From Litchfieldia alkalitelluris (GTDB lineage Bacteria > Bacillota > Bacilli > Bacillales > Bacillaceae_L): DNA of 64,000 nt. The notes beneath the pieces were generated by a model. It was not told the DNA's origin, ran no database searches, and saw only the letters and a list, made by a program, of their open reading frames with translations. Within the stretch, counting starts at the first letter, position 1. Each line of letters opens with the position of its first letter. The DNA lies in NCBI RefSeq assembly GCF_002019645.1, contig NZ_KV917374.1, forward strand, positions 3,546,696-3,610,695. The letters are read 5' to 3'. The position numbers and the translations under genes were made by a program. Of this stretch, positions 1 to 64,000 are shown one piece after another.

Positions 1-293
1 TCGGATCTATTATAATTATGTTGCCATGGGCTCTATTCCACTTAATTACAGGTGATATTGTATTAGGGACAAAGTTAGCAATTCTTGGAGCAATATTACT
101 CGTAATTAGACGTACAATTGAACCTAAAGTAATGGGAACCCATATTGGATTATCTCCATTGTCTACTTTAATTGCTATGTACTTAGGTTTAAAATTATTT
201 GGTATTTTAGGGTTTATCATAGGACCAATGATTTTAATAGCTTTTAATTCAGCAAGAGAAGCAGGAATCATTAAGTTAAATTTTAAGTTATAA
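1..293 (+). CDS. AI-2E family transporter, C-terminal fragment (YtvI-like)
   Basis: This is the 3' end of a gene cut by the left window edge: the frame is open from base 3 and ends with TAA at 291-293. The visible ~97 residues are hydrophobic, with at least three membrane segments and the motif RRTIEPKVMGTHIGLSPL, typical of the C-terminal part of AI-2E/PerM-family membrane proteins such as the sporulation protein YtvI. These proteins have about 350-370 residues, so roughly a quarter is present. Substrates are uncertain in this family. The internal ATG at 18 is not a start, because the frame continues upstream of it. A terminator follows within 10 bases. Whether this is YtvI or a paralogue cannot be decided from the fragment. 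Confidence 0.8.
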   Translation, partial: GSIIIMLPWALFHLITGDIVLGTKLAILGAILLVIRRTIEPKVMGTHIGLSPLSTLIAMYLGLKLFGILGFIIGPMILIAFNSAREAGIIKLNFKL

Positions 294-300
294 AAATAGA

Positions 301-330
301 AAAGGAGGTAATTCCCTCCTTTTTATTTTT
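301..330. terminator. Intrinsic terminator between convergent genes
   Basis: AAAGGAGG (301-308) pairs with CCTCCTTT (315-322) and T-rich tracts lie on both sides. It can serve the transporter on the plus strand and the acetyltransferase on the minus strand. Confidence 0.75.
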
Positions 331-341
331 ATTTGGATTTT

Positions 342-851
342 TTACATCGCTTCACTTAGTTCCCACATCAGAAATTTCCCTTCCTTTTTTGTGCATTTCA
401 TACCTAATTTCTCAAATAACCTGATGTATTGCAAATTACTATCGCTGCATTCCGTAATAACTTTTGTGGCTTCTGTCTGGGTGATTAGCCATTCAATCAG
501 TGCATCTACAGCCTCATAGGTTAAACTATAATCTTTTAGATCTTTCACCATATTAAAAGTAATATTTACATGCCCTCGTTTATCTGGTTTTCCTTGCAAA
601 TAAACATCTCCAATAATCTTCTTTTCCGAGTAATCGATAATCATCCAAAGGCCCCAACCATAAACGGACTCATCTTCTTCAAGATTCTCAATATAAATGG
701 GTAGCGTACTTTTAACCAGTGGTGACGGCCAGCCTTGCGGAATGATGATTGGTGACCTTTTCTCAAGTTCTTGTCGATGAAAAATGAGTGATTTTGCGAT
801 GTCTAATGAACAAGGTACTATTAATAATCGTTCAGTAAAGATCTCAATCAT
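342..851 (-). CDS. GNAT family N-acetyltransferase (RimJ/RimL-like)
   Basis: A 169-residue protein resembling RimJ/RimL-type GNAT acetyltransferases, which move an acetyl group from acetyl-CoA to an amine. It opens with the FTERLLIVPC strand usual for this subfamily, has a central IIGDVYLQ strand, and ends with the NLQYIRLFEKLGMKC segment that corresponds to the conserved C-terminal part of the fold. The start is preceded by the Shine-Dalgarno-like AAGGGAGA. The acceptor could be a small molecule, a drug or a protein N-terminus; nothing here decides it. It stands alone, convergent with the transporter to its left and separated from the oxidase cluster by a terminator and about 260 empty bases. 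It is not part of the syntenic B. subtilis cta block as I know it, so it is probably accessory. Confidence 0.8.
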   Translation of the reverse strand: MIEIFTERLLIVPCSLDIAKSLIFHRQELEKRSPIIIPQGWPSPLVKSTLPIYIENLEEDESVYGWGLWMIIDYSEKKIIGDVYLQGKPDKRGHVNITFNMVKDLKDYSLTYEAVDALIEWLITQTEATKVITECSDSNLQYIRLFEKLGMKCTKKEGKFLMWELSEAM

Positions 852-1064
852 CTCAACATCTCCCTTTCTGAAATTTAAAAGTAAATAAATACATTCTATT
901 GTAAGATATTCGTCCTGTTAGAATGTTGCTAAATTCCCTATCTTGAGAGTAAACAAAAGGTAATCACTTGATGAAAAGATGCCTCTCTAACATACTTGAT
1001 TCACCTTAGATGTAACAAAGGGGGATCATAATGACACGCCGCCCCAATATTACTAAATAAGCCA

Positions 1065-1105
1065 TAAAAAAAGGCGTTATAGAATATCCTATTCCATAAC
1101 ACCTT
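1065..1105 (-). terminator. Terminator after ctaM
   Basis: On the minus strand a 15-bp stem with two G-U pairs (arms 1091-1105 and 1071-1085) is followed by a run of seven T. It ends the cta cluster transcript just past ctaM. Confidence 0.85.
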
Positions 1106-1115
1106 ATACTTATTA

Positions 1116-1580
1116 CTAAAACCCTAATATCGCTTTAATAACAGAAGTTGTTTCTCCCCCGTGATAAAAAACATACAATAATAGATACACTGCAACACCA
1201 GTTGTGGCTGTAAAAAACCAAATAATGCTTGTTATTGGTCCAATCTTTTTATGCTTAATTAGTTGGTTCTTATAGCCTGTTAAGAGCGAAACAATTCCAA
1301 AAACTGCTCCTACAGTCGCTAAAAATATATGAAAGATTAGAAAAACGGTATAGTAAATTTTGATTTCATCTGGACCACCAAACTGAGTGTTTCCAATAAA
1401 TATTGTTCTAGAAGCATAAATGATGAAAAAGATAATAGCAAAAATCCCTGCTAATGTCATTGTCTTCTTATGTGCTTCCACTCTTCCTTTTACAATTAAA
1501 TACCATCCTACTGCAACAGTAATTGCACTTAATACTATGAAAATAGTACTTATTGTTGGTAATATAGGTAAATTGGTCAT
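1116..1580 (-). CDS. ctaM: CtaM/YozB-type DUF420 oxidase maturation protein
   Basis: A 154-residue DUF420 membrane protein with about four or five membrane spans. CtaM in Bacillus and Staphylococcus is needed for maturation of heme-copper oxidases; I infer the same role from family and from position beside ctaG. Conserved histidines lie near the ends of helices (KGRVEAHKKTM, FLIFHIFLA, KHKKIGP, YVFYHGGE), a pattern fitting metal or heme handling. A longer frame runs up to 1712, but I choose the ATG at 1578-1580 because AGAGAGG precedes it at good spacing and the protein then starts MTNLPILPT, as homologues do. ctaG lies 143 bases upstream in the same direction. Confidence 0.85.
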   Translation of the reverse strand: MTNLPILPTISTIFIVLSAITVAVGWYLIVKGRVEAHKKTMTLAGIFAIIFFIIYASRTIFIGNTQFGGPDEIKIYYTVFLIFHIFLATVGAVFGIVSLLTGYKNQLIKHKKIGPITSIIWFFTATTGVAVYLLLYVFYHGGETTSVIKAILGF

Positions 1581-1723
1581 ATCTGTTCCTCTCTTTAGTT
1601 CAAGAATATACCTTTTAATTTTAGTAGAGTTCAATTTAATTTGCAATAAATCAGCAAAATAAACAAGGATACCTATAGTGTCAACTGACATATTAGTGAA
1701 CTTTTTAGGCATCCCGTTTCATA

Positions 1724-2623
1724 TTATTTTATCGGATTAGGATTGATTAAATCAGCATCAATTTGTTCCTGCTCTCTTTCTTTACGAACCCATTGAAAGA
1801 AAATCACACCTAAAATAGTACCATAAACAATTTCTTGGATGATTTTCATGATCACTCCCCCTAATTGTTGGTCTTCAACTAATGGTAAGGAATTAAACAT
1901 TTGAGGCCCAGTTAGATCTATAGTTGCCAACATAGCCGGAGGCACACAGAGTTCAAGAGCAGTTGCCCATGCTGTAGGATCAGTATACGTAGCATAAAGA
2001 GGTGTATTTGCAAATATGATTAATGCACACGCTGGCGTTAATAAAATTCCATCTGCAAAGATATACCCAACTCTTTTTAAACCATTTAATGTTTGCCACT
2101 CAGGCAACGGGTTAATTAAAGGCCACCACATCATGATTGATGCAATAAATAATATTGTTGTTGTTAATGAATGAAGTAACATACTAGTTTTTACTACGTC
2201 AAAAATTAATGGAATATGGTAAAAAGAAAATACTCCATTAAAAGCAATTAAAGCAAATAACGGTAGTGTAAGAAATTTAAAAACTGGTTTTATATACCTA
2301 TTATTAACAACAGCTCGCAGCATCCAAGCAGGCATTCCCAAGATCAACAACGGTGGAACAACCAAATACAAGACTGCCATTTGAGTCATATGTGCACTAA
2401 ACATCAAATGACCTAATAAATCAACAGGACTTCCTTTACATACGTACACTAAAAGCATTGCAGATGAAAAAAACGATATTTGTTTAGCTGTCGCTTTTTC
2501 TCCAAGTTGATATCTCTTTCTAATCGGTCCAATTAATAAAAAATAAGCAATCGTAATTAACACTATAACAAGAAAGAAATATGGACTCCATAATGCTCTA
2601 AAACCAAATATATCAATTGACAT
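1724..2623 (-). CDS. ctaG: Cytochrome c oxidase assembly factor CtaG (caa3 type)
   Basis: A 299-residue integral membrane protein with about seven hydrophobic spans and the CtaG_Bac signature region around MFSAHMTQMAVLYLVVPPL and NPLPEWQTLNG. In B. subtilis CtaG is required for an active caa3 oxidase, probably through copper delivery to the CuB centre; it is unrelated to the mitochondrial Cox11-type CtaG. Histidines in the membrane segments (LLGHLMFSAHM, FYHIPL) are candidate metal ligands. An AAGGTGG ribosome site precedes the ATG. A strong terminator sits between ctaF and this gene, so it is expressed by read-through or from a promoter in the 150-base gap. Confidence 0.92.
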   Translation of the reverse strand: MSIDIFGFRALWSPYFFLVIVLITIAYFLLIGPIRKRYQLGEKATAKQISFFSSAMLLVYVCKGSPVDLLGHLMFSAHMTQMAVLYLVVPPLLILGMPAWMLRAVVNNRYIKPVFKFLTLPLFALIAFNGVFSFYHIPLIFDVVKTSMLLHSLTTTILFIASIMMWWPLINPLPEWQTLNGLKRVGYIFADGILLTPACALIIFANTPLYATYTDPTAWATALELCVPPAMLATIDLTGPQMFNSLPLVEDQQLGGVIMKIIQEIVYGTILGVIFFQWVRKEREQEQIDADLINPNPIK

Positions 2624-2732
2624 GTTTATACCACCTTAGAATCTAACTTTATGTAATTATTATACAACCCTTAATGCACGGATTCAAACTTTCATGGATG
2701 GTAATAGATTCTATTTATATTAGAAATCGGTT

Positions 2733-2763
2733 CAAAAAAAGAAATCGGCTATAGCCGATTTCT
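2733..2763 (-). terminator. Terminator between ctaF and ctaG
   Basis: Perfect 11-bp inverted repeat AAGAAATCGGC/GCCGATTTCTT with a TATA loop, followed on the minus strand by seven T. It should end most transcripts coming from ctaCDEF. Confidence 0.85.
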
Positions 2764-2773
2764 TCTGTTTCAT

Positions 2774-3106
2774 TTACCACCAAATAATTGTTGTAAATGC
2801 CAAAACTGTAATTAACCCTACTAAAACACCTGAATAAAGGAATAAAGCAGGTGCCTCATGCCCTTTATGGCTCATGTGCATAAAGTAATAAAGTTGAAAA
2901 ATTAGTTGAACAACAGCTAGAAGAAGAATAAACGGTACTGTATACCATGCATCAAAATCAGCTGCTACTGCAAAAAATGCAACAAGAGTTAAGAAAAGAG
3001 TAATAGCAAACGATACTAATTGATGTCTCATATCTTCAGCATTTTTGCGTCTGCGATAAGCAATATCAACTTTTGGGTGTCCTGAATTTGATTGATTTGT
3101 CGCCAT
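2774..3106 (-). CDS. ctaF: Cytochrome c oxidase subunit IVB (caa3 type)
   Basis: A 110-residue protein with three membrane helices, matching the short prokaryotic subunit IV (COX4_pro family) of caa3 oxidase. It supports assembly of the CtaCDE core and carries no redox centre. The hydrophilic N-terminus (residues 1-30, HPKVDIAYRRRKNAEDM) and the YYFMHMSHKGHEAPA loop are as expected. It starts 4 bases after ctaE with a GGGTGGG ribosome site inside the end of ctaE, so the two are co-translated. It is the last gene before a terminator. Confidence 0.92.
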   Translation of the reverse strand: MATNQSNSGHPKVDIAYRRRKNAEDMRHQLVSFAITLFLTLVAFFAVAADFDAWYTVPFILLLAVVQLIFQLYYFMHMSHKGHEAPALFLYSGVLVGLITVLAFTTIIWW

Positions 3107-3110
3107 CAGT

Positions 3111-3731
3111 TTATCCCACCATTCCCATTAAATATACAACTGTAAAAATGAAAATCCAAACAACATCAATGAAGTGCCAGTAAAGACTTGCTACATAAAA
3201 TTTTGGTGCATTGTATAAGTCAAGTCCTCGTCTCGCATTTCTAATCATTAGTGTAAGAATCCAAAGTAATCCAAATGCAACGTGAGCACCATGTGTTCCA
3301 ACAAGAACATAGAATGCTGAACCAAAAGCACTACTTGTAATAGTATGCTTTAAATGGATATAGTGATTAAATTCATAAATTTCAAGTGCTAGGAAAGCTG
3401 CTCCTAACGCAACAGTAATCCCTAACCATAGTTGCATTTTTTTGAAGTCAAAGTTCTTCATGTGATAGATTGCATATACACTCGTTAACGAGCTTGTTAA
3501 TAAGAGCATTGTTGCAAAAAACACAAGTGGTAATTCAAATAACTCTTGTGATGTAGGACCACCATTTGTTTTGTCTCTAAGAGCTAAAAATGTTGCAAAT
3601 AGAGAAGCAAATAAAACAGTCTCTCCACCTAAGAATAACCAGAATCCTAAAAATTTATTTTTCCCTTCGAGGGTTGCTTTTTCCGGTGATGCAGGAAATG
3701 TTTCTGCAGTTAATTTTTCTTCAACATGCAT
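3111..3731 (-). CDS. ctaE: Cytochrome c oxidase subunit III (caa3 type)
   Basis: A 206-residue subunit III with five membrane helices, about the length seen in Bacillus caa3 oxidases. Family landmarks are FWLFLGGETVLFASLF near residue 30, the histidine-containing GTHGAHVAFGLLW and the C-terminal LYWHFIDVVWIFIF. It contributes to oxidase stability and proton uptake without a cofactor of its own. Its ATG overlaps the ctaD stop as TAATG (3727-3733 region), a translational-coupling arrangement, so subunits I and III should be made in step. Confidence 0.95.
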   Translation of the reverse strand: MHVEEKLTAETFPASPEKATLEGKNKFLGFWLFLGGETVLFASLFATFLALRDKTNGGPTSQELFELPLVFFATMLLLTSSLTSVYAIYHMKNFDFKKMQLWLGITVALGAAFLALEIYEFNHYIHLKHTITSSAFGSAFYVLVGTHGAHVAFGLLWILTLMIRNARRGLDLYNAPKFYVASLYWHFIDVVWIFIFTVVYLMGMVG

Positions 3732-5611
3732 TATGCTTTAACCCCCTTATTATCATCATCATCCATAAGTTCTTCTTTATGAATATGGAATCCATGATCA
3801 TCAATAACAGAACGTAAGAACATAGAACCAAACGTAATCGCCATTCCTATAAAGATGACAGGAATTGCCCAAGCATCGTGTTTATCACCAAATTGATAGA
3901 TAAATCCGAATGCAGAAATAAACAATCCTAGTGACATTGTAAACGGTAAGATCGAGCCGTTTGGCATATGAATATCACCAATTGGTTCAGCTGGTGTCAT
4001 TCCTTTTTTACCAGCCATTTTTTCTACCCAAAGTGCATCTAATCCACGTACTAACGGTGTTTGCTTAAAGTTATACTCAGGAGGAGGTGAAGGAATAGCC
4101 CACTCAAGTGTACGTCCATCTCCCCATGCATCAGCTTCTGCTTTAGGTCCATTAATGGATGTCTTAACTATATTTACTAAAAGAATTAGTGTTGAAATAG
4201 CCATAAAGAAAGCACCAATTGTACTTACTAGGTTCCCTAGCTCAAGACCTTGACCTGGTAAGAATGTAAAGATACGACGTGGCATCCCCATTAATCCAAG
4301 GAAATGTTGAATAAAGAATGTCAAGTGGAAACCGATAAGGAATAACCAGAACGTCCACTTTCCAAGTTTCTCATCTAACATGCGACCGAACATTTTTGGC
4401 CACCAGTAAGTTACACCTGCTAATAGACCAAATACAACTCCACCTACAATTACGTAGTGGAAGTGGGCAACAACGAAGTACGTGTCATGAAATTGGTAAT
4501 CAGCAGCTGCAGCAGCTAACATTACTCCTGTTACACCACCCATTGTAAATGATGGAATAAATGCAACCGCATATAACATCGGTACAGTAAACGTAATTTG
4601 ACCGCCCCACATTGTTAAAATCCAGTTAAATATTTTAATTCCTGTTGGAACTGCGATAGCCATCGTTGCAACAGCAAAAATTGCGTTTGCGATTGGACCT
4701 AACCCAGTTGTAAACATGTGGTGAGCCCAAACCATGAATCCTAAGAAACCGATAAGGACCGTCGCGAATACCATTGATGAGTATCCGAATAATCTTTTTC
4801 TTGAGAATGTTGCAAGAATTTCTGAGAATACCCCAAACGCAGGAAGTACAAGAATATATACTTCCGGGTGACCAAAGATCCAGAATAAGTGCTCCCAGAT
4901 AATTGTATTTCCACCCATTTCAGGAACGAAGAAGCCTGTTCCAAATAAACGGTCAAACATCATTAGTGCTAATCCTACTGTTAAAGGAGGAAAAGCAAAT
5001 AAGATTAAAGCTGATGCTACGAAAGTAGACCAAGTAAATAATGGCATACGCATATAAGTCATACCAGGTGCTCTCATGTTGATAATGGTAACAAGGAAGT
5101 TAATCCCTCCGATAAGTGTACCAATACCAGAAATTTGAAGACCTAGTACATAAAAATCAATTCCATGTCCTGGTGAGTGTAAAGCAAGTGATGCATAATT
5201 AGTCCAACCTGCATCAGGTGCTCCACCTAAAAACCAACTCATGTTTAGAAAAACTCCACCAAAGAAAAACAACCAAAATCCTAATGCATTAATAAATGGA
5301 AATGCAACATCGCGCGCACCGATTTGTAATGGCATAATTGCATTCATTAAAGCAAATAAAAGTGGCATTGCAGCAAGGAAAATCATTGTTGTCCCATGCA
5401 TTGTTAGTATTTCGTTGTAAAATCCTGCGCTTACAAAATTATTATCCGGAATTGCAAGCTGAATTCGGATAAACATTGCTTCTAGTCCTCCGAGTAGGAA
5501 AAAGAAGCCACCGGCAATAAGATAAAGGACGGCGATTTTTTTATGATCAACTGTTGTTAAATAATCCCACACAGTCGCGCCAAACCCCTTTTTCTGAGCT
5601 AACGTACTCAC
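3731..5611 (-). CDS. ctaD: Cytochrome c oxidase subunit I (caa3 type)
   Basis: A 626-residue catalytic subunit of caa3 cytochrome c oxidase, which reduces oxygen to water and pumps protons. Visible ligands: H72 (TMHGTT, low-spin heme a), the CuB site with the His-Tyr crosslink motif HPEVY at 248-252, paired histidines 297-298, and H383 and H385 in VAHFHYV for the two hemes. The length beyond about 550 residues is the C-terminal membrane extension usual for Bacillus caa3 enzymes. It starts with GTG at 5609-5611 behind a GGGAGG ribosome site, 32 bases after ctaC. All key residues are intact. Confidence 0.97.
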   Translation of the reverse strand: MSTLAQKKGFGATVWDYLTTVDHKKIAVLYLIAGGFFFLLGGLEAMFIRIQLAIPDNNFVSAGFYNEILTMHGTTMIFLAAMPLLFALMNAIMPLQIGARDVAFPFINALGFWLFFFGGVFLNMSWFLGGAPDAGWTNYASLALHSPGHGIDFYVLGLQISGIGTLIGGINFLVTIINMRAPGMTYMRMPLFTWSTFVASALILFAFPPLTVGLALMMFDRLFGTGFFVPEMGGNTIIWEHLFWIFGHPEVYILVLPAFGVFSEILATFSRKRLFGYSSMVFATVLIGFLGFMVWAHHMFTTGLGPIANAIFAVATMAIAVPTGIKIFNWILTMWGGQITFTVPMLYAVAFIPSFTMGGVTGVMLAAAAADYQFHDTYFVVAHFHYVIVGGVVFGLLAGVTYWWPKMFGRMLDEKLGKWTFWLFLIGFHLTFFIQHFLGLMGMPRRIFTFLPGQGLELGNLVSTIGAFFMAISTLILLVNIVKTSINGPKAEADAWGDGRTLEWAIPSPPPEYNFKQTPLVRGLDALWVEKMAGKKGMTPAEPIGDIHMPNGSILPFTMSLGLFISAFGFIYQFGDKHDAWAIPVIFIGMAITFGSMFLRSVIDDHGFHIHKEELMDDDDNKGVKA

Positions 5612-5643
5612 AGTGTAACCTCCCTTTTAAATACTTCTGTTAA

Positions 5644-6714
5644 TTAATCTTGTACTTTTAGATTTAATAAATATTCTGCTAAAGCATCAAGTTCCTCTTC
5701 AGACATACCCTCATGATCATAAGACTTTGTCATTAGGTTACCTGGCTTATATGCTTCTGGATCTCTGATCCATTTTTTTAGATTCTCTTCGTTAAATTCA
5801 AAGCGACCAGCAATACTTGAACGTTCGCCAAAGTTAGCTAAGTTTGGTGCTGTTGGTCTTACTTCACTCGTATCAATCGCATGACAGCCAATACAGTTAT
5901 ATTGATTAAATACTTGCTCACCTTGAGAAGCTAGTTCTGTAGTTGGTTCATACACTTCAGCATTTTGCATATCAGATACCCATTGATCAAACTCTTCCCT
6001 TGGAAGCGGCTTTACTTTAAAGTCCATTAATGCATGTGAAGGACCACATAACTCAGCACATTTGCCATAGAAAAGTCCACCAGCTTTATCAGTTCCTTCT
6101 TGATCAAATTCTAAAAAGAACTTATTTACGTTATCAGTGTTAGTATCCATCTTTCCTCCAACAGAAGGAATCCAGAATGAGTGTTTTACATCAGATGCCA
6201 CTAGTTCAAAGTAAACTCTTTCATCTGTTGGAACCACTAATTCTTGACCTGTAACAATTCCTAAATCAGGGTAATTAAATTCCCACCAATACAGGTTTGC
6301 TGTTACCTTTACTATCAGCGCATCCTCATCACGAGTTTCCGCTTCCATAGGCGAAACATCAGCTAATTTAAAAGTTGCAGATACAACCGGTACAGCCAAT
6401 ACAATAAGTAGTAAAATTGGAATAATAGTCCAGATCATTTCAAGCTTATGACTGCCTTCGACTTGCTTTGGAATAATTGTTTCATCACCTTTTTTACGGC
6501 GAAAGCGAACTATTGCATAGATAAATAAGATTGAAACAACAATGACTACAAGAACCATTATAGCAGTACTCAGAATCATTAATGAATACTGCATATCTGC
6601 CACTTCACCAGCTGGTTGAAGTGTAGATATGAATGGTTCACCGCAACCTGCTAACATCAGCGCCATTAAAGCAAATAGAGAGAAAAAGCGCAATTTTGGT
6701 AGCCAATTTTTCAT
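5644..6714 (-). CDS. ctaC: Cytochrome c oxidase subunit II with fused cytochrome c
   Basis: A 356-residue lipoprotein that accepts electrons and passes them to subunit I. Order of parts: signal peptide with lipobox LMLAGC (Cys24), two membrane helices (about 43-67 and 93-114), the CuA cupredoxin domain with CAELC at 219-223, and a C-terminal cytochrome c domain with CIGCH at 274-278 and a likely Met ligand in PGNLMTKS. The fusion to cytochrome c makes this caa3 rather than aa3. A TTG-initiated extension to 6738 is possible, but AGAGGGG lies inside it and serves the ATG at 6712-6714, which gives a normal signal peptide. The upstream gap to ctaB holds a hairpin. Confidence 0.95.
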   Translation of the reverse strand: MKNWLPKLRFFSLFALMALMLAGCGEPFISTLQPAGEVADMQYSLMILSTAIMVLVVIVVSILFIYAIVRFRRKKGDETIIPKQVEGSHKLEMIWTIIPILLLIVLAVPVVSATFKLADVSPMEAETRDEDALIVKVTANLYWWEFNYPDLGIVTGQELVVPTDERVYFELVASDVKHSFWIPSVGGKMDTNTDNVNKFFLEFDQEGTDKAGGLFYGKCAELCGPSHALMDFKVKPLPREEFDQWVSDMQNAEVYEPTTELASQGEQVFNQYNCIGCHAIDTSEVRPTAPNLANFGERSSIAGRFEFNEENLKKWIRDPEAYKPGNLMTKSYDHEGMSEEELDALAEYLLNLKVQD

Positions 6715-6856
6715 AGTGAAATCAAACCCCTCTTTCAAAGTATTTAGTGATTGATATCTTCTTACAATTGAACCTGTTTAACATCCCCTGTTATTGACTC
6801 ATAGCAACATTCGTAAATAAAAACAGATATGAGTAGATGATCAGTTCCTATTATGT

Positions 6857-6881
6857 AGGCGTGTGTAGTACTCACACGCTT
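6857..6881. other. Hairpin in the ctaB-ctaC intergenic region
   Basis: A 9-bp stem (6857-6865 with 6873-6881, one G-T pair) around a 7-base loop lies in the 285-base gap between ctaB and ctaC. No T tract follows on either strand, so it is not a standard terminator. It could act in RNA processing or differential stability within the cta transcript; this is inference. Confidence 0.45.
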
Positions 6882-6999
6882 AAAGCAAATTGAATCAATA
6901 GATCATTTAACAGTTAACTTCAATTTTCAAAAGATATAAATTCCTTCTATATTAAATTTCTAAGAGAAAGAATTACAAAGTAATGTAATCTGACTAAGT

Positions 7000-7935
7000 T
7001 TAGATTGCTGTAACAATTACCATTGCTACAAACAGAATGGTCAAATAATTAAGCGAGTATACAAACATATACTTTGACCACTTAATATCATCCTTCATTT
7101 TGAATCCCATTATTCCAATTATTAACCACCCAATGTTTAATAGGGTTGCTAGGATAAGAAACGGAATACCTAGTGAAAATAAATAGAATGGGAGTGGTAA
7201 GAGACAAGCAACCCAAACAACCATTTGGCGTTTTGTAATTGCAAATCCATGAACAACAGGAAGCATTGGAATTCCAGCTCTTCTATATTCCTCACAACGC
7301 TTCATAGCAATTGCAAGAAAATGCGGAGGTTGCCAGATAAACATAATTAAAAACAGTACCCACGCTACTGTATGAAGACCTGGATCAATAGCTGCCCACC
7401 CAATTAACGGTGGTACCGCTCCAGAAATACTTCCAATAACTGTATTAATAGTATATCTACGCTTTGACCACATTGTATATAAGAAAACATATGTCACAAA
7501 ACCAACTAATCCAATTATTGCGGCTGTTAATGTAGTAAGTGAAAGAAAAACTGTCCCTAGGAATGTAAATGCAATTCCCATATATAATACATGAACCGGT
7601 ACAACTTTTCCGGTTACAGTGGGTCTATCCTTTGTTCTTTCCATTAAATGATCAATATCTCGATCGATAAAGTTATTGATTGCACAGGAACCTGCAATTA
7701 CAAGTGAAGATCCCAGCAGTGTAAAGATTAAAGTGCTAATATTCGCTAACAAACCTTCTCCAGTAAAGTATAGCGCTAACCAAATACCTGTGAAGGTTGT
7801 GATAAAGTTAGAATTGACAATTCCAATCTTTATTAATGCTAGAAAGTCCTTAAGAACTAACCTCTTATCCAGGATTTGAGGATTAGTGTCTTCGATGTGA
7901 GAAGCTGCATCAGGCATCGTTCTCGTATTTCCCAT
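7000..7935 (-). CDS. ctaB: Protoheme IX farnesyltransferase (heme O synthase)
   Basis: A 311-residue UbiA-family membrane prenyltransferase that adds farnesyl to heme B to make heme O, the precursor used by CtaA. The first Asp-rich substrate motif [19 protein letters not shown] is intact, and a second acidic region is seen around [16 protein letters not shown] to [12 protein letters not shown]. About nine membrane spans follow a 30-residue hydrophilic N-terminus. A strong AGGAGG ribosome site precedes the ATG. It is the first gene of the ctaBCDEF unit and is divergent from ctaA across about 735 bases, the arrangement seen in B. subtilis, where ResD and CcpA act on this region. Confidence 0.95.
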
Positions 7936-8057
7936 TATATAAATCCTCCTTTAAGTGGACAGTACATTCAATTCTAACATTTTGACAGAGGTATTTCTAT
8001 TCAAATATTTAAGAGATTTTATCAAAAATAGCTTTTCTTCATAATAAATCTAATTAT

Positions 8058-8071
8058 TTCATGCGCTTTCC
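8058..8071 (-). promoter_or_regulatory. Possible CcpA (cre) site upstream of ctaB
   Basis: Read on the minus strand, GGAAAGCGCATGAA matches 11 of 14 positions of the cre consensus. B. subtilis ctaB is under CcpA repression, which makes the match plausible. It is weak on sequence alone. Confidence 0.35.
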
Positions 8072-8163
8072 TCTGTACAGACAGTGAAAAAGAAAAATTC
8101 TTTCTCTATAAAATTATATTAAAAAACTCCGTCTTTGTATATTAAACCATACTTTTTGTTGGA

Positions 8164-8172
8164 TTTGTGAAC
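8164..8172 (+). promoter_or_regulatory. Possible ResD-binding site
   Basis: TTTGTGAAC fits the TTTGTGAA-type ResD box and sits within a TTTGTGAACAAA palindrome. In B. subtilis ResD activates ctaA from this divergent region. The site is about 500 bases from ctaA and 230 from ctaB. Confidence 0.4.
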
Positions 8173-8670
8173 AAATTTTGAATAAAATTTGACTTTTTTA
8201 TGACTTATATTTCATTATTTTGTTCTAGTAAGTATTATACACTCTTAATCCAAAAAGCATATCCCTATTAATTTTATTTCAAAATCAAGTCTTGTATTAA
8301 AAACATTTTCACTATAGTAATAGTGAATATTAGTTACTTTTTTATACATTACTGTACATAAAATAGTCATTGAAGATTTCTAGGAAACTTTAATTCAAAG
8401 ATTTCATTTCACAAAATTCCAAGTTGGTTTTCAGACCCTGAAAAATTAAATTTATATAATAATGAAATCTATTTATTTGAAAATATATACTTTGATATTT
8501 ACCTATAATTGATATATCATTATAGTCGTATATTTTAACCAAGCAATATCTCTTGCAATAAAGTTGGTTTAAACAGAGTTTTTCATATAAGAGACACTTT
8601 ATATGTGCATTTTGAAAGATTCCTTTGAATCAACACATTTCTAGTTATATAAATTAAGAAGGTGAATGTG

Positions 8671-9630
8671 TTGCAGCGTTTTCTAAAGTGGTTTGCTGTA
8701 CTAACAACAATCGGAATGTTATTTGTTTTATTGGGTGGAGCTCTTGTAACCAAAACTGAATCAGGTGCAGGCTGTGGAGACTCTTGGCCATTATGTCATG
8801 GCGAACTTGTACCTTCCAATATTACACCGGAATTGATTATTGAGCTCAGTCATCGCGTAGTTTCTGGTGTCGTTGGTATCTTGGTTCTAACTTTATCGGT
8901 ATGGACGTATAAAGCCATTGGTCATATTCGAGAAGTGAAGTTTTTGTCAATATTATCCTTTTCTTTTTTATTATTACAAGGCTTAATAGGAGCTGCGGCT
9001 GTAGTTTGGGGACAATCTGATGCTGTTTTGGCATTGCATTTTGGGATATCACTTATTTCATTTGCATCTGTGCTTCTCCTAACTTTACTAATCTTTGAAT
9101 TTGATCGGAAGTTAAAGGTTGATTCCATTGTTTTGGACAAAAAGATGAGATTTCATATAATTGGGATTTCTATTTATTGTTATATTGTCGTATATTCGGG
9201 AGCACTGGTTCGTCATAAGGGGGCAAGTCTTGCATGTACAAGTTGGCCTAATTGTCATCCTAATCAATACGGTCTTCCACTAACTTCATTTGAATGGATA
9301 CAAATGGGACATCGTTTAGCTGCTGGATTAATTTTCATCTGGATATTAGTAGCGCTAAGATACGCATTCAAGAAGTATAAGAATCAACCAATTATTCTTT
9401 GGAGCTGGATTATCTGTGGTATCCTTGTCACCCTACAAGTTATTTCTGGTGCAACTATAGTCTTTACAAACTTGAATCTTTATATAGCACTTGCCCACGC
9501 ATTATTTATCTCATGCTTATTCGGTGTACTAAGCTATCTTATTTTGATCGTATCAAGAACTAAGAATATCTCATCAACGAGCGAGATTAATCGCAAAGAC
9601 ACAAACAATGACTCACCTATCGTTCCATAA
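8671..9630 (+). CDS. ctaA: Heme A synthase
   Basis: A 319-residue, eight-span membrane enzyme that oxidises heme O to heme A. Two cysteine pairs in external loops ([13 protein letters not shown] and [11 protein letters not shown]) and the conserved heme-ligand histidines (LSHRV, LALHFG, QMGHRL, LAHALF) are all present, as in the B. subtilis protein. I place the start at the TTG of 8671, because AGAAGG ends eight bases before it; the GTG at 8662 overlaps that site. The C-terminal ~20 residues are hydrophilic and serine/asparagine-rich. The gene is alone on the plus strand and ends at a strong bidirectional terminator. pycA, which follows ctaA in B. subtilis, is missing here. Confidence 0.93.
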
Positions 9631-9673
9631 AGAACTCCGGCTCAATTTATAGCGTTAAATTCTATATTTTCTT

Positions 9674-9722
9674 AAAAAAGCAAAAAGACCAAGGCAAGCA
9701 CCCTGGTCTTTTTGCTTTTTTA
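9674..9722. terminator. Bidirectional terminator, ctaA/ftsW
   Basis: An 18-bp stem (AAAAAAGCAAAAAGACCA with its complement) flanks a 12-base loop, with A/T tracts on both sides. It lies between convergent ctaA and ftsW. Confidence 0.9.
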
Positions 9723-9854
9723 TATTTTATGCTCATTTCTAAAAGAACGTTGCTAGTATGCAGAATAGTAACAAAATAAAAAGCTCCGTTAAAATCAGTA
9801 ATTGTGTTTTTAACAGCAATGAAAATTTTTACAAAGCTTGATATGAATAAATGT

Positions 9855-11066
9855 TTAACGCAGGTTATATTTAGAACGATATTGAGCTTGTTGTCGTTGA
9901 GTTGTTTCCTTTTGCTTTGTATTGTTGTATGTTGAATGGTAATTCACAAACATCGATACATTTACTAAAATCCCCACTGAAGTCAACAATAAAATCAGTG
10001 AAGAACCTCCATAGCTTATAAATGGAAGAGTAACACCAGTTATCGGTATTAACCCTGTTAACCCCCCTAAATTAATAAAAGCTTGAATAGCAATCATTGA
10101 TGATATTCCAATTGCGAGTAAGCTTCCAAAAGGATCTTCACATTTTCTCGCAATAGCAAAGCCTCTTAATATCACAAACATTAAAAGAAACAACACGAAG
10201 AACACTCCAAAAATACCCAATTCTTCCGCTATAACAGCCATGATAAAATCAGTATAGCTTTCTGGAAGATAACCAAATTTCTGCACACTTTGTCCCAACC
10301 CTAAACCAGATAAGCCACCTGAACCTAGTGCTATATATGAGTTCACAAGCTGATAGCCTGCATCATCTTCTGTAGCAAACGGATCAGAATACCCCTCAAA
10401 TCTAGATAATCTTTCTGTGGTAAAAATTCTATCGTAATTCATCATAAGTATTGGTGAAATTACTCCAAATCCGATAACAGCAATTAGTGAGAGTTTGATT
10501 AAACTCTTCATCCCCATTCCTGAACATAAAACCATAAAAACAGCGATCATCCCAATTATGAATGCCGTTCCCACGTCAGGCTGTATGACTACAAAGAGAC
10601 AAATTACAAAGGTAAATAAAATTGGGGGGAGAACTGCCTTATCAAATTGGTCGATATAAGATTGTTTTTTTGAATACACAGCAGCAAGATATATAATTAC
10701 ACTAAGCTTTGTAAACTCAGAAGGTTGAATTCCTCTCGTGCCAAGACTTAACCAACTTTGTGCATTATTTGCAGTTTGTCCAAAAATAAAGACGACACCT
10801 AGCATACCAATTGACAACAATACTATTCCTATAAGAAATTTCGAATATGAATAAGCTTTATATGGGAATAACATCGTGCCAATAAACCCTACCAATCCAA
10901 TCATCAAAGATAATCTCTGACGTTCAAAGAAAAAAGTAGGATTACTGAACTTAGTCGCTCCATAAACCATACTAGAGCTATATACCATGACAAGTCCAAA
11001 AATACATAACAGACAAATTGCAATAATTAATGGATAATCATATGATTTTATTATTCGTTTTATCAT
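9855..11066 (-). CDS. ftsW: Cell division peptidoglycan polymerase FtsW
   Basis: A 403-residue SEDS protein with about ten membrane spans, the glycosyltransferase that polymerises lipid II at the division septum with its partner class b PBP. Family motifs are present: QPSEFTKLSVI, the QPDVGTAFIIG region, the catalytic-loop region around GGLSGLGLGQSVQKFGYLPE and the C-terminal LPFISYGGSS. SpoVE and RodA are paralogues with the same motifs; position next to ylaN, as in the B. subtilis ylaN-ftsW pair, favours FtsW. The ATG at 11064-11066 has GAGG eight bases upstream, whereas the ATG two codons earlier is too close to it. The C-terminus is a charged Gln/Arg-rich tail. Confidence 0.9.
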   Translation of the reverse strand: MIKRIIKSYDYPLIIAICLLCIFGLVMVYSSSMVYGATKFSNPTFFFERQRLSLMIGLVGFIGTMLFPYKAYSYSKFLIGIVLLSIGMLGVVFIFGQTANNAQSWLSLGTRGIQPSEFTKLSVIIYLAAVYSKKQSYIDQFDKAVLPPILFTFVICLFVVIQPDVGTAFIIGMIAVFMVLCSGMGMKSLIKLSLIAVIGFGVISPILMMNYDRIFTTERLSRFEGYSDPFATEDDAGYQLVNSYIALGSGGLSGLGLGQSVQKFGYLPESYTDFIMAVIAEELGIFGVFFVLFLLMFVILRGFAIARKCEDPFGSLLAIGISSMIAIQAFINLGGLTGLIPITGVTLPFISYGGSSLILLLTSVGILVNVSMFVNYHSTYNNTKQKETTQRQQAQYRSKYNLR

Positions 11067-11213
11067 GTACATCGCCTCAGATAAATTTCATTAATCCAAT
11101 ATCATTTTACTATACTTTTCTATCTAAAATTTAATATTCCTGCATTTCTTCGAAAACTTCTAAAAAAGCAGGCATTTATCAGAGATTATGTACTATTTCG
11201 AACTCTAATTTAG

Positions 11214-11258
11214 CAAAAAAACTCAAACTATCTTTTTCAAAATAGATAGTTTGAGTTT
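11214..11258 (-). terminator. Terminator after ylaN
   Basis: A 15-bp stem (AAACTCAAACTATCT and its complement) around a 10-base loop, followed on the minus strand by seven T. Confidence 0.85.
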
Positions 11259-11262
11259 GGAT

Positions 11263-11544
11263 TTACTTTTGAGTTGAAGCATCATGAAGAGAAGAAAGTT
11301 CCTTTTCAAGCGCATCTAAAAGTGCTTTACCTTCAGCAATCTCAATTAACCCCAGTCTAACTGCAAAGTCAATTTCTCTAGATAAGCCAAACATTTGAGT
11401 GTCTAAAACTTCTTCGTATAATGGACATTGTGGCATGGTTAAGTTGTCCATTTGAACCTTTATTAATTTTAATATTTTATCAGCATCAGCCTTTAATAAA
11501 GCGTATGCTTTCTCACGATGATCAATAGCAATCTCAGACGCCAA
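11263..11544 (-). CDS. ylaN: YlaN, DUF1507 iron-homeostasis protein
   Basis: A 93-residue cytosolic DUF1507 protein nearly identical in pattern to B. subtilis YlaN, which is essential under iron limitation and has been linked to Fur. The core [18 protein letters not shown] is intact. The TTG at 11542-11544 is chosen because GGAGG lies nine bases upstream and gives the family length of 93; a TTG two codons earlier abuts the ribosome site. It has its own terminator and is separated from ftsW by about 190 bases. It carries a single cysteine (MPQCP), so metal binding would need other residues. Confidence 0.92.
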
Positions 11545-11725
11545 GTTCAAACCCCTCCGTTCACGAGCGATTACCTTTTCTCTTCTTTAAATATTACCTC
11601 TAATATAGTAAAATTGCAAGAAAAATCACTAATATAAGGTTACTATAACTAAGATATAGACTAGATAACAAACCGTATCGTTTTAGTTTATTTTTGATAA
11701 TAATACATTCGGTCATGATAATTAT

Positions 11726-11754
11726 GTGACAAAAACCTTAGACTTCCTTATAAT
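11726..11754 (+). promoter_or_regulatory. Sigma-A-type promoter of ylaL
   Basis: GTGACA (11726-11731), 17-base spacer, TATAAT (11749-11754). Transcription would start near 11761, giving a very short leader before the GTG at 11777. Confidence 0.6.
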
Positions 11755-11776
11755 CTAATAAGGGAAGGTGATAAAA

Positions 11777-12274
11777 GTGGAATCGATTATATTAATTACT
11801 GGGAATGTAAGATATACAATTACCCTTGATCCTGGGGTTTGGATTTTTGACGATAGACGAATTGACTTAACTACATATTTTGATTCAGCCAAAAAACCAG
11901 ATGACTCTTTGGAGGAATATACTAAATCAATCTCAAAGCATTGGGATCGAGAAATCACAGAAGGTGCGATTTACCCACCAACAATTCAGTCAGAAAAGAA
12001 ATTTAAGAAAGAACAAATTTTGAATGGTACTTTCGGAATTCCATTTCATGACTTCCTAAAAAACGCCTCGCCAAACGAGAGCTCTGGAAGTGTTAAAGTT
12101 ATTACCGACAAGGATACAGTAGTGATTCCTATTGATGATGCATATAATGGTATCTTGGGGTTTTCTTTAAAAGGGAAACCTTTGAAAGAAGATGGACCTG
12201 TCCACTTATATTATGGTGATGGCTCAAATCGAGATAACCCAATAAAAAACATTCGCGAATTTATAGTAGAATAA
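11777..12274 (+). CDS. ylaL: YlaL-like protein of unknown function
   Basis: A 165-residue soluble protein with no signal peptide or membrane segment. I recognise it by position and sequence flavour as YlaL, located between phoH (ylaK) and ylaN. Homologues are sometimes labelled peptidyl-prolyl isomerases, but I see no supporting motif. The N-terminus (ILITGNVRYTITLDPGVWIFDDRRIDL) and the acidic middle are its most distinctive parts. GTG at 11777 is preferred over the GTG at 11768, since GGGAAGG ends eight bases before it. It is monocistronic with its own promoter and terminator, and runs against the direction of its neighbours. Confidence 0.75.
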   Translation: MESIILITGNVRYTITLDPGVWIFDDRRIDLTTYFDSAKKPDDSLEEYTKSISKHWDREITEGAIYPPTIQSEKKFKKEQILNGTFGIPFHDFLKNASPNESSGSVKVITDKDTVVIPIDDAYNGILGFSLKGKPLKEDGPVHLYYGDGSNRDNPIKNIREFIVE

Positions 12275-12288
12275 GTTATCGAAGTTGA

Positions 12289-12321
12289 GGGCAGTGGTGT
12301 AAACCATTGCCCCTTTCTTCT
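12289..12321 (+). terminator. Terminator after ylaL
   Basis: GGGCAGTGG pairs with CCATTGCCC (one G-T pair) around a 6-base loop, then a T/C-rich tract that runs up to the phoH stop codon. Confidence 0.7.
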
Positions 12322-13650
12322 CTAAAGCAAATCTGCAGCAAGTTGCGCAAGACCTGATCTTTCTCCTTTACTCAAGCGAACATGACCAGCTATCTTTTGC
12401 TCTTTGAATTTTTCTACAACATATGTTAATCCATTATTATATTCATCTAGATAAGGATGATCAATTTGTTCTGGATCCCCCATAAGCACAATCTTACTCT
12501 TCTCTCCTACTCTTGTTAGAATCGTTTTCACCTCGTGCTTTGTCAGATTTTGGGCTTCATCAATAATAATAAATTGCTCCGGAATACTTCTTCCTCTTAT
12601 ATATGTTAGAGCTTCAACCTCTATGGAACCCATTCCTGCAAGAATTGCATCAAGTTCCCCTGGTTTCTTCGTATTAAATAAATATTCAAGATTATCATAT
12701 ATTGGCTGCATCCATGGTCTTAATTTTTCTTCCTTTTCTCCTGGTAAAAACCCTAGATCCTTACCTACTGGAACAATTGGTCTTGCTACAAGTAGCTTTT
12801 TGTATTCTCCTAAATCCTCTGTCTGCATTAATCCAGCAGCTAGTGCTAATAATGTTTTACCTGTTCCCGCTTTTCCAATTAGTGTGACTAGTGGAATATC
12901 TTTGCGTAATAATAACTCAAACGCCATGGTTTGACCTGCATTTCTAGACCGAATTCCCCAAATATGCTCTTGATTAAAGACTAATTTTTTCACCTTTTTC
13001 CCGGTACTATCAACAATACCAATTGCTGAGGCAGACCCCCCTAATGCATCCTTCATCATTATAAATTGATTTGGATAAAACGGATGATTAGCAAGTTCTG
13101 TTAAATTTAATTCACCCTTAGTATAAAATTTATCTAACAACTCACTACTAATGTAAAGGTCAAGTAAACCTGTATAAATGTGATCAACCTCAACAACGCG
13201 GTCGCTTAAAAAATCCTCTGCCTGTAAACCTAGGGCATCAGCCTTCACACGAACGAGTGCATCCTTGCTTACTAATATTACTGGTCTACCATTTTCACGC
13301 TCTTGCTCTTCTAGATATAAATTTTTTGCAACCGCTAAGATGCGGTTATCATTTGTTTTTTCAACAAAAATTTCTTGTAACTGATGAAAAGACCGATGGT
13401 TTAGCTCTATTCGTAAAACACCACCGTTTTCTAAAGGAATCTTCTCATGTAGTTTGCCGTTTTGCCTCATATTATCTATGAGCTTCGATACTTGTCTTGC
13501 ATTTCTCCCTATTTCATCCATATAGCGTTTTTTTGAATCGACCTCTTCGAGAACAACTGCTGGAATCACTACCTCATTTTCTTCAAAAGAAAAAATGGAA
13601 CGCGGATCTTGCAACAACACATTCGTATCTAATACATAAATTTTACTCAA
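12322..13650 (-). CDS. phoH: PIN-PhoH family protein (YlaK)
   Basis: A 442-residue protein that joins an N-terminal PIN nuclease domain (residues 1 to about 130, with VLDTNVLLQDP) to a C-terminal PhoH P-loop domain with Walker A GKAGTGKT at 259-266 and Walker B FIIIDEAQN. PIN-PhoH (PhoH2-type) proteins couple RNA helicase and ribonuclease activities in studied cases; the role in Bacillus is not settled. The frame continues 32 codons upstream, but I choose the TTG at 13648-13650: AGGGGGC precedes it and the length then equals the family length, starting MSKIYVLDTNV. It stands alone, converging on ylaL. Regulation by phosphate is not evident. Confidence 0.9.
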   Translation of the reverse strand: MSKIYVLDTNVLLQDPRSIFSFEENEVVIPAVVLEEVDSKKRYMDEIGRNARQVSKLIDNMRQNGKLHEKIPLENGGVLRIELNHRSFHQLQEIFVEKTNDNRILAVAKNLYLEEQERENGRPVILVSKDALVRVKADALGLQAEDFLSDRVVEVDHIYTGLLDLYISSELLDKFYTKGELNLTELANHPFYPNQFIMMKDALGGSASAIGIVDSTGKKVKKLVFNQEHIWGIRSRNAGQTMAFELLLRKDIPLVTLIGKAGTGKTLLALAAGLMQTEDLGEYKKLLVARPIVPVGKDLGFLPGEKEEKLRPWMQPIYDNLEYLFNTKKPGELDAILAGMGSIEVEALTYIRGRSIPEQFIIIDEAQNLTKHEVKTILTRVGEKSKIVLMGDPEQIDHPYLDEYNNGLTYVVEKFKEQKIAGHVRLSKGERSGLAQLAADLL

Positions 13651-13918
13651 TCTTTCGCCCCCTACTCCGGCTTTTTTTTCTGTATTAAGGGTGAAAATAG
13701 ATGGTCCATCTTTTTCTGGATGTGACAAGGTACGATTACTAAACACTGTTTAGTAATTCAAAGTGCAACGGACTGACTATTGATAAAAATATATGTGAAC
13801 ATGCATAAAGATAGAAGAATAATTAAACAATAATAATGAAAAATCTAAGTTTCGGAACAAAAATATCCGATCATGAACTTATTACACTGATTAAATATCT
13901 ATTAGGAGGGAGACTACG

Positions 13919-14512
13919 ATGCGATTACCTATCCTTTTAATAATGGTAATACTTCTGTTAAGTGGGTGTGGTTTTAACCAAAATCAAGCTACTGAAGAAA
14001 ACGATGACCGAATCCATGTTAAGAATACAACCAATCAAGAGGTAGATCGAAAAACAGGAAGAGAAGTTGCCGAGCATCTTGTTGAACTTGCTTCAAGCAT
14101 CCCAGATGTCAATGATGCTACAGCAGTCGTTTTAGGAAAATATGCAGTAGTTGGGATAGATGTGAATTCGAAGCTTGATCGTTCTAGAGTTGAATCAATA
14201 AAATATTCTGTTGCTGAAAGCTTAAAGCATGATCCACATGGTGCAAATGCCGTTGTCATAGCAGATGCCGATACGTTTGAACGATTGAGACAAATGGGTG
14301 ACGAAATACAAGATGGTAGACCTGTAGTAGGTATCCTAGATGAACTAGCCCAAATAGTCGGTAGACTAATGCCTGATATCCCAAGTGATATTATTGATAA
14401 CCCAAACGTTGACCCTACTGACACAAATAATAACCAACTTAAACAAAACAAGGAAGATTCTCTCGAACAAAAGCAGCAAGAACAATCCAAACACCATATG
14501 AATGATGAATAG
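13919..14512 (+). CDS. ylaJ: YhcN/YlaJ family sporulation lipoprotein
   Basis: A 197-residue secreted lipoprotein: signal peptide ending in the lipobox LLSGC (Cys17), a linker, then a YhcN/YlaJ domain (about residues 50-150) with alternating Val/Ala-rich strands such as VNDATAVVLGKYAVVGIDV, and a Gln/Lys-rich C-terminal tail. Family members are forespore-expressed and found in the inner spore membrane, where they affect germination or outgrowth. A strong AGGAGGGAG ribosome site precedes the ATG. Immediately downstream is a copy of repeat family A. No clear sigma-G promoter was identified by eye. Confidence 0.88.
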   Translation: MRLPILLIMVILLLSGCGFNQNQATEENDDRIHVKNTTNQEVDRKTGREVAEHLVELASSIPDVNDATAVVLGKYAVVGIDVNSKLDRSRVESIKYSVAESLKHDPHGANAVVIADADTFERLRQMGDEIQDGRPVVGILDELAQIVGRLMPDIPSDIIDNPNVDPTDTNNNQLKQNKEDSLEQKQQEQSKHHMNDE

Positions 14513-14521
14513 AACAAGCTA

Positions 14522-14688
14522 AGAAAAGCGCTGAGGCGCCCGCCTATCGGCGAAAGGCATAACACGAGCGCTGACAGGGATGAATTCTCTGAATTCATCT
14601 TTGAAGGCGCTTTTTGCTTATCCGTTGCGATTGACTTATGACCCCGAGCTGATGGAGCCTGGAGCTAGACACCAAAATTTGATTGAAA
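14522..14688. repeat. Repeat family A, copy 1
   Basis: About 167 bases with the family A framework: a GGCGCC-type left arm, ATCGGC pairing with GCTGAT, CATAA with TTATG (core GACTTATGACCCCGAGC), and an inner variable hairpin that here is GATGAATTC-TCT-GAATTCATC flanked by AGCGC/GCGCT. Compared with the copies at 46076 and 56757 the inner stem has a different sequence but still pairs. No C boxes flank this copy, and no protein is encoded. Confidence 0.8.
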
Positions 14689-14707
14689 TTTTATACATTC
14701 CTATCTA

Positions 14708-14764
14708 GTGAAAAAACCTGAACGAAAGAAGTGGGACCTCCCACCTTTTGTTCAGGCTTTTTTC
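14708..14764. terminator. Bidirectional terminator overlapping the next gene end
   Basis: AAAAAACCTGAAC pairs with GTTCAGGCTTTTTT, with an inner GTGGGA-CC-TCCCAC stem. The stop codon of the minus-strand gene at 14752 lies inside the stem. Confidence 0.8.
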
Positions 14765-15207
14765 ATCGCTTCCATCACCTGGTTATCAAGCTTTTCTGCT
14801 GCAAGTGAATCATATGTTTTTTCATATTTTGGCAAAATGGTGATTTGAGCACCATAAAACATAATATCTCTAACCTCTTCTATTGTGAATTTAACAGCTG
14901 CAAGTTTTAACGGCACCTTATCTAACTGTTCCTTTTGGATGAATCCTTTACCACTTATAGAATAAACTGACTCATTATATATTATCGTAATAACTAAATT
15001 TGCATTATTCCTAATATTTTCTATAATTTTAGATCTACTATTTACAGCGAATATGATTTCATTGTGATTAAGAGCATAAATCCATGAAATTGCATTAACA
15101 TTTGGACCACCCGAGTGGTGATCAATTGTAGATATAGTAACTAAACGCTCCTTTTGTAAATAGTCGAATAACGGCTGAGTTAATCTTTCCTCTACTTGAT
15201 TTGCCAT
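14752..15207 (-). CDS. Pyridoxamine 5'-phosphate oxidase-family flavin-binding protein
   Basis: A 151-residue protein with the split-barrel FMN-binding fold: LFDYLQKERLVTISTIDHHSG near the N-terminus, PNVNAISWIYAL, then FAVNSRSKIIENIRNN, the usual PNPOx-like order. These proteins bind FMN, F420 or heme; true PdxH function is unlikely because the C-terminal substrate domain is missing at this length. Start: ATG behind GGAGGG. It lies between ylaJ and ylaI but is not part of the B. subtilis order there, so it is either an insertion here or a loss there. No partner is suggested by context. Confidence 0.8.
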   Translation of the reverse strand: MANQVEERLTQPLFDYLQKERLVTISTIDHHSGGPNVNAISWIYALNHNEIIFAVNSRSKIIENIRNNANLVITIIYNESVYSISGKGFIQKEQLDKVPLKLAAVKFTIEEVRDIMFYGAQITILPKYEKTYDSLAAEKLDNQVMEAMKKA

Positions 15208-15352
15208 ATATATCCCTCCAGTTTCATTATAATATAATCTTTTTTTCCCTTACAAGAAACCACTAACCATAAAATCTTATAGAATTTACTAATATTCATG
15301 TTATACTTTATTAGAATTAATCACTTCTTAGTGAATATAGAGGAGATCGATC

Positions 15353-15553
15353 ATGCGAGTAAAATGTGTTATTTGCGATAAAATTGAAAGTATTAGCGAT
15401 GAATCCAGTATGGCAAAACGACTTAGAAATCGGCCTATTCATACATATATGTGTCAAGACTGTAATCAAAGGATCGAAAAAAGAACTCAAGAGCGCATCG
15501 ACACAGGAAACTTTAAGCTTTATAGAAAAAAGAGGACTGACGAAGATTGGTAA
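15353..15553 (+). CDS. ylaI: YlaI, DUF2197 zinc-ribbon protein
   Basis: A 66-residue basic protein with two CxxC pairs, CVIC at residues 5-8 and CQDC at 34-37, the spacing of a small zinc ribbon. DUF2197/YlaI proteins have no assigned function; nucleic-acid or protein binding is a reasonable guess only. GAGGAGA precedes the ATG. Its last seven bases overlap the start of the following membrane-protein gene, so the two are probably translated together. Synteny with the ylaH-ylaI-ylaJ block supports the identity. Confidence 0.85.
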   Translation: MRVKCVICDKIESISDESSMAKRLRNRPIHTYMCQDCNQRIEKRTQERIDTGNFKLYRKKRTDEDW

Positions 15554-16005
15554 AAATAAAGCCTAAAATCTACATGTTACTATTACTAATGCCCGGCTTA
15601 ATAAGTGGGATAACTCTTGGCGTATTTTTGAATTTTGTAGAAATCCTTACAGAGAAACAAGTATATAGATTATTACTAAACGTAGATTTTATCCCTATTA
15701 TAAATAAGATGAATTATCCCGAGATGGTTGAATTTATTTTTCATTTAATCATCTCTTTGGCAATCGGGATACTACTTCATTATATTATAGTAGTCTTACG
15801 TTTATCTTCTAGAAGAGCTTTATATAGCGCTTCATTTTTAATTACAGTTCCCACCATTTTTTTATATTTCCCACTTTCCCTTGTATCTTATCAACCAATT
15901 ACACAATATAATGATGTTTATGCGTTTACATTATGGACGATTGGCCATTTGGTTTATTGGTTGGTTCTGACTTACTCCGAAATAAAAATAAACCAAGCTA
16001 AATAG
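15547..16005 (+). CDS. Predicted four-span membrane protein, unknown function
   Basis: A 152-residue hydrophobic protein starting at TTG and overlapping ylaI by 7 bases. Four membrane segments are visible (about residues 8-28, 60-82, 90-112 and 122-145), with a basic N-terminus (VKIKPK) and a short polar tail. I do not recognise the family. The overlap, a downstream terminator whose stem begins inside the coding end, and normal codon use support a real gene. It could be an assembly or partner protein for YlaI, but there is no direct evidence. Confidence 0.7.
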   Translation: MVKIKPKIYMLLLLMPGLISGITLGVFLNFVEILTEKQVYRLLLNVDFIPIINKMNYPEMVEFIFHLIISLAIGILLHYIIVVLRLSSRRALYSASFLITVPTIFLYFPLSLVSYQPITQYNDVYAFTLWTIGHLVYWLVLTYSEIKINQAK

Positions 16006-16020
16006 CTTGGTTTATTTTTA
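15984..16020. terminator. Bidirectional terminator between convergent genes
   Basis: AAATAAACCAAGCTA and its complement form a perfect stem with a two-base loop, flanked by A and T runs. Its edges overlap the 3' ends of both neighbouring genes. Confidence 0.85.
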
Positions 16021-16308
16021 TTCTTCTGGATAGTTCTTATATTTTTCAGGTTCATCAGCGATTTGATTAAACATGACATCAATAAGTTCAATTGGAAATC
16101 TTGTTTTTTTCTCTACTTCCTCATGGATATATGAAACATAATACATGACATCATCTTTAGTAATCACTATATCGCGAACTTTGTGATCATCCTTAAGTAT
16201 ATTGTCAAACATTTTATAGGTTTCAACCGCTGCCGTATCATCAGGTCTTGCATCTGCTACGATTTTTATCGATAACCAGTTATAAAGCGCATCTTGAATT
16301 GATTTCAT
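16018..16308 (-). CDS. Small cytosolic protein, unknown function
   Basis: A 96-residue acidic, soluble protein (IKIVADARPDDTAAVETYKMF, a central VITKDDVMYYVSYI strand, and DVMFNQIADEPEKYKNYPEE at the end). I do not recognise a named family. It has a GGAAGTG ribosome site, lies 14 bases downstream of ylaH in the same direction, and ends at a shared terminator, so it is likely co-transcribed with ylaH. Nothing suggests secretion, metal binding or nucleic-acid binding. Confidence 0.75.
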   Translation of the reverse strand: MKSIQDALYNWLSIKIVADARPDDTAAVETYKMFDNILKDDHKVRDIVITKDDVMYYVSYIHEEVEKKTRFPIELIDVMFNQIADEPEKYKNYPEE

Positions 16309-16322
16309 ATGAGTTCACTTCC

Positions 16323-16640
16323 TTATTCAACAGGTGGGACATTTTGCTTTTTAGACTGATATAAACGGATCTTATAAATGATTAATATAAGAGCTGCTAC
16401 CACAAGCCCTTCTGTAACTGGAAGGAAAATGCCCAAGAATGTTAAGATTGTACAACCCACTCCAAGAAATAGATAAATTAATACCGATTTTAATATAGGC
16501 AATTTTTGTGCAAATCCCAGTTTATATACTAAGATAGATAAGGCAAAAATCGTTAGATATAGTGCCCACATACCAGCTGTTGGATTTTCTTCAACTCTAT
16601 ATAAACTAGGAAAAAAGGATAAGTATTGACTAACATCCAT
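16323..16640 (-). CDS. ylaH: YlaH-like membrane protein
   Basis: A 105-residue membrane protein with three hydrophobic spans and a short charged C-terminus, matching the YlaH-like family in length and position between ylaI and typA. Function is unknown. The frame extends 13 codons further, but GAAGGAGG eight bases before the ATG at 16638-16640 fixes the start ([16 protein letters not shown]). The typical [19 protein letters not shown] segment is present. Co-transcription with the downstream small gene is likely. Confidence 0.85.
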
Positions 16641-16722
16641 TAATAAGTCCTCCTTCATATTTCTATTAAACGTTACCAAAAAGATACTAATATAACAAGT
16701 ATTTTATGTATATACGTAAAAC

Positions 16723-16754
16723 AAAAAAGAGAGAGAAGATTCCTCCTCTCCCTA
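16723..16754 (-). terminator. Terminator after typA
   Basis: GAGAGGAG/CTTCTCTC stem with a GAAT loop and one G-T pair, followed on the minus strand by TCTTTTTTGTTTT. Confidence 0.75.
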
Positions 16755-16762
16755 GAAATGAA

Positions 16763-18604
16763 TTAAGCTTTCGTATCAGCTAACTTCTTTTTCTTAGCGA
16801 TTTTTTCACGTTCATTTTTATCAAGTATTTTTTTACGTAAACGAATTGATTCTGGTGTAATCTCACAGTATTCATCTTCATTTAAATATTCAAGAGATTG
16901 TTCAAGGGACATTAGTCTTGGTTTTTTCATACTTACAGTCTGATCTTTATTAGCAGAACGGATGTTAGTCGCTTGTTTCATTTTACAAATATTTACTACT
17001 AAATCATTCTCACGATTATGTTCCCCTACTATCATACCTTCGTAAACATCCACACCTGGCTCAATAAAGATAACACCACGGTCTTCAATCCCCATAATAC
17101 CATATGATGATGCTTTACCATTTTCCATTGATACAAGAACACCTTGACGTCTTCCACCCACTTGGCCAGGCTGCATTGGTTGATAGCTATCAAAAGTATG
17201 GTTGATAATTCCGTAACCACGAGTTAGAGATAAAAACTCTGTAGAATAACCAATTAGACCTCTAGCAGGAACCATAAATATTAAGCGAACTTGCCCACTA
17301 CCATTATTAATCATATCAACCATTTCACCTTTACGTGCACCAATTGATTCCATAATAGCACCTGTATGCTCTTCAGGTACATCAATTTGGACACGCTCAA
17401 CAGGTTCACAACGAACACCATCGACTTCTTTAACAATAACTTCTGGTTTAGATACTTGCAATTCATATCCTTCACGTCTCATATTTTCAATTAAAATAGA
17501 AAGGTGAAGTTCCCCACGTCCTGAAACTACCCAAGCATCCGGAGATTCTGTATTATCAACACGTAAACTAACATCCGTTTGAAGCTGAGCTCTAAGTCTC
17601 TCTTCGATTTTACGAGATGTTACAAATTTACCTTCACGACCAGCAAATGGACTGTTATTCACTAAGAAAGTCATTTGTAACGTTGGTTCGTCAATTCGAA
17701 GGATAGGAAGAGCATCTTGATGATCTACTGGACATACAGTTTCACCAACATTTATATCTTCCATTCCGGAAACTGCAACAAGATCACCCGCTACAGCTTC
17801 TTCAATTTCAACTCTCTTTAGACCGATAAAACCAAATAGTTTTGTAACTCTAAACTGTTTAGCTGTTCCATCAAGTTTCATTAGAGCAACCTGTTGGCCA
17901 ACCTTCATTGTGCCACGAAATACCCTACCAATACCAATACGACCTACATAGTCGTTGTAGTCTAATAAAGCAACTTGGAACTGAAGCGGCTCCTCGCGGT
18001 TATCAATAGGTGCAGGAATATTTTCTACAATCATATCAAATAAAGCTTCCATGTTATCATCTTGCTTTTCAGGGTTAGTACTAGCTGTCCCATTTATAGC
18101 TGATGCATAAACCACAGGAAAGTCTAATTGTTCTTCAGTAGCCTCTAACTCAATAAAAAGGTCGATAACTTCATCAACAACCTCTGCAGGTCTTGCAAAA
18201 TCACGATCAATTTTATTAACAACTACGATTGGAGTTAAATTTTGCTCAAGAGCTTTCTTTAAAACAAATCGTGTTTGTGGCATTGTTCCTTCATATGCAT
18301 CTACAACTAGTAGAACACCATCTACCATTTTCATGATACGCTCTACTTCTCCACCAAAGTCAGCATGTCCTGGTGTATCCATAATATTGATTCTTGTACC
18401 TTTATAATTAATTGCTGTATTTTTTGCTAAAATTGTAATTCCACGCTCACGCTCTAAATCATTAGAATCCATGGCACGTTCTTCAACTTGCTCATTAGTT
18501 CTAAATGTTCCTGATTGATGAAGTAACTTGTCAACTAGCGTTGTTTTTCCATGGTCAACGTGGGCAATAATCGCGATATTTCTTATATCATTACGAATGT
18601 TCAA
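16763..18604 (-). CDS. typA: Ribosome-associated translational GTPase TypA/BipA
   Basis: A 613-residue translational GTPase. The G domain has G1 AHVDHGKTTL, G3 DTPGHADFGG and G4 VNKID; it is followed by the beta-barrel domain, EF-G-like domains III and V, and the BipA-specific C-terminal domain with a Lys-rich tail. TypA binds the ribosome at the A site and assists 50S assembly and stress or cold responses. The start is a TTG (MNIRNDIRNIAII) with GGAGAT upstream, as conserved in alignment to homologues. Upstream lie 350 bases without genes; downstream is a terminator, so it is monocistronic. Confidence 0.97.
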   Translation of the reverse strand: MNIRNDIRNIAIIAHVDHGKTTLVDKLLHQSGTFRTNEQVEERAMDSNDLERERGITILAKNTAINYKGTRINIMDTPGHADFGGEVERIMKMVDGVLLVVDAYEGTMPQTRFVLKKALEQNLTPIVVVNKIDRDFARPAEVVDEVIDLFIELEATEEQLDFPVVYASAINGTASTNPEKQDDNMEALFDMIVENIPAPIDNREEPLQFQVALLDYNDYVGRIGIGRVFRGTMKVGQQVALMKLDGTAKQFRVTKLFGFIGLKRVEIEEAVAGDLVAVSGMEDINVGETVCPVDHQDALPILRIDEPTLQMTFLVNNSPFAGREGKFVTSRKIEERLRAQLQTDVSLRVDNTESPDAWVVSGRGELHLSILIENMRREGYELQVSKPEVIVKEVDGVRCEPVERVQIDVPEEHTGAIMESIGARKGEMVDMINNGSGQVRLIFMVPARGLIGYSTEFLSLTRGYGIINHTFDSYQPMQPGQVGGRRQGVLVSMENGKASSYGIMGIEDRGVIFIEPGVDVYEGMIVGEHNRENDLVVNICKMKQATNIRSANKDQTVSMKKPRLMSLEQSLEYLNEDEYCEITPESIRLRKKILDKNEREKIAKKKKLADTKA

Positions 18605-18955
18605 CCTCTGTCATCTCCTATATTTTCTTATTTAAGTAGACGGATGTAGCCAAAATCTATAGTTGTACAACTTAGTAATGAGGTATTTTATATAAATTCC
18701 ACATAAAAAGTGGTCCAGATTTATAGCTTAAAATTAGTCTAATTAGCAACTTTTTCAATAACTAAAACATTATACCATAAACATACTAGAAATGATGAAT
18801 GTTATTTTGTTAAAATAAACATGTTATTATATTTATTATTAAGCTTTCTTATATTCTTATGTGTTTTCCATTAAAATCTAATTAGTAAAAATCAACAAAA
18901 GGTATAACGGAGCCTATTTAAAAGAATCTAAAACCTGATAAGAGGTGTGCAAGTG
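18605..18955. other. Intergenic region between divergent typA and ylaF
   Basis: About 350 AT-rich bases. It must hold the promoters of typA and ylaF. I see no clear promoter match, hairpin or small gene in it. Confidence 0.6.
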
Positions 18956-19141
18956 ATGAAATCAATAAATATAACCATGCTTATTTTTTCTTTGTTAACA
19001 GTAATCTGTATGATGTCTATAGGAATAGCCATTGCAGAAAGAAGTATTTTAGGTACTATTTTATCCATTTTAGCTGTAATTATAGTCATGGGTTTCGGTT
19101 TTGTTACAAAGAAAAAGATGCGTGAAAAAAGCAACCTATAA
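18956..19141 (+). CDS. ylaF: YlaF-like small membrane protein
   Basis: A 61-residue protein with two membrane helices and a basic C-terminal tail (KKKMREK), matching the short YlaF/DUF5325 proteins located next to typA. Function is unknown. I choose the ATG at 18956, 9-10 bases after GAGG; GTG codons at 18947 and 18953 are alternatives. It is monocistronic and ends inside a terminator stem shared with yktC. Confidence 0.75.
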   Translation: MKSINITMLIFSLLTVICMMSIGIAIAERSILGTILSILAVIIVMGFGFVTKKKMREKSNL

Positions 19142-19158
19142 TTTCAGGTTGCTTTTTT
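19125..19158. terminator. Bidirectional terminator, ylaF/yktC
   Basis: AAAAAAGCAACCT and its complement around an 8-base loop, with A and T runs on the two sides, between convergent genes. Confidence 0.88.
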
Positions 19159-19171
19159 CTGTCTACGAGTG

Positions 19172-19963
19172 TTATTTTCGAATATATTTAGTTAGAATTT
19201 CTTGATGTATGTTATTTTTAGCGACAAGGATGCTATTTTCTTCTAATAAATTTATTTCATTACCCTCTAAAGTCGTTAGCTTTCCACCGACCTCTTCAAT
19301 CAGAACCATTCCTGCTGCAAAATCCCATGCGGATAGCCTCATTGTTATGTATGCGTCTAGTCTACCCGTAACAACATAGGCAATTTCGAGTGCTGCTGAC
19401 CCATATGACCTTGTCCCTCTAACATCCTTTACCAGCGGTCCTAGTACAGATGGATTTATTCTTTTATTCTCTGTTACCCATGTTGCATTTATACCGATTA
19501 CAGCTTCAGTTAAAGCTGTCTCGTTCAGGTTTGGAATCCTCATTTCATTTAGAAAAGCTCCTTCACCTTGAATAGCATGATACAACTCATCATGAACTAC
19601 ATCATAGATATACCCTAATTTTCCAACTCCATTTTCAAACACCCCAACAGAAATTGCAAAATTTCTTTGTTGATGGACAAAGTTCATCGTTCCATCGATC
19701 GGATCTATGATCCAGATAACCCCTTCTAGAGATTCTAATTGATTCCCAAATCCTTCTTCACCTAGTATCTTATGTGCCGGAAAGGTTTCGTTTATCTTAC
19801 TAATGAAGTATTGCTCTGTTTCTTTATCCATATTTGTGACTAAGTCATCGGCATTTGATTTACTCTGGATGGTGAGCTCTTCTTTAAATGACGTTCGTAT
19901 CCTTTCACCTGCTTCAGTTATCCATTTTTTTGCATATGTATCAATATCATGCCAAATTGTCAT
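19172..19963 (-). CDS. yktC: Inositol monophosphatase family protein (YktC/SuhB)
   Basis: A 263-residue magnesium-dependent phosphatase of the IMPase/SuhB family. Metal and substrate motifs are intact: GEEG, WIIDPIDGTMNFVH and the C-terminal SAWDFAAG. Members hydrolyse inositol 1-phosphate, and some also act on fructose bisphosphate, PAP or NADP; B. subtilis YktC is an inositol monophosphatase. Start: ATG behind GTGAGG. In B. subtilis yktC follows yktB and ykzI; here the same order is kept, but a repeat array and a peptide-transport operon of about 8 kb are inserted between yktC and that group. Confidence 0.92.
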   Translation of the reverse strand: MTIWHDIDTYAKKWITEAGERIRTSFKEELTIQSKSNADDLVTNMDKETEQYFISKINETFPAHKILGEEGFGNQLESLEGVIWIIDPIDGTMNFVHQQRNFAISVGVFENGVGKLGYIYDVVHDELYHAIQGEGAFLNEMRIPNLNETALTEAVIGINATWVTENKRINPSVLGPLVKDVRGTRSYGSAALEIAYVVTGRLDAYITMRLSAWDFAAGMVLIEEVGGKLTTLEGNEINLLEENSILVAKNNIHQEILTKYIRK

Positions 19964-20178
19964 TTTCTTACCTCACTTATAATTAGTTTTCTATATTTTA
20001 GCTTACTTAAGTAAATATAGGAAAGCAACTTTGGTTAAATTGTCCCTATAATAAAATATTTTCTAAATATAATAGTGGGTATCTTCCATGTAAATACCAG
20101 GTTTAAGAATTTTATTTACTATGGTGCGACATACTTATATAACATAAAATGTCTATCCTAAAAATAACTTTGGTTGTG

Positions 20179-20310
20179 GAGTTCCATGTGCTGCGATCCA
20201 ATTGCTTTACGCGGGGTGGTCCGGGAGCCTCCTCGTCGCCTTCGGGGCTCCTGTGGGGTCTCCCGAAACCACTATATCCCGCAGGAGTCAGGTGGCTCTC
20301 CGCTCATTAC
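20179..20310 (+). repeat. Repeat family B, copy 1
   Basis: GC-rich element in AT-rich surroundings, starting GTTCCATGTGCTGCGATCC and ending CTCTCCGCTCATTAC. Internal complementary stretches include GGTCCGGGAGCC/GGGTCTCCCGAAACC and CTCCTG/CAGGAG. It belongs to a repeat type I have seen commonly between genes in Bacillaceae; I know no established name. Confidence 0.85.
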
Positions 20311-20394
20311 ACACTGAGGTATACATTTTCATTCTTCATGGTGCGAAATTCTTATTTAGCATGGAAGTCTACCCTGGAAATAACTTAGTTAGCG

Positions 20395-20528
20395 GAGTTC
20401 CATGAGCTGCGATCCAATTACTTTCCGCGGGGCGGTCCGTGAGCCTCCTCGTCGCTTTGGGAGCTCCTGCGGGGTCTCACGAGACCGCTAGATCCCGCAG
20501 GAGTCAGGTGGCTCTCCGCTCATCATTC
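20395..20528 (+). repeat. Repeat family B, copy 2
   Basis: The second unit of the tandem pair, closer to consensus: GCGGTCCGTGAGCC pairs with GGTCTCACGAGACCGC, and CTCCTGCGGG with CCCGCAGGAG. It has the same orientation as copy 1. Confidence 0.85.
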
Positions 20529-20674
20529 CAACTGGGTTAGTACTTTTTCAACCTTCATGGTGAAAATATTCATTTGCATGGGTGTCTACCCTAAAAATAA
20601 CTAGGCTTATAAATAAGTTACGACCTATGTCTTCTGGATCACACTACATCTTAGTTAATTTCCATATCAAAACA

Positions 20675-20712
20675 CAAAAAAGAACACAGAGACCGCTCAT
20701 CTCTGTGTCCTT
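20675..20712 (-). terminator. Terminator of the peptide-transport operon
   Basis: GACACAGAGA and TCTCTGTGTTC arms around a 7-base loop, followed on the minus strand by TTTTTT, just past the substrate-binding protein gene. Confidence 0.85.
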
Positions 20713-20729
20713 TTGTGAAATCCCTATTT

Positions 20730-22370
20730 TTATTTTGCTCCAGATACAGCCCACTTCTGAAGGTCATGATGGAAGCCAAAGATCTTCGGCGCACCGAAAA
20801 CTACATCATTTGATATAGCTGCATAATCATGGTCAGAGTAAAGTGAGATATATGGTAATTCAGCGTGATGAATATCTTGTAATTCATTATAAATTTGTTG
20901 ACGAACATCTGCATCAGGTTCTGCCTTACCTAAAGTTAGTAATTCATCAACTCTTTCATTTGAGAAGTTCATAAAGTTGTAAGTTCCTTTTGAATCATAA
21001 AGAGCTGAGATCTCTGGATCTAACGTGAATGTGAATCCAATTAATAGTAAATCGAATTCACCAGCTTCCCCTTTTTGCATGATAGTTGGGAAGTCATACG
21101 TCGTCATTTCTACCTTTAATCCAATGGCTTGTAAATCTTGTGTAATTAAATCAGCAGATTGTTCCCGAACCTTATTACCTGTTGGTACAACTAATTGAAT
21201 CGTCTGATTAAAATCCCATCCTGCTTCTTCTAGTAGAGCTTTTGCCTTTTCTTGATTATACGTATATTGTTCTACATCCTTATTTAGATACGGACTTAAA
21301 GATGTGTAAGGACCATCAATAACCTCACCATAGCCTTTTAGAAGGTTATCAACAATTTTTTGACGATCAAGAGCATAAGCAATTGCTTGACGTACCTTTA
21401 CATCCTTAATCGTTTCTGTGTTAAACATCATTGTTTGATACCCGATTGTGGGTTCAATAACAGTTGTTACATTTTCTAAGCTATCCACTGTTTCATAATC
21501 AGTAGGAATAATTTTCCCAATACCACCTGCCACATTCATATGAAGCTCACCTGTTTGTAACTGTGCAACCATATTAGCTGCTGGCATGATTTTCACAAAT
21601 AATTTTGAAAGTTCTGGAGTTCCTAAATAGTAATCACTATTTGCTTCAAACTCAACATATTGATCCTTTGCATATTGTACAAACTTGAATGGCCCATTTG
21701 TAACTGTTGGTTTTTGCATGAATGGATGTTGTGATAATTGCGCTGGATCAACTTCACCTAATATATGTTTAGGTAAGACTAATAATTTAACTCCTAACTG
21801 TTCTTTAATCATATTAGGATCAACAGGCTTACTTGTTTTAAATTCAATCGTTTGTTCATCAATGACCTTCACTGAAGGTATAGATGTCTCTCCTTCTGGT
21901 AGTTTCCCACTTGAATCCAGTCCCTCAAAGGTAGAAATGTAAGCACCAACAGCTGTTTCAACAACTGGGTTAGCAACAAGGTTTAATGTAAATTCTACAT
22001 CAGCAGTAGTAACTGGTGTTCCATCTGACCATTTTGCATTCTTATTTAATTTAATCGTAAAGGTTTGATTATCTGTCGTCTCAAAAGATTCAGCTAACTT
22101 AGGAACGAAGTTTAATGGACCATCCATTTCTAAGAAGCTATCAAACATAAATTTTTGAAGAAAAACAGCCGCTACGTCCCCAGAGTTAATAGGGTTAAAT
22201 CCTGTAGGTGGATTAACCATCCCTAAAAACATTGTACCGGCACTTGCTTTTGCATCATCCCCACTGTTTTCAGGAGAATCTGTAGAGGTTGTATCCCCCC
22301 CACTACAAGCAGCCAATAATAGTAAAGAAAGAATAACTAGAAGATTAATTGCATGTTTAAATTTTTTCAT
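20730..22370 (-). CDS. Peptide ABC transporter substrate-binding lipoprotein
   Basis: A 546-residue SBP_bac_5 (cluster C) binding protein. It has a signal peptide with lipobox LLAAC (Cys22), an acidic Ser/Asp linker, then the family pattern WSDGTPVTTADVEFT, the NGPFKF motif, and VRQAIAYALDRQKIV in the second lobe. It captures peptides or related solutes outside the membrane and delivers them to the permease encoded just upstream. It is the last gene of the operon, 54 bases after the permease and followed by a terminator. Homologues are called DppE, AppA or OppA; the exact ligand cannot be read from sequence, but the operon also encodes an M20 amidohydrolase. Confidence 0.92.
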   Translation of the reverse strand: MKKFKHAINLLVILSLLLLAACSGGDTTSTDSPENSGDDAKASAGTMFLGMVNPPTGFNPINSGDVAAVFLQKFMFDSFLEMDGPLNFVPKLAESFETTDNQTFTIKLNKNAKWSDGTPVTTADVEFTLNLVANPVVETAVGAYISTFEGLDSSGKLPEGETSIPSVKVIDEQTIEFKTSKPVDPNMIKEQLGVKLLVLPKHILGEVDPAQLSQHPFMQKPTVTNGPFKFVQYAKDQYVEFEANSDYYLGTPELSKLFVKIMPAANMVAQLQTGELHMNVAGGIGKIIPTDYETVDSLENVTTVIEPTIGYQTMMFNTETIKDVKVRQAIAYALDRQKIVDNLLKGYGEVIDGPYTSLSPYLNKDVEQYTYNQEKAKALLEEAGWDFNQTIQLVVPTGNKVREQSADLITQDLQAIGLKVEMTTYDFPTIMQKGEAGEFDLLLIGFTFTLDPEISALYDSKGTYNFMNFSNERVDELLTLGKAEPDADVRQQIYNELQDIHHAELPYISLYSDHDYAAISNDVVFGAPKIFGFHHDLQKWAVSGAK

Positions 22371-22424
22371 GATTTGCCCCCCTGGTTTTTATATAAAATT
22401 GTGAATCTACTAGTTTAAAATCTA

Positions 22425-23354
22425 CTATTTTAAGCTTTTAGGATCCATAGCATCACGGAGTCCATCACCCATGAAGTTAATTGATAAAACAGCTAATAAA
22501 ATCATTATTCCTGGTGGAATCCATAGCCATGGCTGTGTGGATAAAACAGTTAGAGACTGTGCTTCATTTAACATATTCCCCCAGCTAGCGGTTGGCGGTT
22601 GAACACCCATACCAAGGAAACTCAAAGATGCCTCTAATATGATTGCTGACGCAATTCCAAATGTTGCATTAACTAAAATAGGCGCTATACAGTTGGGTAG
22701 TATATGTTGAAAGACTATCTTAGGGGATGAATATCCCAAAGCTACACCAGCTTTTACGTAGTCCATCTCTTTAATTGACAAAACGCTCCCTCTGACTAAA
22801 CGCGCAATAGAAGGCCAACCAAGAAGTCCTATAACTAAAATGATATTAAAAAGACTTGGTCCCATAATACTAACCAAAACTAGAATAACCATTAAATATG
22901 GAAAAGACATAAAGACATCTGTTATTCGCATGATAACCATGTCAACCCATTTTCCAAAATAGCCTGCAATTGCTCCAAGGACAGTACCTATAATTACATA
23001 GATAGCTACAGCACCGACTCCTACAGAAAGTGAAACTCTAGAGGCATATATCAACCTGCTTAATAAATCTCGCCCCACCTGGTCTGTCCCTAGAATGTGT
23101 GCTGAAGATGGCCTTGCTGCAAATTCAGCATTAATCTTATACGGACTTATTGGTGCAATTAACGGTGCAAAAATAGCTGTTAGGACAATTAATGTAAAAA
23201 CAACAAGACCAAAAACAGCTAGTTTATGCTTCAGAAACCTTTTAGTAATCAATTGTAGGTAGCTTTCTTCCTCACCCAATAAATCCGCAGGACCTATTGG
23301 TGGCTGGTTTTTAATTGGAACTTCTTGTTCCAGCTTTACATTTGCCATTGACAT
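22425..23354 (-). CDS. Peptide ABC transporter permease (DppC/OppC-like)
   Basis: A 309-residue inner-membrane permease with about six spans, an N-terminal OppC_N segment (FLKHKLAVFGLVVF) and the EAA-type coupling loop region around ALGYSSPKIVFQHILPN, which docks on the ATPases. GGAGG lies seven bases before the ATG. The conserved HILGTDQVGRDLLSRLIYG-type sequence near residue 90 identifies the OppC half of the pair. It is 21 bases downstream of the partner permease and upstream of the binding protein, within one operon. Confidence 0.93.
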   Translation of the reverse strand: MSMANVKLEQEVPIKNQPPIGPADLLGEEESYLQLITKRFLKHKLAVFGLVVFTLIVLTAIFAPLIAPISPYKINAEFAARPSSAHILGTDQVGRDLLSRLIYASRVSLSVGVGAVAIYVIIGTVLGAIAGYFGKWVDMVIMRITDVFMSFPYLMVILVLVSIMGPSLFNIILVIGLLGWPSIARLVRGSVLSIKEMDYVKAGVALGYSSPKIVFQHILPNCIAPILVNATFGIASAIILEASLSFLGMGVQPPTASWGNMLNEAQSLTVLSTQPWLWIPPGIMILLAVLSINFMGDGLRDAMDPKSLK

Positions 23355-23375
23355 TCAATTTCCTCCTTCCTATTA

Positions 23376-24326
23376 TTAGTTGTATTTAATCCTTGGATCT
23401 GCAACAGAATAGAGAAGATCTGCTATTAAATTTGATGACAAAACAACAATTGCAGCCATAAAATTAATAGCCATTAAAGTCGGGTAATCTCTCGATCCTA
23501 TTGATTGGATTGTTAATTGCCCCAATCCGGGCCACTGAAATATTTGTTCCGTTACAACTGCACCTCCTATTAAAAGAGGAATATCAAGTCCAATGACAGT
23601 AATAATAGGAATTAAGGCATTTTTTAGAGCATGTTTATTTGTAACAATAAACTCTCTTAACCCTTTTGCTCTAGCAGTACGTAGATAATCCTGCCCAAGA
23701 ACTTCAAGCATACTTGATCTAACGTAACGTACCATGTTACCAGCTGATGCCGTACCTAAGACTAATGCTGGTAAAATTAAATGTTTAAACGTATCTCCAA
23801 AACCACCATTGCCGCCTAACGTATTCATACCACCTGTTGGAAGGACTTGAAAGATTACAGCAAAAACATAAATTGCCCCTAAACCAAGGAAAAAGTTCGG
23901 AATTGAAATACCTAAAAATGAAACAGTCGTTGTTAAGTAGTCAATCCAGGAGTATTGCCTTGTAGCACTTAAAATCCCGATAGGAATAGCTATTAAATAT
24001 GCAACTATCAAGGAAGCTCCCATTAGTATTAAAGTTGGGCCAATTCGTTTTGCAATCATCTCCCCAACTGGTTCATAGGTTGAAAACGAATAACCAAAGT
24101 CTCCTTTTACTAGGTTTTGAACCCAACGCAAGTACTGTACATAAATTGGATCATTTAATCCTAGCGCTTCTTTACGAATCTCTTTATCAGCCTCTGTAGC
24201 AAAAGGATTCACCTGCATGTCAACAGGATTACCAGGTGCTAGATTGACAATGAAAAAACTAAAGATTGTAACTCCAATTAATACTGGAATGGCAATAAGT
24301 AAACGACGTATAATGTACTGAAACAT
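23376..24326 (-). CDS. Peptide ABC transporter permease (DppB/OppB-like)
   Basis: A 316-residue permease with six spans, opening MFQYIIRRLLIAIPVLIGV, and carrying the coupling-loop region RTARAKGLREFIVTNKHALK. It pairs with the DppC-like protein to form the channel. The frame is open 44 codons further upstream, into the end of the ATPase gene, but GGGGGG just before the ATG at 24324-24326 and the conserved N-terminus fix the start. The gap to the upstream ATPase gene is 23 bases. Confidence 0.93.
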   Translation of the reverse strand: MFQYIIRRLLIAIPVLIGVTIFSFFIVNLAPGNPVDMQVNPFATEADKEIRKEALGLNDPIYVQYLRWVQNLVKGDFGYSFSTYEPVGEMIAKRIGPTLILMGASLIVAYLIAIPIGILSATRQYSWIDYLTTTVSFLGISIPNFFLGLGAIYVFAVIFQVLPTGGMNTLGGNGGFGDTFKHLILPALVLGTASAGNMVRYVRSSMLEVLGQDYLRTARAKGLREFIVTNKHALKNALIPIITVIGLDIPLLIGGAVVTEQIFQWPGLGQLTIQSIGSRDYPTLMAINFMAAIVVLSSNLIADLLYSVADPRIKYN

Positions 24327-24349
24327 AATGTCCCCCCTTTTAGAACTAT

Positions 24350-25366
24350 TTAGGTTAGTGGAAAGTGACAAGCAACAGAGTGGTTTAAACCGATCAAATT
24401 TGGCGCCTGTTTCGAACAAATGCTTTGAGCAATCGGGCATCTGGTATGGAAACTGCAACCTTTTGGTGGGTTAGCTGGACTCGGAACATCACCTTCTATC
24501 ACGATTCTTTCACGGTTTCTAAGATGTGGATTTGGTATTGGGTATGCATTTAACAATACTTTAGAATATGGATGCTTTGGGTTTCTAAAGATTTCTTCTG
24601 TTTTACCAATTTCAACTATCTTTCCTAAGTACATTACTGCAATACGATCGCTAATATATTTAACAGCTCCTAGCCCATGAGCTATAAATAAATAAGTTAA
24701 ATTGAACTCTTTTTGTAGATCTTTTAGTAAATTTAATACTTGCGCCTGAATAGATACATCTAGAGCAGAAACCGGTTCATCACAAACAATCAGTTTTGGA
24801 TGGAGAATGAGTGCCCTAGCGATTCCAATTCGCTGTCGTTGTCCACCGGAAAACTCATGTGGATAACGACTACGATGAAACTTTGTTAACCCAACAATCT
24901 CTAACAATTCGTCCACTTTCCGATTAACCTCTGCACCCTCAGCCAACTTGTGAGCTAACAGTGGTTCAGCCAATAAATCTCCAACACGTTTTCTAGGGTT
25001 TAATGAAGAATATGGATCTTGGAAAATAATCTGCATCTTTGTGCGAACTTTTCTTAACTCAGCACCAGTAATAGTTGAAAGATCTTTACCTTCAAATAAA
25101 ACCTTTCCTTCTGTTAGTTCTTCAAGTTTAACGATTCCACGACCTGTTGTTGATTTACCACACCCTGATTCTCCTACTAGAGATATGGTTTCTCCAGGAA
25201 AGATATCAAAGTTTAGGCCGTCTACTGCTTTTACATGACCTACCGTTCTGGATATGATACCTTTTTTAATGGGGTAATGTATTTTTAAGTTTTCCACTTG
25301 AATTAGTGGCTTGGGGTCAGAAATATTAACTTGTTTTCTAGTTTCAAGCAACGTTTGTGAATTCAT
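24350..25366 (-). CDS. Peptide ABC transporter ATPase (DppF/OppF-like)
   Basis: A 338-residue ATPase subunit: Walker A GESGCGKST, signature FSGGQRQRIGIARAL, Walker B LIVCDEPVSALD, and a C-terminal oligopeptide-transporter domain with four cysteines (CSFHTRCPIAQSIC and VACHFP) that in relatives binds an iron-sulfur cluster. Its ATG overlaps the stop of the upstream ATPase gene by 4 bases (25363-25366), so the two ATPases are translationally coupled, as expected for a heterodimer. Confidence 0.94.
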   Translation of the reverse strand: MNSQTLLETRKQVNISDPKPLIQVENLKIHYPIKKGIISRTVGHVKAVDGLNFDIFPGETISLVGESGCGKSTTGRGIVKLEELTEGKVLFEGKDLSTITGAELRKVRTKMQIIFQDPYSSLNPRKRVGDLLAEPLLAHKLAEGAEVNRKVDELLEIVGLTKFHRSRYPHEFSGGQRQRIGIARALILHPKLIVCDEPVSALDVSIQAQVLNLLKDLQKEFNLTYLFIAHGLGAVKYISDRIAVMYLGKIVEIGKTEEIFRNPKHPYSKVLLNAYPIPNPHLRNRERIVIEGDVPSPANPPKGCSFHTRCPIAQSICSKQAPNLIGLNHSVACHFPLT

Positions 25367-26385
25367 GCCTGAACCTCCTTTCCACTGGAAAAATTAGGAT
25401 TAATTTGCTCATTACTATATAGCCAACAGCGAACTTTATGCTGATTGTCTTTTTCTAGTGAAAGTAGTTCAGGCTTATCACTTAAACATTTGTTTGTAAC
25501 AAATGGGCATCTTGTATGAAATCTGCATCCCTTTGGCATATTGTGTAATGTTGGTACTGATCCTGGTATCGAGTACAACCGTTTATGATTATCATACTCA
25601 AGGTGGGGAATAGATTCGATTAATCCTTTCGTATAAGGATGCTTTGGTTCATCAAAAAGAGTATAAACATCTGCTTCTTCCACAACCTGCCCCGCATACA
25701 TGACCATAACTTTATCGGCCATCTCAGCAATTACACCTAAGTCATGAGTTATCATCATGATTGCAGTGTTTGATTTTTCACGTAATTTCTTCATCAATTC
25801 AAGAATTTGTGCTTGAATCGTAACATCTAGAGCAGTAGTAGGCTCATCAGCTATTAACAGTTTAGGTTGACAGGACAATGCCATTGCTATCATTACACGC
25901 TGTCTCATCCCGCCTGAAAGGGCATGTGGATATTCATTAATAATTGCTTCGGCTCTTGGAATCCCTACATTCTTCAACATTTCTATCGCATAAGATATCG
26001 CCTTCTTTTTTGGCATTTTCATATGAAGTGTAATTAATTCAATCATCTGATTTCCTATTGTAAAAACAGGATTAAGTGATGTCATTGGTTCTTGAAATAT
26101 CATTGATATTTCATTTCCTCGAATGCGTCTCATCTCAGATTCTGTTATGTTTGTTAAATCTTTTCCATTCAATGAAATTGAGCCCTTTTTTATATATCCA
26201 GCTTTCCCAAGGAGTCTCATTACCGAAAGAGATGTTACACTTTTTCCACAACCGGATTCCCCTACAATCCCAATTGTTTCTCCTGGTTTGAGTTGAAATG
26301 TTACTTCTTCAACAGAAATGACTTCACCTTTATCTGTTTTAAAAGCGGTTTGAAGTTTGTTTACCTCTAAAATATGACTGTTCAC
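25363..26385 (-). CDS. Peptide ABC transporter ATPase (DppD/OppD-like)
   Basis: A 340-residue partner ATPase: Walker A GESGCGKSVTS, signature LSGGMRQRVMIAMAL, Walker B LLIADEPTTALD, and the C-terminal cysteine-bearing region (CRFHTRCPFVTNKC, VRCWLY). It energises peptide import with the DppF-like subunit. It follows the M20 amidohydrolase gene by 34 bases in the same direction, so enzyme and transporter are probably one transcript. Confidence 0.94.
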   Translation of the reverse strand: MNSHILEVNKLQTAFKTDKGEVISVEEVTFQLKPGETIGIVGESGCGKSVTSLSVMRLLGKAGYIKKGSISLNGKDLTNITESEMRRIRGNEISMIFQEPMTSLNPVFTIGNQMIELITLHMKMPKKKAISYAIEMLKNVGIPRAEAIINEYPHALSGGMRQRVMIAMALSCQPKLLIADEPTTALDVTIQAQILELMKKLREKSNTAIMMITHDLGVIAEMADKVMVMYAGQVVEEADVYTLFDEPKHPYTKGLIESIPHLEYDNHKRLYSIPGSVPTLHNMPKGCRFHTRCPFVTNKCLSDKPELLSLEKDNQHKVRCWLYSNEQINPNFSSGKEVQA

Positions 26386-26419
26386 GTTAACACCCCCAAA
26401 ATTAATTATTAAACGGAAT

Positions 26420-27619
26420 TTATAGGGCTACCTTTATCTCTTTTCTATCAACTAGTTCTACCGCATAATGATAAGCAATGTTTAAAAAGGCTCTACCTGC
26501 GAAAATCATTGCTTCTTCATCGAAATCGAACATTGGATGGTGGTGCGGAGTATCTGCTCCTAACTTAGCATTTTGAGCACCTGTAAAGAAAAATGTTCCT
26601 GGTCGTTTTTCAAGGTAATACGCAAAATCCTCACTTCCCATAATCGGAGTCATTTCAACAACTTGGGGTTCGTTTTTCATTACTTCTTTAAAAATATCTG
26701 TTTCAACTTGATGATTATTAACTGATGGATAACCATTCTTATATGAAATCTCATAACTAGCATGAAATGAATTGCAAACGCCTTTTACAATATTCTTCAA
26801 TTCTGTTTCCATATGTGCTCTAATTTCTTTATCGAAAGTCCTTACAGTACCAGTTAATATAGCTGAATCTGCAATTACATTAGAGGCTTTACCTGCATGA
26901 AATGAGCCCACAGACAAAACAGCAGATTTTTGTGGGTCAATTTGTCTGCTAACTATGTATTGCAATTGATTTACGATTTGGGCACCAATAGCAATTGCGT
27001 CTACAGTTTGATGTGGAGAAGAACCATGCCCTCCCTTTCCTTGTACTTTAATTTCAAAGGCATCTGCTGCACCCATTGTGTATCCTGATCGATACAAGAA
27101 CATTCCTGTAGGAGCAGCTGTTGTCAAATGAGTACCGAATACATAATCAACACCTTCTAAACAACCATCCTCAATCATTGCAATCGCTCCTCCTGGCGCC
27201 AACTCCTCTGCATGTTGATGAATTAACACGATATTCCCTGCTAAACTCTTACGATGATCATTTAGCACCTTAGCAACTGCCAACAGCGTAGCAGTATGTC
27301 CATCATGGCCACATGCATGCATCACACCATCAACCTTTGATTTATAAGAAACCTTTTTTTCATCTTGAATTGGAAGAGCATCAAAATCAGCTCGAAAGGC
27401 AATTGTTTTACCAGGCTTTCCTCCTTTAATTGTCCCAACCACACCTCTTCCACCAACATTTTTTCTTAGCTCAATTCCGAAGCTCTCTAGAATACTTGCA
27501 ATCATTTTTGGAGTTTCCTCTTCCTGAAAAGATAGTTCAGGGAACTGGTGCATGTGTCGTCTCCATTCCACCATTTGGATGTACATTTCATCAAGCTGTT
27601 TTTTCCATTCATTCAGCAT
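26420..27619 (-). CDS. M20 family amidohydrolase (N-acyl amino acid hydrolase type)
   Basis: A 399-residue cytosolic metallohydrolase of the M20/amidohydrolase group (hippurate or IAA-amino acid hydrolase-like). The N-terminal PELSFQEEET, the metal-binding GVMHACGHDGHTA, the catalytic glutamate region HQHAEELAPGGA and the lid-domain KGGHGSSPHQTVDA are intact, and the C-terminal MGSEDFAYY is present. It removes acyl groups from N-acylated amino acids or cleaves short peptides. As first gene of the transporter operon it probably acts on what the importer brings in. This is a second member of the family in the window; the other, YkuR at 53143, has a diaminopimelate role. Confidence 0.9.
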   Translation of the reverse strand: MLNEWKKQLDEMYIQMVEWRRHMHQFPELSFQEEETPKMIASILESFGIELRKNVGGRGVVGTIKGGKPGKTIAFRADFDALPIQDEKKVSYKSKVDGVMHACGHDGHTATLLAVAKVLNDHRKSLAGNIVLIHQHAEELAPGGAIAMIEDGCLEGVDYVFGTHLTTAAPTGMFLYRSGYTMGAADAFEIKVQGKGGHGSSPHQTVDAIAIGAQIVNQLQYIVSRQIDPQKSAVLSVGSFHAGKASNVIADSAILTGTVRTFDKEIRAHMETELKNIVKGVCNSFHASYEISYKNGYPSVNNHQVETDIFKEVMKNEPQVVEMTPIMGSEDFAYYLEKRPGTFFFTGAQNAKLGADTPHHHPMFDFDEEAMIFAGRAFLNIAYHYAVELVDRKEIKVAL

Positions 27620-27725
27620 TAAAACTCCCCCTTAATAAGCTATTTTTACAAATCAGTTCTTTCACGTTTAAGTCTATCAACCTATAGATATTTGATAATT
27701 AAGATTTTTCAATCTATTTTTAAGA

Positions 27726-27754
27726 ATTATACTCAAACGAATCATGTAAGACAA
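27726..27754 (-). promoter_or_regulatory. Sigma-A-type promoter of the amidohydrolase-transporter operon
   Basis: On the minus strand TTGTCT (27749-27754), a 17-base spacer, and TATAAT (27726-27731). The start would be near 27719, leaving a leader of about 100 bases. Confidence 0.65.
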
Positions 27755-27791
27755 CATAGTTTTTTGTTAATTCAGAATATTCAACATATAA

Positions 27792-27805
27792 ATAAAGCGC
27801 TTTAA
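27792..27805. promoter_or_regulatory. Possible CcpA (cre) site
   Basis: ATAAAGCGCTTTAA has the palindromic AAAGCGCTTT core of cre sites but lacks the outer TG/CA pairs. It is centred about 80 bases upstream of the predicted start, a position used for activation or weak repression. Confidence 0.45.
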
Positions 27806-28281
27806 CATTGATAAATCAAGCATGTAATCCTTTACAGAAAAAATTTTTTTCGATGTTAGATAATCTAACATAAACTTGTGTGAAAAATTGTTATTTGTTT
27901 ACCGCAGCTTAAACCACACCTAATCGGTCCCAAGATGTAACACATCCAGATATTGTTCAAAAAGCAAGCAAATCTTCACTTATCAGGTATTGAGAGGTTA
28001 GATTTATAAATCATGTTTTTACCCTTAACGGAACTAAAGCATAGTATGAAAAATAGGAACGAAATTAATCCGTTTCACATACAATTAAAAGGTATTTTGT
28101 TAATTTATTTTGAAATAAAGGCTCTTTTCTGAATGATTGTTGTTAATTAACATAGTTTAAAGTAAAATATATTGTTTTTTCAGTATTCCGGTTTACTTTT
28201 AAAGAAAGATGCCTCTACTTAATTCACAGTAAATGTAAAGGGATTCAAAACTAATCAACTAAGCTTACAAAAACAGGCCTA
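27806..28281. other. Non-coding region upstream of the operon
   Basis: About 475 AT-rich bases. A short inverted repeat AGATTATCTAACA-type at 27855-27870 is the only structure I noticed. No gene, riboswitch or clear operator is visible. Confidence 0.5.
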
Positions 28282-28322
28282 AATAAAAGAAGCTTATAGA
28301 GATTGGTTATCTCTATAAGCTT
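28282..28322 (-). terminator. Terminator after the 62-residue gene
   Basis: AAGCTTATAGAGAT pairs with ATCTCTATAAGCTT around a 5-base loop, and the minus strand continues CTTTTATTT. Confidence 0.8.
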
Positions 28323-28341
28323 ATTGTTAATTGGTTGAGTT

Positions 28342-28530
28342 TTACGCTTCTAATCGGATCATTTCTAGTCTTAATTTTTCCAACTTCTGTTTACAACTAC
28401 TTTTTTTCTTGTCATCATTCTCCTTCATTGCATCGTAAAGGGTAGCCAATTCATAATCTAACTCTAATCGAAGGACTGCAATTCTTTTTTCTCCGTCAGT
28501 TCTCTTAAACGTGTTCATTACTTGTTTCAA
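28342..28530 (-). CDS. Small helical protein (YkzI position), unknown function
   Basis: A 62-residue charged protein, mostly predicted helix (EKRIAVLRLELDYELATLYDAM, then KQKLEKLRLEMIRLEA), likely a short coiled coil. It sits between yktB and yktC, where B. subtilis has the small gene ykzI; I infer orthology from position and size. The TTG at 28528-28530 is supported by GGGGTG eight bases upstream; the later ATG has no ribosome site. It is monocistronic with a strong terminator. Confidence 0.7.
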   Translation of the reverse strand: MKQVMNTFKRTDGEKRIAVLRLELDYELATLYDAMKENDDKKKSSCKQKLEKLRLEMIRLEA

Positions 28531-28868
28531 TTTCTAAGCACCCCTTTCATTTTTATTACCATCGGCTCATGAATTAATTTAAATTTTCAGTTTTTTATAT
28601 ATATTATGTTATACCTGTCAACTATGCAACAAATATGTGCTCTCACCTAATACTAATTTTTGATGGAAATTTCGATTTTCGGACGAACAATGCTTATTTT
28701 TATTAATTCAATTTCTTTTGTGGTAAAATATGAGGAAAATTGTTTAAAAGATTACTGAGGATTAATCTGGCTCAAAAGACTAGTTTCCTGTCAAGATTCA
28801 GGAAATGAACTTGCACCTAACGGATTTCAATTTAAGCAATAAATTTAGTTATGAAAGGAACAATTGAG
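28531..28868. other. Divergent intergenic region upstream of yktB
   Basis: About 340 AT-rich bases between two divergent genes. It contains an inverted pair CCTGTCAAGATTCAGG near 28790, but no certain promoter or small gene. Confidence 0.5.
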
Positions 28869-29486
28869 ATGAATTTTACTGGCTTTACAAAAAACGATTT
28901 TGACACTTTTACAATAGATGGACTTGAAGAAAGAATGGAGGCAATTAGAGAGCGCATTCAACCTAAATTTCAGGTAATAGGACAAGCTCTATCTGATGAT
29001 TTATCTGCGCAACTGGGTAATGAAATGTTTTTACATATTGCAAAACATGCAAGACGTAGCGTTAACCCACCAAAAGATACGTGGTTAGCAATTGCAGCTA
29101 ATAAAAGAGGGTATAAACAGCATCCTCATTTTCAAATCGGTTTATTTGATGATCACCTATTCATCTGGTTGGCATTTATTTATGAGCTACCTAATAAATC
29201 AGAAATGGCAAAGACTTTTCTAGAAAACTTAGAAGAAATTGAACAAATAGTGCCTAATCATTATGTCATCTCATTGGATCATATGAAAAAGGATTCTTCC
29301 TTGGTAAAGGATATCGATTTAGAAAAAGCATTGGTGCGTTTTCGTGATGTAAAAAAAGCGGAATTCCTCGTAGGCCAACATATTAGTGTAAATGATCCAA
29401 TCTTACAAAACGGCGAGGAATTGGTGAATTTTGCAAGGGATACATTTAAAACACTCATTCCCATTTATAAGTTAGCTTTTAAGTAA
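28869..29486 (+). CDS. yktB: YktB, DUF1054 family protein
   Basis: A 205-residue cytosolic DUF1054 protein (TIDGLEERMEAIRERIQPKF near the start; HVAKHARRSVNPPKDTW-type block; HPHFQIGLFDDHLFIWLA; final FKTLIPIYKLA). Structures exist for this family but no function is established. The ATG at 28869 has AAAGGA about nine bases upstream; an ATG six codons earlier lacks one. It keeps the B. subtilis order next to yktA. A B-type repeat lies downstream, before the terminator shared with yktA. Confidence 0.88.
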   Translation: MNFTGFTKNDFDTFTIDGLEERMEAIRERIQPKFQVIGQALSDDLSAQLGNEMFLHIAKHARRSVNPPKDTWLAIAANKRGYKQHPHFQIGLFDDHLFIWLAFIYELPNKSEMAKTFLENLEEIEQIVPNHYVISLDHMKKDSSLVKDIDLEKALVRFRDVKKAEFLVGQHISVNDPILQNGEELVNFARDTFKTLIPIYKLAFK

Positions 29487-29631
29487 TGTTTTTCGAAAAC
29501 TTATACCATCGGTTAAGTAAATGAATTACAAATGAGTCTGTGCACCGTCCGGGGTATCTCGCAATTGAATCACAGCCAAATGAAATAAAATTCGAACCTT
29601 GGAAAATTGAAAAGTTTTTTCAAACTTAATG

Positions 29632-29762
29632 TGGAATGAGCGGAGAGCCACCTGACTCCTTGGGAGTAGCGGTCTCGTGAGACCCCGCAGGAGCCCAAAA
29701 AGCGACGAGGCGGCTCACGAACCGCCTCGCGGAAAGCAGGTGGATCGCAGCGACTGGAATTC
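29632..29762 (-). repeat. Repeat family B, copy 3 (inverted)
   Basis: The same element as at 20395, read on the opposite strand: it starts TGGAATGAGCGGAGAGCC and ends near GATCGCAGCGACTGGAATTC. GCGGTCTCGTGAGACC is near-perfectly self-complementary, and GAGGCGGCTCACGAACCGCCTC is a second hairpin. Only a partial C-box tail (TTATTTTCAGGTTA) follows. It lies between convergent yktB and yktA. Confidence 0.82.
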
Positions 29763-29803
29763 AGCTAACTAGTTATTTTCAGGTTATTTACAATTGTAAT
29801 CAT

Positions 29804-29838
29804 AACAAGAAGCATCCTTGGTAGGATGCTTCTTGTTA
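29804..29838. terminator. Bidirectional terminator, yktB/yktA
   Basis: A perfect 15-bp stem AACAAGAAGCATCCT with its complement and a TGGT loop, followed by A/T-rich sequence. Confidence 0.85.
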
Positions 29839-29841
29839 TTT

Positions 29842-30108
29842 CTAGCCTTTAACCTTCAGTGCGGTGCTCTCAATCGCTTTTTTAATTAATCTATAAGTTG
29901 AGTATCCACTACTTTCTTCGAATTCATTACAGATCTTTTTTTCTTCTGACTTTGAAGGGACTATTTCCTTAAAACGCTTATATGCTGCTAAAAGAATTTC
30001 CTTTTCAATCCCTTTTTCATACGCTTGCTCTACACATTGAAAAAATCGAATAACATCGACTGTTTCGGAGGTTTCCCAGCTAAAGTCAATTGGGTATTGA
30101 TAATTCAT
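29842..30108 (-). CDS. yktA: YktA, UPF0223 family protein
   Basis: An 88-residue UPF0223 protein with the typical [19 protein letters not shown] start and [13 protein letters not shown] end. These are small all-helical cytosolic proteins of unknown function. GAGGTGG precedes the ATG. It is divergent from speA and convergent with yktB, as expected from synteny. Confidence 0.9.
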
Positions 30109-30209
30109 TAAACCACCTCTTTAGTATTTTCATCTTATTTTATCATCTTTCATAAAAAAATGTTTATTCTCACTATAAGTGTGAAAAGTTAATAAAGATA
30201 AGTTTTTCT

Positions 30210-30237
30210 TTGCAAATGATACAATAAATGCTATAAT
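30210..30237 (+). promoter_or_regulatory. Sigma-A-type promoter of speA
   Basis: TTGCAA (30210-30215), 16-base spacer, TATAAT (30232-30237). Confidence 0.6.
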
Positions 30238-30243
30238 TCTTTT

Positions 30244-30428
30244 GTTTTATGTATAGGCTCTTCCCTTAACTTTAGTAAGGTAAAATCCTTTAAGGATCAC
30301 TATAGGATATCATTTTCAATTACTTGGTAAGCTAAACTAGAAAGGGTTAAAAATAGCCTTTTAAACGTAATAGCCAGTAGATGGTGTACGTTAATAAAAT
30401 AGAAATTTTAAAGAGGTGTGATTATAAA
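30244..30428 (+). other. Long speA leader
   Basis: About 185 untranslated bases between the predicted start site and the speA TTG. Short inverted repeats occur (CCTTA/TAAGG at 30264-30282, ATCCTTTAAGGAT at 30285-30298, AAAGG/CCTTT at 30342-30363). No known riboswitch class is recognisable. Confidence 0.4.
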
Positions 30429-31901
30429 TTGTTGCAATCCGAAACACCATTATTCACTGGATTACTTCAGCACGCAAAAAGAAACCCGATCCAGTTTCAT
30501 ATTCCAGGTCATAAAAAAGGAACTGGGATTGATCCTGAATTTAGAGAGTTTATTGGGGATAACGCTTTATCGATTGACTTAATTAATATTGGACCGTTAG
30601 ACGATTTACATCAGCCTAAAGGTATGATTAAGCAAGCACAGGATTTAGCTGCACAAGCCTTTGGAGCTGATTACACATTTTTTTCTGTTCAAGGCACAAG
30701 TGGAGCGATAATGACAATGGTAATGACCGTTTGTGGCCCTGGAGACAAAATCATTGTTCCAAGAAATGTTCATAAATCCGTTATGTCAGCCATCGTCTTT
30801 TCTGGTGCAATCCCAATTTTTATCCATCCAGATATTGATAAAGATCTAGGGATATCTCATGGAATAACAAATGATTCTGTTGAAAGAGCGCTTGAGCAAC
30901 ATCCTGATGCTAAGGGATTACTAGTGATTAACCCTACTTATTTTGGTATTTCTGCAGATTTAAAAAAAATAGTTGAGATCTCTCATTCATATAATGTCCC
31001 TGTACTTGTTGATGAGGCTCATGGTGTTCACATACACTTTCATAAAGACCTACCTATGTCAGCTATGCAGGCAGGTGCAGATATGGCTGCTACAAGCGTA
31101 CATAAATTAGGTGGATCAATGACTCAAAGCTCTATTTTAAATGTGAAGGAAGGGTTAGTATCCTCTCACAGAGTACAATCAATTTTAAGCATGTTAACAA
31201 CTACATCAACATCTTATCTGCTATTAGCTTCACTGGATGTTGCTAGAAGAAGGCTTGCTACAGAAGGTTATGAACTGATTGAAAAAGCCATTAGATTAGC
31301 TGAATCCGCGCGAGCTCAGATAAATCAAATTGATTCTTTCTATTGTGTTGGAAAAGAGATTCTCGGAACGAAAGCAACCCATGATTACGATCCAACAAAA
31401 TTAATTATTTCAGTTAAAGCGTTAGGCTTAACTGGGTATGATGTTGAAAAGTGGTTAAGAGAAAAGTTTAATATCGAGGTTGAGTTATCCGATTTGTATA
31501 ATATCTTGTGTATTATCACTCCTGGTGATACTGAAAGAGATATTCAATCATTGGTTAAAGCATTAAAAGCACTATCAGATGAGACGCAAGGTTTAGCATC
31601 TGATCGCCCACTACCTGATGTATTATTACCTGATATCCCTGTTCTTGCACTCACTCCTAGAGATGCGTTTTACTCAGAAACCGAAGTAGTATCTTTTGAA
31701 GAGTCTGTCGGACGTATTATTGCAGAATTTGTCATGGTCTATCCACCTGGTATACCTATTTTCATCCCTGGTGAAATTATTTCTCAAGAAAATTTAACTT
31801 ATATCAAGAAAAATATTGAGGTTGGATTACCAGTCCAAGGCCCTGAGGACTATGAACTCAAATCATTAAGAGTCATTAAGGAGCATAAGGCTATCCGATA
31901 A
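30429..31901 (+). CDS. speA: Arginine decarboxylase (Orn/Lys/Arg decarboxylase family)
   Basis: A 490-residue PLP enzyme that converts arginine to agmatine, the first step of the arginine-to-spermidine route in Bacillus. Landmarks: FHIPGHKKGTG, the SVQGTSGAIMTM cofactor-phosphate region, LLVDEAHGVH-type VDEAHGVHIHFH, and the Schiff-base lysine K226 in SVHKLGGS. The C-terminal domain ends in FVMVYPPGIPIFIPGE. Sequence agreement with B. subtilis SpeA is very high, which argues against a lysine or ornithine enzyme. I choose the TTG at 30429 (length 490, as in B. subtilis) with GAGGTG ten bases before; a frame to 30381 exists without a ribosome site. Confidence 0.93.
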   Translation: MLQSETPLFTGLLQHAKRNPIQFHIPGHKKGTGIDPEFREFIGDNALSIDLINIGPLDDLHQPKGMIKQAQDLAAQAFGADYTFFSVQGTSGAIMTMVMTVCGPGDKIIVPRNVHKSVMSAIVFSGAIPIFIHPDIDKDLGISHGITNDSVERALEQHPDAKGLLVINPTYFGISADLKKIVEISHSYNVPVLVDEAHGVHIHFHKDLPMSAMQAGADMAATSVHKLGGSMTQSSILNVKEGLVSSHRVQSILSMLTTTSTSYLLLASLDVARRRLATEGYELIEKAIRLAESARAQINQIDSFYCVGKEILGTKATHDYDPTKLIISVKALGLTGYDVEKWLREKFNIEVELSDLYNILCIITPGDTERDIQSLVKALKALSDETQGLASDRPLPDVLLPDIPVLALTPRDAFYSETEVVSFEESVGRIIAEFVMVYPPGIPIFIPGEIISQENLTYIKKNIEVGLPVQGPEDYELKSLRVIKEHKAIR

Positions 31902-32035
31902 CACGTAGATTTGAGATTAACTTATCATAAAGGCGCTTGATTTATTCTAAAGGGTTCCATTTTGAGGTACAATTCTTAAATTGCGCTGCAATAATTATAG
32001 TCGTTTTGGACTTATTATTGGTATATAAAAAAGTA

Positions 32036-32065
32036 AACTCGTCATATTGGCGAGTTTCTTTATAC
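32036..32065 (+). terminator. Terminator after speA
   Basis: AAACTCGTCA pairs with TGGCGAGTTT (one T-G pair) around a 3-base loop, followed by CTTTAT. Confidence 0.7.
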
Positions 32066-32184
32066 ATTTAACTTATTATTATAAAAACCTAACGGTTATG
32101 CAGTAAAGCTAGGCTTTTGGGGGATTTTTGATGAGGGTTAGATGTCTTATCCTTAATCGAGTATAATCGAGTAAACAAAAGCAA

Positions 32185-32376
32185 AATAAGCGGAAATTTT
32201 CCGGTTAAATGCAAAATAGAGCTAGTTTCAAGGAAAATAAAGGTAGATTTTACGCTTATGCAAAGCAATATCTCTCATTTTTAAATTTTTTAAGCTGATA
32301 GGCGGAATTTCTCCGTGTATGTAAGCTTATTTTTAATAGTAACTACAAATTAAGCTGAATTCTACCGTATATTTCC
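32185..32376. repeat. Cluster of short AT-rich repeats (family D)
   Basis: Four related units resembling AAGCGGAATTTTNCCG lie within 190 bases: 32187-32210, 32241-32260 (inverted), 32300-32322 and 32351-32374. The first contains the palindrome CGGAAATTTTCCG. No coding frame fits. It lies in the 830-base gap between speA and the SR1 locus; the rest of that gap (32066-32184 and 32377-32620) holds nothing else I can support. Confidence 0.5.
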
Positions 32377-32620
32377 CCCAGTAATTTCCCTCCCCTACCA
32401 TTTCCGGACCCTCTTGATTTTAGATGCGGGCATCAGCAGTGTGTTATCGACACAGCACAGCTTATAAAAGGTTAATAAAATTGCTACTCAAAACGGCAAT
32501 GAAAATGAGAGGCTTTTTGGACCTCTTTTTTAAATTGTAATTTACCTATTGTGCATCATATTAAAAATTTCAATTGCTATGTGAAAGGTAATGGTATTTC
32601 GTAGGTACCTGGAAAATAAG

Positions 32621-32655
32621 AAAAAAGACGTATACCCATTCATACGTCTTTTTTA
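32621..32655 (-). terminator. Terminator of the SR1 locus
   Basis: AAAAAAGACGTAT and its complement around an 8-base loop, with T runs on both strands. Confidence 0.85.
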
Positions 32656-32734
32656 TATTTTTTTATAAGAGAGCACCTGAAAACGGCACATTTTAGATTC
32701 ATTCATGTACCTTTTTCTATTTTTTTATTTGAGT

Positions 32735-32854
32735 TTATTGTACCGTTAACTTACGGCATTCACATTCCTGTAAATCAGCATAAAGTGTCGTTACTTTCTC
32801 ATCCTCAAAATGATCAATTGTTTGATTACATGTTTGGCATACGATTGTTACCAT
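32735..32854 (-). CDS. sr1P: SR1P, GapA-binding peptide
   Basis: A 39-residue peptide beginning MVTIVCQTCNQTIDHFED with the shared EDEKVTTLY core of the SR1P family; length and core match B. subtilis SR1P. The known peptide binds the glycolytic dehydrogenase GapA and promotes the GapA-RNase J1 interaction. The first CxxC (residues 6-9) is kept, but the C-terminal cysteine cluster is reduced to CEC (residues 31 and 33). Start: ATG about 10 bases after AAGGGG. RNase J1 itself is encoded at 43596 in this window. Confidence 0.88.
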   Translation of the reverse strand: MVTIVCQTCNQTIDHFEDEKVTTLYADLQECECRKLTVQ

Positions 32855-32933
32855 CTTCAAAAACCCCTTCCCTTTGATTTTTGTCATAAGATATAAACTC
32901 TTTATTCGTTACCTAAACCTTAACAACCAATAA

Positions 32934-32947
32934 TTTAAGCGTTTTAC
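32934..32947 (-). promoter_or_regulatory. Possible cre site in the SR1 start region
   Basis: On the minus strand GTAAAACGCTTAAA matches 11 of 14 cre positions and overlaps the first transcribed bases, a repression position. B. subtilis SR1 is repressed by glucose through CcpN and to a lesser extent CcpA. I could not identify a CcpN site. Confidence 0.4.
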
Positions 32948-32959
32948 ATTTATATTATT

Positions 32960-32988
32960 ATAATAGTATGTCATTAATCGAATGTCAA
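32960..32988 (-). promoter_or_regulatory. Sigma-A promoter of the SR1 locus
   Basis: On the minus strand a perfect TTGACA (32983-32988), a 17-base spacer, and TATTAT (32960-32965). It is the best promoter match in the window. Confidence 0.8.
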
Positions 32989-33069
32989 CACAAAAAAGTA
33001 TATCACATTTTACTTTTTTCAAAAAAATGGTAATGATTTCGGGGTGGTTCATACTCATATAATACAATA

Positions 33070-33103
33070 CAAAAAAAAAAATCAGGTCATAGACCTGATT
33101 TTT
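33070..33103 (-). terminator. Terminator after the DUF3055 gene
   Basis: AAAAATCAGGTC/GACCTGATTTTT with an ATA loop, followed on the minus strand by more than ten T. Confidence 0.88.
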
Positions 33104-33107
33104 AAAT

Positions 33108-33407
33108 TTATTCGTATTGAGTTTCGAATGGCATTGAGGGTAATGCTTCCCTAAAAAATTCTGCGAGGTCTGATGCTTCTTCAAGATTATCAATGCGGAA
33201 TACTTTTTGAAGATATTCAAGGTTTTCAATATCTTTTGGATCTAGTAGTGTAGAACGCCCAGTTTGCATACATACAACTAATGGTTTACCAAAAAACATA
33301 TTAGTATATACAATACCAAAATCATATCTTACATTTGTTGTAGTAAAACCAACAAATCTAACACCTGCTTTTTCCTGTTCATCATATAATTTTTCAAATA
33401 AATTCAT
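33108..33407 (-). CDS. DUF3055-like cytosolic protein
   Basis: A 99-residue protein (MNLFEKLYDEQEKAGVRFVG, then YDFGIVYTNMFFGKPLVVCM, ending in an acidic helix and LPSMPFETQYE). I recognise the pattern as the DUF3055 family of Bacillales, which has no known function. The frame stays open for 27 more codons, but GGAGGAGG just before the ATG at 33405-33407 fixes the start. It is monocistronic with a strong terminator, divergent from the next gene. Confidence 0.75.
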   Translation of the reverse strand: MNLFEKLYDEQEKAGVRFVGFTTTNVRYDFGIVYTNMFFGKPLVVCMQTGRSTLLDPKDIENLEYLQKVFRIDNLEEASDLAEFFREALPSMPFETQYE

Positions 33408-33490
33408 TAAATTCCTCCTCCTTTTTATTAGACAATTCTGAATATTATTATAAATTATTTCAAGATTAATTGCAAGTATTAACATCAATC

Positions 33491-33520
33491 TTGGATTAAT
33501 TTCCTAACAAGTGCTAGAAT
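33491..33520 (+). promoter_or_regulatory. Promoter of the DUF1885 gene
   Basis: TTGGAT (33491-33496), 18-base spacer, TAGAAT (33515-33520), 40 bases before the start codon. Confidence 0.5.
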
Positions 33521-33559
33521 ACAAGTATACACATAAAAGTTATTTAAGGAGTGCTTTCG

Positions 33560-33970
33560 ATGGAAAATGCATATATAAAGTTAGTAGAAGGTTCTGCCAC
33601 ACAAGAGGTTTCACTTGAAGAAGTAAAACAATTATTTACATATTATAAAGAAATAACAAGTAGAACTGGGGATCAATTAAACTGGGACTATGCTGATTCT
33701 GCATTTCCATATCATATCAGCAAAGAAAATGATGATTATTTCGTTCTTGAATCAAAGGATTCTAGATACAACATGATAATTGTAGGTGTAGGACAAGAAT
33801 CAGCGACAGATGAGCAATCACAATTATATATACAAATATCTCTTCCTCAACAATCAACACATGGTGACAAAGGAAAAGCAAATGAATTTTGTAAATTTCT
33901 TGCGAAGAAGCTAGAAGGAGAACTGCATTTATTTAATTCTAGGATTATGTATTATTATAAACGAAAGTAA
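33560..33970 (+). CDS. DUF1885-like protein
   Basis: A 136-residue soluble protein (ENAYIKLVEGSATQEVSLEEV; DYADSAFPYHI; DSRYNMIIVGVGQES; THGDKGKANEFCKFLAKKL; LFNSRIMYYYKRK). The THGDKGKANE block and YYYKRK end are what I recall of the DUF1885 family, known from Geobacillus structures but not functionally assigned. AAGGAG lies eight bases before the ATG at 33560; an in-frame GTG three codons earlier overlaps that site. It stands alone. Confidence 0.72.
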   Translation: MENAYIKLVEGSATQEVSLEEVKQLFTYYKEITSRTGDQLNWDYADSAFPYHISKENDDYFVLESKDSRYNMIIVGVGQESATDEQSQLYIQISLPQQSTHGDKGKANEFCKFLAKKLEGELHLFNSRIMYYYKRK

Positions 33971-34016
33971 CTATTTTTGCGATAAAGTTTTCCTTTGTTC
34001 ATAAATACTACATTTT

Positions 34017-34817
34017 TTAGTCTCCTACCTTGATTGTATTTGGATTAATGATCTCATAGTCTTTGTTACGAAGCCCTTTCACTATATCTGAAAGGGCTTC
34101 CTTAGTCCATTCGCGATCGTGCATCAGTATGTTGGCTCCATCTAATAGTAAAGGTGAGTTGACCATTATATCTGCCAAAGCATCTTTTGACATAAATTCC
34201 TTCTCCCAATCATACCCATAAGTCCAATTCATCATAGACATCTCTTCAGATGCCACAATTTTCAAACTGGCTTCTGTATTAATACCGAATGGAGCCCTAA
34301 AAAAGACTGGACTAGTTCCTGTAACTTCTTCGATAAGGTTATTTAATGTTGTAATTTCATCATTTGTTTCTTTATCTGTAAGGTCCCTTAAATTATGATG
34401 ATTCATCGTATGATTGCCAATCATATGCCCAAGGTCAACTATCTCCCTTAGAGCTAGCCTTCCCTCTTCTGATTGTAGAAAGTGACCATTAACAAAAAAA
34501 ATTGCAGAAACATTATGTTCTTTTAAGATTTTAGCCATCTCAACACTATATTGATCAGGAGCATCATCAATTGTTAGCAGAACTACCTTTTTATTTGTCT
34601 GTGGATCTATTGGTTCAATACTCCAATTACTTGAATTTATTTTGTATAACTTATCATCGATTTCATAGCGAACGAAATCCTTCTTATATTCTCTTTTTAG
34701 CTGCTCCCTTTGTGCATGGTGTTTCACTTTAATTTCGGATTCATCACTATTATTTTTCCCCTCTTGGCAAGACGTTAATAGTACTAAAGAAACAATTAAA
34801 AATAGTATATACTTCAT
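34017..34817 (-). CDS. Polysaccharide deacetylase lipoprotein (NodB domain)
   Basis: A 266-residue lipoprotein with lipobox LLTSC (Cys17), a charged linker, and a NodB deacetylase domain from about residue 75. Catalytic motifs are intact: TIDDAPD (catalytic base and metal Asp), HMIGNHTMNHHN (metal histidines), FFRAPFG, and ILMHD near the C-terminus. Substrates of the family are N-acetylated sugars of peptidoglycan or exopolysaccharide. The start is the ATG at 34815-34817 with GGAGG six bases upstream; an earlier ATG overlaps that site. It begins a three-gene patch of envelope-directed proteins not present at this position in B. subtilis. Confidence 0.87.
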   Translation of the reverse strand: MKYILFLIVSLVLLTSCQEGKNNSDESEIKVKHHAQREQLKREYKKDFVRYEIDDKLYKINSSNWSIEPIDPQTNKKVVLLTIDDAPDQYSVEMAKILKEHNVSAIFFVNGHFLQSEEGRLALREIVDLGHMIGNHTMNHHNLRDLTDKETNDEITTLNNLIEEVTGTSPVFFRAPFGINTEASLKIVASEEMSMMNWTYGYDWEKEFMSKDALADIMVNSPLLLDGANILMHDREWTKEALSDIVKGLRNKDYEIINPNTIKVGD

Positions 34818-34891
34818 TCTACCCCTCCCCATTTTATACTCTTAATAAGATGCATTGAAGGGTAATGTTTTATTCAAACTATTTAAGGTGA

Positions 34892-35140
34892 TTATATTTC
34901 CAACAAATAACTCCAAAATAAATGTTGACAAATAAAGAAACCACTTAAAGTGAAAAAGGTAATTAGCGCTGCATGTCGTTTGGATAAGCCAATTTTGCTA
35001 GCAGCTAGAAAGGCAAAATAACAAAAGATAAGCAGCAATATCCCCTTTGATTTTATACCGTCCGATTTTGATACCCATTCTACAATTGAATAAATACACC
35101 AAATTAAAAGTTGAATTAAAATTATTAAATAATTTCGCAT
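34892..35140 (-). CDS. Small three-span membrane protein, unknown function
   Basis: An 82-residue hydrophobic protein with three predicted membrane segments (about 3-24, 32-50 and 57-78) and a short basic loop (GLSKRHAA). I recognise no family. AAGGAGC precedes the ATG. It lies 74 bases upstream of the deacetylase gene in the same direction and may be co-transcribed with it. Confidence 0.65.
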   Translation of the reverse strand: MRNYLIILIQLLIWCIYSIVEWVSKSDGIKSKGILLLIFCYFAFLAASKIGLSKRHAALITFFTLSGFFICQHLFWSYLLEI

Positions 35141-35306
35141 GCTCTTAGCTCCTTAAAAAGAACTGTTTGGTAATATGTATGCTTGGAATAGTTTAACTAT
35201 TTTTCATTTTTGTAACAAATTCATAACAATAGCTTGTAACAATCGAGGACGTGATAAAATAAACGTATAATTTGTCGACTAGTTTAACCCGAAAGAAGGG
35301 AGTTAG

Positions 35307-35678
35307 ATGAAAAATTTTTCAGTATTCATTCTATCGTTCGTGTTTCTTACTTCTTGTAATAATGGAATAAATGAATCTAATACTCATTTTCATACAGACG
35401 ATGAGAAGTTTATCATGTTTTTTTCTGATGAAGAAAACATTGATAAAGAAGGGAATTACTATGATGCCTTACTAGAGTTGAAAGATGAATATCCGGATGA
35501 TATTTCGAAGATGAGAATAATACCTTTAGAAGATAGCTATAAGTATTCTAGTATTAATATTAGCACATATCCTGCACTGGTCGTGATTGAAAAAAATAAA
35601 ATTGTAAAACAAATCGATGGACAAACTGAAACCAAAGAAATAATTTCTATGATGGAAGAGGCTCTTGGTAATGAATAG
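35307..35678 (+). CDS. Thioredoxin-like lipoprotein without catalytic cysteines
   Basis: A 123-residue lipoprotein: signal peptide with lipobox FLTSC (Cys17), then an acidic domain. The pattern KFIMFFSDEE, a helix, then STYPALVVIEKNKIVKQIDG looks like a thioredoxin fold, with the cis-proline (TYPA) kept, but there is no CxxC. It therefore cannot be a thiol oxidoreductase; a binding role is possible. AGAAGGGAG precedes the ATG. It is convergent with pdhD and shares its terminator. The fold assignment is my inference from pattern. Confidence 0.65.
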   Translation: MKNFSVFILSFVFLTSCNNGINESNTHFHTDDEKFIMFFSDEENIDKEGNYYDALLELKDEYPDDISKMRIIPLEDSYKYSSINISTYPALVVIEKNKIVKQIDGQTETKEIISMMEEALGNE

Positions 35679-35722
35679 AGGCTTTCTTTAAATGCTAAGC
35701 ATCTGAAGAAAGCCTCTTATTA
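35676..35722. terminator. Bidirectional terminator, lipoprotein/pdhD
   Basis: AGAGGCTTTCTT pairs with AAGAAAGCCTCT around a loop that itself has TGC/GCA, followed by TATTATTTATT. Confidence 0.8.
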
Positions 35723-35729
35723 TTTATTA

Positions 35730-37139
35730 TTACTTTACAATATGGATTGGACTTCCTATAGCTACCTCAGCAGCTTCCATAGTGATCTCACCTAATGTCG
35801 GATGCGCATGGATGGTCATTGCAATATCCTCGGCTGTCATACCAGCCTCAATAGCCAAACCAAGCTCAGCGATCATATCAGAAGCACTTGGACCAGCAAT
35901 TTGAGCGCCAATTACTAGGCCGTCTTCTCTACGAGTAATTAACTTTAGGAAACCATCTGAGTTATTCAGTGCTAAAGCACGTCCATTTGCGCCAAACGGG
36001 AATTTTGAAGCTACAACATCAAGCCCCTCATCTTTAGCTTCCTTCTCAGTATAACCAACAGAAGCAAGTTCTGGATCTGAGAATACAACTGCTGGAATTC
36101 CATGATAATCAATTTCTGAAGGATGTCCTGCAATAGCTTCAGCAGCAATTTTTGCTTCATACGAAGCTTTATGTGCTAATGGCGGTCCAGGAACAATGTC
36201 ACCAATAGCATAAATGTTGCTAACGTTTGTACGACATTGTTTATCAATTTTAATAACTCCACGGTCTAGGAATTCAATACCTACTTGCTCTAGTCCTAGC
36301 TCATCAGTATTTGGCTTTCTACCTACAGTTACCAATACATAATCAGCATCTATTGTTTTTTCTTCACCTTTAGCTTCAAAAGTTACCGTCACTCCATCAG
36401 CCTTTTCTTCAACACCCTTTGCAAGTGCGTTAGTGAAGATTTCTACACCTTTTTTCTTTAACTTTCTCTTAACAAGTGAACTCATTTGCTTTTCAAAACC
36501 AGAAAGAATTTCATCAGCACCTTCAAGAATTACAACTTCAGTTCCAAAATTTGCATAAGCTGTTCCTAGTTCGGTTCCTATATAGCCTCCACCAATAACA
36601 ATTAACCTTTTTGGAATTTCTTGTAAGCTTAAAGCACCTGTAGAGTCAAGAACACGACCGCTATATTTAAATGTAGGAATTTCAATCGGTCTTGAACCTG
36701 TTGCTATTATTGCATTTTTGAACTTATAAGTTTGAGCAGAATTTTCATCCATAACACGGACTGTGTTTGTATCAACAAAGTATGCTTCACCTTTAATGAT
36801 ATCTACTTTATTGCCCTTTAAAAGCCCTTCAACCCCACCAGTAAGTTTGTTTACCACACTTGCTTTCCAAGCTTGAACCTTACTGAAGTCAACTGTAACA
36901 TTCTCAGCTTTAATACCCATGTCTTCTGAATGTAGGGCATGCTCATAACGATGTCCAGCTGCAATTAGTGCTTTTGACGGAATACAACCAACATTAAGAC
37001 AAACACCGCCAAGAGTGTTTTTTTCTACTATAGTAACTTTTTGCCCTAATTGAGCAGCACGGATAGCCGCAACATATCCCCCAGGACCAGCACCGATGAC
37101 AAGTGTATCAGTTTCGATTGGAAAATCACCTACTACCAT
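35730..37139 (-). CDS. pdhD: Dihydrolipoamide dehydrogenase (E3)
   Basis: A 469-residue FAD enzyme that reoxidises dihydrolipoyl groups of pyruvate dehydrogenase and other 2-oxoacid complexes. It has an N-terminal FAD motif [15 protein letters not shown], the redox-active disulfide C47/C52 in GGVCLNVGC, an NAD-binding [10 protein letters not shown], and the C-terminal catalytic HAHPTLGE. It starts 3 bases after pdhC, its ribosome site lying inside the pdhC end. It is the last gene of the operon and ends at a terminator shared with a convergent gene. Confidence 0.97.
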
Positions 37140-37142
37140 TTG

Positions 37143-38456
37143 TTACGCCTCCATTAATAATAATTGTGGATCATTTAATAAACGTTTAATGTGGTTAAGA
37201 GCGTTTTGAGCAGTTGCACCATCAATCATACGATGATCAAAGCTTAGTGATAATGCTAATACTGGAGCTACCACAATTTCTCCATTTTTCACAACTGGCT
37301 TTTCAGCAATACGACCAATACCTAGGATTGCTACCTCTGGATGGTTAATTACTGGAGTAAACCACTGTCCACCAGCTGAACCGATGTTTGTAATTGTACA
37401 AGAAGCACCCTTCATTTCATCTGGAGCTAACTTCCCATCACGAGCTTTAGTAGCAAGTTCGTTAATTTCAGCTGAAATATTGAAAATTGATTTTCTATCA
37501 GCATCTTTTACTACAGGTACTAATAAGCCTTTCTCTGTATCTGCTGCGATTCCAATATTATAATAATGCTTGTGAACAATTTCATCAGTCGCATCATCAA
37601 GAGATGTATTTAATGCAGGGTATTCACGTAAAGCTGAAGTTAAAGCTTTAACTACATATGGTAAGAATGTTAACTTAATTCCTTTGCTTGCAGCAACATC
37701 TTTAAATTTCTTACGATTTGCTACTAGTTCAGTCACATCAATTTCATCCATTAATGTTACGTGAGGTGCAGTGTGTTTTGAGTTAACCATTGCTTTAGCG
37801 ATAGCTTTACGAATTCCACTCATCTTTTCACGTGTTTCAGGATATTGTCCTGCTGGAATTGGTTGCTTGTCTGGTGCTGGTGCTGCTTTTTCCTCTTTCT
37901 TAGCTGGAGCTTCTTGAACAGGTGCCTCAGCTTGTTCAGTTGTAGCAGCTGGTGTTGCACCACCAGTAAGGAATGCATCAATATCTTCTTTAACTACTCG
38001 ACCATTTTTACCTGTTCCTTGTACTGCACGGATTTCAACGCCTTTTTCACGAGCATACTTACGTACAGATGGCATCGCGATTACACGTTTTGACTCATCA
38101 ACTTCTACAGTCGTTTGTGCTTGCGCAGCTGGTACTTCTTCTGATTTCTCTTCTTTCTGTTCTGCTGCTTTAGGTTTTTCCTCATCATCATGACCTTTAA
38201 ATACTAGGTTTTCATACCCTGGAGCATCAAAAGTAATTAAAGTATCACCAACAATTGCAACCGTACCTTCTTCAACTAAAACATCAATAACCTTACCTTT
38301 AACAGGTGAAGGAATTTCTACAACTGCTTTATCATTTTGAACTTCACATAGCACATCATCTTCATTAACTTCATCACCTGGTTTAACAAACCACTTGACA
38401 ATTTCACCCTCATGGATCCCTTCACCAATATCAGGTAATCTAAATTCAAATGCCAC
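37143..38456 (-). CDS. pdhC: Dihydrolipoamide acetyltransferase (E2)
   Basis: A 437-residue E2 core subunit. Order: one lipoyl domain with the lipoylated K43 (QNDKAVVEI), an Ala/Pro/Glu-rich linker, the E1/E3-binding domain ([14 protein letters not shown], about residues 129-165), a second linker, and the catalytic domain ending with [12 protein letters not shown]. It transfers acetyl groups to CoA and forms the scaffold of the complex. It starts with GTG behind GGAGG. A 97-base gap with a strong hairpin separates it from pdhB. Confidence 0.96.
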
Positions 38457-38504
38457 AGTCTTCGCCTCCTATAATGTCTAATTTTATTGAACATACCCAC
38501 TAAG

Positions 38505-38539
38505 TAAGTTCTCAGAAGCCGTACGTTTCTGAGAACTTA
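38505..38539 (-). other. Hairpin between pdhB and pdhC
   Basis: A 13-bp perfect stem (TAAGTTCTCAGAA and its complement) with a 9-base loop in the pdhB-pdhC gap. No T run follows on the minus strand, so it is more likely an RNA stability or processing element than a terminator. Confidence 0.6.
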
Positions 38540-38553
38540 TCAATTGTTATAAA

Positions 38554-39531
38554 TTAAAATTCTAGAACTTTCTTAGCTGTTTCGATTACATCTTTGTAGT
38601 TTGGAAGCCAAACTGATTCAGCGGCAGTAAACGCAAATACTGTATCAGGAGCAGCAACACGAAGGACTGGTGCCTCAAGACTTAGAATTGCACGATCATT
38701 AATTTCTGCTACAACGTTAGCTCCAATTCCAGCTTGTTTTTGTGCTTCTTGAACAACTATTGCACGTCCAGTTTTTTCAACTGAAGCAATAATTGTAGGT
38801 ATGTCTAATGGGCTAATTGTACGCAAGTCAACAACCTCTGCAGAAACTCCCTCTTTCTCAAGTTCATCTGCTGCTTTAAGGCATTCATGTACCATTGCAC
38901 CATATGTAACCATAGTAATGTCAGTACCTTCACGCTTAACTTCAGCCTTGCCAATTTCAATCGTATATTCGCCTTCAGGAACTTCTTGACGGAAAGAACG
39001 ATACAATTTCATATGCTCTAAAAATACGACTGGATCATTGTCGCGAATTGCAGAAATTAACAATCCTTTCGCATCGTAAGGTGTTGCTGGGATAACTACT
39101 TTAAGTCCAGGTTGTTGAGCAACAAGACCTTCTAAACTATCAGCATGAAGTTCTGGTGTATGAACTCCACCACCAAATGGAGAGCGAATTGTCACTGGAG
39201 AATTATAACGACCTCCAGATCGATAACGCATACGTGCCATTTGGCCATTTAGTGAATCAATAACCTCATAAACAAATCCAAAAAACTGAATCTCCATTAC
39301 TGGACGAAAGCCTTGTAAACCAAGACCAATTGCAAGACCACCAATACCTGATTCAGCTAACGGTGTATCGAATACACGATCTTCACCAAATTCAGCTTGT
39401 AGTCCTTCTGTTGCACGGAACACACCACCATTAAGTCCAACGTCTTCTCCAAAAACTAAGACATTTTCATCTTTTTTCAATTCGGTGCGTAACGCATCAG
39501 TGATTGCTTGAATCATTGTCATTTGCGCCAT
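38554..39531 (-). CDS. pdhB: Pyruvate dehydrogenase E1 beta subunit
   Basis: A 325-residue E1 beta subunit, which with PdhA decarboxylates pyruvate using thiamine diphosphate. Family blocks are present: [46 protein letters not shown] and the C-terminal [15 protein letters not shown]. It starts 3 bases after pdhA, indicating coupled translation. The hairpin and 97-base gap that follow could let pdhAB and pdhCD be expressed at different levels. Confidence 0.96.
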
Positions 39532-39534
39532 GGC

Positions 39535-40650
<1,116 letters not shown>

Positions 40651-40803
40651 TTATGTCACCTATCCTTTCTATTAGCCGTTCTTTAACCTTAAATATCATT
40701 AAACATCAGCATTAGGTTACCCAATTTTTTTATTTAAAAGACATTTTTCGACTTACTTACTATCGTTTTATTTGTTTTGAGTCGGAAGAAATAATAACGA
40801 GTG

Positions 40804-40832
40804 AATTTAAGCTATGTATAAAAAAATGTCAA
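40804..40832 (-). promoter_or_regulatory. Sigma-A promoter of pdhA
   Basis: On the minus strand TTGACA (40827-40832), a 17-base spacer, and TAAATT (40804-40809). Confidence 0.6.
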
Positions 40833-41221
40833 TCAAATCCCTGTATCAATTTATTTTAAAAACAAAATGATACAACAAATGTTACTTTTTCAGTTTACAC
40901 CAATGCATTTTCTTACGTCAATCTCTTTGATTTAAGATTTAATAAGTTCTTTTTTATAAAAACTTCTTACAAATGCCATCGCTCTCACCGATTACTGTAT
41001 TAATACACAACAAAATCCTGTATTATAATAAATTCACAATTAATTCATATTTGCATAAGTTGTGGGAAATTGCGATAAAAAGTACACTAATAAAAGAAAG
41101 AGTCACTTGCAGTTCTCTAGTCAACAAGTAAAGAACAGAAGAATTTTCTTGCCCATTATCTAAGACGGGCTAAGTTCAAAAAGCCCCCAGTTGTATTAAT
41201 CTTAATTTCCTCGATTGAATT
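40833..41221. other. Non-coding region upstream of pdhA
   Basis: About 390 AT-rich bases between the pdhA promoter and the ykyA terminator. No gene is seen. A weak inverted repeat CTTGC-CCATTATCTAAGACGGGC near 41150-41170 has no T tract and is not called. Confidence 0.5.
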
Positions 41222-41255
41222 AAAAAAGCGACATACGTTTTTGTATGTCGCTATA
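41222..41255 (-). terminator. Terminator after ykyA
   Basis: AGCGACATAC/GTATGTCGCT with a 6-base loop, followed on the minus strand by TTTTTT. Confidence 0.88.
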
Positions 41256-41261
41256 TCATAT

Positions 41262-41936
41262 TTAGTTGGATTGATCTTCATATACAATATCTAAGCCGGC
41301 ATTATTATAGAAACTAATTTTAGCCTGGTTGTAGATTTCTGTAAATTCATTAAACTTTTCGTTTGCTATAATTACTTGATCATAACTGGTGTTTATTTCA
41401 TCAATTTGAGTTTGCAGTATGTCGATTGATAAATCTTCTTCTTGAAATAAATTATACAATTCCAGATCGTAACTAATTGCTTCAGTATAGTAATTATACA
41501 ATTCTTCATATGATTCATATCTGTTATTCATAACTTCAACTAAAGCTCGTGCTTCTTCTTTTAACTGTTCATCTTCAAGTTTTTCTATATGATCATTAAC
41601 AGTTTTAAATTTTTCTTGTGATTCCTTTATGCTCTCGTATTCATTCTCGATTCTTTGTTTTCTTTCTTCGACAATGGAAAGAGCTTCATTTGAAAGTGTG
41701 ACAATCTTTTCATAATCTTTCATACTTAAAGAGATAATTTCGTCATATAGTTCTTTTTCCGATTGTTCAAGTTCTACTAATGGATTTTGTTGTTCTTTAA
41801 AAGAATCTTCAAGTTTTACTACTTCTTCAAGGACTGTATATATTTCTTCCTCTGGTTTTGGACCATTATTACAGCCTACAATCATGAGTAAAAACAAACA
41901 GAATGTGAAGATTTTTACCATTTTATTTAATTTCAC
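41262..41936 (-). CDS. ykyA: YkyA, putative cell-wall-binding lipoprotein
   Basis: A 224-residue lipoprotein (lipobox MIVGC, Cys22) followed by a long, charged, almost wholly helical region (EEEIYTVLEEVVKLEDSFKEQ and so on), which looks like antiparallel coiled coils. It matches the YkyA/PF10368 family, annotated as putative cell-wall binding and otherwise uncharacterised. The start is GTG with GGGGGA upstream. Its place next to pdhA and def agrees with B. subtilis. Only one cysteine, the lipidated one, is present. Confidence 0.85.
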   Translation of the reverse strand: MKLNKMVKIFTFCLFLLMIVGCNNGPKPEEEIYTVLEEVVKLEDSFKEQQNPLVELEQSEKELYDEIISLSMKDYEKIVTLSNEALSIVEERKQRIENEYESIKESQEKFKTVNDHIEKLEDEQLKEEARALVEVMNNRYESYEELYNYYTEAISYDLELYNLFQEEDLSIDILQTQIDEINTSYDQVIIANEKFNEFTEIYNQAKISFYNNAGLDIVYEDQSN

Positions 41937-42171
41937 TCTAATATTCCCCCTAACCTATACAATATAATACTATAAAAGGTTTAAAGTTATTTAACAACTG
42001 TAAATTAATTTTATATAAAAAGCGTGTTGTATATAAAAAGTTATGTGCCTGTCCTATTTTTTAGACCTTTTTATTGAATGTATTTTTTCAAATAAAGAAT
42101 ATTATTTTCCTTTTTTTCTTCATATGACTATAATCATACTAGGTTAAGTGGATTTCAAAGGAGTGAAGAAT

Positions 42172-42726
42172 ATGATTACAATGGATAACATAGTTAGAGA
42201 AGGACATCCATCTCTTCGTAAAGTGGCTGAAGAAGTAAACAATGAACCATCACATGATGAGAAAAGAATACTAGGTGAAATGTTAGAATTTGTGAAAAAT
42301 AGTCAAGATCCTCAGATTGCTGAGAAGTATGGCTTGAGACCCGGAATTGGACTTGCAGCACCACAAATAAATATAACTAAAAGAATGATTGCAGTACACC
42401 TTAAGGATAAAGATGACCGATTATATAGTTATGCACTATTTAATCCTAAAATAGTTAGTCATTCTGTAGAAAAAAGTTACCTTACACATGGTGAAGGTTG
42501 TTTGTCAGTAGATCGTGAGGTACAAGGAATTGTACCAAGACACGCCAGGATAAAAGTAAAAGGAAAAACAATTGATGGACAAGAAATTTTGATAAAACTC
42601 AAAGGTTTGCCTTCTATTGTTTTTCAGCATGAAATAGACCATTTAAATGGTGTGATGTTTTATGATCACATAAATAAGAATGATCCCTTTATGGTTCCAG
42701 AGAACGCTATTCCAATTGAACTATAA
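42172..42726 (+). CDS. defB: Peptide deformylase (DefB/YkrB type)
   Basis: A 184-residue Fe2+ (or Zn2+) hydrolase that removes the N-formyl group from new proteins. All three motifs are intact: GIGLAAPQ, EGCLSVD (metal Cys) and QHEIDHLNG (metal histidines and catalytic Glu). The length and the insertion between motifs are those of the Gram-positive type 2 deformylases, and it equals the 184 residues of B. subtilis YkrB. I use the ATG at 42172, seven bases after AAGGAGTG; the frame runs 8 codons further upstream. Monocistronic. Confidence 0.94.
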   Translation: MITMDNIVREGHPSLRKVAEEVNNEPSHDEKRILGEMLEFVKNSQDPQIAEKYGLRPGIGLAAPQINITKRMIAVHLKDKDDRLYSYALFNPKIVSHSVEKSYLTHGEGCLSVDREVQGIVPRHARIKVKGKTIDGQEILIKLKGLPSIVFQHEIDHLNGVMFYDHINKNDPFMVPENAIPIEL

Positions 42727-42740
42727 ACTGAACTTGAATC

Positions 42741-42775
42741 GAAGACTCTACTTGTTAATCAGCAGCAGAGTCTTC
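42741..42775 (+). terminator. Possible terminator after defB
   Basis: GAAGACTCT pairs with AGAGTCTTC across a 17-base loop; the following tract (AATTCTCC) is only weakly T-rich. Confidence 0.45.
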
Positions 42776-43003
42776 AATTCTCCCCAATTAACTTATCCTC
42801 TATATAGCTTCAGGTCATAGAACCAAAATCTCCTCTATTACAACAGTCAGAAATATTCCATTTTTACCCATGAAAAGGATTTGTAAAATATCATATACTA
42901 TAGATAGATAATAAAATACATTTAACCAGATTCGTACAAGCTATAAATTCTTTTTATTATAAATGTCCGTTTTAAATCTGTTAAAAGAGGAGATGATGTT
43001 ATC

Positions 43004-43075
43004 ATGCTTAAAAAGCTAAGAAAAAAAATACTAAGACAATGGTCTGATTTATTAAAGAAGAAAACAATCGCCTAA
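43004..43075 (+). CDS. Possible 23-residue cationic peptide
   Basis: A short frame from ATG at 43004 to TAA encodes MLKKLRKKILRQWSDLLKKK followed by TIA. Nine of 23 residues are Lys or Arg and the hydrophobic residues fall on one helical face, as in amphipathic membrane-active peptides. GAGGAG lies 11 bases upstream and a strong terminator follows 50 bases downstream, so a discrete transcript is likely. I know no homologue. It could be a genuine small protein, a type I toxin-like or signalling peptide, or a chance frame in a small RNA. The spacing of the ribosome site is longer than ideal. Confidence 0.5.
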   Translation: MLKKLRKKILRQWSDLLKKKTIA

Positions 43076-43124
43076 ATTGTGTAACAAGCTTACATTATCA
43101 ATTTTATTTACAAAATAACCTTCT

Positions 43125-43160
43125 GGGCCCTTCATAAATCAGGAGGGTCCATTTATTTTA
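43125..43160 (+). terminator. Terminator downstream of the small peptide frame
   Basis: A nine-pair stem (GGGCCCTTC with GGAGGGTCC, two G-T pairs) and an 8-base loop are followed by ATTTATTTTATT. Confidence 0.7.
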
Positions 43161-43305
43161 TTGATTTACTTTAAAAATCGGTTATGAGAAATATAATATT
43201 TTTTAAAAGTAGCGTTTTCATCTACTAAAAATAGGGAAATAAACATTATTCCGATATTACAAGTGATTTATTAAAATAACTTTTTTACTAAATAGTAGAA
43301 AAAAC

Positions 43306-43334
43306 ATGAAAAAGTTTCTATTTTTTTATATAAT
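43306..43334 (+). promoter_or_regulatory. Possible promoter of rpoY-rnjA
   Basis: ATGAAA (43306-43311), 17-base spacer, perfect TATAAT (43329-43334), about 47 bases before rpoY. Confidence 0.45.
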
Positions 43335-43380
43335 AGAAAAAGTGAATCTAACTTTCGGTAATTAAGGAGAGAATTGGCAA

Positions 43381-43590
43381 ATGATTTTTAAGGTTTATTT
43401 TCAAGAACAAGCTAACGAGGTACCTGTAAGAGAAAAAACGAAAACAGTATTTGTCGAAGCAGGATCTGAAAAAGAAGTTCGTACCAAATTAATTGATCGT
43501 GCAATTAACATTGAATATATTCAAAAAGTTGAAAAGGCTTTTCTAGAGTATGAGCAACAAAATGAAGACTTTAAAGTATTGGAGATTTGA
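43381..43590 (+). CDS. rpoY: RNA polymerase epsilon subunit (YkzG)
   Basis: A 69-residue subunit found in Firmicute RNA polymerase, resembling a phage-type inhibitor fold; its role is subtle and includes protection from phage proteins and tuning polymerase behaviour. The [20 protein letters not shown] start and the [20 protein letters not shown] core match the family. AAGGAGAGA precedes the ATG. It ends 5 bases before the rnjA ATG, forming the conserved rpoY-rnjA pair, so the genes are co-transcribed and probably translationally coupled. Confidence 0.93.
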
Positions 43591-43595
43591 TTCGT

Positions 43596-45263
43596 ATGAA
43601 ATTTGTTAAAAATGATCAAACAGCAGTATTCGCCTTAGGTGGGTTAGGTGAAATCGGAAAAAACACCTATGGTGTACAATTTCAAGATGAAATTATCTTG
43701 ATAGATGCCGGTATTAAATTCCCGGAAGATGAATTATTAGGCATTGATTACGTAATTCCAGATTATAGTTATTTAGTTAAGAACGTTGAAAAAGTTAAAG
43801 GTTTATTTATTACCCACGGACATGAAGATCATATTGGTGGAATACCTTATCTTTTAAAAGAAATAAATGTTCCAGTATATGGTGGGAAATTAGCTTTAGC
43901 CTTAATTAGAAATAAATTGGAAGAGCATGGTTTATTACGCCAAACGAAGCTTATTGAAGTTCACGAAGATGAAATCATTAAATTCAGAAAAACATCTGTA
44001 AGCTTTTACCGTACAACACATAGTATTCCAGATGCATTCGGAATTGTTGTAAAAACACCTCCTGGACAAGTTGTACATACTGGTGACTTCAAGTTTGATT
44101 TTACACCGGTTGGAGAACCAGCGGATTTAACAAAGATGGCTGAGATTGGAAAAGAAGGTGTTCTTTGCTTACTATCTGATAGTACTAACTCAGAGAATCC
44201 TGAATTTACGATGTCAGAGCGTCGTGTTGGCGATAGTATTAATGATATCTTCCGAAAAGTGGATGGACGATTAATTTTTGCCACATTTGCTTCTAACATT
44301 CATCGCCTTCAACAAGTTGTCGAATCAGCTGTTCAAAACGGTAGGAAGGTCGCAGTATTTGGACGAAGTATGGAAGCAGCGATTACGATCGGACAGGATT
44401 TGGGCTTTATAAGAGCTCCAAAAGAGACTTTTATTGAAGCATCTCAAATAAACCGTTTGCCGGCAAATCGTGTAACAATTCTTTGTACTGGTAGTCAAGG
44501 TGAGCCTATGGCAGCATTGTCTAGAATTGCTGGTGGAACTCATCGTCAAATTCAGATAATTCCAGGGGATACTGTAGTATTTTCTTCTTCACCTATTCCT
44601 GGTAATACAATCAGCGTAAGCCGTACAATCAATATGCTATATCGTGCAGGGGCTGAAGTAATCCACGGTCCACTAAATGATATCCACACATCAGGTCATG
44701 GTGGACAAGAAGAGCAAAAACTAATGTTACGTTTAATGAAGCCAAAATTCTTTATGCCTATACATGGTGAATTCAGAATGCAAAAAATGCATTCAAAGCT
44801 AGCTATCGATTGTGGTGTTCCTGAGAACCATTGCTTTATCATGGACAATGGTGATGTGCTCGCTTTAAGTGAAAATGAAGCATCAGTTGCTGGTAAAATC
44901 CCTTCAGGTAACGTCTATATCGATGGTAGTGGGGTTGGCGATATTGGTAATATTGTCCTAAGAGACCGCCGTATTTTATCTGAAGAAGGCCTTGTCATTG
45001 TTGTTGTAAGTATCAATATGAAGGATTTCAAGATTGCTGCAGGACCAGACTTAATTTCTCGTGGTTTTGTTTATATGAGAGAATCTGGGGATTTAATAAA
45101 TGATGCTCAGAGCTTAATTTCAAAACACTTAAATAAAGTAATGGAACGTCGTACAACGCAATGGTCAGAGATCAAAAATGAAATCACCGACACATTAGCA
45201 CCATTCTTATACGAAAAAACAAAACGCCGTCCAATGATTTTACCGATCATTATGGAGGTTTAA
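43596..45263 (+). CDS. rnjA: Ribonuclease J1
   Basis: A 555-residue metallo-beta-lactamase/beta-CASP nuclease with 5'-to-3' exonuclease and endonuclease activity, essential for mRNA turnover and rRNA maturation. The zinc motif HGHEDH is at 74-79, followed by HTGDFKFD and the beta-CASP block ([31 protein letters not shown]); [14 protein letters not shown] carries the later metal and substrate residues. The start is the ATG at 43596, giving the exact B. subtilis length; a TTG three codons earlier overlaps the rpoY stop. A strong terminator follows. Confidence 0.97.
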
Positions 45264-45276
45264 AAAATAAATAAAT

Positions 45277-45304
45277 TAAAAAGCGGCCAGTGGCCGCTTT
45301 TTTT
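45277..45304. terminator. Bidirectional terminator, rnjA/ktrC
   Basis: AAAAGCGGCC and GGCCGCTTTT with an AGT loop, flanked by A and T runs, between convergent genes. Confidence 0.9.
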
Positions 45305-45965
45305 ATTCACCTACTAGATTCTTTTCGAATCTATTTATATCGGTATCAGCCCCAATGACGATTAAAATATCGCCTTGAAGGATCATTTCAGTTGCCTGTG
45401 GAGATACAATTATATTCTTCCCTCTTTTAATAGCTACAATATTAATCCCATACTTTGCACGAATGTCTAAATCAATTAGTGAATTGCCATCCATTTTTCT
45501 ACTTGCAACAATTTCAACAATACTGTGTTCATCTGAAAGTTCAAGATAATCTAATACATTATTTGAAATAATATTATGAGCAATCCTTTTTCCCATATCT
45601 CTTTCAGGGTGAACAATTTGATCTGCTCCAATTTTACTTAATACTTTTTCATGATAATCATTTTGAGCTTTTACGGTTATATTTTTTACCCCTAACTCCT
45701 TGAGGATTAAGGTTGTTAGTATACTAGCCTGAATATTATCACCAATAGCAACAATCACGTGATCAAAATTTCTAATTCCTAAGCTCTTTAATACGCTTTC
45801 ATCTGTAGAGTCACCGACGACTGCATGGGAAGCGATAGTAGAATAACTATTGACCTTATCCTCGTCAAGGTCAATGGCCATAACTTCCATACCGTCTTCA
45901 CTTAACGCTCTACAAATACTCCCCCCAAAGCGACCAAGTCCAATAACTGCAAATTCTTTTTTCAC
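45303..45965 (-). CDS. ktrC: KtrC potassium uptake regulatory subunit (RCK)
   Basis: A 220-residue cytosolic gating subunit for a Ktr potassium channel. The RCK_N domain has the nucleotide motif GLGRFGGSICRAL and an acidic strand end (AIDLDED); the RCK_C domain (about residues 135-218) in B. subtilis binds cyclic di-AMP, which closes the channel. The membrane partner KtrD is not in the window. GTG start with GGGGGA upstream. The order rnjA-ktrC matches B. subtilis (ykqC-ykqB). Immediately upstream is a 600-base region of A, B and C repeats. Confidence 0.92.
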   Translation of the reverse strand: MKKEFAVIGLGRFGGSICRALSEDGMEVMAIDLDEDKVNSYSTIASHAVVGDSTDESVLKSLGIRNFDHVIVAIGDNIQASILTTLILKELGVKNITVKAQNDYHEKVLSKIGADQIVHPERDMGKRIAHNIISNNVLDYLELSDEHSIVEIVASRKMDGNSLIDLDIRAKYGINIVAIKRGKNIIVSPQATEMILQGDILIVIGADTDINRFEKNLVGE

Positions 45966-46075
45966 AAGTAGTCCCCCAATTGTTCTTCTAGGTAATCCTT
46001 TTTATAAGGTTATTTTATCATATATTTTATAATTTATCTCAGAATAACTAGTTTTGTTGTCTATCCTGAAAAAAG

Positions 46076-46196
46076 AAAAGCGGAAGGCTCTCGTTCATCG
46101 GCGACAGGCATAAGACGAGCCGGCAAGAAGGTTGCTTTTTAACCTTCTTGCCGGATTGACTTATGACCCCGAGCCGATAGCGCCTGAAGCTAGACA
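46076..46196 (+). repeat. Repeat family A, copy 2
   Basis: The most complete family A copy. Nested complementary arms are seen: AGGCTCTCG-side with AGCGCCT, ATCGGC with GCCGAT, CATAAG with CTTATG, and an inner 14-bp hairpin CCGGCAAGAAGGTT/AACCTTCTTGCCGG with a GCTTTTT loop. It is preceded by a C-box tail (TCTATCCTGAAAA) and followed directly by a C box. Confidence 0.85.
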
Positions 46197-46220
46197 CTAA
46201 GCTAAGTATAATTTTTCATA

Positions 46221-46260
46221 CTCCATGGTGCTAATTTTAATTAGCATAGATGTCTACCCT
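46221..46260 (+). repeat. Repeat family C box (after A copy 2)
   Basis: CTCCATGGTGC, a TGCTAAT-TTTA-ATTAGCA hairpin, then GATGTCTACCCT. It is identical, with 38 further bases to its left, to the C box at 56896. Confidence 0.8.
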
Positions 46261-46265
46261 GAAAT

Positions 46266-46442
46266 AACCTTGGTAGCGGAGTTAGTTCCATGAGCTGTGA
46301 TCCCACCTGCTTTACGCGGGTGGTCCAGGAGCCTCCTCATCGCCATTAGGGGCTCCTTACGGTGTATTGCGGAATCACAACACGCCTCATTACACTAGAT
46401 CATGCAGGAGTCAAGTGGTCTCCGTATACCACATTAGGGTTA
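46266..46442 (+). repeat. Repeat family B, copy 4 (degenerate)
   Basis: Recognisable as B from GTTCCATGAGCTG, GGTGGTCCAGGAGCCTCCTC and CATGCAGGAGTCAAGTGG, but with insertions in the middle (about 46365-46405) that break the hairpins. A worn C-like box (GTGTAGACTTATAG..GGCGTCTACCTC) follows at about 46470-46495. Confidence 0.7.
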
Positions 46443-46573
46443 GACTCTGATCAATTTTCTGGTGTAGACTTATAGATCATCGGCGTCTACCTCTGAACTG
46501 AAAATTACACGGATGAGAGATGCTTAATCGCTTCAATTTAGCGGGTTAATTTTAGTCTAGAATAAAAAAATCA

Positions 46574-46607
46574 TAAAAAAAGAAGAGGGATAAATTCTAC
46601 CTCTTCT
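46574..46607 (-). terminator. Terminator after yknV
   Basis: AGAAGAGG/CCTCTTCT stem, followed on the minus strand by TTTTTTT. Confidence 0.75.
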
Positions 46608-46617
46608 CAAACTAAGT

Positions 46618-48441
46618 CTATCCTACTTCTAGCATTTTAAATTGTGCCTTTACTAGCTTATAATATTCTCCTTTATGTTCCATAAGCTGATCATGAGAAC
46701 CTTGTTCTAGGATTTCTCCGTGATCTAATACAAAAATCTTGTCAGCTTCTCTAATAGTAGATAGTCTATGTGCAATTATAATCGCTGTTCTATCTTTGAG
46801 TAGTTTTTTCAAGGCACTTTGGATCTTCATTTCTGTTTCTGTATCAATACTTGCTGTTGCTTCATCTAAAATTAAGATTTTAGGATCTGCTAATAGAGAT
46901 CGTGCAAAGGATAATAGCTGACGTTCACCTACAGAAAGAATATTACCTCTTTCCTCGACTTCTGTCTTGTAGCCATTTGGTAGCTTTTCAATGAAAGCAT
47001 GTGCCCCCACCGCCTTAGCAGCATCCATAACTTCTTCATCCGATGCATCCGGACGACCGAAACGAATATTATCAAATATTGTTCCCGAGAAAATAAACGT
47101 ATCTTGAAGTACAACACTAATTTGTGAGCGAACACTTTGAAGTGTTACGTCTTTAATATCAATACCATCGATCTTGACTGTTCCACTTGTAGAATCATAG
47201 AAACGGCTTATTAAGTTAGCGATTGTCGTTTTACCTGAACCAGTATGACCGACTAGAGCTACTGTCTGACCTGCTTCCATGGTTAAAGAGATCCCCTTTA
47301 AAGCTTTTCGTTTTTCGTCATATGAGAATTCTACCTTATCAAACTCAATCTTACCTTTAATATCTGTTAATGTCTTTGCATTTTCTTTTTCAGAAACAAT
47401 AGGCTTTTCATCTAAATATTCAAAAATACGTTCGGATGATGCCATCCCCATTAAAAGTTGGTTGTAAACTTGACCTAGGCGGGAAATTGGCTCCCAGAAC
47501 ATCCCTAAATATACTGCAAATGATACGAATGCACCGATATTAAGGCTGTCACCAGTGATTAAGTAGGCCCCATACCATAAAAGTATTGCAGTTCCTATTG
47601 CATTTGTCATTTCAACAAATGGTCTAAACATGGCATTTTTTCTAGTTGCATCTCTCCAACTTTCAAACGTTTCCGTGTTAACACCATCAAAAAACTCCAT
47701 ATTCTCTTTTTCTTGAGTGAATGATTGCGTTACGCGAATCCCTTGAATACTTTCGTTTAAGTGAGAATTTAATTTCGCCTGCTTAATACGAACCATTTGC
47801 CAAGAACGTCTTATTTTTTTTCTGAGACTAGTAGAGATAAAGAACATAACTGGCAAAATAACCATTATTGCCAGTGTTAGCTCAGGGCTAATCACAAATA
47901 GAATAACAAATATTCCAATTAATAAAATAAAATCCATTAATAAATTAATTACACCATTTGTAAATAGCTCTTGAAGAGAATTGATATCGTTCATTATACG
48001 AACAAGTATTGAACCAGCAGAACGCTGATCAAAGAATCGATGGGACAAGTTTTGAACATGTGTAAATAAATGTTTTCGTATGTCATAAATAATATTTTGC
48101 CCCAACTGATTCATCCATCTTATTCGGAAGACATTAGAAATATAAGATACTGTATATAATCCAAGAATTACAAAAACCAACGTGATTAGAAGGTTTGTAT
48201 CCTTATCAGCAATTGCATGGTCAATCGTATATACACCTATTAAAATAGGAACAATCAGCCTAACTGCAGTAGCTATTAATACTGCAATAATCGCAAGTGG
48301 TAACAAAGTTTTCGTATATGGTTTCATATAGCTTAATAATCGATACATCTGTTTCCAGTTAAATGGTTTCTCAATTGCTTGATCCGTTGAATAATGAAAA
48401 CGTTCATTTACATTATTCTTTTTCACTTTCTGTTCACTCAT
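46618..48441 (-). CDS. yknV: Heterodimeric ABC exporter subunit YknV
   Basis: A 607-residue type IV ABC half-transporter: an N-terminal soluble stretch typical of YknV (VNERFHYSTDQAIEKPFNWK), six membrane helices (about 45-340), then an ATPase domain with Walker A GHTGSGKTTI, Walker B LILDEAT with the catalytic Glu, and a non-canonical signature LSVGERQ in place of LSGGQ. It pairs with the product of the gene 14 bases upstream. Export substrate is unknown; relatives include BmrCD-like drug exporters. The ATG at 48439-48441 follows GGTGAGG; an in-frame GTG three codons earlier overlaps it. Confidence 0.85.
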   Translation of the reverse strand: MSEQKVKKNNVNERFHYSTDQAIEKPFNWKQMYRLLSYMKPYTKTLLPLAIIAVLIATAVRLIVPILIGVYTIDHAIADKDTNLLITLVFVILGLYTVSYISNVFRIRWMNQLGQNIIYDIRKHLFTHVQNLSHRFFDQRSAGSILVRIMNDINSLQELFTNGVINLLMDFILLIGIFVILFVISPELTLAIMVILPVMFFISTSLRKKIRRSWQMVRIKQAKLNSHLNESIQGIRVTQSFTQEKENMEFFDGVNTETFESWRDATRKNAMFRPFVEMTNAIGTAILLWYGAYLITGDSLNIGAFVSFAVYLGMFWEPISRLGQVYNQLLMGMASSERIFEYLDEKPIVSEKENAKTLTDIKGKIEFDKVEFSYDEKRKALKGISLTMEAGQTVALVGHTGSGKTTIANLISRFYDSTSGTVKIDGIDIKDVTLQSVRSQISVVLQDTFIFSGTIFDNIRFGRPDASDEEVMDAAKAVGAHAFIEKLPNGYKTEVEERGNILSVGERQLLSFARSLLADPKILILDEATASIDTETEMKIQSALKKLLKDRTAIIIAHRLSTIREADKIFVLDHGEILEQGSHDQLMEHKGEYYKLVKAQFKMLEVG

Positions 48442-48455
48442 ATTTCTCACCTACC

Positions 48456-50210
48456 TCACCCTGTTTGCGATTGAAGGATTGTCTTTTGATCCTTATATTG
48501 AATATCATATATTCTTTGATATGCACCATTATTTTGAACAAGTTCATCATGTGTTCCTCGTTCAACAATTTTACCCTCATCAAGTACTAATATCTCGTCA
48601 GCATGCTTTAAAGAAGAGATACGATGAGCAATTATTAAAGTAGTTCTTCCTTTCATTACTTCCTTTAAATCTCTTTGAATATTAAACTCTGTTTCCATAT
48701 CAACCGCACTCGTTGCATCATCTAAAATTAGGATGCTAGGGTCAATACAGATTGCTCTAGCAATGGCAATTCTTTGTTTTTGGCCACCAGAAAGACCCAT
48801 ACCGCGTTCTCCTAGCAGTGTATCGTAGCCGTTTTCTAGCTCCATAATAAAATCATGTGCTTGCGCACGTTTTGCAGCATCTATAATTTGATCCATTGTG
48901 GCATCTGGACGTCCATACGCAATATTCGATTTAATCGTAGATGAAAATAGAAATGACTCTTGTAATACAAAACCAATATTTCTTCTAAGAGTACTAATGG
49001 AATATTCCTTAATATCACGACCATCTACAAAAATTTGGCCTTTTACCGGCTCATAAAATCTTGTAATTAACTGAGTAATACTTGTTTTTCCAGATCCAGT
49101 TGAACCAATAAGTCCAATAACTTTTCCTGGTTCAGCATTAAATGAAATAGAAGAAAGAGCCGCCTCATCGTCTTCAGTATATTTTAAAGTAACATCTTTA
49201 AAATCTAATTGACCTTCTAATCTCTCTTTAGATACAGCTGCTTCTTTTTCTATAATTTCTTCATCTGCTTCTAAAATTTCTAGAAGTCTTTCACCAGACG
49301 CTTTTGATTGTGAAAACTGATTGATTATAAAACCAAGGTTCATAATTGGCCACATGATATACCAAACCAAACTAAAGAAAGCAACCAATGCACCATGAGA
49401 AAGTTGACCACCGATGACCAAATATCCTCCATAGGATAAAAGTGTTACTACACTAATATTGCCGATGAATTCCATTAACGGAAAATACTTAGCCCAAATA
49501 TCTGCTGTGAATAAATGATTACCTTTGTAATCGTTATTTGAGTCATTAAATTTATTTATTTGGAACGATTCTCTGGATAAAGATTTCACCGTATTAATTC
49601 CACTGATATTTTCTTGAACATTTGTGTTTAATCGACCAAATGATTTCCGAATCCCTCTAAAAGCGGGATGTACCCTTTTATCAAACTTATATACAACTAC
49701 CACAAGAAACGGTAATGCAGCAATTGTTACAAAAGTCAATGATACTGAGTAAGAAAACATAACTACTAAACTAGTACCAACTAAAAGTACGAATCTTATT
49801 AATTCTGAGAACCCAAATGATAAAAAGAACCTAAACCCTTCTACATCAGCTGTTAGACGTGACATTAAATCCCCAGTCTTAGCATTATCGTAATACCTGA
49901 ATGGCAAGTATTGTAACTTTTTATAAAGTTCATTTCTAAGGGTATAAACGGACTTAATTCCAAACATGTCTCCGAGGTATTGTTGAAAATAGGTTGTAAC
50001 TCCTTTTACAATCATAATTCCGATAAACCCTAAAGATATATAAGGTATATAACCGTAATTCCCAGCTATAATAACTTCGTCAATTGTAATTTGAAGAACA
50101 ATGGGGTAAACAACAGTAATTCCGGTTACAAATAAAAGAAAAAAGATTGACCAAAGAAAAAGTTTTTTAAATGGCCAATAAAACTGTTTCAGTTTTTTAA
50201 ACGTCTCCAT
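48456..50210 (-). CDS. yknU: Heterodimeric ABC exporter subunit YknU
   Basis: A 584-residue partner half-transporter: six membrane helices (to about 300) and an ATPase domain with Walker A GSTGSGKTSI, canonical signature LSGGQKQRIAIARA, but Walker B ILILDDATS, with Asp where the catalytic Glu should be. With the altered signature in YknV this makes one of the two nucleotide sites degenerate, as in known asymmetric exporters. The frame runs 48 codons further upstream, but GGAGGAGG before the ATG at 50208-50210 fixes the start (METFKKLKQFYWPFKK). Confidence 0.85.
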   Translation of the reverse strand: METFKKLKQFYWPFKKLFLWSIFFLLFVTGITVVYPIVLQITIDEVIIAGNYGYIPYISLGFIGIMIVKGVTTYFQQYLGDMFGIKSVYTLRNELYKKLQYLPFRYYDNAKTGDLMSRLTADVEGFRFFLSFGFSELIRFVLLVGTSLVVMFSYSVSLTFVTIAALPFLVVVVYKFDKRVHPAFRGIRKSFGRLNTNVQENISGINTVKSLSRESFQINKFNDSNNDYKGNHLFTADIWAKYFPLMEFIGNISVVTLLSYGGYLVIGGQLSHGALVAFFSLVWYIMWPIMNLGFIINQFSQSKASGERLLEILEADEEIIEKEAAVSKERLEGQLDFKDVTLKYTEDDEAALSSISFNAEPGKVIGLIGSTGSGKTSITQLITRFYEPVKGQIFVDGRDIKEYSISTLRRNIGFVLQESFLFSSTIKSNIAYGRPDATMDQIIDAAKRAQAHDFIMELENGYDTLLGERGMGLSGGQKQRIAIARAICIDPSILILDDATSAVDMETEFNIQRDLKEVMKGRTTLIIAHRISSLKHADEILVLDEGKIVERGTHDELVQNNGAYQRIYDIQYKDQKTILQSQTG

Positions 50211-50442
50211 ATTTAGCCTCCTCCAGTTGATTAAATAAAATATGTAACAATGATGACACATAACTATTAATATATCGACTTTCGAAATAAATTTCCAGTA
50301 AATTGTTTGAACATCTCGAATTTTTACAAAAAATACGTGTTTTATCCTAACCAAATAACGAGGTAAAAAATCTTAATGAGCAAAATCGATCCAGAGATCA
50401 TCATTTCAAGGAAGGAACGATGCTTGCTTTTATTAAGCCATT

Positions 50443-50480
50443 CAAAAATAAACGGAAAGATTTTATTTATCTTCCCGTTA
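50443..50480 (-). terminator. Terminator after ykuV
   Basis: AACGGGAAGAT/ATCTTTCCGTT (one G-T pair) with a 7-base loop, followed on the minus strand by TATTTTTG. The rest of 50211-50485 has no gene. Confidence 0.7.
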
Positions 50481-50485
50481 CAGTG

Positions 50486-50941
50486 TTATTCGGTTTTCTC
50501 GCTCTCTTCAAGCACACGATTCACACGCTTCGTCAGCATCTTCATACCACTTCCACCCGCCTGGTAATGACGCAGCTTCCCTTCAGCATCAAAGACATAA
50601 TAAGCAGGAACATACTGGTTTTCAAATGCATCTGTTAGTTTATGGTCATTATCAACAAATATTGGTTGACTAATATCGTGTTGTGCAGCAACTTCTATAA
50701 TTTCTTCTAGATTCAAATCCTTTTCAGACCTTGGCATATGTACTGCAACAATGTTTAATTTATCTTTATATTGATCTCTAAATTCATTTACTTGCGGCAT
50801 TGCATCTTTACATAATCCACAGCTTATCGACCAAAAATGGAAAAGAGTTGGTTTTTCACCAATTAAATCCGATTTATTTAACTCCCCATTAAGCCATTCT
50901 GTTGCACCTTCTAACTCAGGCATCTGCTCTCTCAACTTCAT
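50486..50941 (-). CDS. ykuV: Thiol-disulfide oxidoreductase YkuV
   Basis: A 151-residue cytosolic thioredoxin-fold protein of the TlpA/ResA group without a signal peptide. The active-site CxxC is C41-C44 (SISCGLCKDA), and the cis-Pro segment VPAYYVFD and GGSGMKMLTKRV near the end match B. subtilis YkuV, whose structure shows a reducing disulfide protein. GGAGG lies nine bases before the ATG at 50939-50941. Gene order with ykuU, about 90 bases upstream, suggests shared thiol-redox work with that peroxiredoxin. Confidence 0.92.
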   Translation of the reverse strand: MKLREQMPELEGATEWLNGELNKSDLIGEKPTLFHFWSISCGLCKDAMPQVNEFRDQYKDKLNIVAVHMPRSEKDLNLEEIIEVAAQHDISQPIFVDNDHKLTDAFENQYVPAYYVFDAEGKLRHYQAGGSGMKMLTKRVNRVLEESEKTE

Positions 50942-51034
50942 TATACACAACCTCCATTTATAATGATAAGAGGCCTAACAGCAAGTTAGACCCTTATACA
51001 ACAAAAATTACTCAACCAAAATAATCATAATCCT

Positions 51035-51577
51035 TTATAAAGTTGCTTGTCCTGGTTTCCAGTTTGCCGGACATAGCCCACCTGTTTGTAAGGCCTGCAG
51101 TACACGAAGTGTCTCGTCTACGTCACGACCAATGTTGTTGTGGTTAACAACTGAGTACATCATTTCTCCTTCTGGACTAATAATGAATAACCCACGTAGT
51201 GCAATTCCTTCTTCTCCAATTAGTACCCCATACTCCCGTGAAACAGCGTGGTTTGTATCAGCAGCTAATGGGTATTTTAAATCTCCCAAGCCATTTTCAG
51301 TACGACCTGTTTTAATCCATGCTAAATGTGTATGTATTGTATCTGTGGATACTCCGATCACTTCTGCATCTAAATCTTCAAACTCATCATATCTATCAGA
51401 TAAAGAAGTAATTTCTGTTGGGCACACGAAAGTGAAATCCATTGGATAAAAGAATAATACTGTCCACTTCTCATTTTTCATGTTCTCTGAAAGGCTTACT
51501 TTTCCAAAGTCCTTATTTGCCAATACTGCATCCATCTCAAAGCGAGGTGCTGGTTTACCTACCATTCGTTCTGCCAT
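51035..51577 (-). CDS. ykuU: 2-Cys peroxiredoxin YkuU
   Basis: A 180-residue AhpC/Prx1-type peroxiredoxin that reduces hydroperoxides. The peroxidatic Cys52 is in DFTFVCPTEI and the resolving Cys169 in GGLCPANWKPG; GVSTDTIHTHLAW is also typical. The length is that of B. subtilis YkuU. The reductant is probably a thioredoxin-like protein, with the adjacent ykuV a natural candidate. ATG start with GGAGTG upstream. Confidence 0.94.
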   Translation of the reverse strand: MAERMVGKPAPRFEMDAVLANKDFGKVSLSENMKNEKWTVLFFYPMDFTFVCPTEITSLSDRYDEFEDLDAEVIGVSTDTIHTHLAWIKTGRTENGLGDLKYPLAADTNHAVSREYGVLIGEEGIALRGLFIISPEGEMMYSVVNHNNIGRDVDETLRVLQALQTGGLCPANWKPGQATL

Positions 51578-51889
51578 TATTAATCACTCCATTAAGTTTG
51601 TTCAGTAACAATTCAATACCTTTGGTAATTCTTAACACCTGCCATTATAAATGAACCATTTTTTGTAGTCAATTTTAGGAAGAATTGAGTAAATCAAAAC
51701 TTTTACTAACATTACACTTCCTTTATATACAATCTATTTTTTCATTTTCATTAACCTTTAGACATTTTCAGACAAGAAACTTGAAATCATTTTTCACTAT
51801 GTTACAATTTTTTATATGTTTTTAGTTGGTACTGTGATTGTTAGAAGGACAAATTAAAAGCTTATTACTAATAGAGAGGAAGGATTTAT
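51578..51889. other. Divergent region between ykuU and ykuT
   Basis: About 310 AT-rich bases that must carry two promoters. I see no clear operator, and no PerR-like box that I would defend. Confidence 0.5.
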
Positions 51890-52738
51890 TTGTTTGGAGA
51901 GACATTTAACTTTGAAAAACTAGACTTTGAACTACTTCTGACCACAATTGGAATTCTAGGTTTAAAACTATTGGGAATTTTTATAGTTTTTTTAATTGTT
52001 AAGAGTATAGGAAATCGAGTTATCAGGAGATCTTTTGAAAAAGTTGTTAAGCGCGATGACATTTCGCTGGGAAGAGCTAAAACACTAGAAAGTCTTAGTT
52101 TAAATATTTTTTCATATGTCCTATTTTTTATTTTTATTGTAATGGTATTTGAAATCTTCAACTATGATGCCACTGCATTACTTGCAGGAGCTGGTGTTAT
52201 TGGCTTAGCAATTGGATTTGGAGCACAAGGACTTGTAAGTGATGTTGTCACAGGTTTCTTTCTCCTATTAGAAAAACAAATTGATGTTGATGATTATGTA
52301 ACAACAGCAGGATATTCTGGTATTGTTGAATCTGTTGGTCTAAGAACAACTCAAATAAGGGGTTTTGATGGAACTCTTCATTTTTTACCTAACCGACAAA
52401 TTTCCAGTCTAAGTAACCATTCAAGAGGCAACATGAGAGCCTTGGTGGATATAGGAATATCATATGATGATGACATTGATCAAGCAATAAATATATTACA
52501 AAATACTTGTGACAAAATTGCCGCTGAAGATGAGTCAATTAAAGAAGGGCCTAATGTTATTGGGGTACAATCTCTCGGCTCCTCTGATGTTGTTATCAGA
52601 ATTATTGCCAAAACAGACAACATGGGGCAATGGGCTGTTGAAAGAAAACTACGTAAAGCTCTTAAGGAGGCGCTCGATTCTAATGGAATTGAGATACCAT
52701 TTCCTCACCAAGTATATATCGAAAAAAAATCAGAATAA
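51890..52738 (+). CDS. ykuT: Small-conductance mechanosensitive channel (MscS family, YkuT)
   Basis: A 282-residue MscS-type channel that releases solutes on hypo-osmotic shock. Three membrane helices precede the pore-lining segment LLAGAGVIGLAIGFGAQGLV and the conserved DVVTGFFLLLEKQIDVDDYV, then the cytosolic beta and alpha/beta domains. The start is a TTG with GGAAGG six or seven bases upstream. It is transcribed away from ykuU and ends at a shared terminator with ykuS. Confidence 0.92.
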   Translation: MFGETFNFEKLDFELLLTTIGILGLKLLGIFIVFLIVKSIGNRVIRRSFEKVVKRDDISLGRAKTLESLSLNIFSYVLFFIFIVMVFEIFNYDATALLAGAGVIGLAIGFGAQGLVSDVVTGFFLLLEKQIDVDDYVTTAGYSGIVESVGLRTTQIRGFDGTLHFLPNRQISSLSNHSRGNMRALVDIGISYDDDIDQAINILQNTCDKIAAEDESIKEGPNVIGVQSLGSSDVVIRIIAKTDNMGQWAVERKLRKALKEALDSNGIEIPFPHQVYIEKKSE

Positions 52739-52756
52739 TTATTAGCTAATACTAAC

Positions 52757-52793
52757 AAAGAGGATGTCCCAAGTTCTAGGACATCCTCTTTTA
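52757..52793. terminator. Bidirectional terminator, ykuT/ykuS
   Basis: AAAGAGGATGTCC with its perfect complement around an 11-base loop, T run following. Confidence 0.85.
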
Positions 52794-52813
52794 TTAAGTA
52801 TAATGTTATTTCA

Positions 52814-53059
52814 TTATTGACCTACTCTGTTTTCTACCTGTTGACAAATTTCTTCAGCAGTTAGACCATTTGCTTCAATTACAGGCCCTTTAATTACTGA
52901 ATCAGCCATTCCCATAACATTTGAATCTAATCCTGTGATGACACAACAATCACAGCCTTGCGCATCATTTTCTTGACGAAGCTGAACAACTTCATAACCT
53001 TTTTCTTGAAGTGCTTGCTGAACGTCTGTTAATGATCCTTCAACACCAATTTTCGCCAT
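52814..53059 (-). CDS. ykuS: YkuS, UPF0180 family protein
   Basis: An 81-residue UPF0180 protein. Its N-terminus ([25 protein letters not shown]) and central [16 protein letters not shown], with three clustered cysteines, are typical; the fold is a small alpha/beta domain of unknown function. GGAGGTGG precedes the ATG. It follows ykuR by 83 bases, as in B. subtilis. Confidence 0.9.
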
Positions 53060-53142
53060 TTTTCATCCACCTCCTATATATGTAACTTGCCTCAAAATAG
53101 ACCGTTTTATTCTTACACATATGTGAGAAGGATAAGCAAAAA

Positions 53143-54264
53143 TTAATTACCTTTATACTGGATATACTTGGTCAATAGATTAATGCCCATTTCGATCGCA
53201 TCCTCATTTGGTAGTAGCTTAGAATGATGTAAGCCGTATGAACTATCTACACCTAGCCAAAACATAAAACCTGGTATATCTTTAATCATATAGCCAAAAT
53301 CCTCTCCAGTCATTGCCTCGCGACATTCAACTAAAGTAGCTTGATCTTGCTCAGAAACAAACTCCATAAACTCCCTTGTTAATCCAGAGTGATTAAACAC
53401 TTGGTGATACATTGCCCCGTAATCAATCAGTGTTTTACATTGATATCCTACTTCGACGCCCTTGACTAACGCTTCAATTCTCTCTTTTACCTTAACCATA
53501 GATTCAACTGAAAGAGTTCTAATTGTACCTTCGAGTCTAGCTGTTTCAGCAATGATGTTTTGAACAGTTCCACCTGTAATTTTCCCTACTGTAATAACAG
53601 CGCTATCCAATGGGTCTACATTTCTTGAGATGATTGATTGAAGTTGTGTAACAAGTGAACAAGCTGCAACAATCATATCATTGGTTTGGTGAGGGTATGC
53701 AGCATGACCACCTTTACCAATAAAATCAATATACAACTCAGAGGTGTTAGCAAATAACAAGCCTTCCCTAGTAGCAATTGTTCCAACAGGATAATCTGGA
53801 GCTATATGAAGGCCAATCACTAGATCTGGTTTCCATTCCCTCATTATCTCGCTTTGTAACATTGGTAAAGCACCTCCTGGTCCTTCTTCAGCAGGCTGAA
53901 AAATAAAAAGAAGGTTATCTTTAACTGGTTGGTGGATAACATTGGTTAACACACCTAAAGCAATGCTCATATGAAAATCATGACCACACGCATGCATTCT
54001 ACCATTATGAATAGAGGAAAATTCATATCCCGTTTCTTCAGTGATAGGTAATCCATCAATGTCAGCTCGATACCCAATTGTTTTGGTTGGATTTGTCCCC
54101 TTAATTAGGACGAAAATTCCTGTCTTCCAAGTTTTTATTTCTATCTTTTCCTGTGGTAAGGATTGAATATAATTTAATAAGTATGCTTGTGTTTTATATT
54201 CCTGAAAGCCTAGTTCTGGAATTTGATGCAACTCGCGTCGTATCTTCACAAATGGGTTGGTCAT
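53143..54264 (-). CDS. dapL: N-acetyldiaminopimelate deacetylase YkuR
   Basis: A 373-residue M20 metallohydrolase that deacetylates N-acetyl-LL-2,6-diaminopimelate in the acetylase branch of lysine and peptidoglycan-precursor synthesis. Motifs: [11 protein letters not shown], the metal site [21 protein letters not shown] with the catalytic Glu, [12 protein letters not shown], and MTGEDFGY near the end. The length equals B. subtilis YkuR. The ATG at 54262-54264 has GAGAGG upstream; the frame continues 57 codons beyond it, but only because it reads through a B repeat, so those residues are not real. The first pathway gene, dapH, lies upstream beyond that repeat and a terminator. The function is often named dapL or ykuR. 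Confidence 0.9.
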
Positions 54265-54319
54265 CAGATTACCTCTCCCTTCGTTGCTTCTATACATTGT
54301 ATATAAAAATAACCTAGAT

Positions 54320-54462
54320 AGTTTAGTTCCATGAGCTGCGTCCACTTGCTTTCCGCGGGGTGGTCCGTGAGCCTCCTCGTCGTCTGCTTTGCTCCTGCGG
54401 GGTCTCACGAGACCACTAGATCCCGCAGGAGTCAAGTAGCTCTTCGCTCATTCCACACTTAA
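54320..54462 (+). repeat. Repeat family B, copy 5
   Basis: Near-consensus B element (GTTCCATGAGCTGCGTCC to TCGCTCATTCC) in the gap between dapH and ykuR. GGTCCGTGAGCC pairs with GGTCTCACGAGACC, and CCTGCGGG with CCCGCAGG. Confidence 0.85.
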
Positions 54463-54480
54463 GCAAACAACATTTTCATC

Positions 54481-54511
54481 CTCCATGGTGCTAATCCATA
54501 AAGGTCTTCCA
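54481..54511 (+). repeat. Repeat family C box (after B copy 5, truncated)
   Basis: CTCCATGGTGCTAAT then AAAGGTCTTCC; the hairpin and final TCTACCC are eroded. No C box precedes this B copy. Confidence 0.6.
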
Positions 54512-54529
54512 TTAAAGGTTATGTATATA

Positions 54530-54565
54530 ATACAAGCGTGGATATATAATCCACGCTTGTATTTA
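54530..54565. terminator. Terminator after dapH
   Basis: ATACAAGCGTGGAT and its complement around a 5-base loop, directly after dapH. It would separate dapH from ykuR transcription. Confidence 0.8.
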
Positions 54566-54583
54566 TAAACTTTATGCTTTTAT

Positions 54584-55303
54584 TTATTCTTCATTTAACT
54601 GACGAAGTTCTTGTTTAATTTCAGTCTTAGATTTAGTTTTTTCGTCAATTTCTTTGATAACACGAGCTGGCGTTCCAGCCACAACGGTATTTGGTGGGAC
54701 ATCTTCGATTACAATTGCACCTGCAGCAACAACTGCGCCCTTTCCAACTCTAACACCTTCAAGTACAACCGCATTTGCTCCGATTAATACATCATCTTCA
54801 AGAATTACAGGCTGAGCAGATGGTGGCTCAATCACACCAGCCAATACAGCTCCAGCTCCTACATGACAATTTTTACCTACTGTTGCGCGTCCGCCTAAGA
54901 CAGCATTCATGTCGATCATTGTACCTTCACCAATAACAGCTCCGATATTGATTGAAGCACCCATCATAATAACCGCATTATCGCCAATTTCTACTTGATC
55001 TCGAATAATTGCACCAGGCTCGATACGCGCTTTGATTCCTTTTAGATCTAATAAAGGAATTGCTGAATTTCTACGGTCATTTTCAACTACGTAATCTTCA
55101 ATTTGTGTAGAATTAGCTTCAAGTGTAGCTTGAATATCCTTCCACTCCCCAAAAACGATACCAGTGTTTCCTGTAATAAATGTTTTGGAGTTTGCACCAA
55201 AATCTAAACCTGCTAAATCACCTTTAACATATACCTTAACAGGTGTTGATTTAACACTATTTTGAATAAATGAGATAATTTCATTTGCATCCATCATTTT
55301 CAT
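54584..55303 (-). CDS. dapH: Tetrahydrodipicolinate N-acetyltransferase
   Basis: A 239-residue acetyltransferase that acetylates tetrahydrodipicolinate in the diaminopimelate/lysine pathway. After an N-terminal DapH-specific domain ([20 protein letters not shown]), hexapeptide repeats of the left-handed beta-helix run from about residue 88 to 205 ([20 protein letters not shown] and following). It is very similar to B. subtilis YkuQ. GGAGGAA precedes the ATG. Together with ykuR it covers two steps of the acetylase branch. Confidence 0.95.
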
Positions 55304-55493
55304 ATGTATTCCTCCTAGCTAAATTCTTTGAAGTTTTGGCTAAAAACAAAGCCAAGCATATTCTCATCTAATTTATCAAACTAAAGTAAGCATATCAAGA
55401 AAAAAGTCGTTTTTTTTGCGAATGATTATTTTTATCTGTAATTAACTCGTACTTTTGGTCGAATGATACTTCCTTCGTAATAGCCTTATAAAA

Positions 55494-56363
55494 CTATTTA
55501 AAGGTTTCTTGAATAATATCGATAAAAGCTTTAACCTGTTTTAATTCAAATGATGATTCATACCCAATTAACCATGTATCTCGTTTCATTGGTTCATTTA
55601 ACTCATTTAGCAAAGGTATTTTATATATTTGCGAATCATCCTGATTAAGTGTTATTGAGGGTAGGATTGCATAACCTATACCATTTAAAGTCATCTGTTT
55701 ACAGGTTTCAATTTGATCGACTATGATAGTCCTTTTGGGGACCGTCTGAAAAGTTCGATGCCACCACTCTTGTATTTCTTGATAATAAGTAGAATCACTT
55801 CTAAACTGAATAAATGGACGGTCAGTTTCTAATACCTGCTCTATTGAATTAATTTCAGTATCTACCAGATACATGGTATCTGTTATTAAATGTTTTTTAA
55901 CACCCTTCCAATCAGGATTACCACGGATAATTCCAATATGGACTGTATCATCATATAGATTTTTTAGTATCTCACTACTCCAACCAGTAATAAGTGATAT
56001 CCTAGCCTGAGGATATTTTGTCACATATCTTTTTAGGACTTGAGGCAACCAGTTCTGACCAATTATCGATGCACATGCAATCTTCAATGTTCCGTGAACC
56101 TCATGGTCTAATGACTGTATTTGCTCTCGGATTTTCTCTTCTTTTTCAACAACCTCTTTAGCAAATTCAATAATTTTCTCCCCAGCTGGAGTAGGAGTTA
56201 ACCCCTTTTGCGATCTTACAAATATTTTTGTATTCCATGATTTTTCAATGGATTGAAGACGTTGAGATAATGCTGGTTGAGACACAAATAGTTTTTCAGC
56301 CGCTTTTCTCATATTCATTTCAGAATCTAAAACAACTAACAATTCAAACTCAGAAAATTGCAC
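55494..56363 (-). CDS. ccpC: LysR-type regulator CcpC
   Basis: A 289-residue LysR-family regulator: winged helix-turn-helix at residues 1-60 (MRKAAEKLFVSQPALSQRLQS), linker helix, and a two-lobed effector domain (IGIIRGNPDWKGVKKHLI, QIETCKQMTLNGIGYAILP). It closely resembles CcpC (YkuM), the citrate-responsive repressor of citB and citZ. The order dapH-ccpC is like ykuQ...ykuM of B. subtilis, without the flavodoxin genes ykuN and ykuP. GTG start with GAGGTG upstream. It is followed by about 190 bases without a clear terminator. Confidence 0.9.
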   Translation of the reverse strand: MQFSEFELLVVLDSEMNMRKAAEKLFVSQPALSQRLQSIEKSWNTKIFVRSQKGLTPTPAGEKIIEFAKEVVEKEEKIREQIQSLDHEVHGTLKIACASIIGQNWLPQVLKRYVTKYPQARISLITGWSSEILKNLYDDTVHIGIIRGNPDWKGVKKHLITDTMYLVDTEINSIEQVLETDRPFIQFRSDSTYYQEIQEWWHRTFQTVPKRTIIVDQIETCKQMTLNGIGYAILPSITLNQDDSQIYKIPLLNELNEPMKRDTWLIGYESSFELKQVKAFIDIIQETFK

Positions 56364-56514
56364 GTTTACACCTCTATATCCCCATAAGTTTCACTTATGT
56401 CACTTGTTGACTTTTTAATCATTTTATTTTAACACAAGAGGAGACATCATTAAATCAACAAATTAATGAAGGCGATTACATGAGTAAATCTCTACCTGAA
56501 AGTAACCTAGGTTG

Positions 56515-56700
56515 TGGATACGCCTACTTGGGAGATCGCCTCAAAATGGGCCTATCATTCGCAACTAAGTCATAAAGCTATGATTCACTTTCTCCTCGTT
56601 TTTGCTTCGGGAGCTGGATCATAGAGCATATGATCTACTTCCCTCTGGCTCTTTGGCAACTGTATCGAAGCCACTGGAATCTACTAAATTCTGACTCATT
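56515..56700 (+). repeat. Decayed repeat, probably family B
   Basis: Fragments such as TGCGCCTACTTGGGAGATCG-like sequence, CTTTCTCCTCG, GCTTCGGGAGCT and GAAGCCACTGGAATC recall B but with many changes. It is followed by GGAGTCTACCCTGAAAA, the end of a C box, at 56738-56756. Confidence 0.4.
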
Positions 56701-56756
56701 ATAAGTAATATTAAGCAACCTTTTCATATTTTATTTACATTGGAGTCTACCCTGAA

Positions 56757-56876
56757 AAAAGAAATGCGGAAGGCGCTCGTTCATCGGCGACAGGCATAAG
56801 ACGAGCCACCCTAGTAGGTTGCTTTTTAACCTTCTAGGGTGGCTTGACTTAGACCTACCTGAAGCTAGACACTAAG
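56757..56876 (+). repeat. Repeat family A, copy 3
   Basis: Left half nearly identical to copy 2 (GCGGAAGGCGCTCGTTCATC), inner hairpin GCCACCCTAG.../CTAGGGTGGC with the same AGGTTGCTTTTTAACCT tip but a different basal stem, and a right half missing the GACCCCGAGCCGATAGCG block. From 56858 it is identical to copy 2 onward. Confidence 0.82.
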
Positions 56877-56895
56877 CTAAGTATAATTTTTCATA

Positions 56896-56935
56896 CTCCA
56901 TGGTGCTAATTTTAATTAGCATAGATGTCTACCCT
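56896..56935 (+). repeat. Repeat family C box (between A copy 3 and B copy 6)
   Basis: Same 40 bases as at 46221-46260, again between an A and a B element. Confidence 0.8.
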
Positions 56936-57093
56936 TGTGGAGTTCATGAGCTGCGATCCACTTACTTTACTTTCCGCGGGGTGGTCCGTGAGCCTCCTCG
57001 TCGCCAGGGGAGGGCTCCTGCGGGGTCTTACGAGACCACTGGATCCCGCAAAGGAGTCAAGTGGCTCTCCGCTCATTCCACACTAGTTGAATG
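56936..57093 (+). repeat. Repeat family B, copy 6
   Basis: Near-consensus B element with small duplications (TTACTTTACTTTCC, CAAAGGAGTC) and intact GGTCCGTGAGCC...GGTCTTACGAGACC pairing. Confidence 0.82.
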
Positions 57094-57109
57094 CGCGCTA
57101 TTTTCATAC

Positions 57110-57148
57110 ACCATGGTGCAAATACTCATTCGCATGGACGTCTACCCA
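57110..57148 (+). repeat. Repeat family C box (after B copy 6)
   Basis: ACACCATGGTGCAAATACTC, then ATTCGCATGGACGTCTACCC. The TGCAAAT/ATTCGCA arms still pair with one mismatch. Confidence 0.75.
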
Positions 57149-57246
57149 AAAAATACTTAGATTCGAAAATCCCATTCGTAGGTGTTCACTCATGAGCAAA
57201 CCTTAAACTTTCTTAAACAGGAATCTACATATATAGTTATAAACTA

Positions 57247-57289
57247 AAAAAGACGACTAGAATAGCAACATTGCCATTCTAGTCGTCTC
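57247..57289 (-). terminator. Terminator after the MFS gene
   Basis: AGACGACTAGAAT and its complement with a partly paired loop, followed on the minus strand by TTTTTT. Confidence 0.85.
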
Positions 57290-57303
57290 CAAAACGAATT
57301 AGT

Positions 57304-58824
57304 CTATTCTAATTCCCGCTCTCCCTTTGGTAAAAAAAATATAAAAATAACACTAAGGATGGCAAAAGTAAGAACTCCCCAATACACATAGTTTAGCGAA
57401 AGAGTTAAACCATCTTGTAATACAGATTTCACTGGTCCTGATAAAGCGTTTCTTTGCTCTTCATTAAGTAACACATTTGTCGTATCAATAGATATTTCAT
57501 CTTCTAAACCTTTTGAAGAAATGTAAGATTGTAAACTGCTATTGAGAATTCCGCCTAGTAACGCTGCACCAATTGTACTACCTAAGTTTCGCATAAACAT
57601 ATTAGATGCTGTTGCTATACCACGGACCTTCCAGCTGACGGTACTTTGTATTGAGACAATAAAAGAGGTTGTAGTTAATCCCATGCCCAATCCAATCAAG
57701 AATGAACCAAACGCTGCCCAAACCGGTCCATCTTCAGGTGATAGAGTTACAAAAACAATACTTCCAACTATCAATGCGACTCCACCAATTAAGGAAGTAA
57801 CCCTATATCCTATACTTAATAAAAGTCTACCTGCAATTGTCGCAGCTATGGGCCACCCTATAGACATCGTCGTTAACGTAAATCCTGCAATCATCGGAGA
57901 TCTCTCCATAACTCCTTGTACAAAGGCCGGCAAAAAACTCGATATCCCGATAAGCATAACACCAGTAGTAAGTGATGCAGCATTGGCAATAAAAATAGAG
58001 CGTTCTTTCCAAATCGAAAAGGGCATCATTGGCTCAATTGCACGTCTTTCTTGAAAAACAAACCCAATTAAAGTGCTTAGGAAAAGGACGCTAAGTAAAA
58101 TAATTGTCATTGATGTCCAAGGCAAATGAACACCACCTTCAACAAGAATAACCATTAAAGAACTAATAGAAATAAACAGTAGTCCTGCACCTAAATAATC
58201 AATATTATGCTTTTTCTTTTCTATACCTTCATGTAGATATAAACCTAATACAATGATCGTAATAATTCCAATTGGGATGTTAATCCAAAAGACATATCTC
58301 CATGAGATATACTCTACTAAAATACCACCAAGAGCAGGTCCCATAACAGCCGAGATTCCCCACACACTTGATAAATATCCTTGGATTTTCGCTCGTTCTT
58401 CCTTTGTATACATATCACCAACAATGGTTGAAGCAATTGGCATTACAGCACCTGCACCAAATCCTTGTATAAAACGAAACAAAATTAACCATTCCATTGT
58501 TGGTGCGATTCCACATAAAAAAGAGCCGATTAAAAACACAATAATACCGAATGTAAGAATCGGTTTTCTTCCAAACAAATCCGAGAGCTTACCATATATT
58601 AAGACTGTCACTGCATTCATTAATAGATAAGCAGAAAAGACCCAACTATATAAACTAAATCCGCCTAAATCTGCAACAATCGCAGGCATTGCTGTTGAAA
58701 CAATTGTTGCTTCTATTGCTGCCATAAACATTGCTAACATAACTGCAGCTAAAACTAATGGTCGTCTGGTTTTCTTAATCAATTTATTGTTTACTTGAAC
58801 ATTTCCCCCTTGTCCGTTCTTCAT
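57304..58824 (-). CDS. DHA2-type MFS multidrug exporter
   Basis: A 506-residue membrane protein with 14 predicted spans, of the EmrB/QacA (DHA2) group of proton-driven drug exporters. MFS motif A is present as GKLSDLFGRKPIL, motif C-like glycine/proline sequence as SAVMGPALGGILVEY, and the N-terminal AAIEATIVSTAMPAI is typical. The substrate cannot be assigned. GGAGGAAATTC precedes the ATG. It ends at a strong terminator before the repeat-rich region and follows darB by 15 bases, so darB read-through into it is possible. No regulator gene is adjacent. Confidence 0.9.
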   Translation of the reverse strand: MKNGQGGNVQVNNKLIKKTRRPLVLAAVMLAMFMAAIEATIVSTAMPAIVADLGGFSLYSWVFSAYLLMNAVTVLIYGKLSDLFGRKPILTFGIIVFLIGSFLCGIAPTMEWLILFRFIQGFGAGAVMPIASTIVGDMYTKEERAKIQGYLSSVWGISAVMGPALGGILVEYISWRYVFWINIPIGIITIIVLGLYLHEGIEKKKHNIDYLGAGLLFISISSLMVILVEGGVHLPWTSMTIILLSVLFLSTLIGFVFQERRAIEPMMPFSIWKERSIFIANAASLTTGVMLIGISSFLPAFVQGVMERSPMIAGFTLTTMSIGWPIAATIAGRLLLSIGYRVTSLIGGVALIVGSIVFVTLSPEDGPVWAAFGSFLIGLGMGLTTTSFIVSIQSTVSWKVRGIATASNMFMRNLGSTIGAALLGGILNSSLQSYISSKGLEDEISIDTTNVLLNEEQRNALSGPVKSVLQDGLTLSLNYVYWGVLTFAILSVIFIFFLPKGERELE

Positions 58825-58839
58825 GAATTTCCTCCATAT

Positions 58840-59304
58840 TTACAAATCCAAACTGTAATTACTATTACTATTTTTTTGCAATTCTTTTTTTAGTAATTTT
58901 AGAATAGCTCTTCTTGTTAGAATTCCTTCAAATACATGTTCTTCATTCTCTACACAAACAAAAGGATGATCGACTAATAAATCAAGTCCCTTCTCTAAAG
59001 AATCGTGTATGAACAATCTTGGAATTTCTCTAATCATAACCTCCTCAACCTTCATGTTTTCTAAACGTTCAAATTCAATGCGTTCTAACCCAAGGATTGA
59101 ATCCAAGATAGTCGTTGAACTAATTAAACCATGTAACTTATAATACGGATCTAAAACCGGTACCGCAGTATAACCTGTTTTTGTAAGTACTAATAATGCA
59201 TGCTCAAGATTATTTCCCATCTGGACATGCGCTACCTTATCAGAAAAAATAAGAATTTCTTTTAGGTTTTTTTCTGAAAACCCATCTCTTTGAAGACTCT
59301 TCAC
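58840..59304 (-). CDS. darB: DarB (YkuL/CbpB), CBS-domain c-di-AMP receptor
   Basis: A 154-residue protein made of two CBS motifs (about residues 20-75 and 85-145; TGYTAVPVLDPYYKLHGLIS and LDLLVDHPFVCVENEEHVF). It is the counterpart of B. subtilis YkuL, renamed DarB, a cyclic di-AMP receptor that, when free of nucleotide, activates the (p)ppGpp synthetase Rel and binds pyruvate carboxylase. The GTG start at 59302-59304 is supported by AGGGGA ten bases upstream. The MFS gene follows closely in the same direction. Confidence 0.87.
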   Translation of the reverse strand: MKSLQRDGFSEKNLKEILIFSDKVAHVQMGNNLEHALLVLTKTGYTAVPVLDPYYKLHGLISSTTILDSILGLERIEFERLENMKVEEVMIREIPRLFIHDSLEKGLDLLVDHPFVCVENEEHVFEGILTRRAILKLLKKELQKNSNSNYSLDL

Positions 59305-59555
59305 GGCAGTTTCTTCCCCTCATTTTTATCTATGTTGTTTAATGCTAAAACTTGTTAAACATGATAATGTTTTTAAGCTTTTTTACCAAGGGCCAAACAT
59401 GAGACATTAGCCCCCGCATATGTGCTTGGATTCATGGACGCCCGTGGCTCGCAAAACTATTACTTGCAAAAATTACAAAAGGTTTTTATAAACTTATAGC
59501 TTTCCATCTTTTTTACAGTCTATATTTTAACACATATTTAAAGTTAATTCTTATA
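59305..59555. other. Non-coding region upstream of darB
   Basis: About 250 bases; a GC-richer patch at 59388-59455 (GGGCCAAACATGAGACATTA and onward) stands out but forms no clear hairpin or frame. A promoter for darB must lie here. Confidence 0.45.
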
Positions 59556-59590
59556 TAAAAAGAAAACGACTATCATAGATAGTCGAAAAT
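59556..59590 (-). terminator. Terminator after the 68-residue gene
   Basis: CGACTATC/GATAGTCG with a short loop, followed on the minus strand by TTTTCTTTTTATA. Confidence 0.75.
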
Positions 59591-59596
59591 AAGGCA

Positions 59597-59803
59597 TTAT
59601 GTAGGTTTAATTATACCGTCGTCTAATTTATCATATAAATTAGCTATTTCGCGATATACCTCTCTAGAAACCATCTTATCGCCATTCTCAATGTCTGCCA
59701 ATTCGCATCTAACTAGCTCAAGTGCATAGTTTTGACTAAACACGATACTTAATAGGCTTTCTTTTTCTTCATCAGTTAAAATGGCACTGTTTAAAACCCT
59801 CAT
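59597..59803 (-). CDS. Small acidic protein between ykuK and darB (YkzF position)
   Basis: A 68-residue soluble, acidic, helical protein (TDEEKESLLSIVFSQNYALE, then REVYREIANLYDKLDDGI). B. subtilis has the small gene ykzF between ykuK and ykuL; I infer this is the equivalent by position only. GGAGGGGGA precedes the ATG. It has its own terminator. Function unknown; toxin-antitoxin membership is not suggested by any neighbour. Confidence 0.68.
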   Translation of the reverse strand: MRVLNSAILTDEEKESLLSIVFSQNYALELVRCELADIENGDKMVSREVYREIANLYDKLDDGIIKPT

Positions 59804-59877
59804 AAAGTCCCCCTCCGATATTGACTTATTAAAATTATATGAAATAAATCACTATCTATGACACTCTTAATTAGAGA

Positions 59878-60396
59878 TCACTTTGTATATCTATTTGCAT
59901 AACTAAATGCTGCATATGAATCAGGTTTAATTTTAGCCTCAAGACCCATTGCTGTTATTCTTCCCATCATTTCAGTGATAAGATCCTTTGTTACACCACG
60001 TTTACCTATATCAAGATGGATTTCTAACGTTAAATCAGCTCCGTCATCCGTATATGGAATCAATAAATCCATAAGTTCCATTAAATATTCAGTCGTAAAT
60101 AAATAAGCAACTTCTTGACTTAATGACGTTTCAATAGAAATCTTTTCACGTACACTAGTTATTGGTCTTTTGATGATGTTATTTTTTAAGCCCCCCCATG
60201 CACCTTTCCCTACTCTATGCAAATGGATTGCTGTAATAAATCTTGTTTCCTCTTGATGAACCTGAGAATCAGTCCCAATAGATAAAACATACTGGGTCCT
60301 GGGATCTTTTATAATAAAATTCTTCAAACGATCTATTACATCTTGGATTTTCATATTACTTTCTGAAACATTATAAAACCTAAAGGAATCGCTCAT
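59878..60396 (-). CDS. ykuK: YkuK, DUF458 (RNase H-like fold)
   Basis: A 172-residue cytosolic DUF458 protein with an RNase H-like pattern: VLSIGTDSQVHQEETRFITA near residue 40, IETSLSQEVAYLF, and TLEIHLDIGKRGVTKDL later. Acidic residues in the first and third blocks could form a metal site, but nuclease activity is unproven for YkuK. The frame extends 16 codons upstream of the ATG at 60394-60396, where GGGAGC provides the ribosome site and the family length of 172 results. Confidence 0.9.
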   Translation of the reverse strand: MSDSFRFYNVSESNMKIQDVIDRLKNFIIKDPRTQYVLSIGTDSQVHQEETRFITAIHLHRVGKGAWGGLKNNIIKRPITSVREKISIETSLSQEVAYLFTTEYLMELMDLLIPYTDDGADLTLEIHLDIGKRGVTKDLITEMMGRITAMGLEAKIKPDSYAAFSYANRYTK

Positions 60397-60519
60397 TTCT
60401 AGCTCCCTTCCATTTCCTTTTTTATATAGTACGTTTTTAATCATCTTATTGTTAATAAAAGGAATTATTATTAAAATTTAATTAAAAAAGTTTTTTGTTT
60501 AGGGAATAGGAAGAGAATA

Positions 60520-60548
60520 AAAAAAAGAGCTTATAAAAAGCTCTTCAA
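60520..60548 (-). terminator. Terminator after the zinc-ribbon gene
   Basis: AAGAGCTT/AAGCTCTT with a 5-base loop, followed on the minus strand by TTTTTTTATT. Confidence 0.85.
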
Positions 60549-60570
60549 GTTAAAGACAGAGAAAATAAGT

Positions 60571-60714
60571 TTATCCTTTACTAGTCTCAATATTTTTTAG
60601 TGTAAAATTACATTCGGTACATGTGTAGATCACATTTTGATTGGATTGTGCTGTTAAAACCTCATCTAGGCTAGCTTGCTTCTGACAACTTGGACATGTC
60701 ACAACGGGTTTCAA
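60571..60714 (-). CDS. Possible 47-residue zinc-ribbon protein
   Basis: A short frame from TTG (60712-60714) to TAA encodes a peptide opening MKPVVTCPSCQKQASLDEVL with a second pair CTEC at residues 32-35. The two CxxC pairs, 22 residues apart, fit a treble-clef or zinc-ribbon knuckle. AAGGAG lies nine bases before the TTG and a strong terminator follows, so I consider it a real gene. It begins 20 bases after yueI ends, in the same direction. Family unknown to me. Confidence 0.65.
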   Translation of the reverse strand: MKPVVTCPSCQKQASLDEVLTAQSNQNVIYTCTECNFTLKNIETSKG

Positions 60715-60733
60715 AAAAAGTCACTCCTTAATC

Positions 60734-61108
60734 TTAAAAAACATCACTACTTACATATATATTATCGCGATTCACAGCAGTTTTACTCGCTAAAACTAGA
60801 CCGATTTTTGTTGTATTTTGAACATCATCAACAATTGTAAAAGGTATATTTAATGAATTGGCAATTTTTACATATTTAGAAAGATATGAATAACTTAATT
60901 CTCCATCTAATAACAGTTGACAATCAGGATATTGCTTTATCAACGCCTTAATTGGCTCGTATACTTTCGACTTCATAACCTGACCATTAGTAAGCGCTAG
61001 GATTACTCTTTCTCTAATAGTTGTGAGAAATATCTGACGTTCATCAGATTTTATCTCTTTCGCACCGTACATACCACGTTCAAGGTAATCATCTATATTT
61101 TCAGCCAT
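60734..61108 (-). CDS. yueI: YueI family protein (DUF1694)
   Basis: A 124-residue cytosolic protein of the YueI/DUF1694 family: DDYLERGMYGAKEIKSDERQ at the start, FLTTIRERVILALTNGQVM, and the basic core LLLDGELSYSYLSKY that recalls the L7Ae/ribosomal fold proposed for this group. Function is unknown. The ATG at 61106-61108 follows GAGGTG; a frame four codons longer has no ribosome site. In B. subtilis yueI lies elsewhere on the chromosome, so its place between ykuK and ykuJ differs. Confidence 0.8.
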   Translation of the reverse strand: MAENIDDYLERGMYGAKEIKSDERQIFLTTIRERVILALTNGQVMKSKVYEPIKALIKQYPDCQLLLDGELSYSYLSKYVKIANSLNIPFTIVDDVQNTTKIGLVLASKTAVNRDNIYVSSDVF

Positions 61109-61134
61109 CTTACACCTCACACTAACTAATTAAA

Positions 61135-61371
61135 TTAATTGAGTAGGTCAAATATCTCAATAGCAATCATGTCTATATTATCGAATTGAAACGTTTTTGG
61201 TTTCTCACCTTGTGTGTATACCTCAAGTTCAAATGTACTTGTTTTGTCAAAATATTTCACACTACAAATTCTCTCACCATTCACTTCAAAAAAACGTTGC
61301 GGTGGCTCCCCTCCATTTGCGTTTTCCTGTAAACTAATGAGACGTGATATAATACCTTGTAATTGCGACAT
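61135..61371 (-). CDS. ykuJ: YkuJ, DUF1797 family protein
   Basis: A 78-residue protein with the full DUF1797 pattern (MSQLQGIISRLISLQE, RFFEVNGERICSVKYF, FQFDNIDMIAIEIFDLL). The structure of B. subtilis YkuJ is known, its role is not. GAAGGAGAGA precedes the ATG. It lies 26 bases upstream of yueI in the same direction, so ykuJ, yueI and the zinc-ribbon gene probably form one transcript ending at 60520. Confidence 0.9.
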   Translation of the reverse strand: MSQLQGIISRLISLQENANGGEPPQRFFEVNGERICSVKYFDKTSTFELEVYTQGEKPKTFQFDNIDMIAIEIFDLLN

Positions 61372-61681
61372 TATAGTCTCTCCTTCCTGACATTTAATTG
61401 TTCAACCCTATTAAATAGCATTAGCATTCAATTTTGTTCTATCCAAGAACTTCTTATTGTTTTAAATTGTTGCAAGGGTTAATTATTAATTCCTATTATG
61501 TATAGATTAACTTGGTTCACTTTTTCTTATACCAAGTTTCATTCACCATTTTAGTACATAAATATCAATAAGCAAAGGACTTTTTTTATGATAACCAACA
61601 TTCTTTAACTCTTTTGCCACGAAAACTTCAAAAAACATAAAATAACTCATCATATCTTTTCTACATTTTAAACTTATCAAT
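61372..61681. other. Non-coding region upstream of ykuJ
   Basis: About 310 AT-rich bases. No gene or clear structure is visible; the ykuJ promoter should be here. Confidence 0.5.
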
Positions 61682-61709
61682 AAAAAAGAACCTTATAAAG
61701 GTTCTTTAA
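61682..61709 (-). terminator. Terminator after the 225-residue secreted protein gene
   Basis: AAAGAACCTT/AAGGTTCTTT with a short loop, followed on the minus strand by a T run. Confidence 0.8.
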
Positions 61710-61727
61710 AGAGATTGCGTTATTTCG

Positions 61728-62405
61728 CTAATATAAGTAAACCATCATATTCATATAATGTTGATTGGGATATTCCATTTCTAAAATAGAGTAACCACTA
61801 GAGGAAAACAAGCGAAAGACTTTATTTGTTATAGTATGTTCTGATTTCCGAGCCATTTCTGCGGTCTTTACCTCAGTTGCATTTTCTTGTTTTTCTAACT
61901 CTAAAATTTCACTATTAAGACTCTGGTCGATTGTTAGTTCTGAAATTTTCCAAGTATCATTTGTGTATTGCAAAGTAACTGTTGCATAATGATCTTCATA
62001 ATTCACAGGACCTTCTGAACTTTCATCAAAGTGCTCATAAACATAATATTTATCTTTCTGTGCATCATGTATGATCTTCGTTTCTGGAGTATAGGAAAAA
62101 TAAGGAATATAATATGGCGCAAAATCCGAACCGTAAACGATATATCCGTCTTTTTCTTCAAATAAGTTTTCCTTTAAAAACAGTTCAGTATAATCTTTGA
62201 TAAAATAAGAATTCAAAATGCGATTAATTTCTTCTAGATTTCTCAATTTCTCACTAAGAGATAGTTGGGCATTAAAAGCATTATCCAGTAACTTAAAGGT
62301 ATCTTCTCTAGTCATTTCTCGATCATTAGCAGCATTAACAAGCCCGCCGAATCCAAGAAGTAAAACTAGATGTAAGATTATGATGCTATTTATCAATTTG
62401 CTCAA
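61728..62405 (-). CDS. Secreted protein, DUF3993-like, unknown function
   Basis: A 225-residue protein with an N-terminal signal peptide or anchor (residues 4-25, cleavage likely after VNAA) and a soluble domain rich in Tyr, Glu and Asp (FAPYYIPYFSYTPETKI; YEDHYATVTLQYTNDTW). The overall pattern recalls the DUF3993 proteins of Bacillus, but I am not certain. The TTG at 62403-62405 has AAGGGTGA just upstream. It is monocistronic and has no metal or catalytic motif I recognise. Confidence 0.65.
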   Translation of the reverse strand: MSKLINSIIILHLVLLLGFGGLVNAANDREMTREDTFKLLDNAFNAQLSLSEKLRNLEEINRILNSYFIKDYTELFLKENLFEEKDGYIVYGSDFAPYYIPYFSYTPETKIIHDAQKDKYYVYEHFDESSEGPVNYEDHYATVTLQYTNDTWKISELTIDQSLNSEILELEKQENATEVKTAEMARKSEHTITNKVFRLFSSSGYSILEMEYPNQHYMNMMVYLY

Positions 62406-62705
62406 AGAATCACCCTTCCGATGCTTGTCCTACTTGGTCTATTTTAACAAGATACAACTATTTAAAGCACAGAAATCGTCCCCAAAATAACTGCAGGTTT
62501 TGACACTTATATACTTATATGAACAATTTACCCTGAAATATTCATTCCTTAACATAAAATTTATCATAATTTGTATAGTTTTTTACAAAAGGCTAATTAC
62601 TTAAACGTTGTTGCTTAGAAGGTCCTTGATTAACACTTTGTATCCATTATCAGATTAGAGCCATGCCTAAAAATTATTAATTAGTCTTTTTGAAAATAGC
62701 CTTAC
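62406..62705. other. Non-coding region
   Basis: About 300 AT-rich bases between two minus-strand genes, with nothing I can support beyond the expected promoter. Confidence 0.5.
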
Positions 62706-62740
62706 CAAAGCAAAAAGAGACCTTTAATAAAGTCTCCTTT
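62706..62740 (-). terminator. Terminator after the 79-residue gene
   Basis: AGACTTT/AAAGGTCT (one G-T pair), then CTTTTTGCTTT on the minus strand. Confidence 0.65.
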
Positions 62741-62748
62741 AAGAACAG

Positions 62749-62988
62749 CTATGAGTAAGAAATAATGGACAAATAAATGATGTATCCGATAGTTAAGATA
62801 GAGGCTATGACGTATGTAAGAAAAACAGGATTACGGATATATGGATGATCTTTTACTTTTTCATTTATTTCCGTATCAAATTGCTGGCGCATGGTATGTT
62901 GCCTTTTACCTAATTTGTAGGTATAAAGTAGCCCAGTCCCAATTATTAGGACAGAGAGAATGGTTAAAATAAAATTTAATTGATCCAA
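62749..62988 (-). CDS. Small two-span membrane protein, unknown function
   Basis: A 79-residue protein with an N-terminal membrane helix (about 5-24), a charged loop (KLGKRQHTMRQQFDTEINEKV) and a second helix (about 55-75). I recognise no named family. TTG start with GGTGGGTG upstream. It follows ykuI by 76 bases in the same direction and could be expressed with it. Confidence 0.65.
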   Translation of the reverse strand: MDQLNFILTILSVLIIGTGLLYTYKLGKRQHTMRQQFDTEINEKVKDHPYIRNPVFLTYVIASILTIGYIIYLSIISYS

Positions 62989-63064
62989 GAACTAACACCC
63001 ACCTTAGTATTTGGTATATAGTTCTAATATCTACAAATTGTTAAATTTATATTCTACGAAATTT

Positions 63065-64000
63065 TCAAAGCAACCCATCATGTTCAAATAAGAATTCGTA
63101 AGGTATATCAATAAATAAATAATCCTTTTCATTCAACGGGTAAGAAAAGGTCCGTATGTTTTCTCCAGATTCAACATCACTGTATAAATCAGACAGAATT
63201 CCTTTTTTGTTATATTTCATTCTTACGATATTTTCTAAAAAATAGGGTCTCCAGCTCCAGTTTTTCATGTAATACTCTTCTTTAAGACTCCACTTTTCCT
63301 CTTCTTTGATAATGTTTGCTGATTGCTGAAAACCGTAATCATCACATACATATAATCTGAAAGAGAGCTCACCTAAATTTTGAGACAAGTATGTGATTAG
63401 TTCATTATAGTTGTCCACTTTCTTATATTTCTGGACCAACCCTTGAAGTTTAATGTTAAGCTGTTCAGATAAATCATAGACAGAGAAAAGTTTCTTTTTT
63501 TCATGCTGAATAAAGTGTAACGTCTCTTCTTTTAATTTTTCTTTCATGACCTCATCACACACCAGTTCACTTGAAGGTTTATGAAGGAAATAACCTTGGT
63601 AATAACGACCTCCATTTTTCCATGCGTATTGTAACTGAAATAGTGTTTCGACATCTTCATATAGAAGAGTGGCCCCAATTTTTCTGGCTAAAAGGGAAAT
63701 CGAGTAAAGCACATCATGATATGCCTGTCCTGTGGTTGTCTTTAGCAATTCCTTTAAGTCAATTTTAAGTATATCAGGGTTTAACAATCCAATACGATCA
63801 AAATTGCTACTTTCCTTACCTATGTTATCAACCGCAATTTTGATTCCGTATGTTCGGTAATAAGTAATTAGGTGATTTAATCTTTCAAGATCACCAATAA
63901 AGTTATGCTCAGTCAGTTCTATAACCACTTTATTTAGAATTAATCCTTTATCTTGGTATTTTAATAAAAGATTTAATAACGACTCACCATGATCAATCAT
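63065..64000 (-). CDS. ykuI: YkuI, EAL-domain protein (partial at right edge)
   Basis: The C-terminal ~311 residues of a gene that continues past the right edge; B. subtilis YkuI has about 407. The visible part holds most of the EAL domain (VVIELTEHNF, IKIAVDNIGKES, PDILKIDLKEL, GATLLYEDVET, GRYYQGYFL) and then the YkuI_C PAS-like domain (about residues 150-310 of the fragment). Where active phosphodiesterases have DDFG, this has DNIG, so one metal Asp is lost; YkuI of B. subtilis binds c-di-GMP without cutting it. The ATG at the edge should not be taken as the start. Confidence 0.9.
   Translation of the reverse strand: MIDHGESLLNLLLKYQDKGLILNKVVIELTEHNFIGDLERLNHLITYYRTYGIKIAVDNIGKESSNFDRIGLLNPDILKIDLKELLKTTTGQAYHDVLYSISLLARKIGATLLYEDVETLFQLQYAWKNGGRYYQGYFLHKPSSELVCDEVMKEKLKEETLHFIQHEKKKLFSVYDLSEQLNIKLQGLVQKYKKVDNYNELITYLSQNLGELSFRLYVCDDYGFQQSANIIKEEEKWSLKEEYYMKNWSWRPYFLENIVRMKYNKKGILSDLYSDVESGENIRTFSYPLNEKDYLFIDIPYEFLFEHDGLL

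What the first reader, a model, noticed from the sequence alone, without database searches (positions are those of the whole stretch)
43004..43160. Possible cationic amphipathic peptide gene between defB and rpoY
A 23-codon frame with a GAGGAG ribosome site encodes a strongly basic amphipathic helix (9 Lys/Arg), followed by a good terminator. The whole unit is about 200 bases and independent of neighbours. Peptides of this kind include small toxins, modulin-like secreted peptides and membrane-binding regulators. Nothing comparable is known to me at this locus in B. subtilis.
Basis: partly seen in the sequence, partly recalled or inferred. Interest (0 to 1): 0.6.

Follow-up and report, generated by a model that had tools for sequence, protein, structure and literature searches.

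The report
Ancient tiny gene before RNase J1
A 23-amino-acid, strongly basic helical peptide gene, with no match in the family libraries searched, sits just upstream of the genes for RNA polymerase subunit epsilon and RNase J1 in Bacillus and many related bacteria, and has been kept by strong selection; what it does is still unknown.

Summary
The 23-codon frame at 43004-43075 has homologs across the order (257 of 396 genomes by sequence search) and beyond it, in Planococcaceae-like and other families. I read 152 distinct loci. The frame is never broken, dN/dS is about 0.09 (1.1 and 1.6 in the other two frames), and M1, L5, K20, I22 and A23 are nearly invariant. All 91 loci found through the peptide lie just upstream of rpoY and rnjA, whereas the distance to def varies from 99 to 1995 nt. 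In one genome where rpoY is not detectable, the peptide still stands before rnjA. About three quarters of the loci have a terminator right after the stop codon. Pfam, NCBIfam, Rfam, PDB, phages and plasmids give no credible relative. A secreted toxin or modulin is unlikely: the gene is single-copy, syntenic and under purifying selection. I judge it most likely an intracellular amphipathic-helix microprotein acting in trans with the RNA polymerase / RNase J1 module. A leader peptide controlling rpoY-rnjA is the main rival. The molecular function is not shown.

The parts
43004..43075 (+). Small gene: 23-aa basic amphipathic peptide MLKKLRKKILRQWSDLLKKKTIA
   Evidence: ORF; homologs; omega 0.09
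42987..42992 (+). Shine-Dalgarno GAGGAG (context AAAGAGGAGATGATG); in relatives AAGGAG(A)TGATCC
   Evidence: sequence; predicted anti-SD duplex -13.0 kcal/mol here, family median -13.8 against -10.0 for rpoY
43124..43151 (+). Intrinsic terminator of the small gene
   Evidence: terminator-like hairpin within 110 nt of the stop in 116 of 151 loci against 7 of 151 shuffles
42870..42899 (+). Candidate promoter ATGAAA-18-TATACT (lies in CATATACTA; similar ACGAAAA...ATACTA sequence in the B. subtilis group)
   Evidence: visual comparison; consensus match only
42951..42977 (+). Candidate proximal promoter region (weak here: TTTTTA-15-TTAAAT); in relatives TTTACTTTGGACAAGGATNGTTTAAAAT
   Evidence: two-hexamer pattern in 70 of 152 loci against 4 of 152 shuffles
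43306..43334 (+). Separate promoter-like site of rpoY-rnjA, ATGAAA-17-TATAAT, downstream of the terminator
   Evidence: TATAAT within 110 nt upstream of rpoY in 100 of 152 loci
43381..43590 (+). rpoY, RNA polymerase epsilon subunit (PF07288): invariant downstream neighbour in peptide-found loci
43596..45263 (+). rnjA, RNase J1
   Evidence: present in 91 of 91 peptide-found loci; identity of the gene from established knowledge of the family
42172..42726 (+). def (peptide deformylase): upstream neighbour here, at variable distance elsewhere

Best explanation
It is a real, ancient microprotein gene. A short transcript (about 150-250 nt) from its own promoter is translated from a strong Shine-Dalgarno site into a 23-33 aa cationic amphipathic helix with a short tail, and ends at its own terminator. 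The product most likely stays in the cytoplasm and acts in trans as a helix that docks on RNA, the ribosome, RNA polymerase, RNase J1 or the inner membrane face, in the transcription / RNA-decay module encoded next to it. Shown here: coding, selection, synteny, terminator, amphipathic pattern, and retention in genomes without the sporulation gene spoIVA. Inferred: cytoplasmic location, action in trans, and the link to RNase J1. Not known: the partner.
For: Homologs in 257 of 396 genomes of the order and in another family of the class. 152 distinct intact loci. omega 0.09, specific to the frame. 91 of 91 peptide-found loci have rpoY and rnjA downstream, while def is 99-1995 nt away. In G023, which has no detectable rpoY, MLKKLRKKILKRWSKLINQNLLPEF still stands 316 nt before rnjA. 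The helix (residues 1-17) is kept across families while the tail changes in length and sequence (23 to 43 aa...KKTIA...LLPKNRLIEV...VPTTCKKDYHQS), which suggests that the helix is the functional part. No conserved structure other than the terminator in a 50-sequence consensus fold. Kept in genomes without SpoIVA (G520, G480, G500, G578, G549, G563, G544), so it is not tied to sporulation.
Against: No expression, translation or phenotype data were available. The link to RNase J1 rests on position plus one rpoY-less genome, which is a draft. Strict position just upstream of an operon is also what a leader peptide would show. Many RNase J-bearing Bacilli lack a recognisable peptide, so it is not a universal RNase J1 cofactor.
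Confidence: 0.5

Rival explanations
1. Leader peptide: translation of the 23 codons, or stalling near the basic, conserved end, controls read-through of the terminator and so expression of rpoY-rnjA in cis.
For: 91 of 91 loci immediately upstream of rpoY-rnjA; terminator stem starts a median of 9 nt after the stop codon, close enough to be covered by a terminating ribosome; C-terminal K20, I22 and A23 are among the most conserved residues of the 23-aa forms.
Against: No conserved antiterminator in a 50-sequence consensus fold, full length or truncated before the 3' arm. Gap to rpoY varies from 31 to 563 nt, and a promoter-like TATAAT follows the terminator in 100 of 152 loci. C-terminal length and sequence differ between families, unlike arrest peptides. 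About a quarter of loci show no terminator. From general knowledge, RNA polymerase outruns ribosomes in B. subtilis, which works against coupled attenuation.
Confidence: 0.22
2. Dual-function small RNA: the short terminated transcript base-pairs with targets and also encodes the peptide, like SR1/SR1P.
For: Short transcript bounded by promoter-like sites and a terminator; SR1P and SR7P are precedents in which B. subtilis small-RNA-encoded peptides act on RNA decay (abstract of PMC8152036, listed).
Against: No Rfam match; no conserved RNA structure other than the terminator; apart from the ribosome site and promoter-like motif, I saw no conserved non-coding stretch.
Confidence: 0.13
3. Secreted or membrane-disrupting cationic peptide (toxin, bacteriocin or modulin-like).
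For: Charge and amphipathicity resemble membrane-active peptides; a dedicated transcription unit.
Against: Single-copy core-genome position in dozens of families; strong purifying selection rather than the diversity expected of antagonistic peptides; no secretion signal and no adjacent exporter or immunity gene at the window locus; absent from phage and plasmid collections; narrow hydrophobic face and low mean hydrophobicity.
Confidence: 0.07
4. Sporulation-specific small protein.
For: Most carriers are spore formers; a CATATACTA-like element resembles forespore sigma promoters.
Against: Kept in genomes without SpoIVA; not recognisable in several genomes that have it (G050, G243, G033, G077, G030, G357); promoter elements fit sigma-A at least as well.
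Confidence: 0.04

Closest known systems
SR1P / SR7P (B. subtilis small-RNA-encoded peptides that modulate RNA-decay enzymes)
   Same: Small peptide from a short terminated transcript in Bacillaceae with a possible link to RNA decay
   Different: From general knowledge, SR1P is about 39 aa and elsewhere on the chromosome, and acts through GapA; no sequence similarity seen; here the gene is adjacent to rnjA and the peptide is far more basic
Transcription-attenuation leader peptides (TnaC, vmlR leader type)
   Same: About 20-25 codons, placed before an operon, terminator right after the stop
   Different: No antiterminator, variable tail and spacing, separate downstream promoter-like site
Phenol-soluble modulins / cationic antimicrobial peptides
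   Same: Short amphipathic helix, 20-26 aa
   Different: Core-genome synteny, purifying selection, no neighbouring export genes, low mean hydrophobicity
SpoVM-type amphipathic small proteins of Bacillus
   Same: About 26 aa amphipathic basic helix that can act on a membrane (general knowledge)
   Different: No sequence similarity seen; kept in genomes without spoIVA; genomic context is transcription and RNA decay

Membership tests
Real protein-coding gene | Frame-specific purifying selection and intact frame in orthologs | tested here: met
   omega 0.09 against 1.09 and 1.57 in other frames; 152 distinct intact loci
Any Pfam / NCBIfam family | Match to a profile | tested here: not met
   no hit for the window peptide or eight diverse members
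Leader-peptide attenuator | Fixed position before the regulated operon | tested here: met
   91 of 91 peptide-found loci before rpoY-rnjA
Leader-peptide attenuator | Mutually exclusive antiterminator/terminator structures conserved | tested here: not met
   only the terminator is conserved in a 50-sequence consensus
Leader-peptide attenuator | Conserved stalling C-terminus at fixed length | tested here: not met
   tail varies from 23 to 43 aa total between families; conserved only within the 23-aa group
Leader-peptide attenuator | Translation-dependent change of downstream expression | not testable with these tools
   needs reporter assays
Dual-function sRNA (SR1-like) | Member of a described RNA family or conserved RNA structure beyond the terminator | tested here: not met
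Modulin / bacteriocin-like secreted peptide | Amphipathic helix | tested here: met
Modulin / bacteriocin-like secreted peptide | Export or immunity genes nearby, or mobile/variable location | tested here: not met
   neighbours are def, rpoY and rnjA; none in phages or plasmids
Modulin / bacteriocin-like secreted peptide | Membrane lysis or killing activity | not testable with these tools
   needs assay
Sporulation small proteins | Confined to spore formers | tested here: not met
   present in seven genomes without SpoIVA

The most novel reading that the evidence does not exclude
A dedicated peptide regulator or adaptor of RNase J1 and/or RNA polymerase, encoded at the head of the rpoY-rnjA locus and overlooked because annotation pipelines tend to skip genes under about 30 codons; it would tether or tune the 5'-exonuclease (for example to ribosomes, stalled polymerase or the membrane).
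Probability: 0.33. Interest if true: 0.82.

Novelty: new member of a known kind. Interest (0 to 1): 0.62.

Why it matters
A 23-codon gene under strong selection in most Bacillaceae, next to two central RNA-metabolism genes, appears to have escaped annotation, including (by close relatives) in the B. subtilis group. If it tunes RNase J1 or RNA polymerase it adds a component to the Gram-positive mRNA-decay machinery. If it is a leader peptide it reveals how rpoY-rnjA is controlled. Either is directly testable in a genetically easy laboratory strain.

Tried and rejected
Rfam scans of the window and of the local region: nothing. Pfam and NCBIfam with the peptide and eight diverse members: nothing. 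PDB profile search: one weak 10-residue match to phosducin-like protein 3, E 0.37, dismissed. Phage and plasmid tblastn: nothing. Antiterminator search by consensus folding: none. Peptide upstream of rnjA in rpoY-less Bacilli: only G023 positive. Ten literature searches gave no mention of a small ORF upstream of rpoY/ykzG, but only open-access full text is held, and supplements and SubtiWiki were not available. Table 1 of new genomic objects in PMC5743806 lists none at this locus. Forespore-sigma reading of the CATATACTA element: considered, not pursued, because TATAAT variants at the same place and carriers without spoIVA argue against it. Structure prediction was not run: the peptide is below the tool's 30-residue minimum for a single protein. 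The 50 sequences were chosen for a GCCCTTC-like arm, so their terminator conservation is partly by selection.

Full report
OBSERVATION. The frame is as described: ATG 43004 to TAA 43075, MLKKLRKKILRQWSDLLKKKTIA, nine Lys/Arg, GAGGAG at 42987-42992, and a 10-pair terminator hairpin at 43124-43151. The window lies in a 5.43-Mb genome; the best named match to the peptide is Litchfieldia salsa (91%), so the host is probably a Litchfieldia-like Bacillaceae.

CONSERVATION. A DNA search with 42880-43180 found, in the same genus and family, matches confined to the ribosome site plus ORF (query 88/109 to about 197 in most). A protein search of 396 genomes of the order gave 257 with a match at E up to 1, the listed ones nearly all full-length 1-23 without stops. 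A named-genome scan gave 35 loci in Litchfieldia, Robertmurraya, Peribacillus, Mesobacillus, Siminovitchia, Jeotgalibacillus, Lederbergia, Niallia and others.

Reading upstream of rpoY in families without a sequence hit uncovered diverged members with other tails: MLKKLRRKIINGCKNLLPKKRLIEV, MLKRWRERLLKRCRDLLPKKIYA, MLKRLKEKLKKRWKDFLGRGRVPTTCKKDYHQS, MLRRLRKKLKQKLRRILGRKGLLNNEYMKKDE. In total 152 distinct loci carry it. Rows for these were picked by a pattern (basic, 20-46 aa, SD present), so the most distant members rest on position plus pattern rather than on alignment scores.

B. SUBTILIS GROUP. All have a peptide of the type MLRKLRKKLRRQWNGMLRKKVIA or MLRRLRKKIRRQWKDMLRKKSIA about 115 nt before rpoY. 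B. subtilis 168 itself was not read, and I did not see its annotation; the open-access literature I could search says nothing of a small ORF there.

SELECTION. Over 1140 pairs of 129 orthologs: pS 0.604, pN 0.105, omega 0.092; the same DNA read in the other frames gives 1.09 and 1.57; entropy by codon position is 0.81, 0.55 and 1.41. M1 is invariant, and L5, K/R6, L17, K/R19, K20, I22 and A23 are nearly so; W13 is W in 103 and L in 19 of 129. Pairs are not independent, so omega is an average and not a test statistic, but the frame contrast is decisive.

CONTEXT. All 91 loci found through the peptide have rpoY and rnjA downstream; def, when upstream, ends 99 to 1995 nt away. So linkage is to rpoY-rnjA and not to the upstream gene. 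In G023, where rpoY is not detectable, the peptide still lies 316 nt before rnjA. Other rpoY-less Bacilli examined lack it. SpoIVA is absent from seven carriers (G520, G480, G500, G578, G549, G563, G544) and present in several genomes without a recognisable peptide, so sporulation is not the common denominator.

SIGNALS. Terminator-like hairpin within 110 nt of the stop: 116 of 151, shuffled 7 of 151, median stop-to-stem distance 9 nt. A two-hexamer promoter pattern just upstream: 70 of 152, shuffled 4. A TATAAT follows the terminator within 110 nt of rpoY in 100 of 152. Ribosome-site pairing with the 16S 3' end: family median -13.8 kcal/mol, rpoY -10.0, window ORFs of at least 150 aa -10.2; the window peptide's own -13.0 is matched or exceeded by 16% of those 44 window ORFs. 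Many relatives have AAGGAG(A)TGATCC, close to the full complement AAGGAGGTGATCC.

WHAT THE PEPTIDE LOOKS LIKE. Residues 1-18 form an amphipathic helix in 81% of members by permutation, best angle 95 degrees, net charge mostly +7 to +10, low mean hydrophobicity. There is no known relative in Pfam, NCBIfam, PDB, phages or plasmids.

MECHANISM. The helix is the part kept across families and the tail is not. There is no conserved RNA structure besides the terminator, and the gap to rpoY ranges from 31 to 563 nt. These points favour a peptide that acts as a protein over a stalling leader. Neighbouring rnjA and rpoY suggest, but do not show, that its partner is in transcription or RNA decay. A cis leader remains the main rival because the position is so strict and the terminator is so close to the stop codon.

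NOVELTY. A deeply conserved microprotein family that matches no model I could search. Bacterial microproteins as a kind are known, so I file it as a new member of a known kind; the location beside RNase J1 and RNA polymerase epsilon is what makes it interesting.

Noticed in passing
L015 / L227 (genome G023): rpoY is not detectable in this genome while the peptide and rnjA remain adjacent: an apparent loss of the RNA polymerase epsilon gene.
   Followed up: partly
L051-L085, 15-60 nt upstream of the peptide ATG: A TTTACTTTGGACAAGGATNGTTTAAAAT block is conserved between distant genera, including the spacer TTGGACAAG between the two promoter-like hexamers; part of it survives in the 5' region of the B. 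subtilis group. It may be an operator.
   Followed up: partly
window 43306-43345 and same place in relatives: The rpoY-rnjA promoter-like block ACATGAAAAA...TATAATAGAAAAAG is unusually conserved across genera.
   Followed up: no
G374:C1:3569-3637 and C1:3374818-3374886: Two copies of peptide plus rpoY in one single-contig genome; positions near both ends of the contig suggest an assembly overlap.
   Followed up: no
f49 loci L187-L203: In the Planococcaceae-like family the conserved Trp13 is replaced by Leu and the middle reads NGILGKK, a clade-specific variant.
   Followed up: no

What the first reader, a model, noticed from the sequence alone, without database searches (positions are those of the whole stretch)
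46076..57148. Modular intergenic repeats in which C boxes punctuate A and B elements
Seen directly: at 46.1-46.5 kb the order is (C tail)-A-C-B-(worn C); at 56.7-57.1 kb (C tail)-A-C-B-C; at 20.1-20.6 kb C-B-C-B-C; at 54.3 kb B-C. The ~40-bp C box holds a small hairpin whose arms vary but still pair in most copies (TGCTAAT/ATTAGCA, TGCAAAT/ATTCGCA, TGCGAAAT/ATTTAGCA). Two unrelated module types sitting in the same slot between one punctuation sequence resembles pneumococcal BOX elements in logic, not in sequence. It could reflect a recombination or hairpin-mediated mobilisation unit. I recognise B as a common Bacillaceae intergenic repeat but know no account of this modular grammar.
Basis: partly seen in the sequence, partly recalled or inferred. 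Interest (0 to 1): 0.75.

Follow-up and report, generated by a model that had tools for sequence, protein, structure and literature searches.

The report
Self-targeting repeats with IS110 transposon ends
The repeats look like small mobile DNA units that carry the two ends of an RNA-guided bacterial transposon (IS110 family) whose guide RNA is written to match those same ends, so that new units land next to old ones and build head-to-tail arrays of unrelated modules.

Summary
The grammar is real, but C is not free punctuation. In a systematic 22% sample of the genome (1.2 Mb): 36 A, 91 B, 111 C, 19 D; A→C 28, B→C 59, C→B 39, C→A 18, no AA/AB/BA. Each unit is left end CTACCCTGAAAA – core – right end (hairpin C box ending GTCTACCC); neighbours share CTACCC. 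Two copies of a 1,588-bp IS110-family insertion sequence sit in the same arrays with exactly these ends, as do copies in Evansella and Aneurinibacillus; a similar hairpin marks the same end across a wider clade. The IS's non-coding region carries guides that covary with target and donor (72 of 76 and 91 of 95 positions), as in bridge RNAs. Here the guides spell GGATGT‑CT‑ACCC, the end of a C box: 16 of 16 exact sites in the sample are C boxes. Best reading: A‑C, B‑C, D‑C and E units are non-autonomous IS110 derivatives, and arrays grow by self-addressed insertion. Mobilisation in trans is inferred, not shown. The same ends with other cargo occur in Clostridia. I found no published account in the library searched.

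The parts
20112..20164 (+). worn C box / left end of the 20.1-kb array
   Evidence: Cbox HMM
20176..20315 (+). B core, unit 1
   Evidence: Bcore HMM 137.7 bits
20326..20380 (+). C box = right end of unit 1; its GTCTACCC is shared with the left end of unit 2
20392..20524 (+). B core, unit 2
20545..20597 (+). C box = right end of unit 2
29628..29764 (-).
46059..46072 (+). left end (GTCTATCCTGAAAA) of the A unit
   Evidence: sequence
46080..46197 (+). A core
   Evidence: Acore HMM 128.3 bits
46213..46264 (+). C box, A-type hairpin TGCTAAT/ATTAGCA
46284..46434 (+). diverged B core, followed by a worn C visible only by eye
   Evidence: Bcore HMM 66.6 bits
54323..54459 (+). B core of a solitary, decayed unit
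54473..54515 (+). truncated C box of that unit
56510..56717 (+). D core (third cargo type) at the head of the 56.7-kb array
   Evidence: D seed search 65.5 bits
56730..56758 (+). C tail of the D unit, containing the left end GTCTACCCTGAAAA (56745-56758) of the A unit
56765..56872 (+). A core
56888..56935 (+). C box after A
56937..57084 (+). B core
   Evidence: Bcore HMM 142.5 bits
57101..57152 (+). C box, right end of the array
14534..14672 (+). A core without the C frame (a free A element)
   Evidence: Acore HMM 58.4 bits, no C hit beside it

Best explanation
Each module plus the C box to its right is one non-autonomous mobile unit that carries the two ends of an IS110-family (bridge-RNA) insertion sequence. 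Shown: the units share both ends with complete IS110 copies lying in the same arrays; the non-coding region of this IS110 clade carries guides that covary with target and donor; in this genome the target guides match the end of a C box (GGATGT-CT-ACCC), so the preferred target is the family's own junction. Inferred: the IS110 recombinase and bridge RNA act in trans on the units, recombining the circular end-junction with a C-box end at the CT core. Every insertion beside an old unit recreates the junction, so units accrete head to tail with one shared CTACCC. A, B, D and E are unrelated structured cargo that became enclosed between these ends; how they were captured is not known.
For: (1) Genome-wide order; neighbours within 100 bp lie on the same strand except in two places, neither with a C. 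71 left-end motifs in the sample: 62 directly followed by an A, B or D core, the other 9 being E cargo or array ends. (2) IS110-1: a 407-aa protein with PF01548 and PF02371; its two copies are 99.6% identical over 1.64 kb, each with its own right-end C box, but with exchanged neighbours (A-C|IS|B and B-C|IS|A). (3) Same ends on IS110 copies in Evansella (1) and Aneurinibacillus (2), and a C-like hairpin 235-300 bp upstream of the transposase start in 22 of 26 loci examined, 17 of them inserted at other sequences. (4) IS against five unit sequences: 20-49 bp shared at the C end, 13-29 bp at the left end (weak one by one, E 0.06-0.2), otherwise three short hits of 11-18 bp. (5) Guide covariation: LT-LTG 72 of 76 against 31 expected; RE-LDG 91 of 95 against 76; RTG 52 of 80 against 24; 0 of 20,000 permutations reached each. 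(6) The guides GGATGTCT and TGGGTAG give the target GGATGTCTACCC: 16 of 16 exact and 52 of 53 sites with at most one mismatch in 1.2 Mb lie in C boxes; a reversed control has 0 and 4 sites. (7) Weak: before GTCTACCC at array starts stand A (20 of 34) and T (21 of 34), as the guide predicts; the GT itself was in the search motif, and the flank is about 80% A+T. (8) Array members are no more alike than members of different arrays, two near-identical B pairs apart, so arrays mainly accrete. (9) In 11 genomes whose IS guides point elsewhere, 23 hairpin boxes stand against 24 IS matches, whereas genomes with CTACCC-ending boxes hold 148 and 72, 14 and 8. (10) Published: a bridge RNA can act in trans on a 22-bp donor (PMC11208160, passages), and a cargo flanked by IS ends moves (PMC11187229, abstract passages).
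Against: No movement was observed and no exact empty site could be read: intergenic DNA of same-genus genomes is too diverged. G003 (B. timonensis) and seven of the nine genomes reached through C-box loci hold no match to this transposase at E up to 1e-20, several being metagenome assemblies; G003's one IS110 gene lacks these ends. Mobilisation there must be past or by a relative. In G003 the left flank is T-rich and ends RG before CT, not ATGT, so its guide must differ; not tested. RTG matching is partial: 0-2 of 6 matches outside the core in 7 of 20 copies, and a first anchor choice gave a weaker result (61 of 120 against 36.9 expected, 1 of 20,000 permutations). L333 is a counter-example: its flank TCTCTAG does not match its apparent guide TTCCGTTA. 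The second donor guide was not identified. Neither a single-sequence fold nor a 22-sequence alifold showed a clean two-loop structure. G183, with an 83% identical transposase, has no CTACCC-ending box. The order of the two target guides relative to the transposase may be opposite to IS621 (IS621 order recalled, not checked).
Confidence: 0.87

Rival explanations
1. C boxes are an older, independent repeat and the IS110 merely uses them as target, as some IS110/IS1111 elements use REP or attC sequences; the units move by some other means.
For: IS1111 elements are known to target folded repeats (PMC11187229 passages); both IS110-1 copies lie between C boxes.
Against: A C-like hairpin stands 235-300 bp upstream of the transposase in 22 of 26 clade members examined, 17 of them at quite different target sequences; each G000 IS copy carries its own right-end C box, identical in both copies, while the neighbours differ.
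Confidence: 0.05
2. Arrays are products of tandem duplication or homologous recombination of one ancestral A-C-B-C block.
For: A-C-B is the commonest order (AB 18, BB 11, BA 10, AA 3); 2 of 10 within-array B pairs are 99-100% identical.
Against: Otherwise within-array identity equals between-array identity for A (7 pairs, 0.90-0.97 against mean 0.92) and B; many solitary units; complete IS copies interposed with different neighbours.
Confidence: 0.05
3. C boxes are REP/BIME-like palindromes moved by a Y1 (RAYT) transposase.
For: On the complementary strand GTAG stands beside the hairpin, the tag of GTAG REPs (PMC3733652 passages).
Against: Array members are head-to-tail, whereas head-to-head dimers predominate in REPs; no C box near any of 11 Y1 loci, best chance-level score 2.7 bits; two RAYT-type genes looked at stand beside another repeat.
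Confidence: 0.02
4. An integron-like tyrosine recombinase shuffles the units as cassettes with C as a folded attachment site.
For: Unit plus recombination site at one end, shared junction and outer arms TTTTCA/TGAAAA look cassette-like.
Against: A complete IS110 with the same ends is present and its guides predict the junction. No integrase was searched for.
Confidence: 0.01

Closest known systems
IS110-family insertion sequences with bridge RNA (IS621; Durrant 2024, PMC11208160; seekRNA, PMC11187229)
   Same: DEDD and Transposase_20 domains, long non-coding region upstream of the transposase, guides matching both strands of the target plus a donor guide, dinucleotide core inside the pairing, insertion in one orientation.
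   Different: Here one sub-lineage is programmed for its own end junction and is far outnumbered by small units with only its ends. In the text of the two papers 'tandem' occurs 0 times; 'nonautonomous' 0 in the first, 'miniature' and 'MITE' 0 in the second; the papers were not read whole.
MITEs (non-autonomous derivatives of insertion sequences)
   Same: Short, non-coding, high copy, share ends with an autonomous element.
   Different: No long terminal inverted repeats; asymmetric ends (14 bp against a ~50-bp hairpin box); interchangeable unrelated cargo; arrays.
REP / BIME elements
   Same: Palindromic, intergenic, mosaic, GTAG beside the hairpin on one strand.
   Different: Head-to-tail, long structured cargo between, no RAYT link found.
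Pneumococcal BOX elements
   Same: Modular intergenic repeat (recalled).
   Different: No sequence comparison made; the mechanism indicated here is IS110 ends.
Integron cassette arrays
   Same: Cassette plus recombination site, head-to-tail array (recalled).
   Different: RNA-guided DEDD recombinase instead of an integrase; cargo is structured non-coding DNA.

Membership tests
IS110 family (the autonomous element) | DEDD transposase with the IS116/IS110/IS902 C-terminal domain | tested here: met
   PF01548 128.7 bits and PF02371 85.5 bits
IS110 family (the autonomous element) | Long non-coding region upstream of the transposase | tested here: met
   From core to gene start 247 nt in G000, 241-270 nt in the 22 copies
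IS110 family (the autonomous element) | Bridge RNA guides matching target and donor | tested here: met
   Covariation over permutation; RTG only partial, one donor guide not identified
IS110 family (the autonomous element) | RNA is made, from a promoter across the joined ends, and binds the recombinase | not testable with these tools
   Needs RNA and protein work
IS110 family (the autonomous element) | Bridge RNA fold with two internal loops | tested here: inconclusive
   alifold and single fold gave no clean two-loop structure
Non-autonomous IS110 derivative (the A-C, B-C, D-C, E units) | Shares both ends with the autonomous element, lacks its gene and guide region | tested here: met
   for A, B and D units; E by its end sequences
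Non-autonomous IS110 derivative (the A-C, B-C, D-C, E units) | Is moved by that element's recombinase | not testable with these tools
   Inference only
Classical MITE | Terminal inverted repeats of the parent transposon | tested here: not met
   Ends are a 14-bp motif and a hairpin box in direct relation; only TTTTCA/TGAAAA inverts
REP / GTAG family | Predominant head-to-head or tail-to-tail dimers | tested here: not met
   Neighbours same-strand; two opposite-strand neighbours within 100 bp, neither involving C
REP / GTAG family | RAYT gene flanked by the repeat | tested here: not met
   11 Y1 loci of two genomes scanned, no C box
Integron cassette | Integron integrase in the genome | not tested
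   No search made
BOX element | boxA-boxB-boxC sequence | not tested
   No BOX sequence compared

The most novel reading that the evidence does not exclude
A natural, RNA-programmed cassette system: an IS110 sub-lineage whose bridge RNA is addressed to its own end junction acts as an array builder, enclosing unrelated intergenic hairpin repeats and stringing them into cassette arrays across Bacilli and Clostridia, often after the transposase gene itself has been lost from the genome.
Probability: 0.4. Interest if true: 0.93.

Novelty: new variant of a known kind. Interest (0 to 1): 0.85.

Why it matters
Bridge RNAs are known as target selectors for IS110 insertions. Here a natural target guide is spelled like the element's own junction, which would turn a transposon into a self-feeding array builder and explain in one stroke a puzzling modular grammar of intergenic repeats. 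It points to natural in-trans use of a bridge RNA by very many tiny donors per genome, gives real minimal donor sequences refined by evolution for RNA-guided recombination tools, and offers a route by which unrelated intergenic hairpin repeats could spread between genera.

Tried and rejected
Rfam: no hit in the window at gathering scores; in four loci holding IS or arrays only two sub-threshold matches at E up to 1. RAYT/Y1 partner: 11 loci, no C box; the IS200/IS605-like copies have another left end. Terminator targeting: in G003 the left end follows a same-strand intrinsic terminator in 21 of 52 arrays (upstream antisense 8, downstream 3 and 3, random 3.3%), but in G000 there is no asymmetry (10, 5, 6, 9 of 59, random 2.6%); kept as a property of the G003 sites, not as the mechanism. 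Orientation to genes: weak and opposite in the two genomes. Empty sites in G001/G002: too diverged. Isolated scars of the left end in the sample: none. Autonomous copy in G003: none seen upstream of 95 candidate C boxes, a count that includes a few chance matches, in whatever upstream sequence was held (at most 3.5 kb, often about 1.5 kb or less). Gene between two C boxes in L297: a host nucleotidyltransferase-like gene. Plasmids: one partial hit. Papers: nine library searches and passages of seven papers (of PMC11208160 section 7 was read whole) show no IS110-derived non-autonomous arrays; the closest is IS1111 inserting into a MITE in Coxiella (PMC10969869 passage). PMC3189936, PMC3852290 and PMC3281130, which hold the words IS110 and MITE, were seen in listings only. 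Subscription journals and preprints are mostly not held.

Rows dropped or choices made after seeing data: the A, B and C HMMs were built from loci that include the sample, with cut-offs 12, 12 and 10 bits, D by one seed at 15 bits; arrays are chained on one strand by definition. C-like ends by the stricter pattern: 19 of 30 loci, two of them (L314, L323) not at the usual distance; one search used a looser pattern and a set distance. In the guide tests 4 of 26 loci without a clear left end were left out (L317, L320, L323, L337); eight more distant homologues (44-48% identity: L335, L336, L338-L343), in which one search found no C-like end, and the repeat copy L314 were not included; 20 of the 50 matches listed had no locus. 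LT-LTG used 19 of 22 (L310, L316, L333 had no anchor), RTG used 20 of 22 (L309, L316). L315 was mis-anchored and L318 given a wrong right end, and both were counted as they stood. The RTG anchor was redefined once. Copies are related, so permutation counts are not probabilities; there are about nine distinct guide classes. The patterns are exact and miss diverged boxes. One further broken Aneurinibacillus copy (L312) showed neither end.
Full report
Observation. The strict C pattern occurs 124 times in the 5.43-Mb genome and its reversed control 0 times; a slightly looser one 148 times. In them the HMMs find 36 A, 91 B, 111 C and 19 D. Direct same-strand neighbours within 100 bp: A to C 28, B to C 59, C to B 39, C to A 18, C to D 7, D to D 7, D to C 3, BB 2, DB 1, CC 1, and no AA, AB or BA; only two neighbours within that distance lie on opposite strands, neither with a C. 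Arrays reach twelve parts, such as CACBCACBCACB.

Anatomy. Solitary units have only GTCTACCCTGAAAATAAC, often worn, at the left and the C box at the right. The hairpin subtype of C follows the preceding core: T-type after 18 of 26 A cores, but after 6 of 44 B cores. So the unit is [CTACCCTGAAAA - core - TTTTCAT..CATGGTGC-stem-GCAT..GTCTACCC], and neighbours share one CTACCC. Of 71 left-end motifs in the sample, 62 are followed by a recognised core; the other nine are a fourth cargo, E (tandem ~50-bp hairpin repeats), or array ends. Among high-scoring cores, members of one array are no more alike than members of different arrays, apart from two near-identical B pairs. Arrays therefore grow mainly by accretion of independent units.

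Cores and frame are separable. In the same-genus genomes G001 and G002 neither C pattern occurs, but in the stretches taken from them A cores are free elements and B-type cores sit in another frame with terminal inverted repeats AAGGCTGTTTTC. A scan of a collection of 84,980 species finds the C-box plus left-end junction in 61 stretches: besides B. timonensis in Evansella, Sutcliffiella, Aneurinibacillus and, with other cargo, in what I recall as Clostridia (Dethiobacter, Desulfotomaculum, Moorella, Syntrophomonadaceae and Peptococcaceae assemblies) (counts per genome). The stem pairs above shuffled partners at its variable positions, in IS boxes 14-17 of 16-18 against about 0.47; shuffling ignores relatedness.

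The autonomous partner. In Aneurinibacillus a 1.6-kb interval between two C boxes holds an IS110-family transposase. The window's own genome holds four IS110 genes. One type (407 aa, two copies) is bounded exactly like the small units: CTACCCTGAAAATA on one side, its own C box on the other, 1,588 bp in all. Its neighbours differ between the two copies (A-C|IS|B and B-C|IS|A), so the IS is one more module of the grammar. The Evansella copy (transposase broken) and two Aneurinibacillus copies have the same ends; a further broken Aneurinibacillus copy shows neither. Compared with five unit sequences the IS shares 20-49 bp at the C end and 13-29 bp at the other, and nothing else beyond short hits of 11-18 bp. 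In a draw of 299 genomes of the order, 32, this one included, have a match at E up to 1e-90. Of 26 homologous loci examined, 22 have a C-like hairpin 235-300 bp upstream of the gene; of these 16 have TATTTTCA..AG and five a one- or two-base variant of it downstream. Seventeen of the 22 are inserted at other sequences than CAGGGT or CATGGG. The hairpin is thus the IS end, not a target remnant. Homologues of 44-48% identity show no such hairpin (8 loci).

The guide RNA. Between that end and the gene lie 241-270 nt. At one fixed place they carry a copy of the bases flanking the insertion: GGGTAG, ATGGGAG, AAGATAG, CCGTTAG, TGCGCAG, CCTATAG, CAGTTAG, CCCCGCAG, in elements inserted at that or a one-base different sequence; L333 is an exception. 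Own guide and own target agree at 72 of 76 positions against 31 expected; the donor guide agrees with the element's own end at 91 of 95 against 76, including elements in which both read CAGGATAG; the second target guide agrees at 52 of 80 against 24; no permutation of 20,000 reached any of these. A first anchor for that second guide gave a weaker result. These correspond to the target- and donor-binding guides described for IS110 bridge RNAs (PMC11208160, section 7 read whole, other passages; PMC11187229, passages).

Why arrays form. In the window's genome the two target guides read GGATGTCT and TGGGTAG, which spell GGATGT-CT-ACCC, the end of a C box. In 1.2 Mb all 16 exact sites, and 52 of 53 with at most one mismatch, are C boxes. 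Array starts also show A and T before GT more often than the flank's composition suggests (20 and 21 of 34), which is weak support. The target is the family's own junction, and every insertion recreates it. Relatives whose guides point elsewhere, three of them at CCCGCAGGAGTC as found in B cores (L330-L332), have hairpin boxes in about the number of their IS matches: 23 and 24 in 11 genomes. Genomes with CTACCC-ending boxes carry up to 148.

Limits. No movement was seen. G003 and seven of nine other C-box genomes lack a detected transposase of this type, and G003 flanks (T-rich, RG before CT, often just after a same-strand terminator: 21 of 52) call for a guide I could not find. The RNA fold is not resolved. 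How A, B, D and E came to lie between the ends is unknown; that IS110 elements insert into B cores offers one route, by inference. The literature check covers only the open library.

Verdict. The repeats are best described as non-autonomous derivatives of an IS110-family element, assembled by self-addressed, RNA-guided insertion. The parts are of known kinds; the self-targeting guide, the interchangeable cargo and the array grammar are, as far as I could check, a new variant.

Noticed in passing
L306 and L307 (G000:C1 ~3118.2 kb and ~3715.4 kb): A second IS110-family element (440 aa) is inserted in both copies inside a B core, after GAGCCTCC: the B core is its target.
   Followed up: partly
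L330, L331, L332: Three relatives of IS110-1 in other genera have guides spelling CCCGC-AG-GAGTC and sit at that sequence, which is the conserved part of B-type cores.
   Followed up: partly
L194-L201 and L183 (G001), L182 and L184-L193 (G002): B-type GC-rich cores inside a MITE-like frame with inverted repeats AAGGCTGTTTTC..GAAAACAGCCTT and long compensating arms; A elements free and sometimes tandem.
   Followed up: no
L128, L166, L209, L231 (G003): Four units have lost the whole hairpin core at nearly the same breakpoint (CCTCG|NTTAAC), as expected if the core forms a hairpin in DNA during replication.
   Followed up: no
L228, L231, L232 (G003): The same ~60-bp extra segment (..TCCTCACCGCACGAAGGAAATGCG.CAGCATTTTCGAG) inside three B-type cores.
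   Followed up: no
L146, L139: RAYT-type Y1 genes near copies of another short repeat (GGGACGGTTCTC..), probably their own REP.
   Followed up: no
L086, L092, L102, L104, L105, L107 (G000): E cargo: variable numbers of ~50-bp hairpin repeats (TTCATTCCCTTTCTCATGCC..AAAGGGAATGAAAAG) inside the same frame.
   Followed up: partly
L251, L256, L291 and L248, L259, L278: Clostridial units carry cargo such as TGTCATCCTGAGCG..GAATGACA and GGGCGGGTTTGAAACCCGCCC, which I recall as very widespread intergenic repeats.
   Followed up: no
L103:10396 (G000): A hybrid unit: left end and first bases of A joined to the last bases of B before a C box.
   Followed up: no
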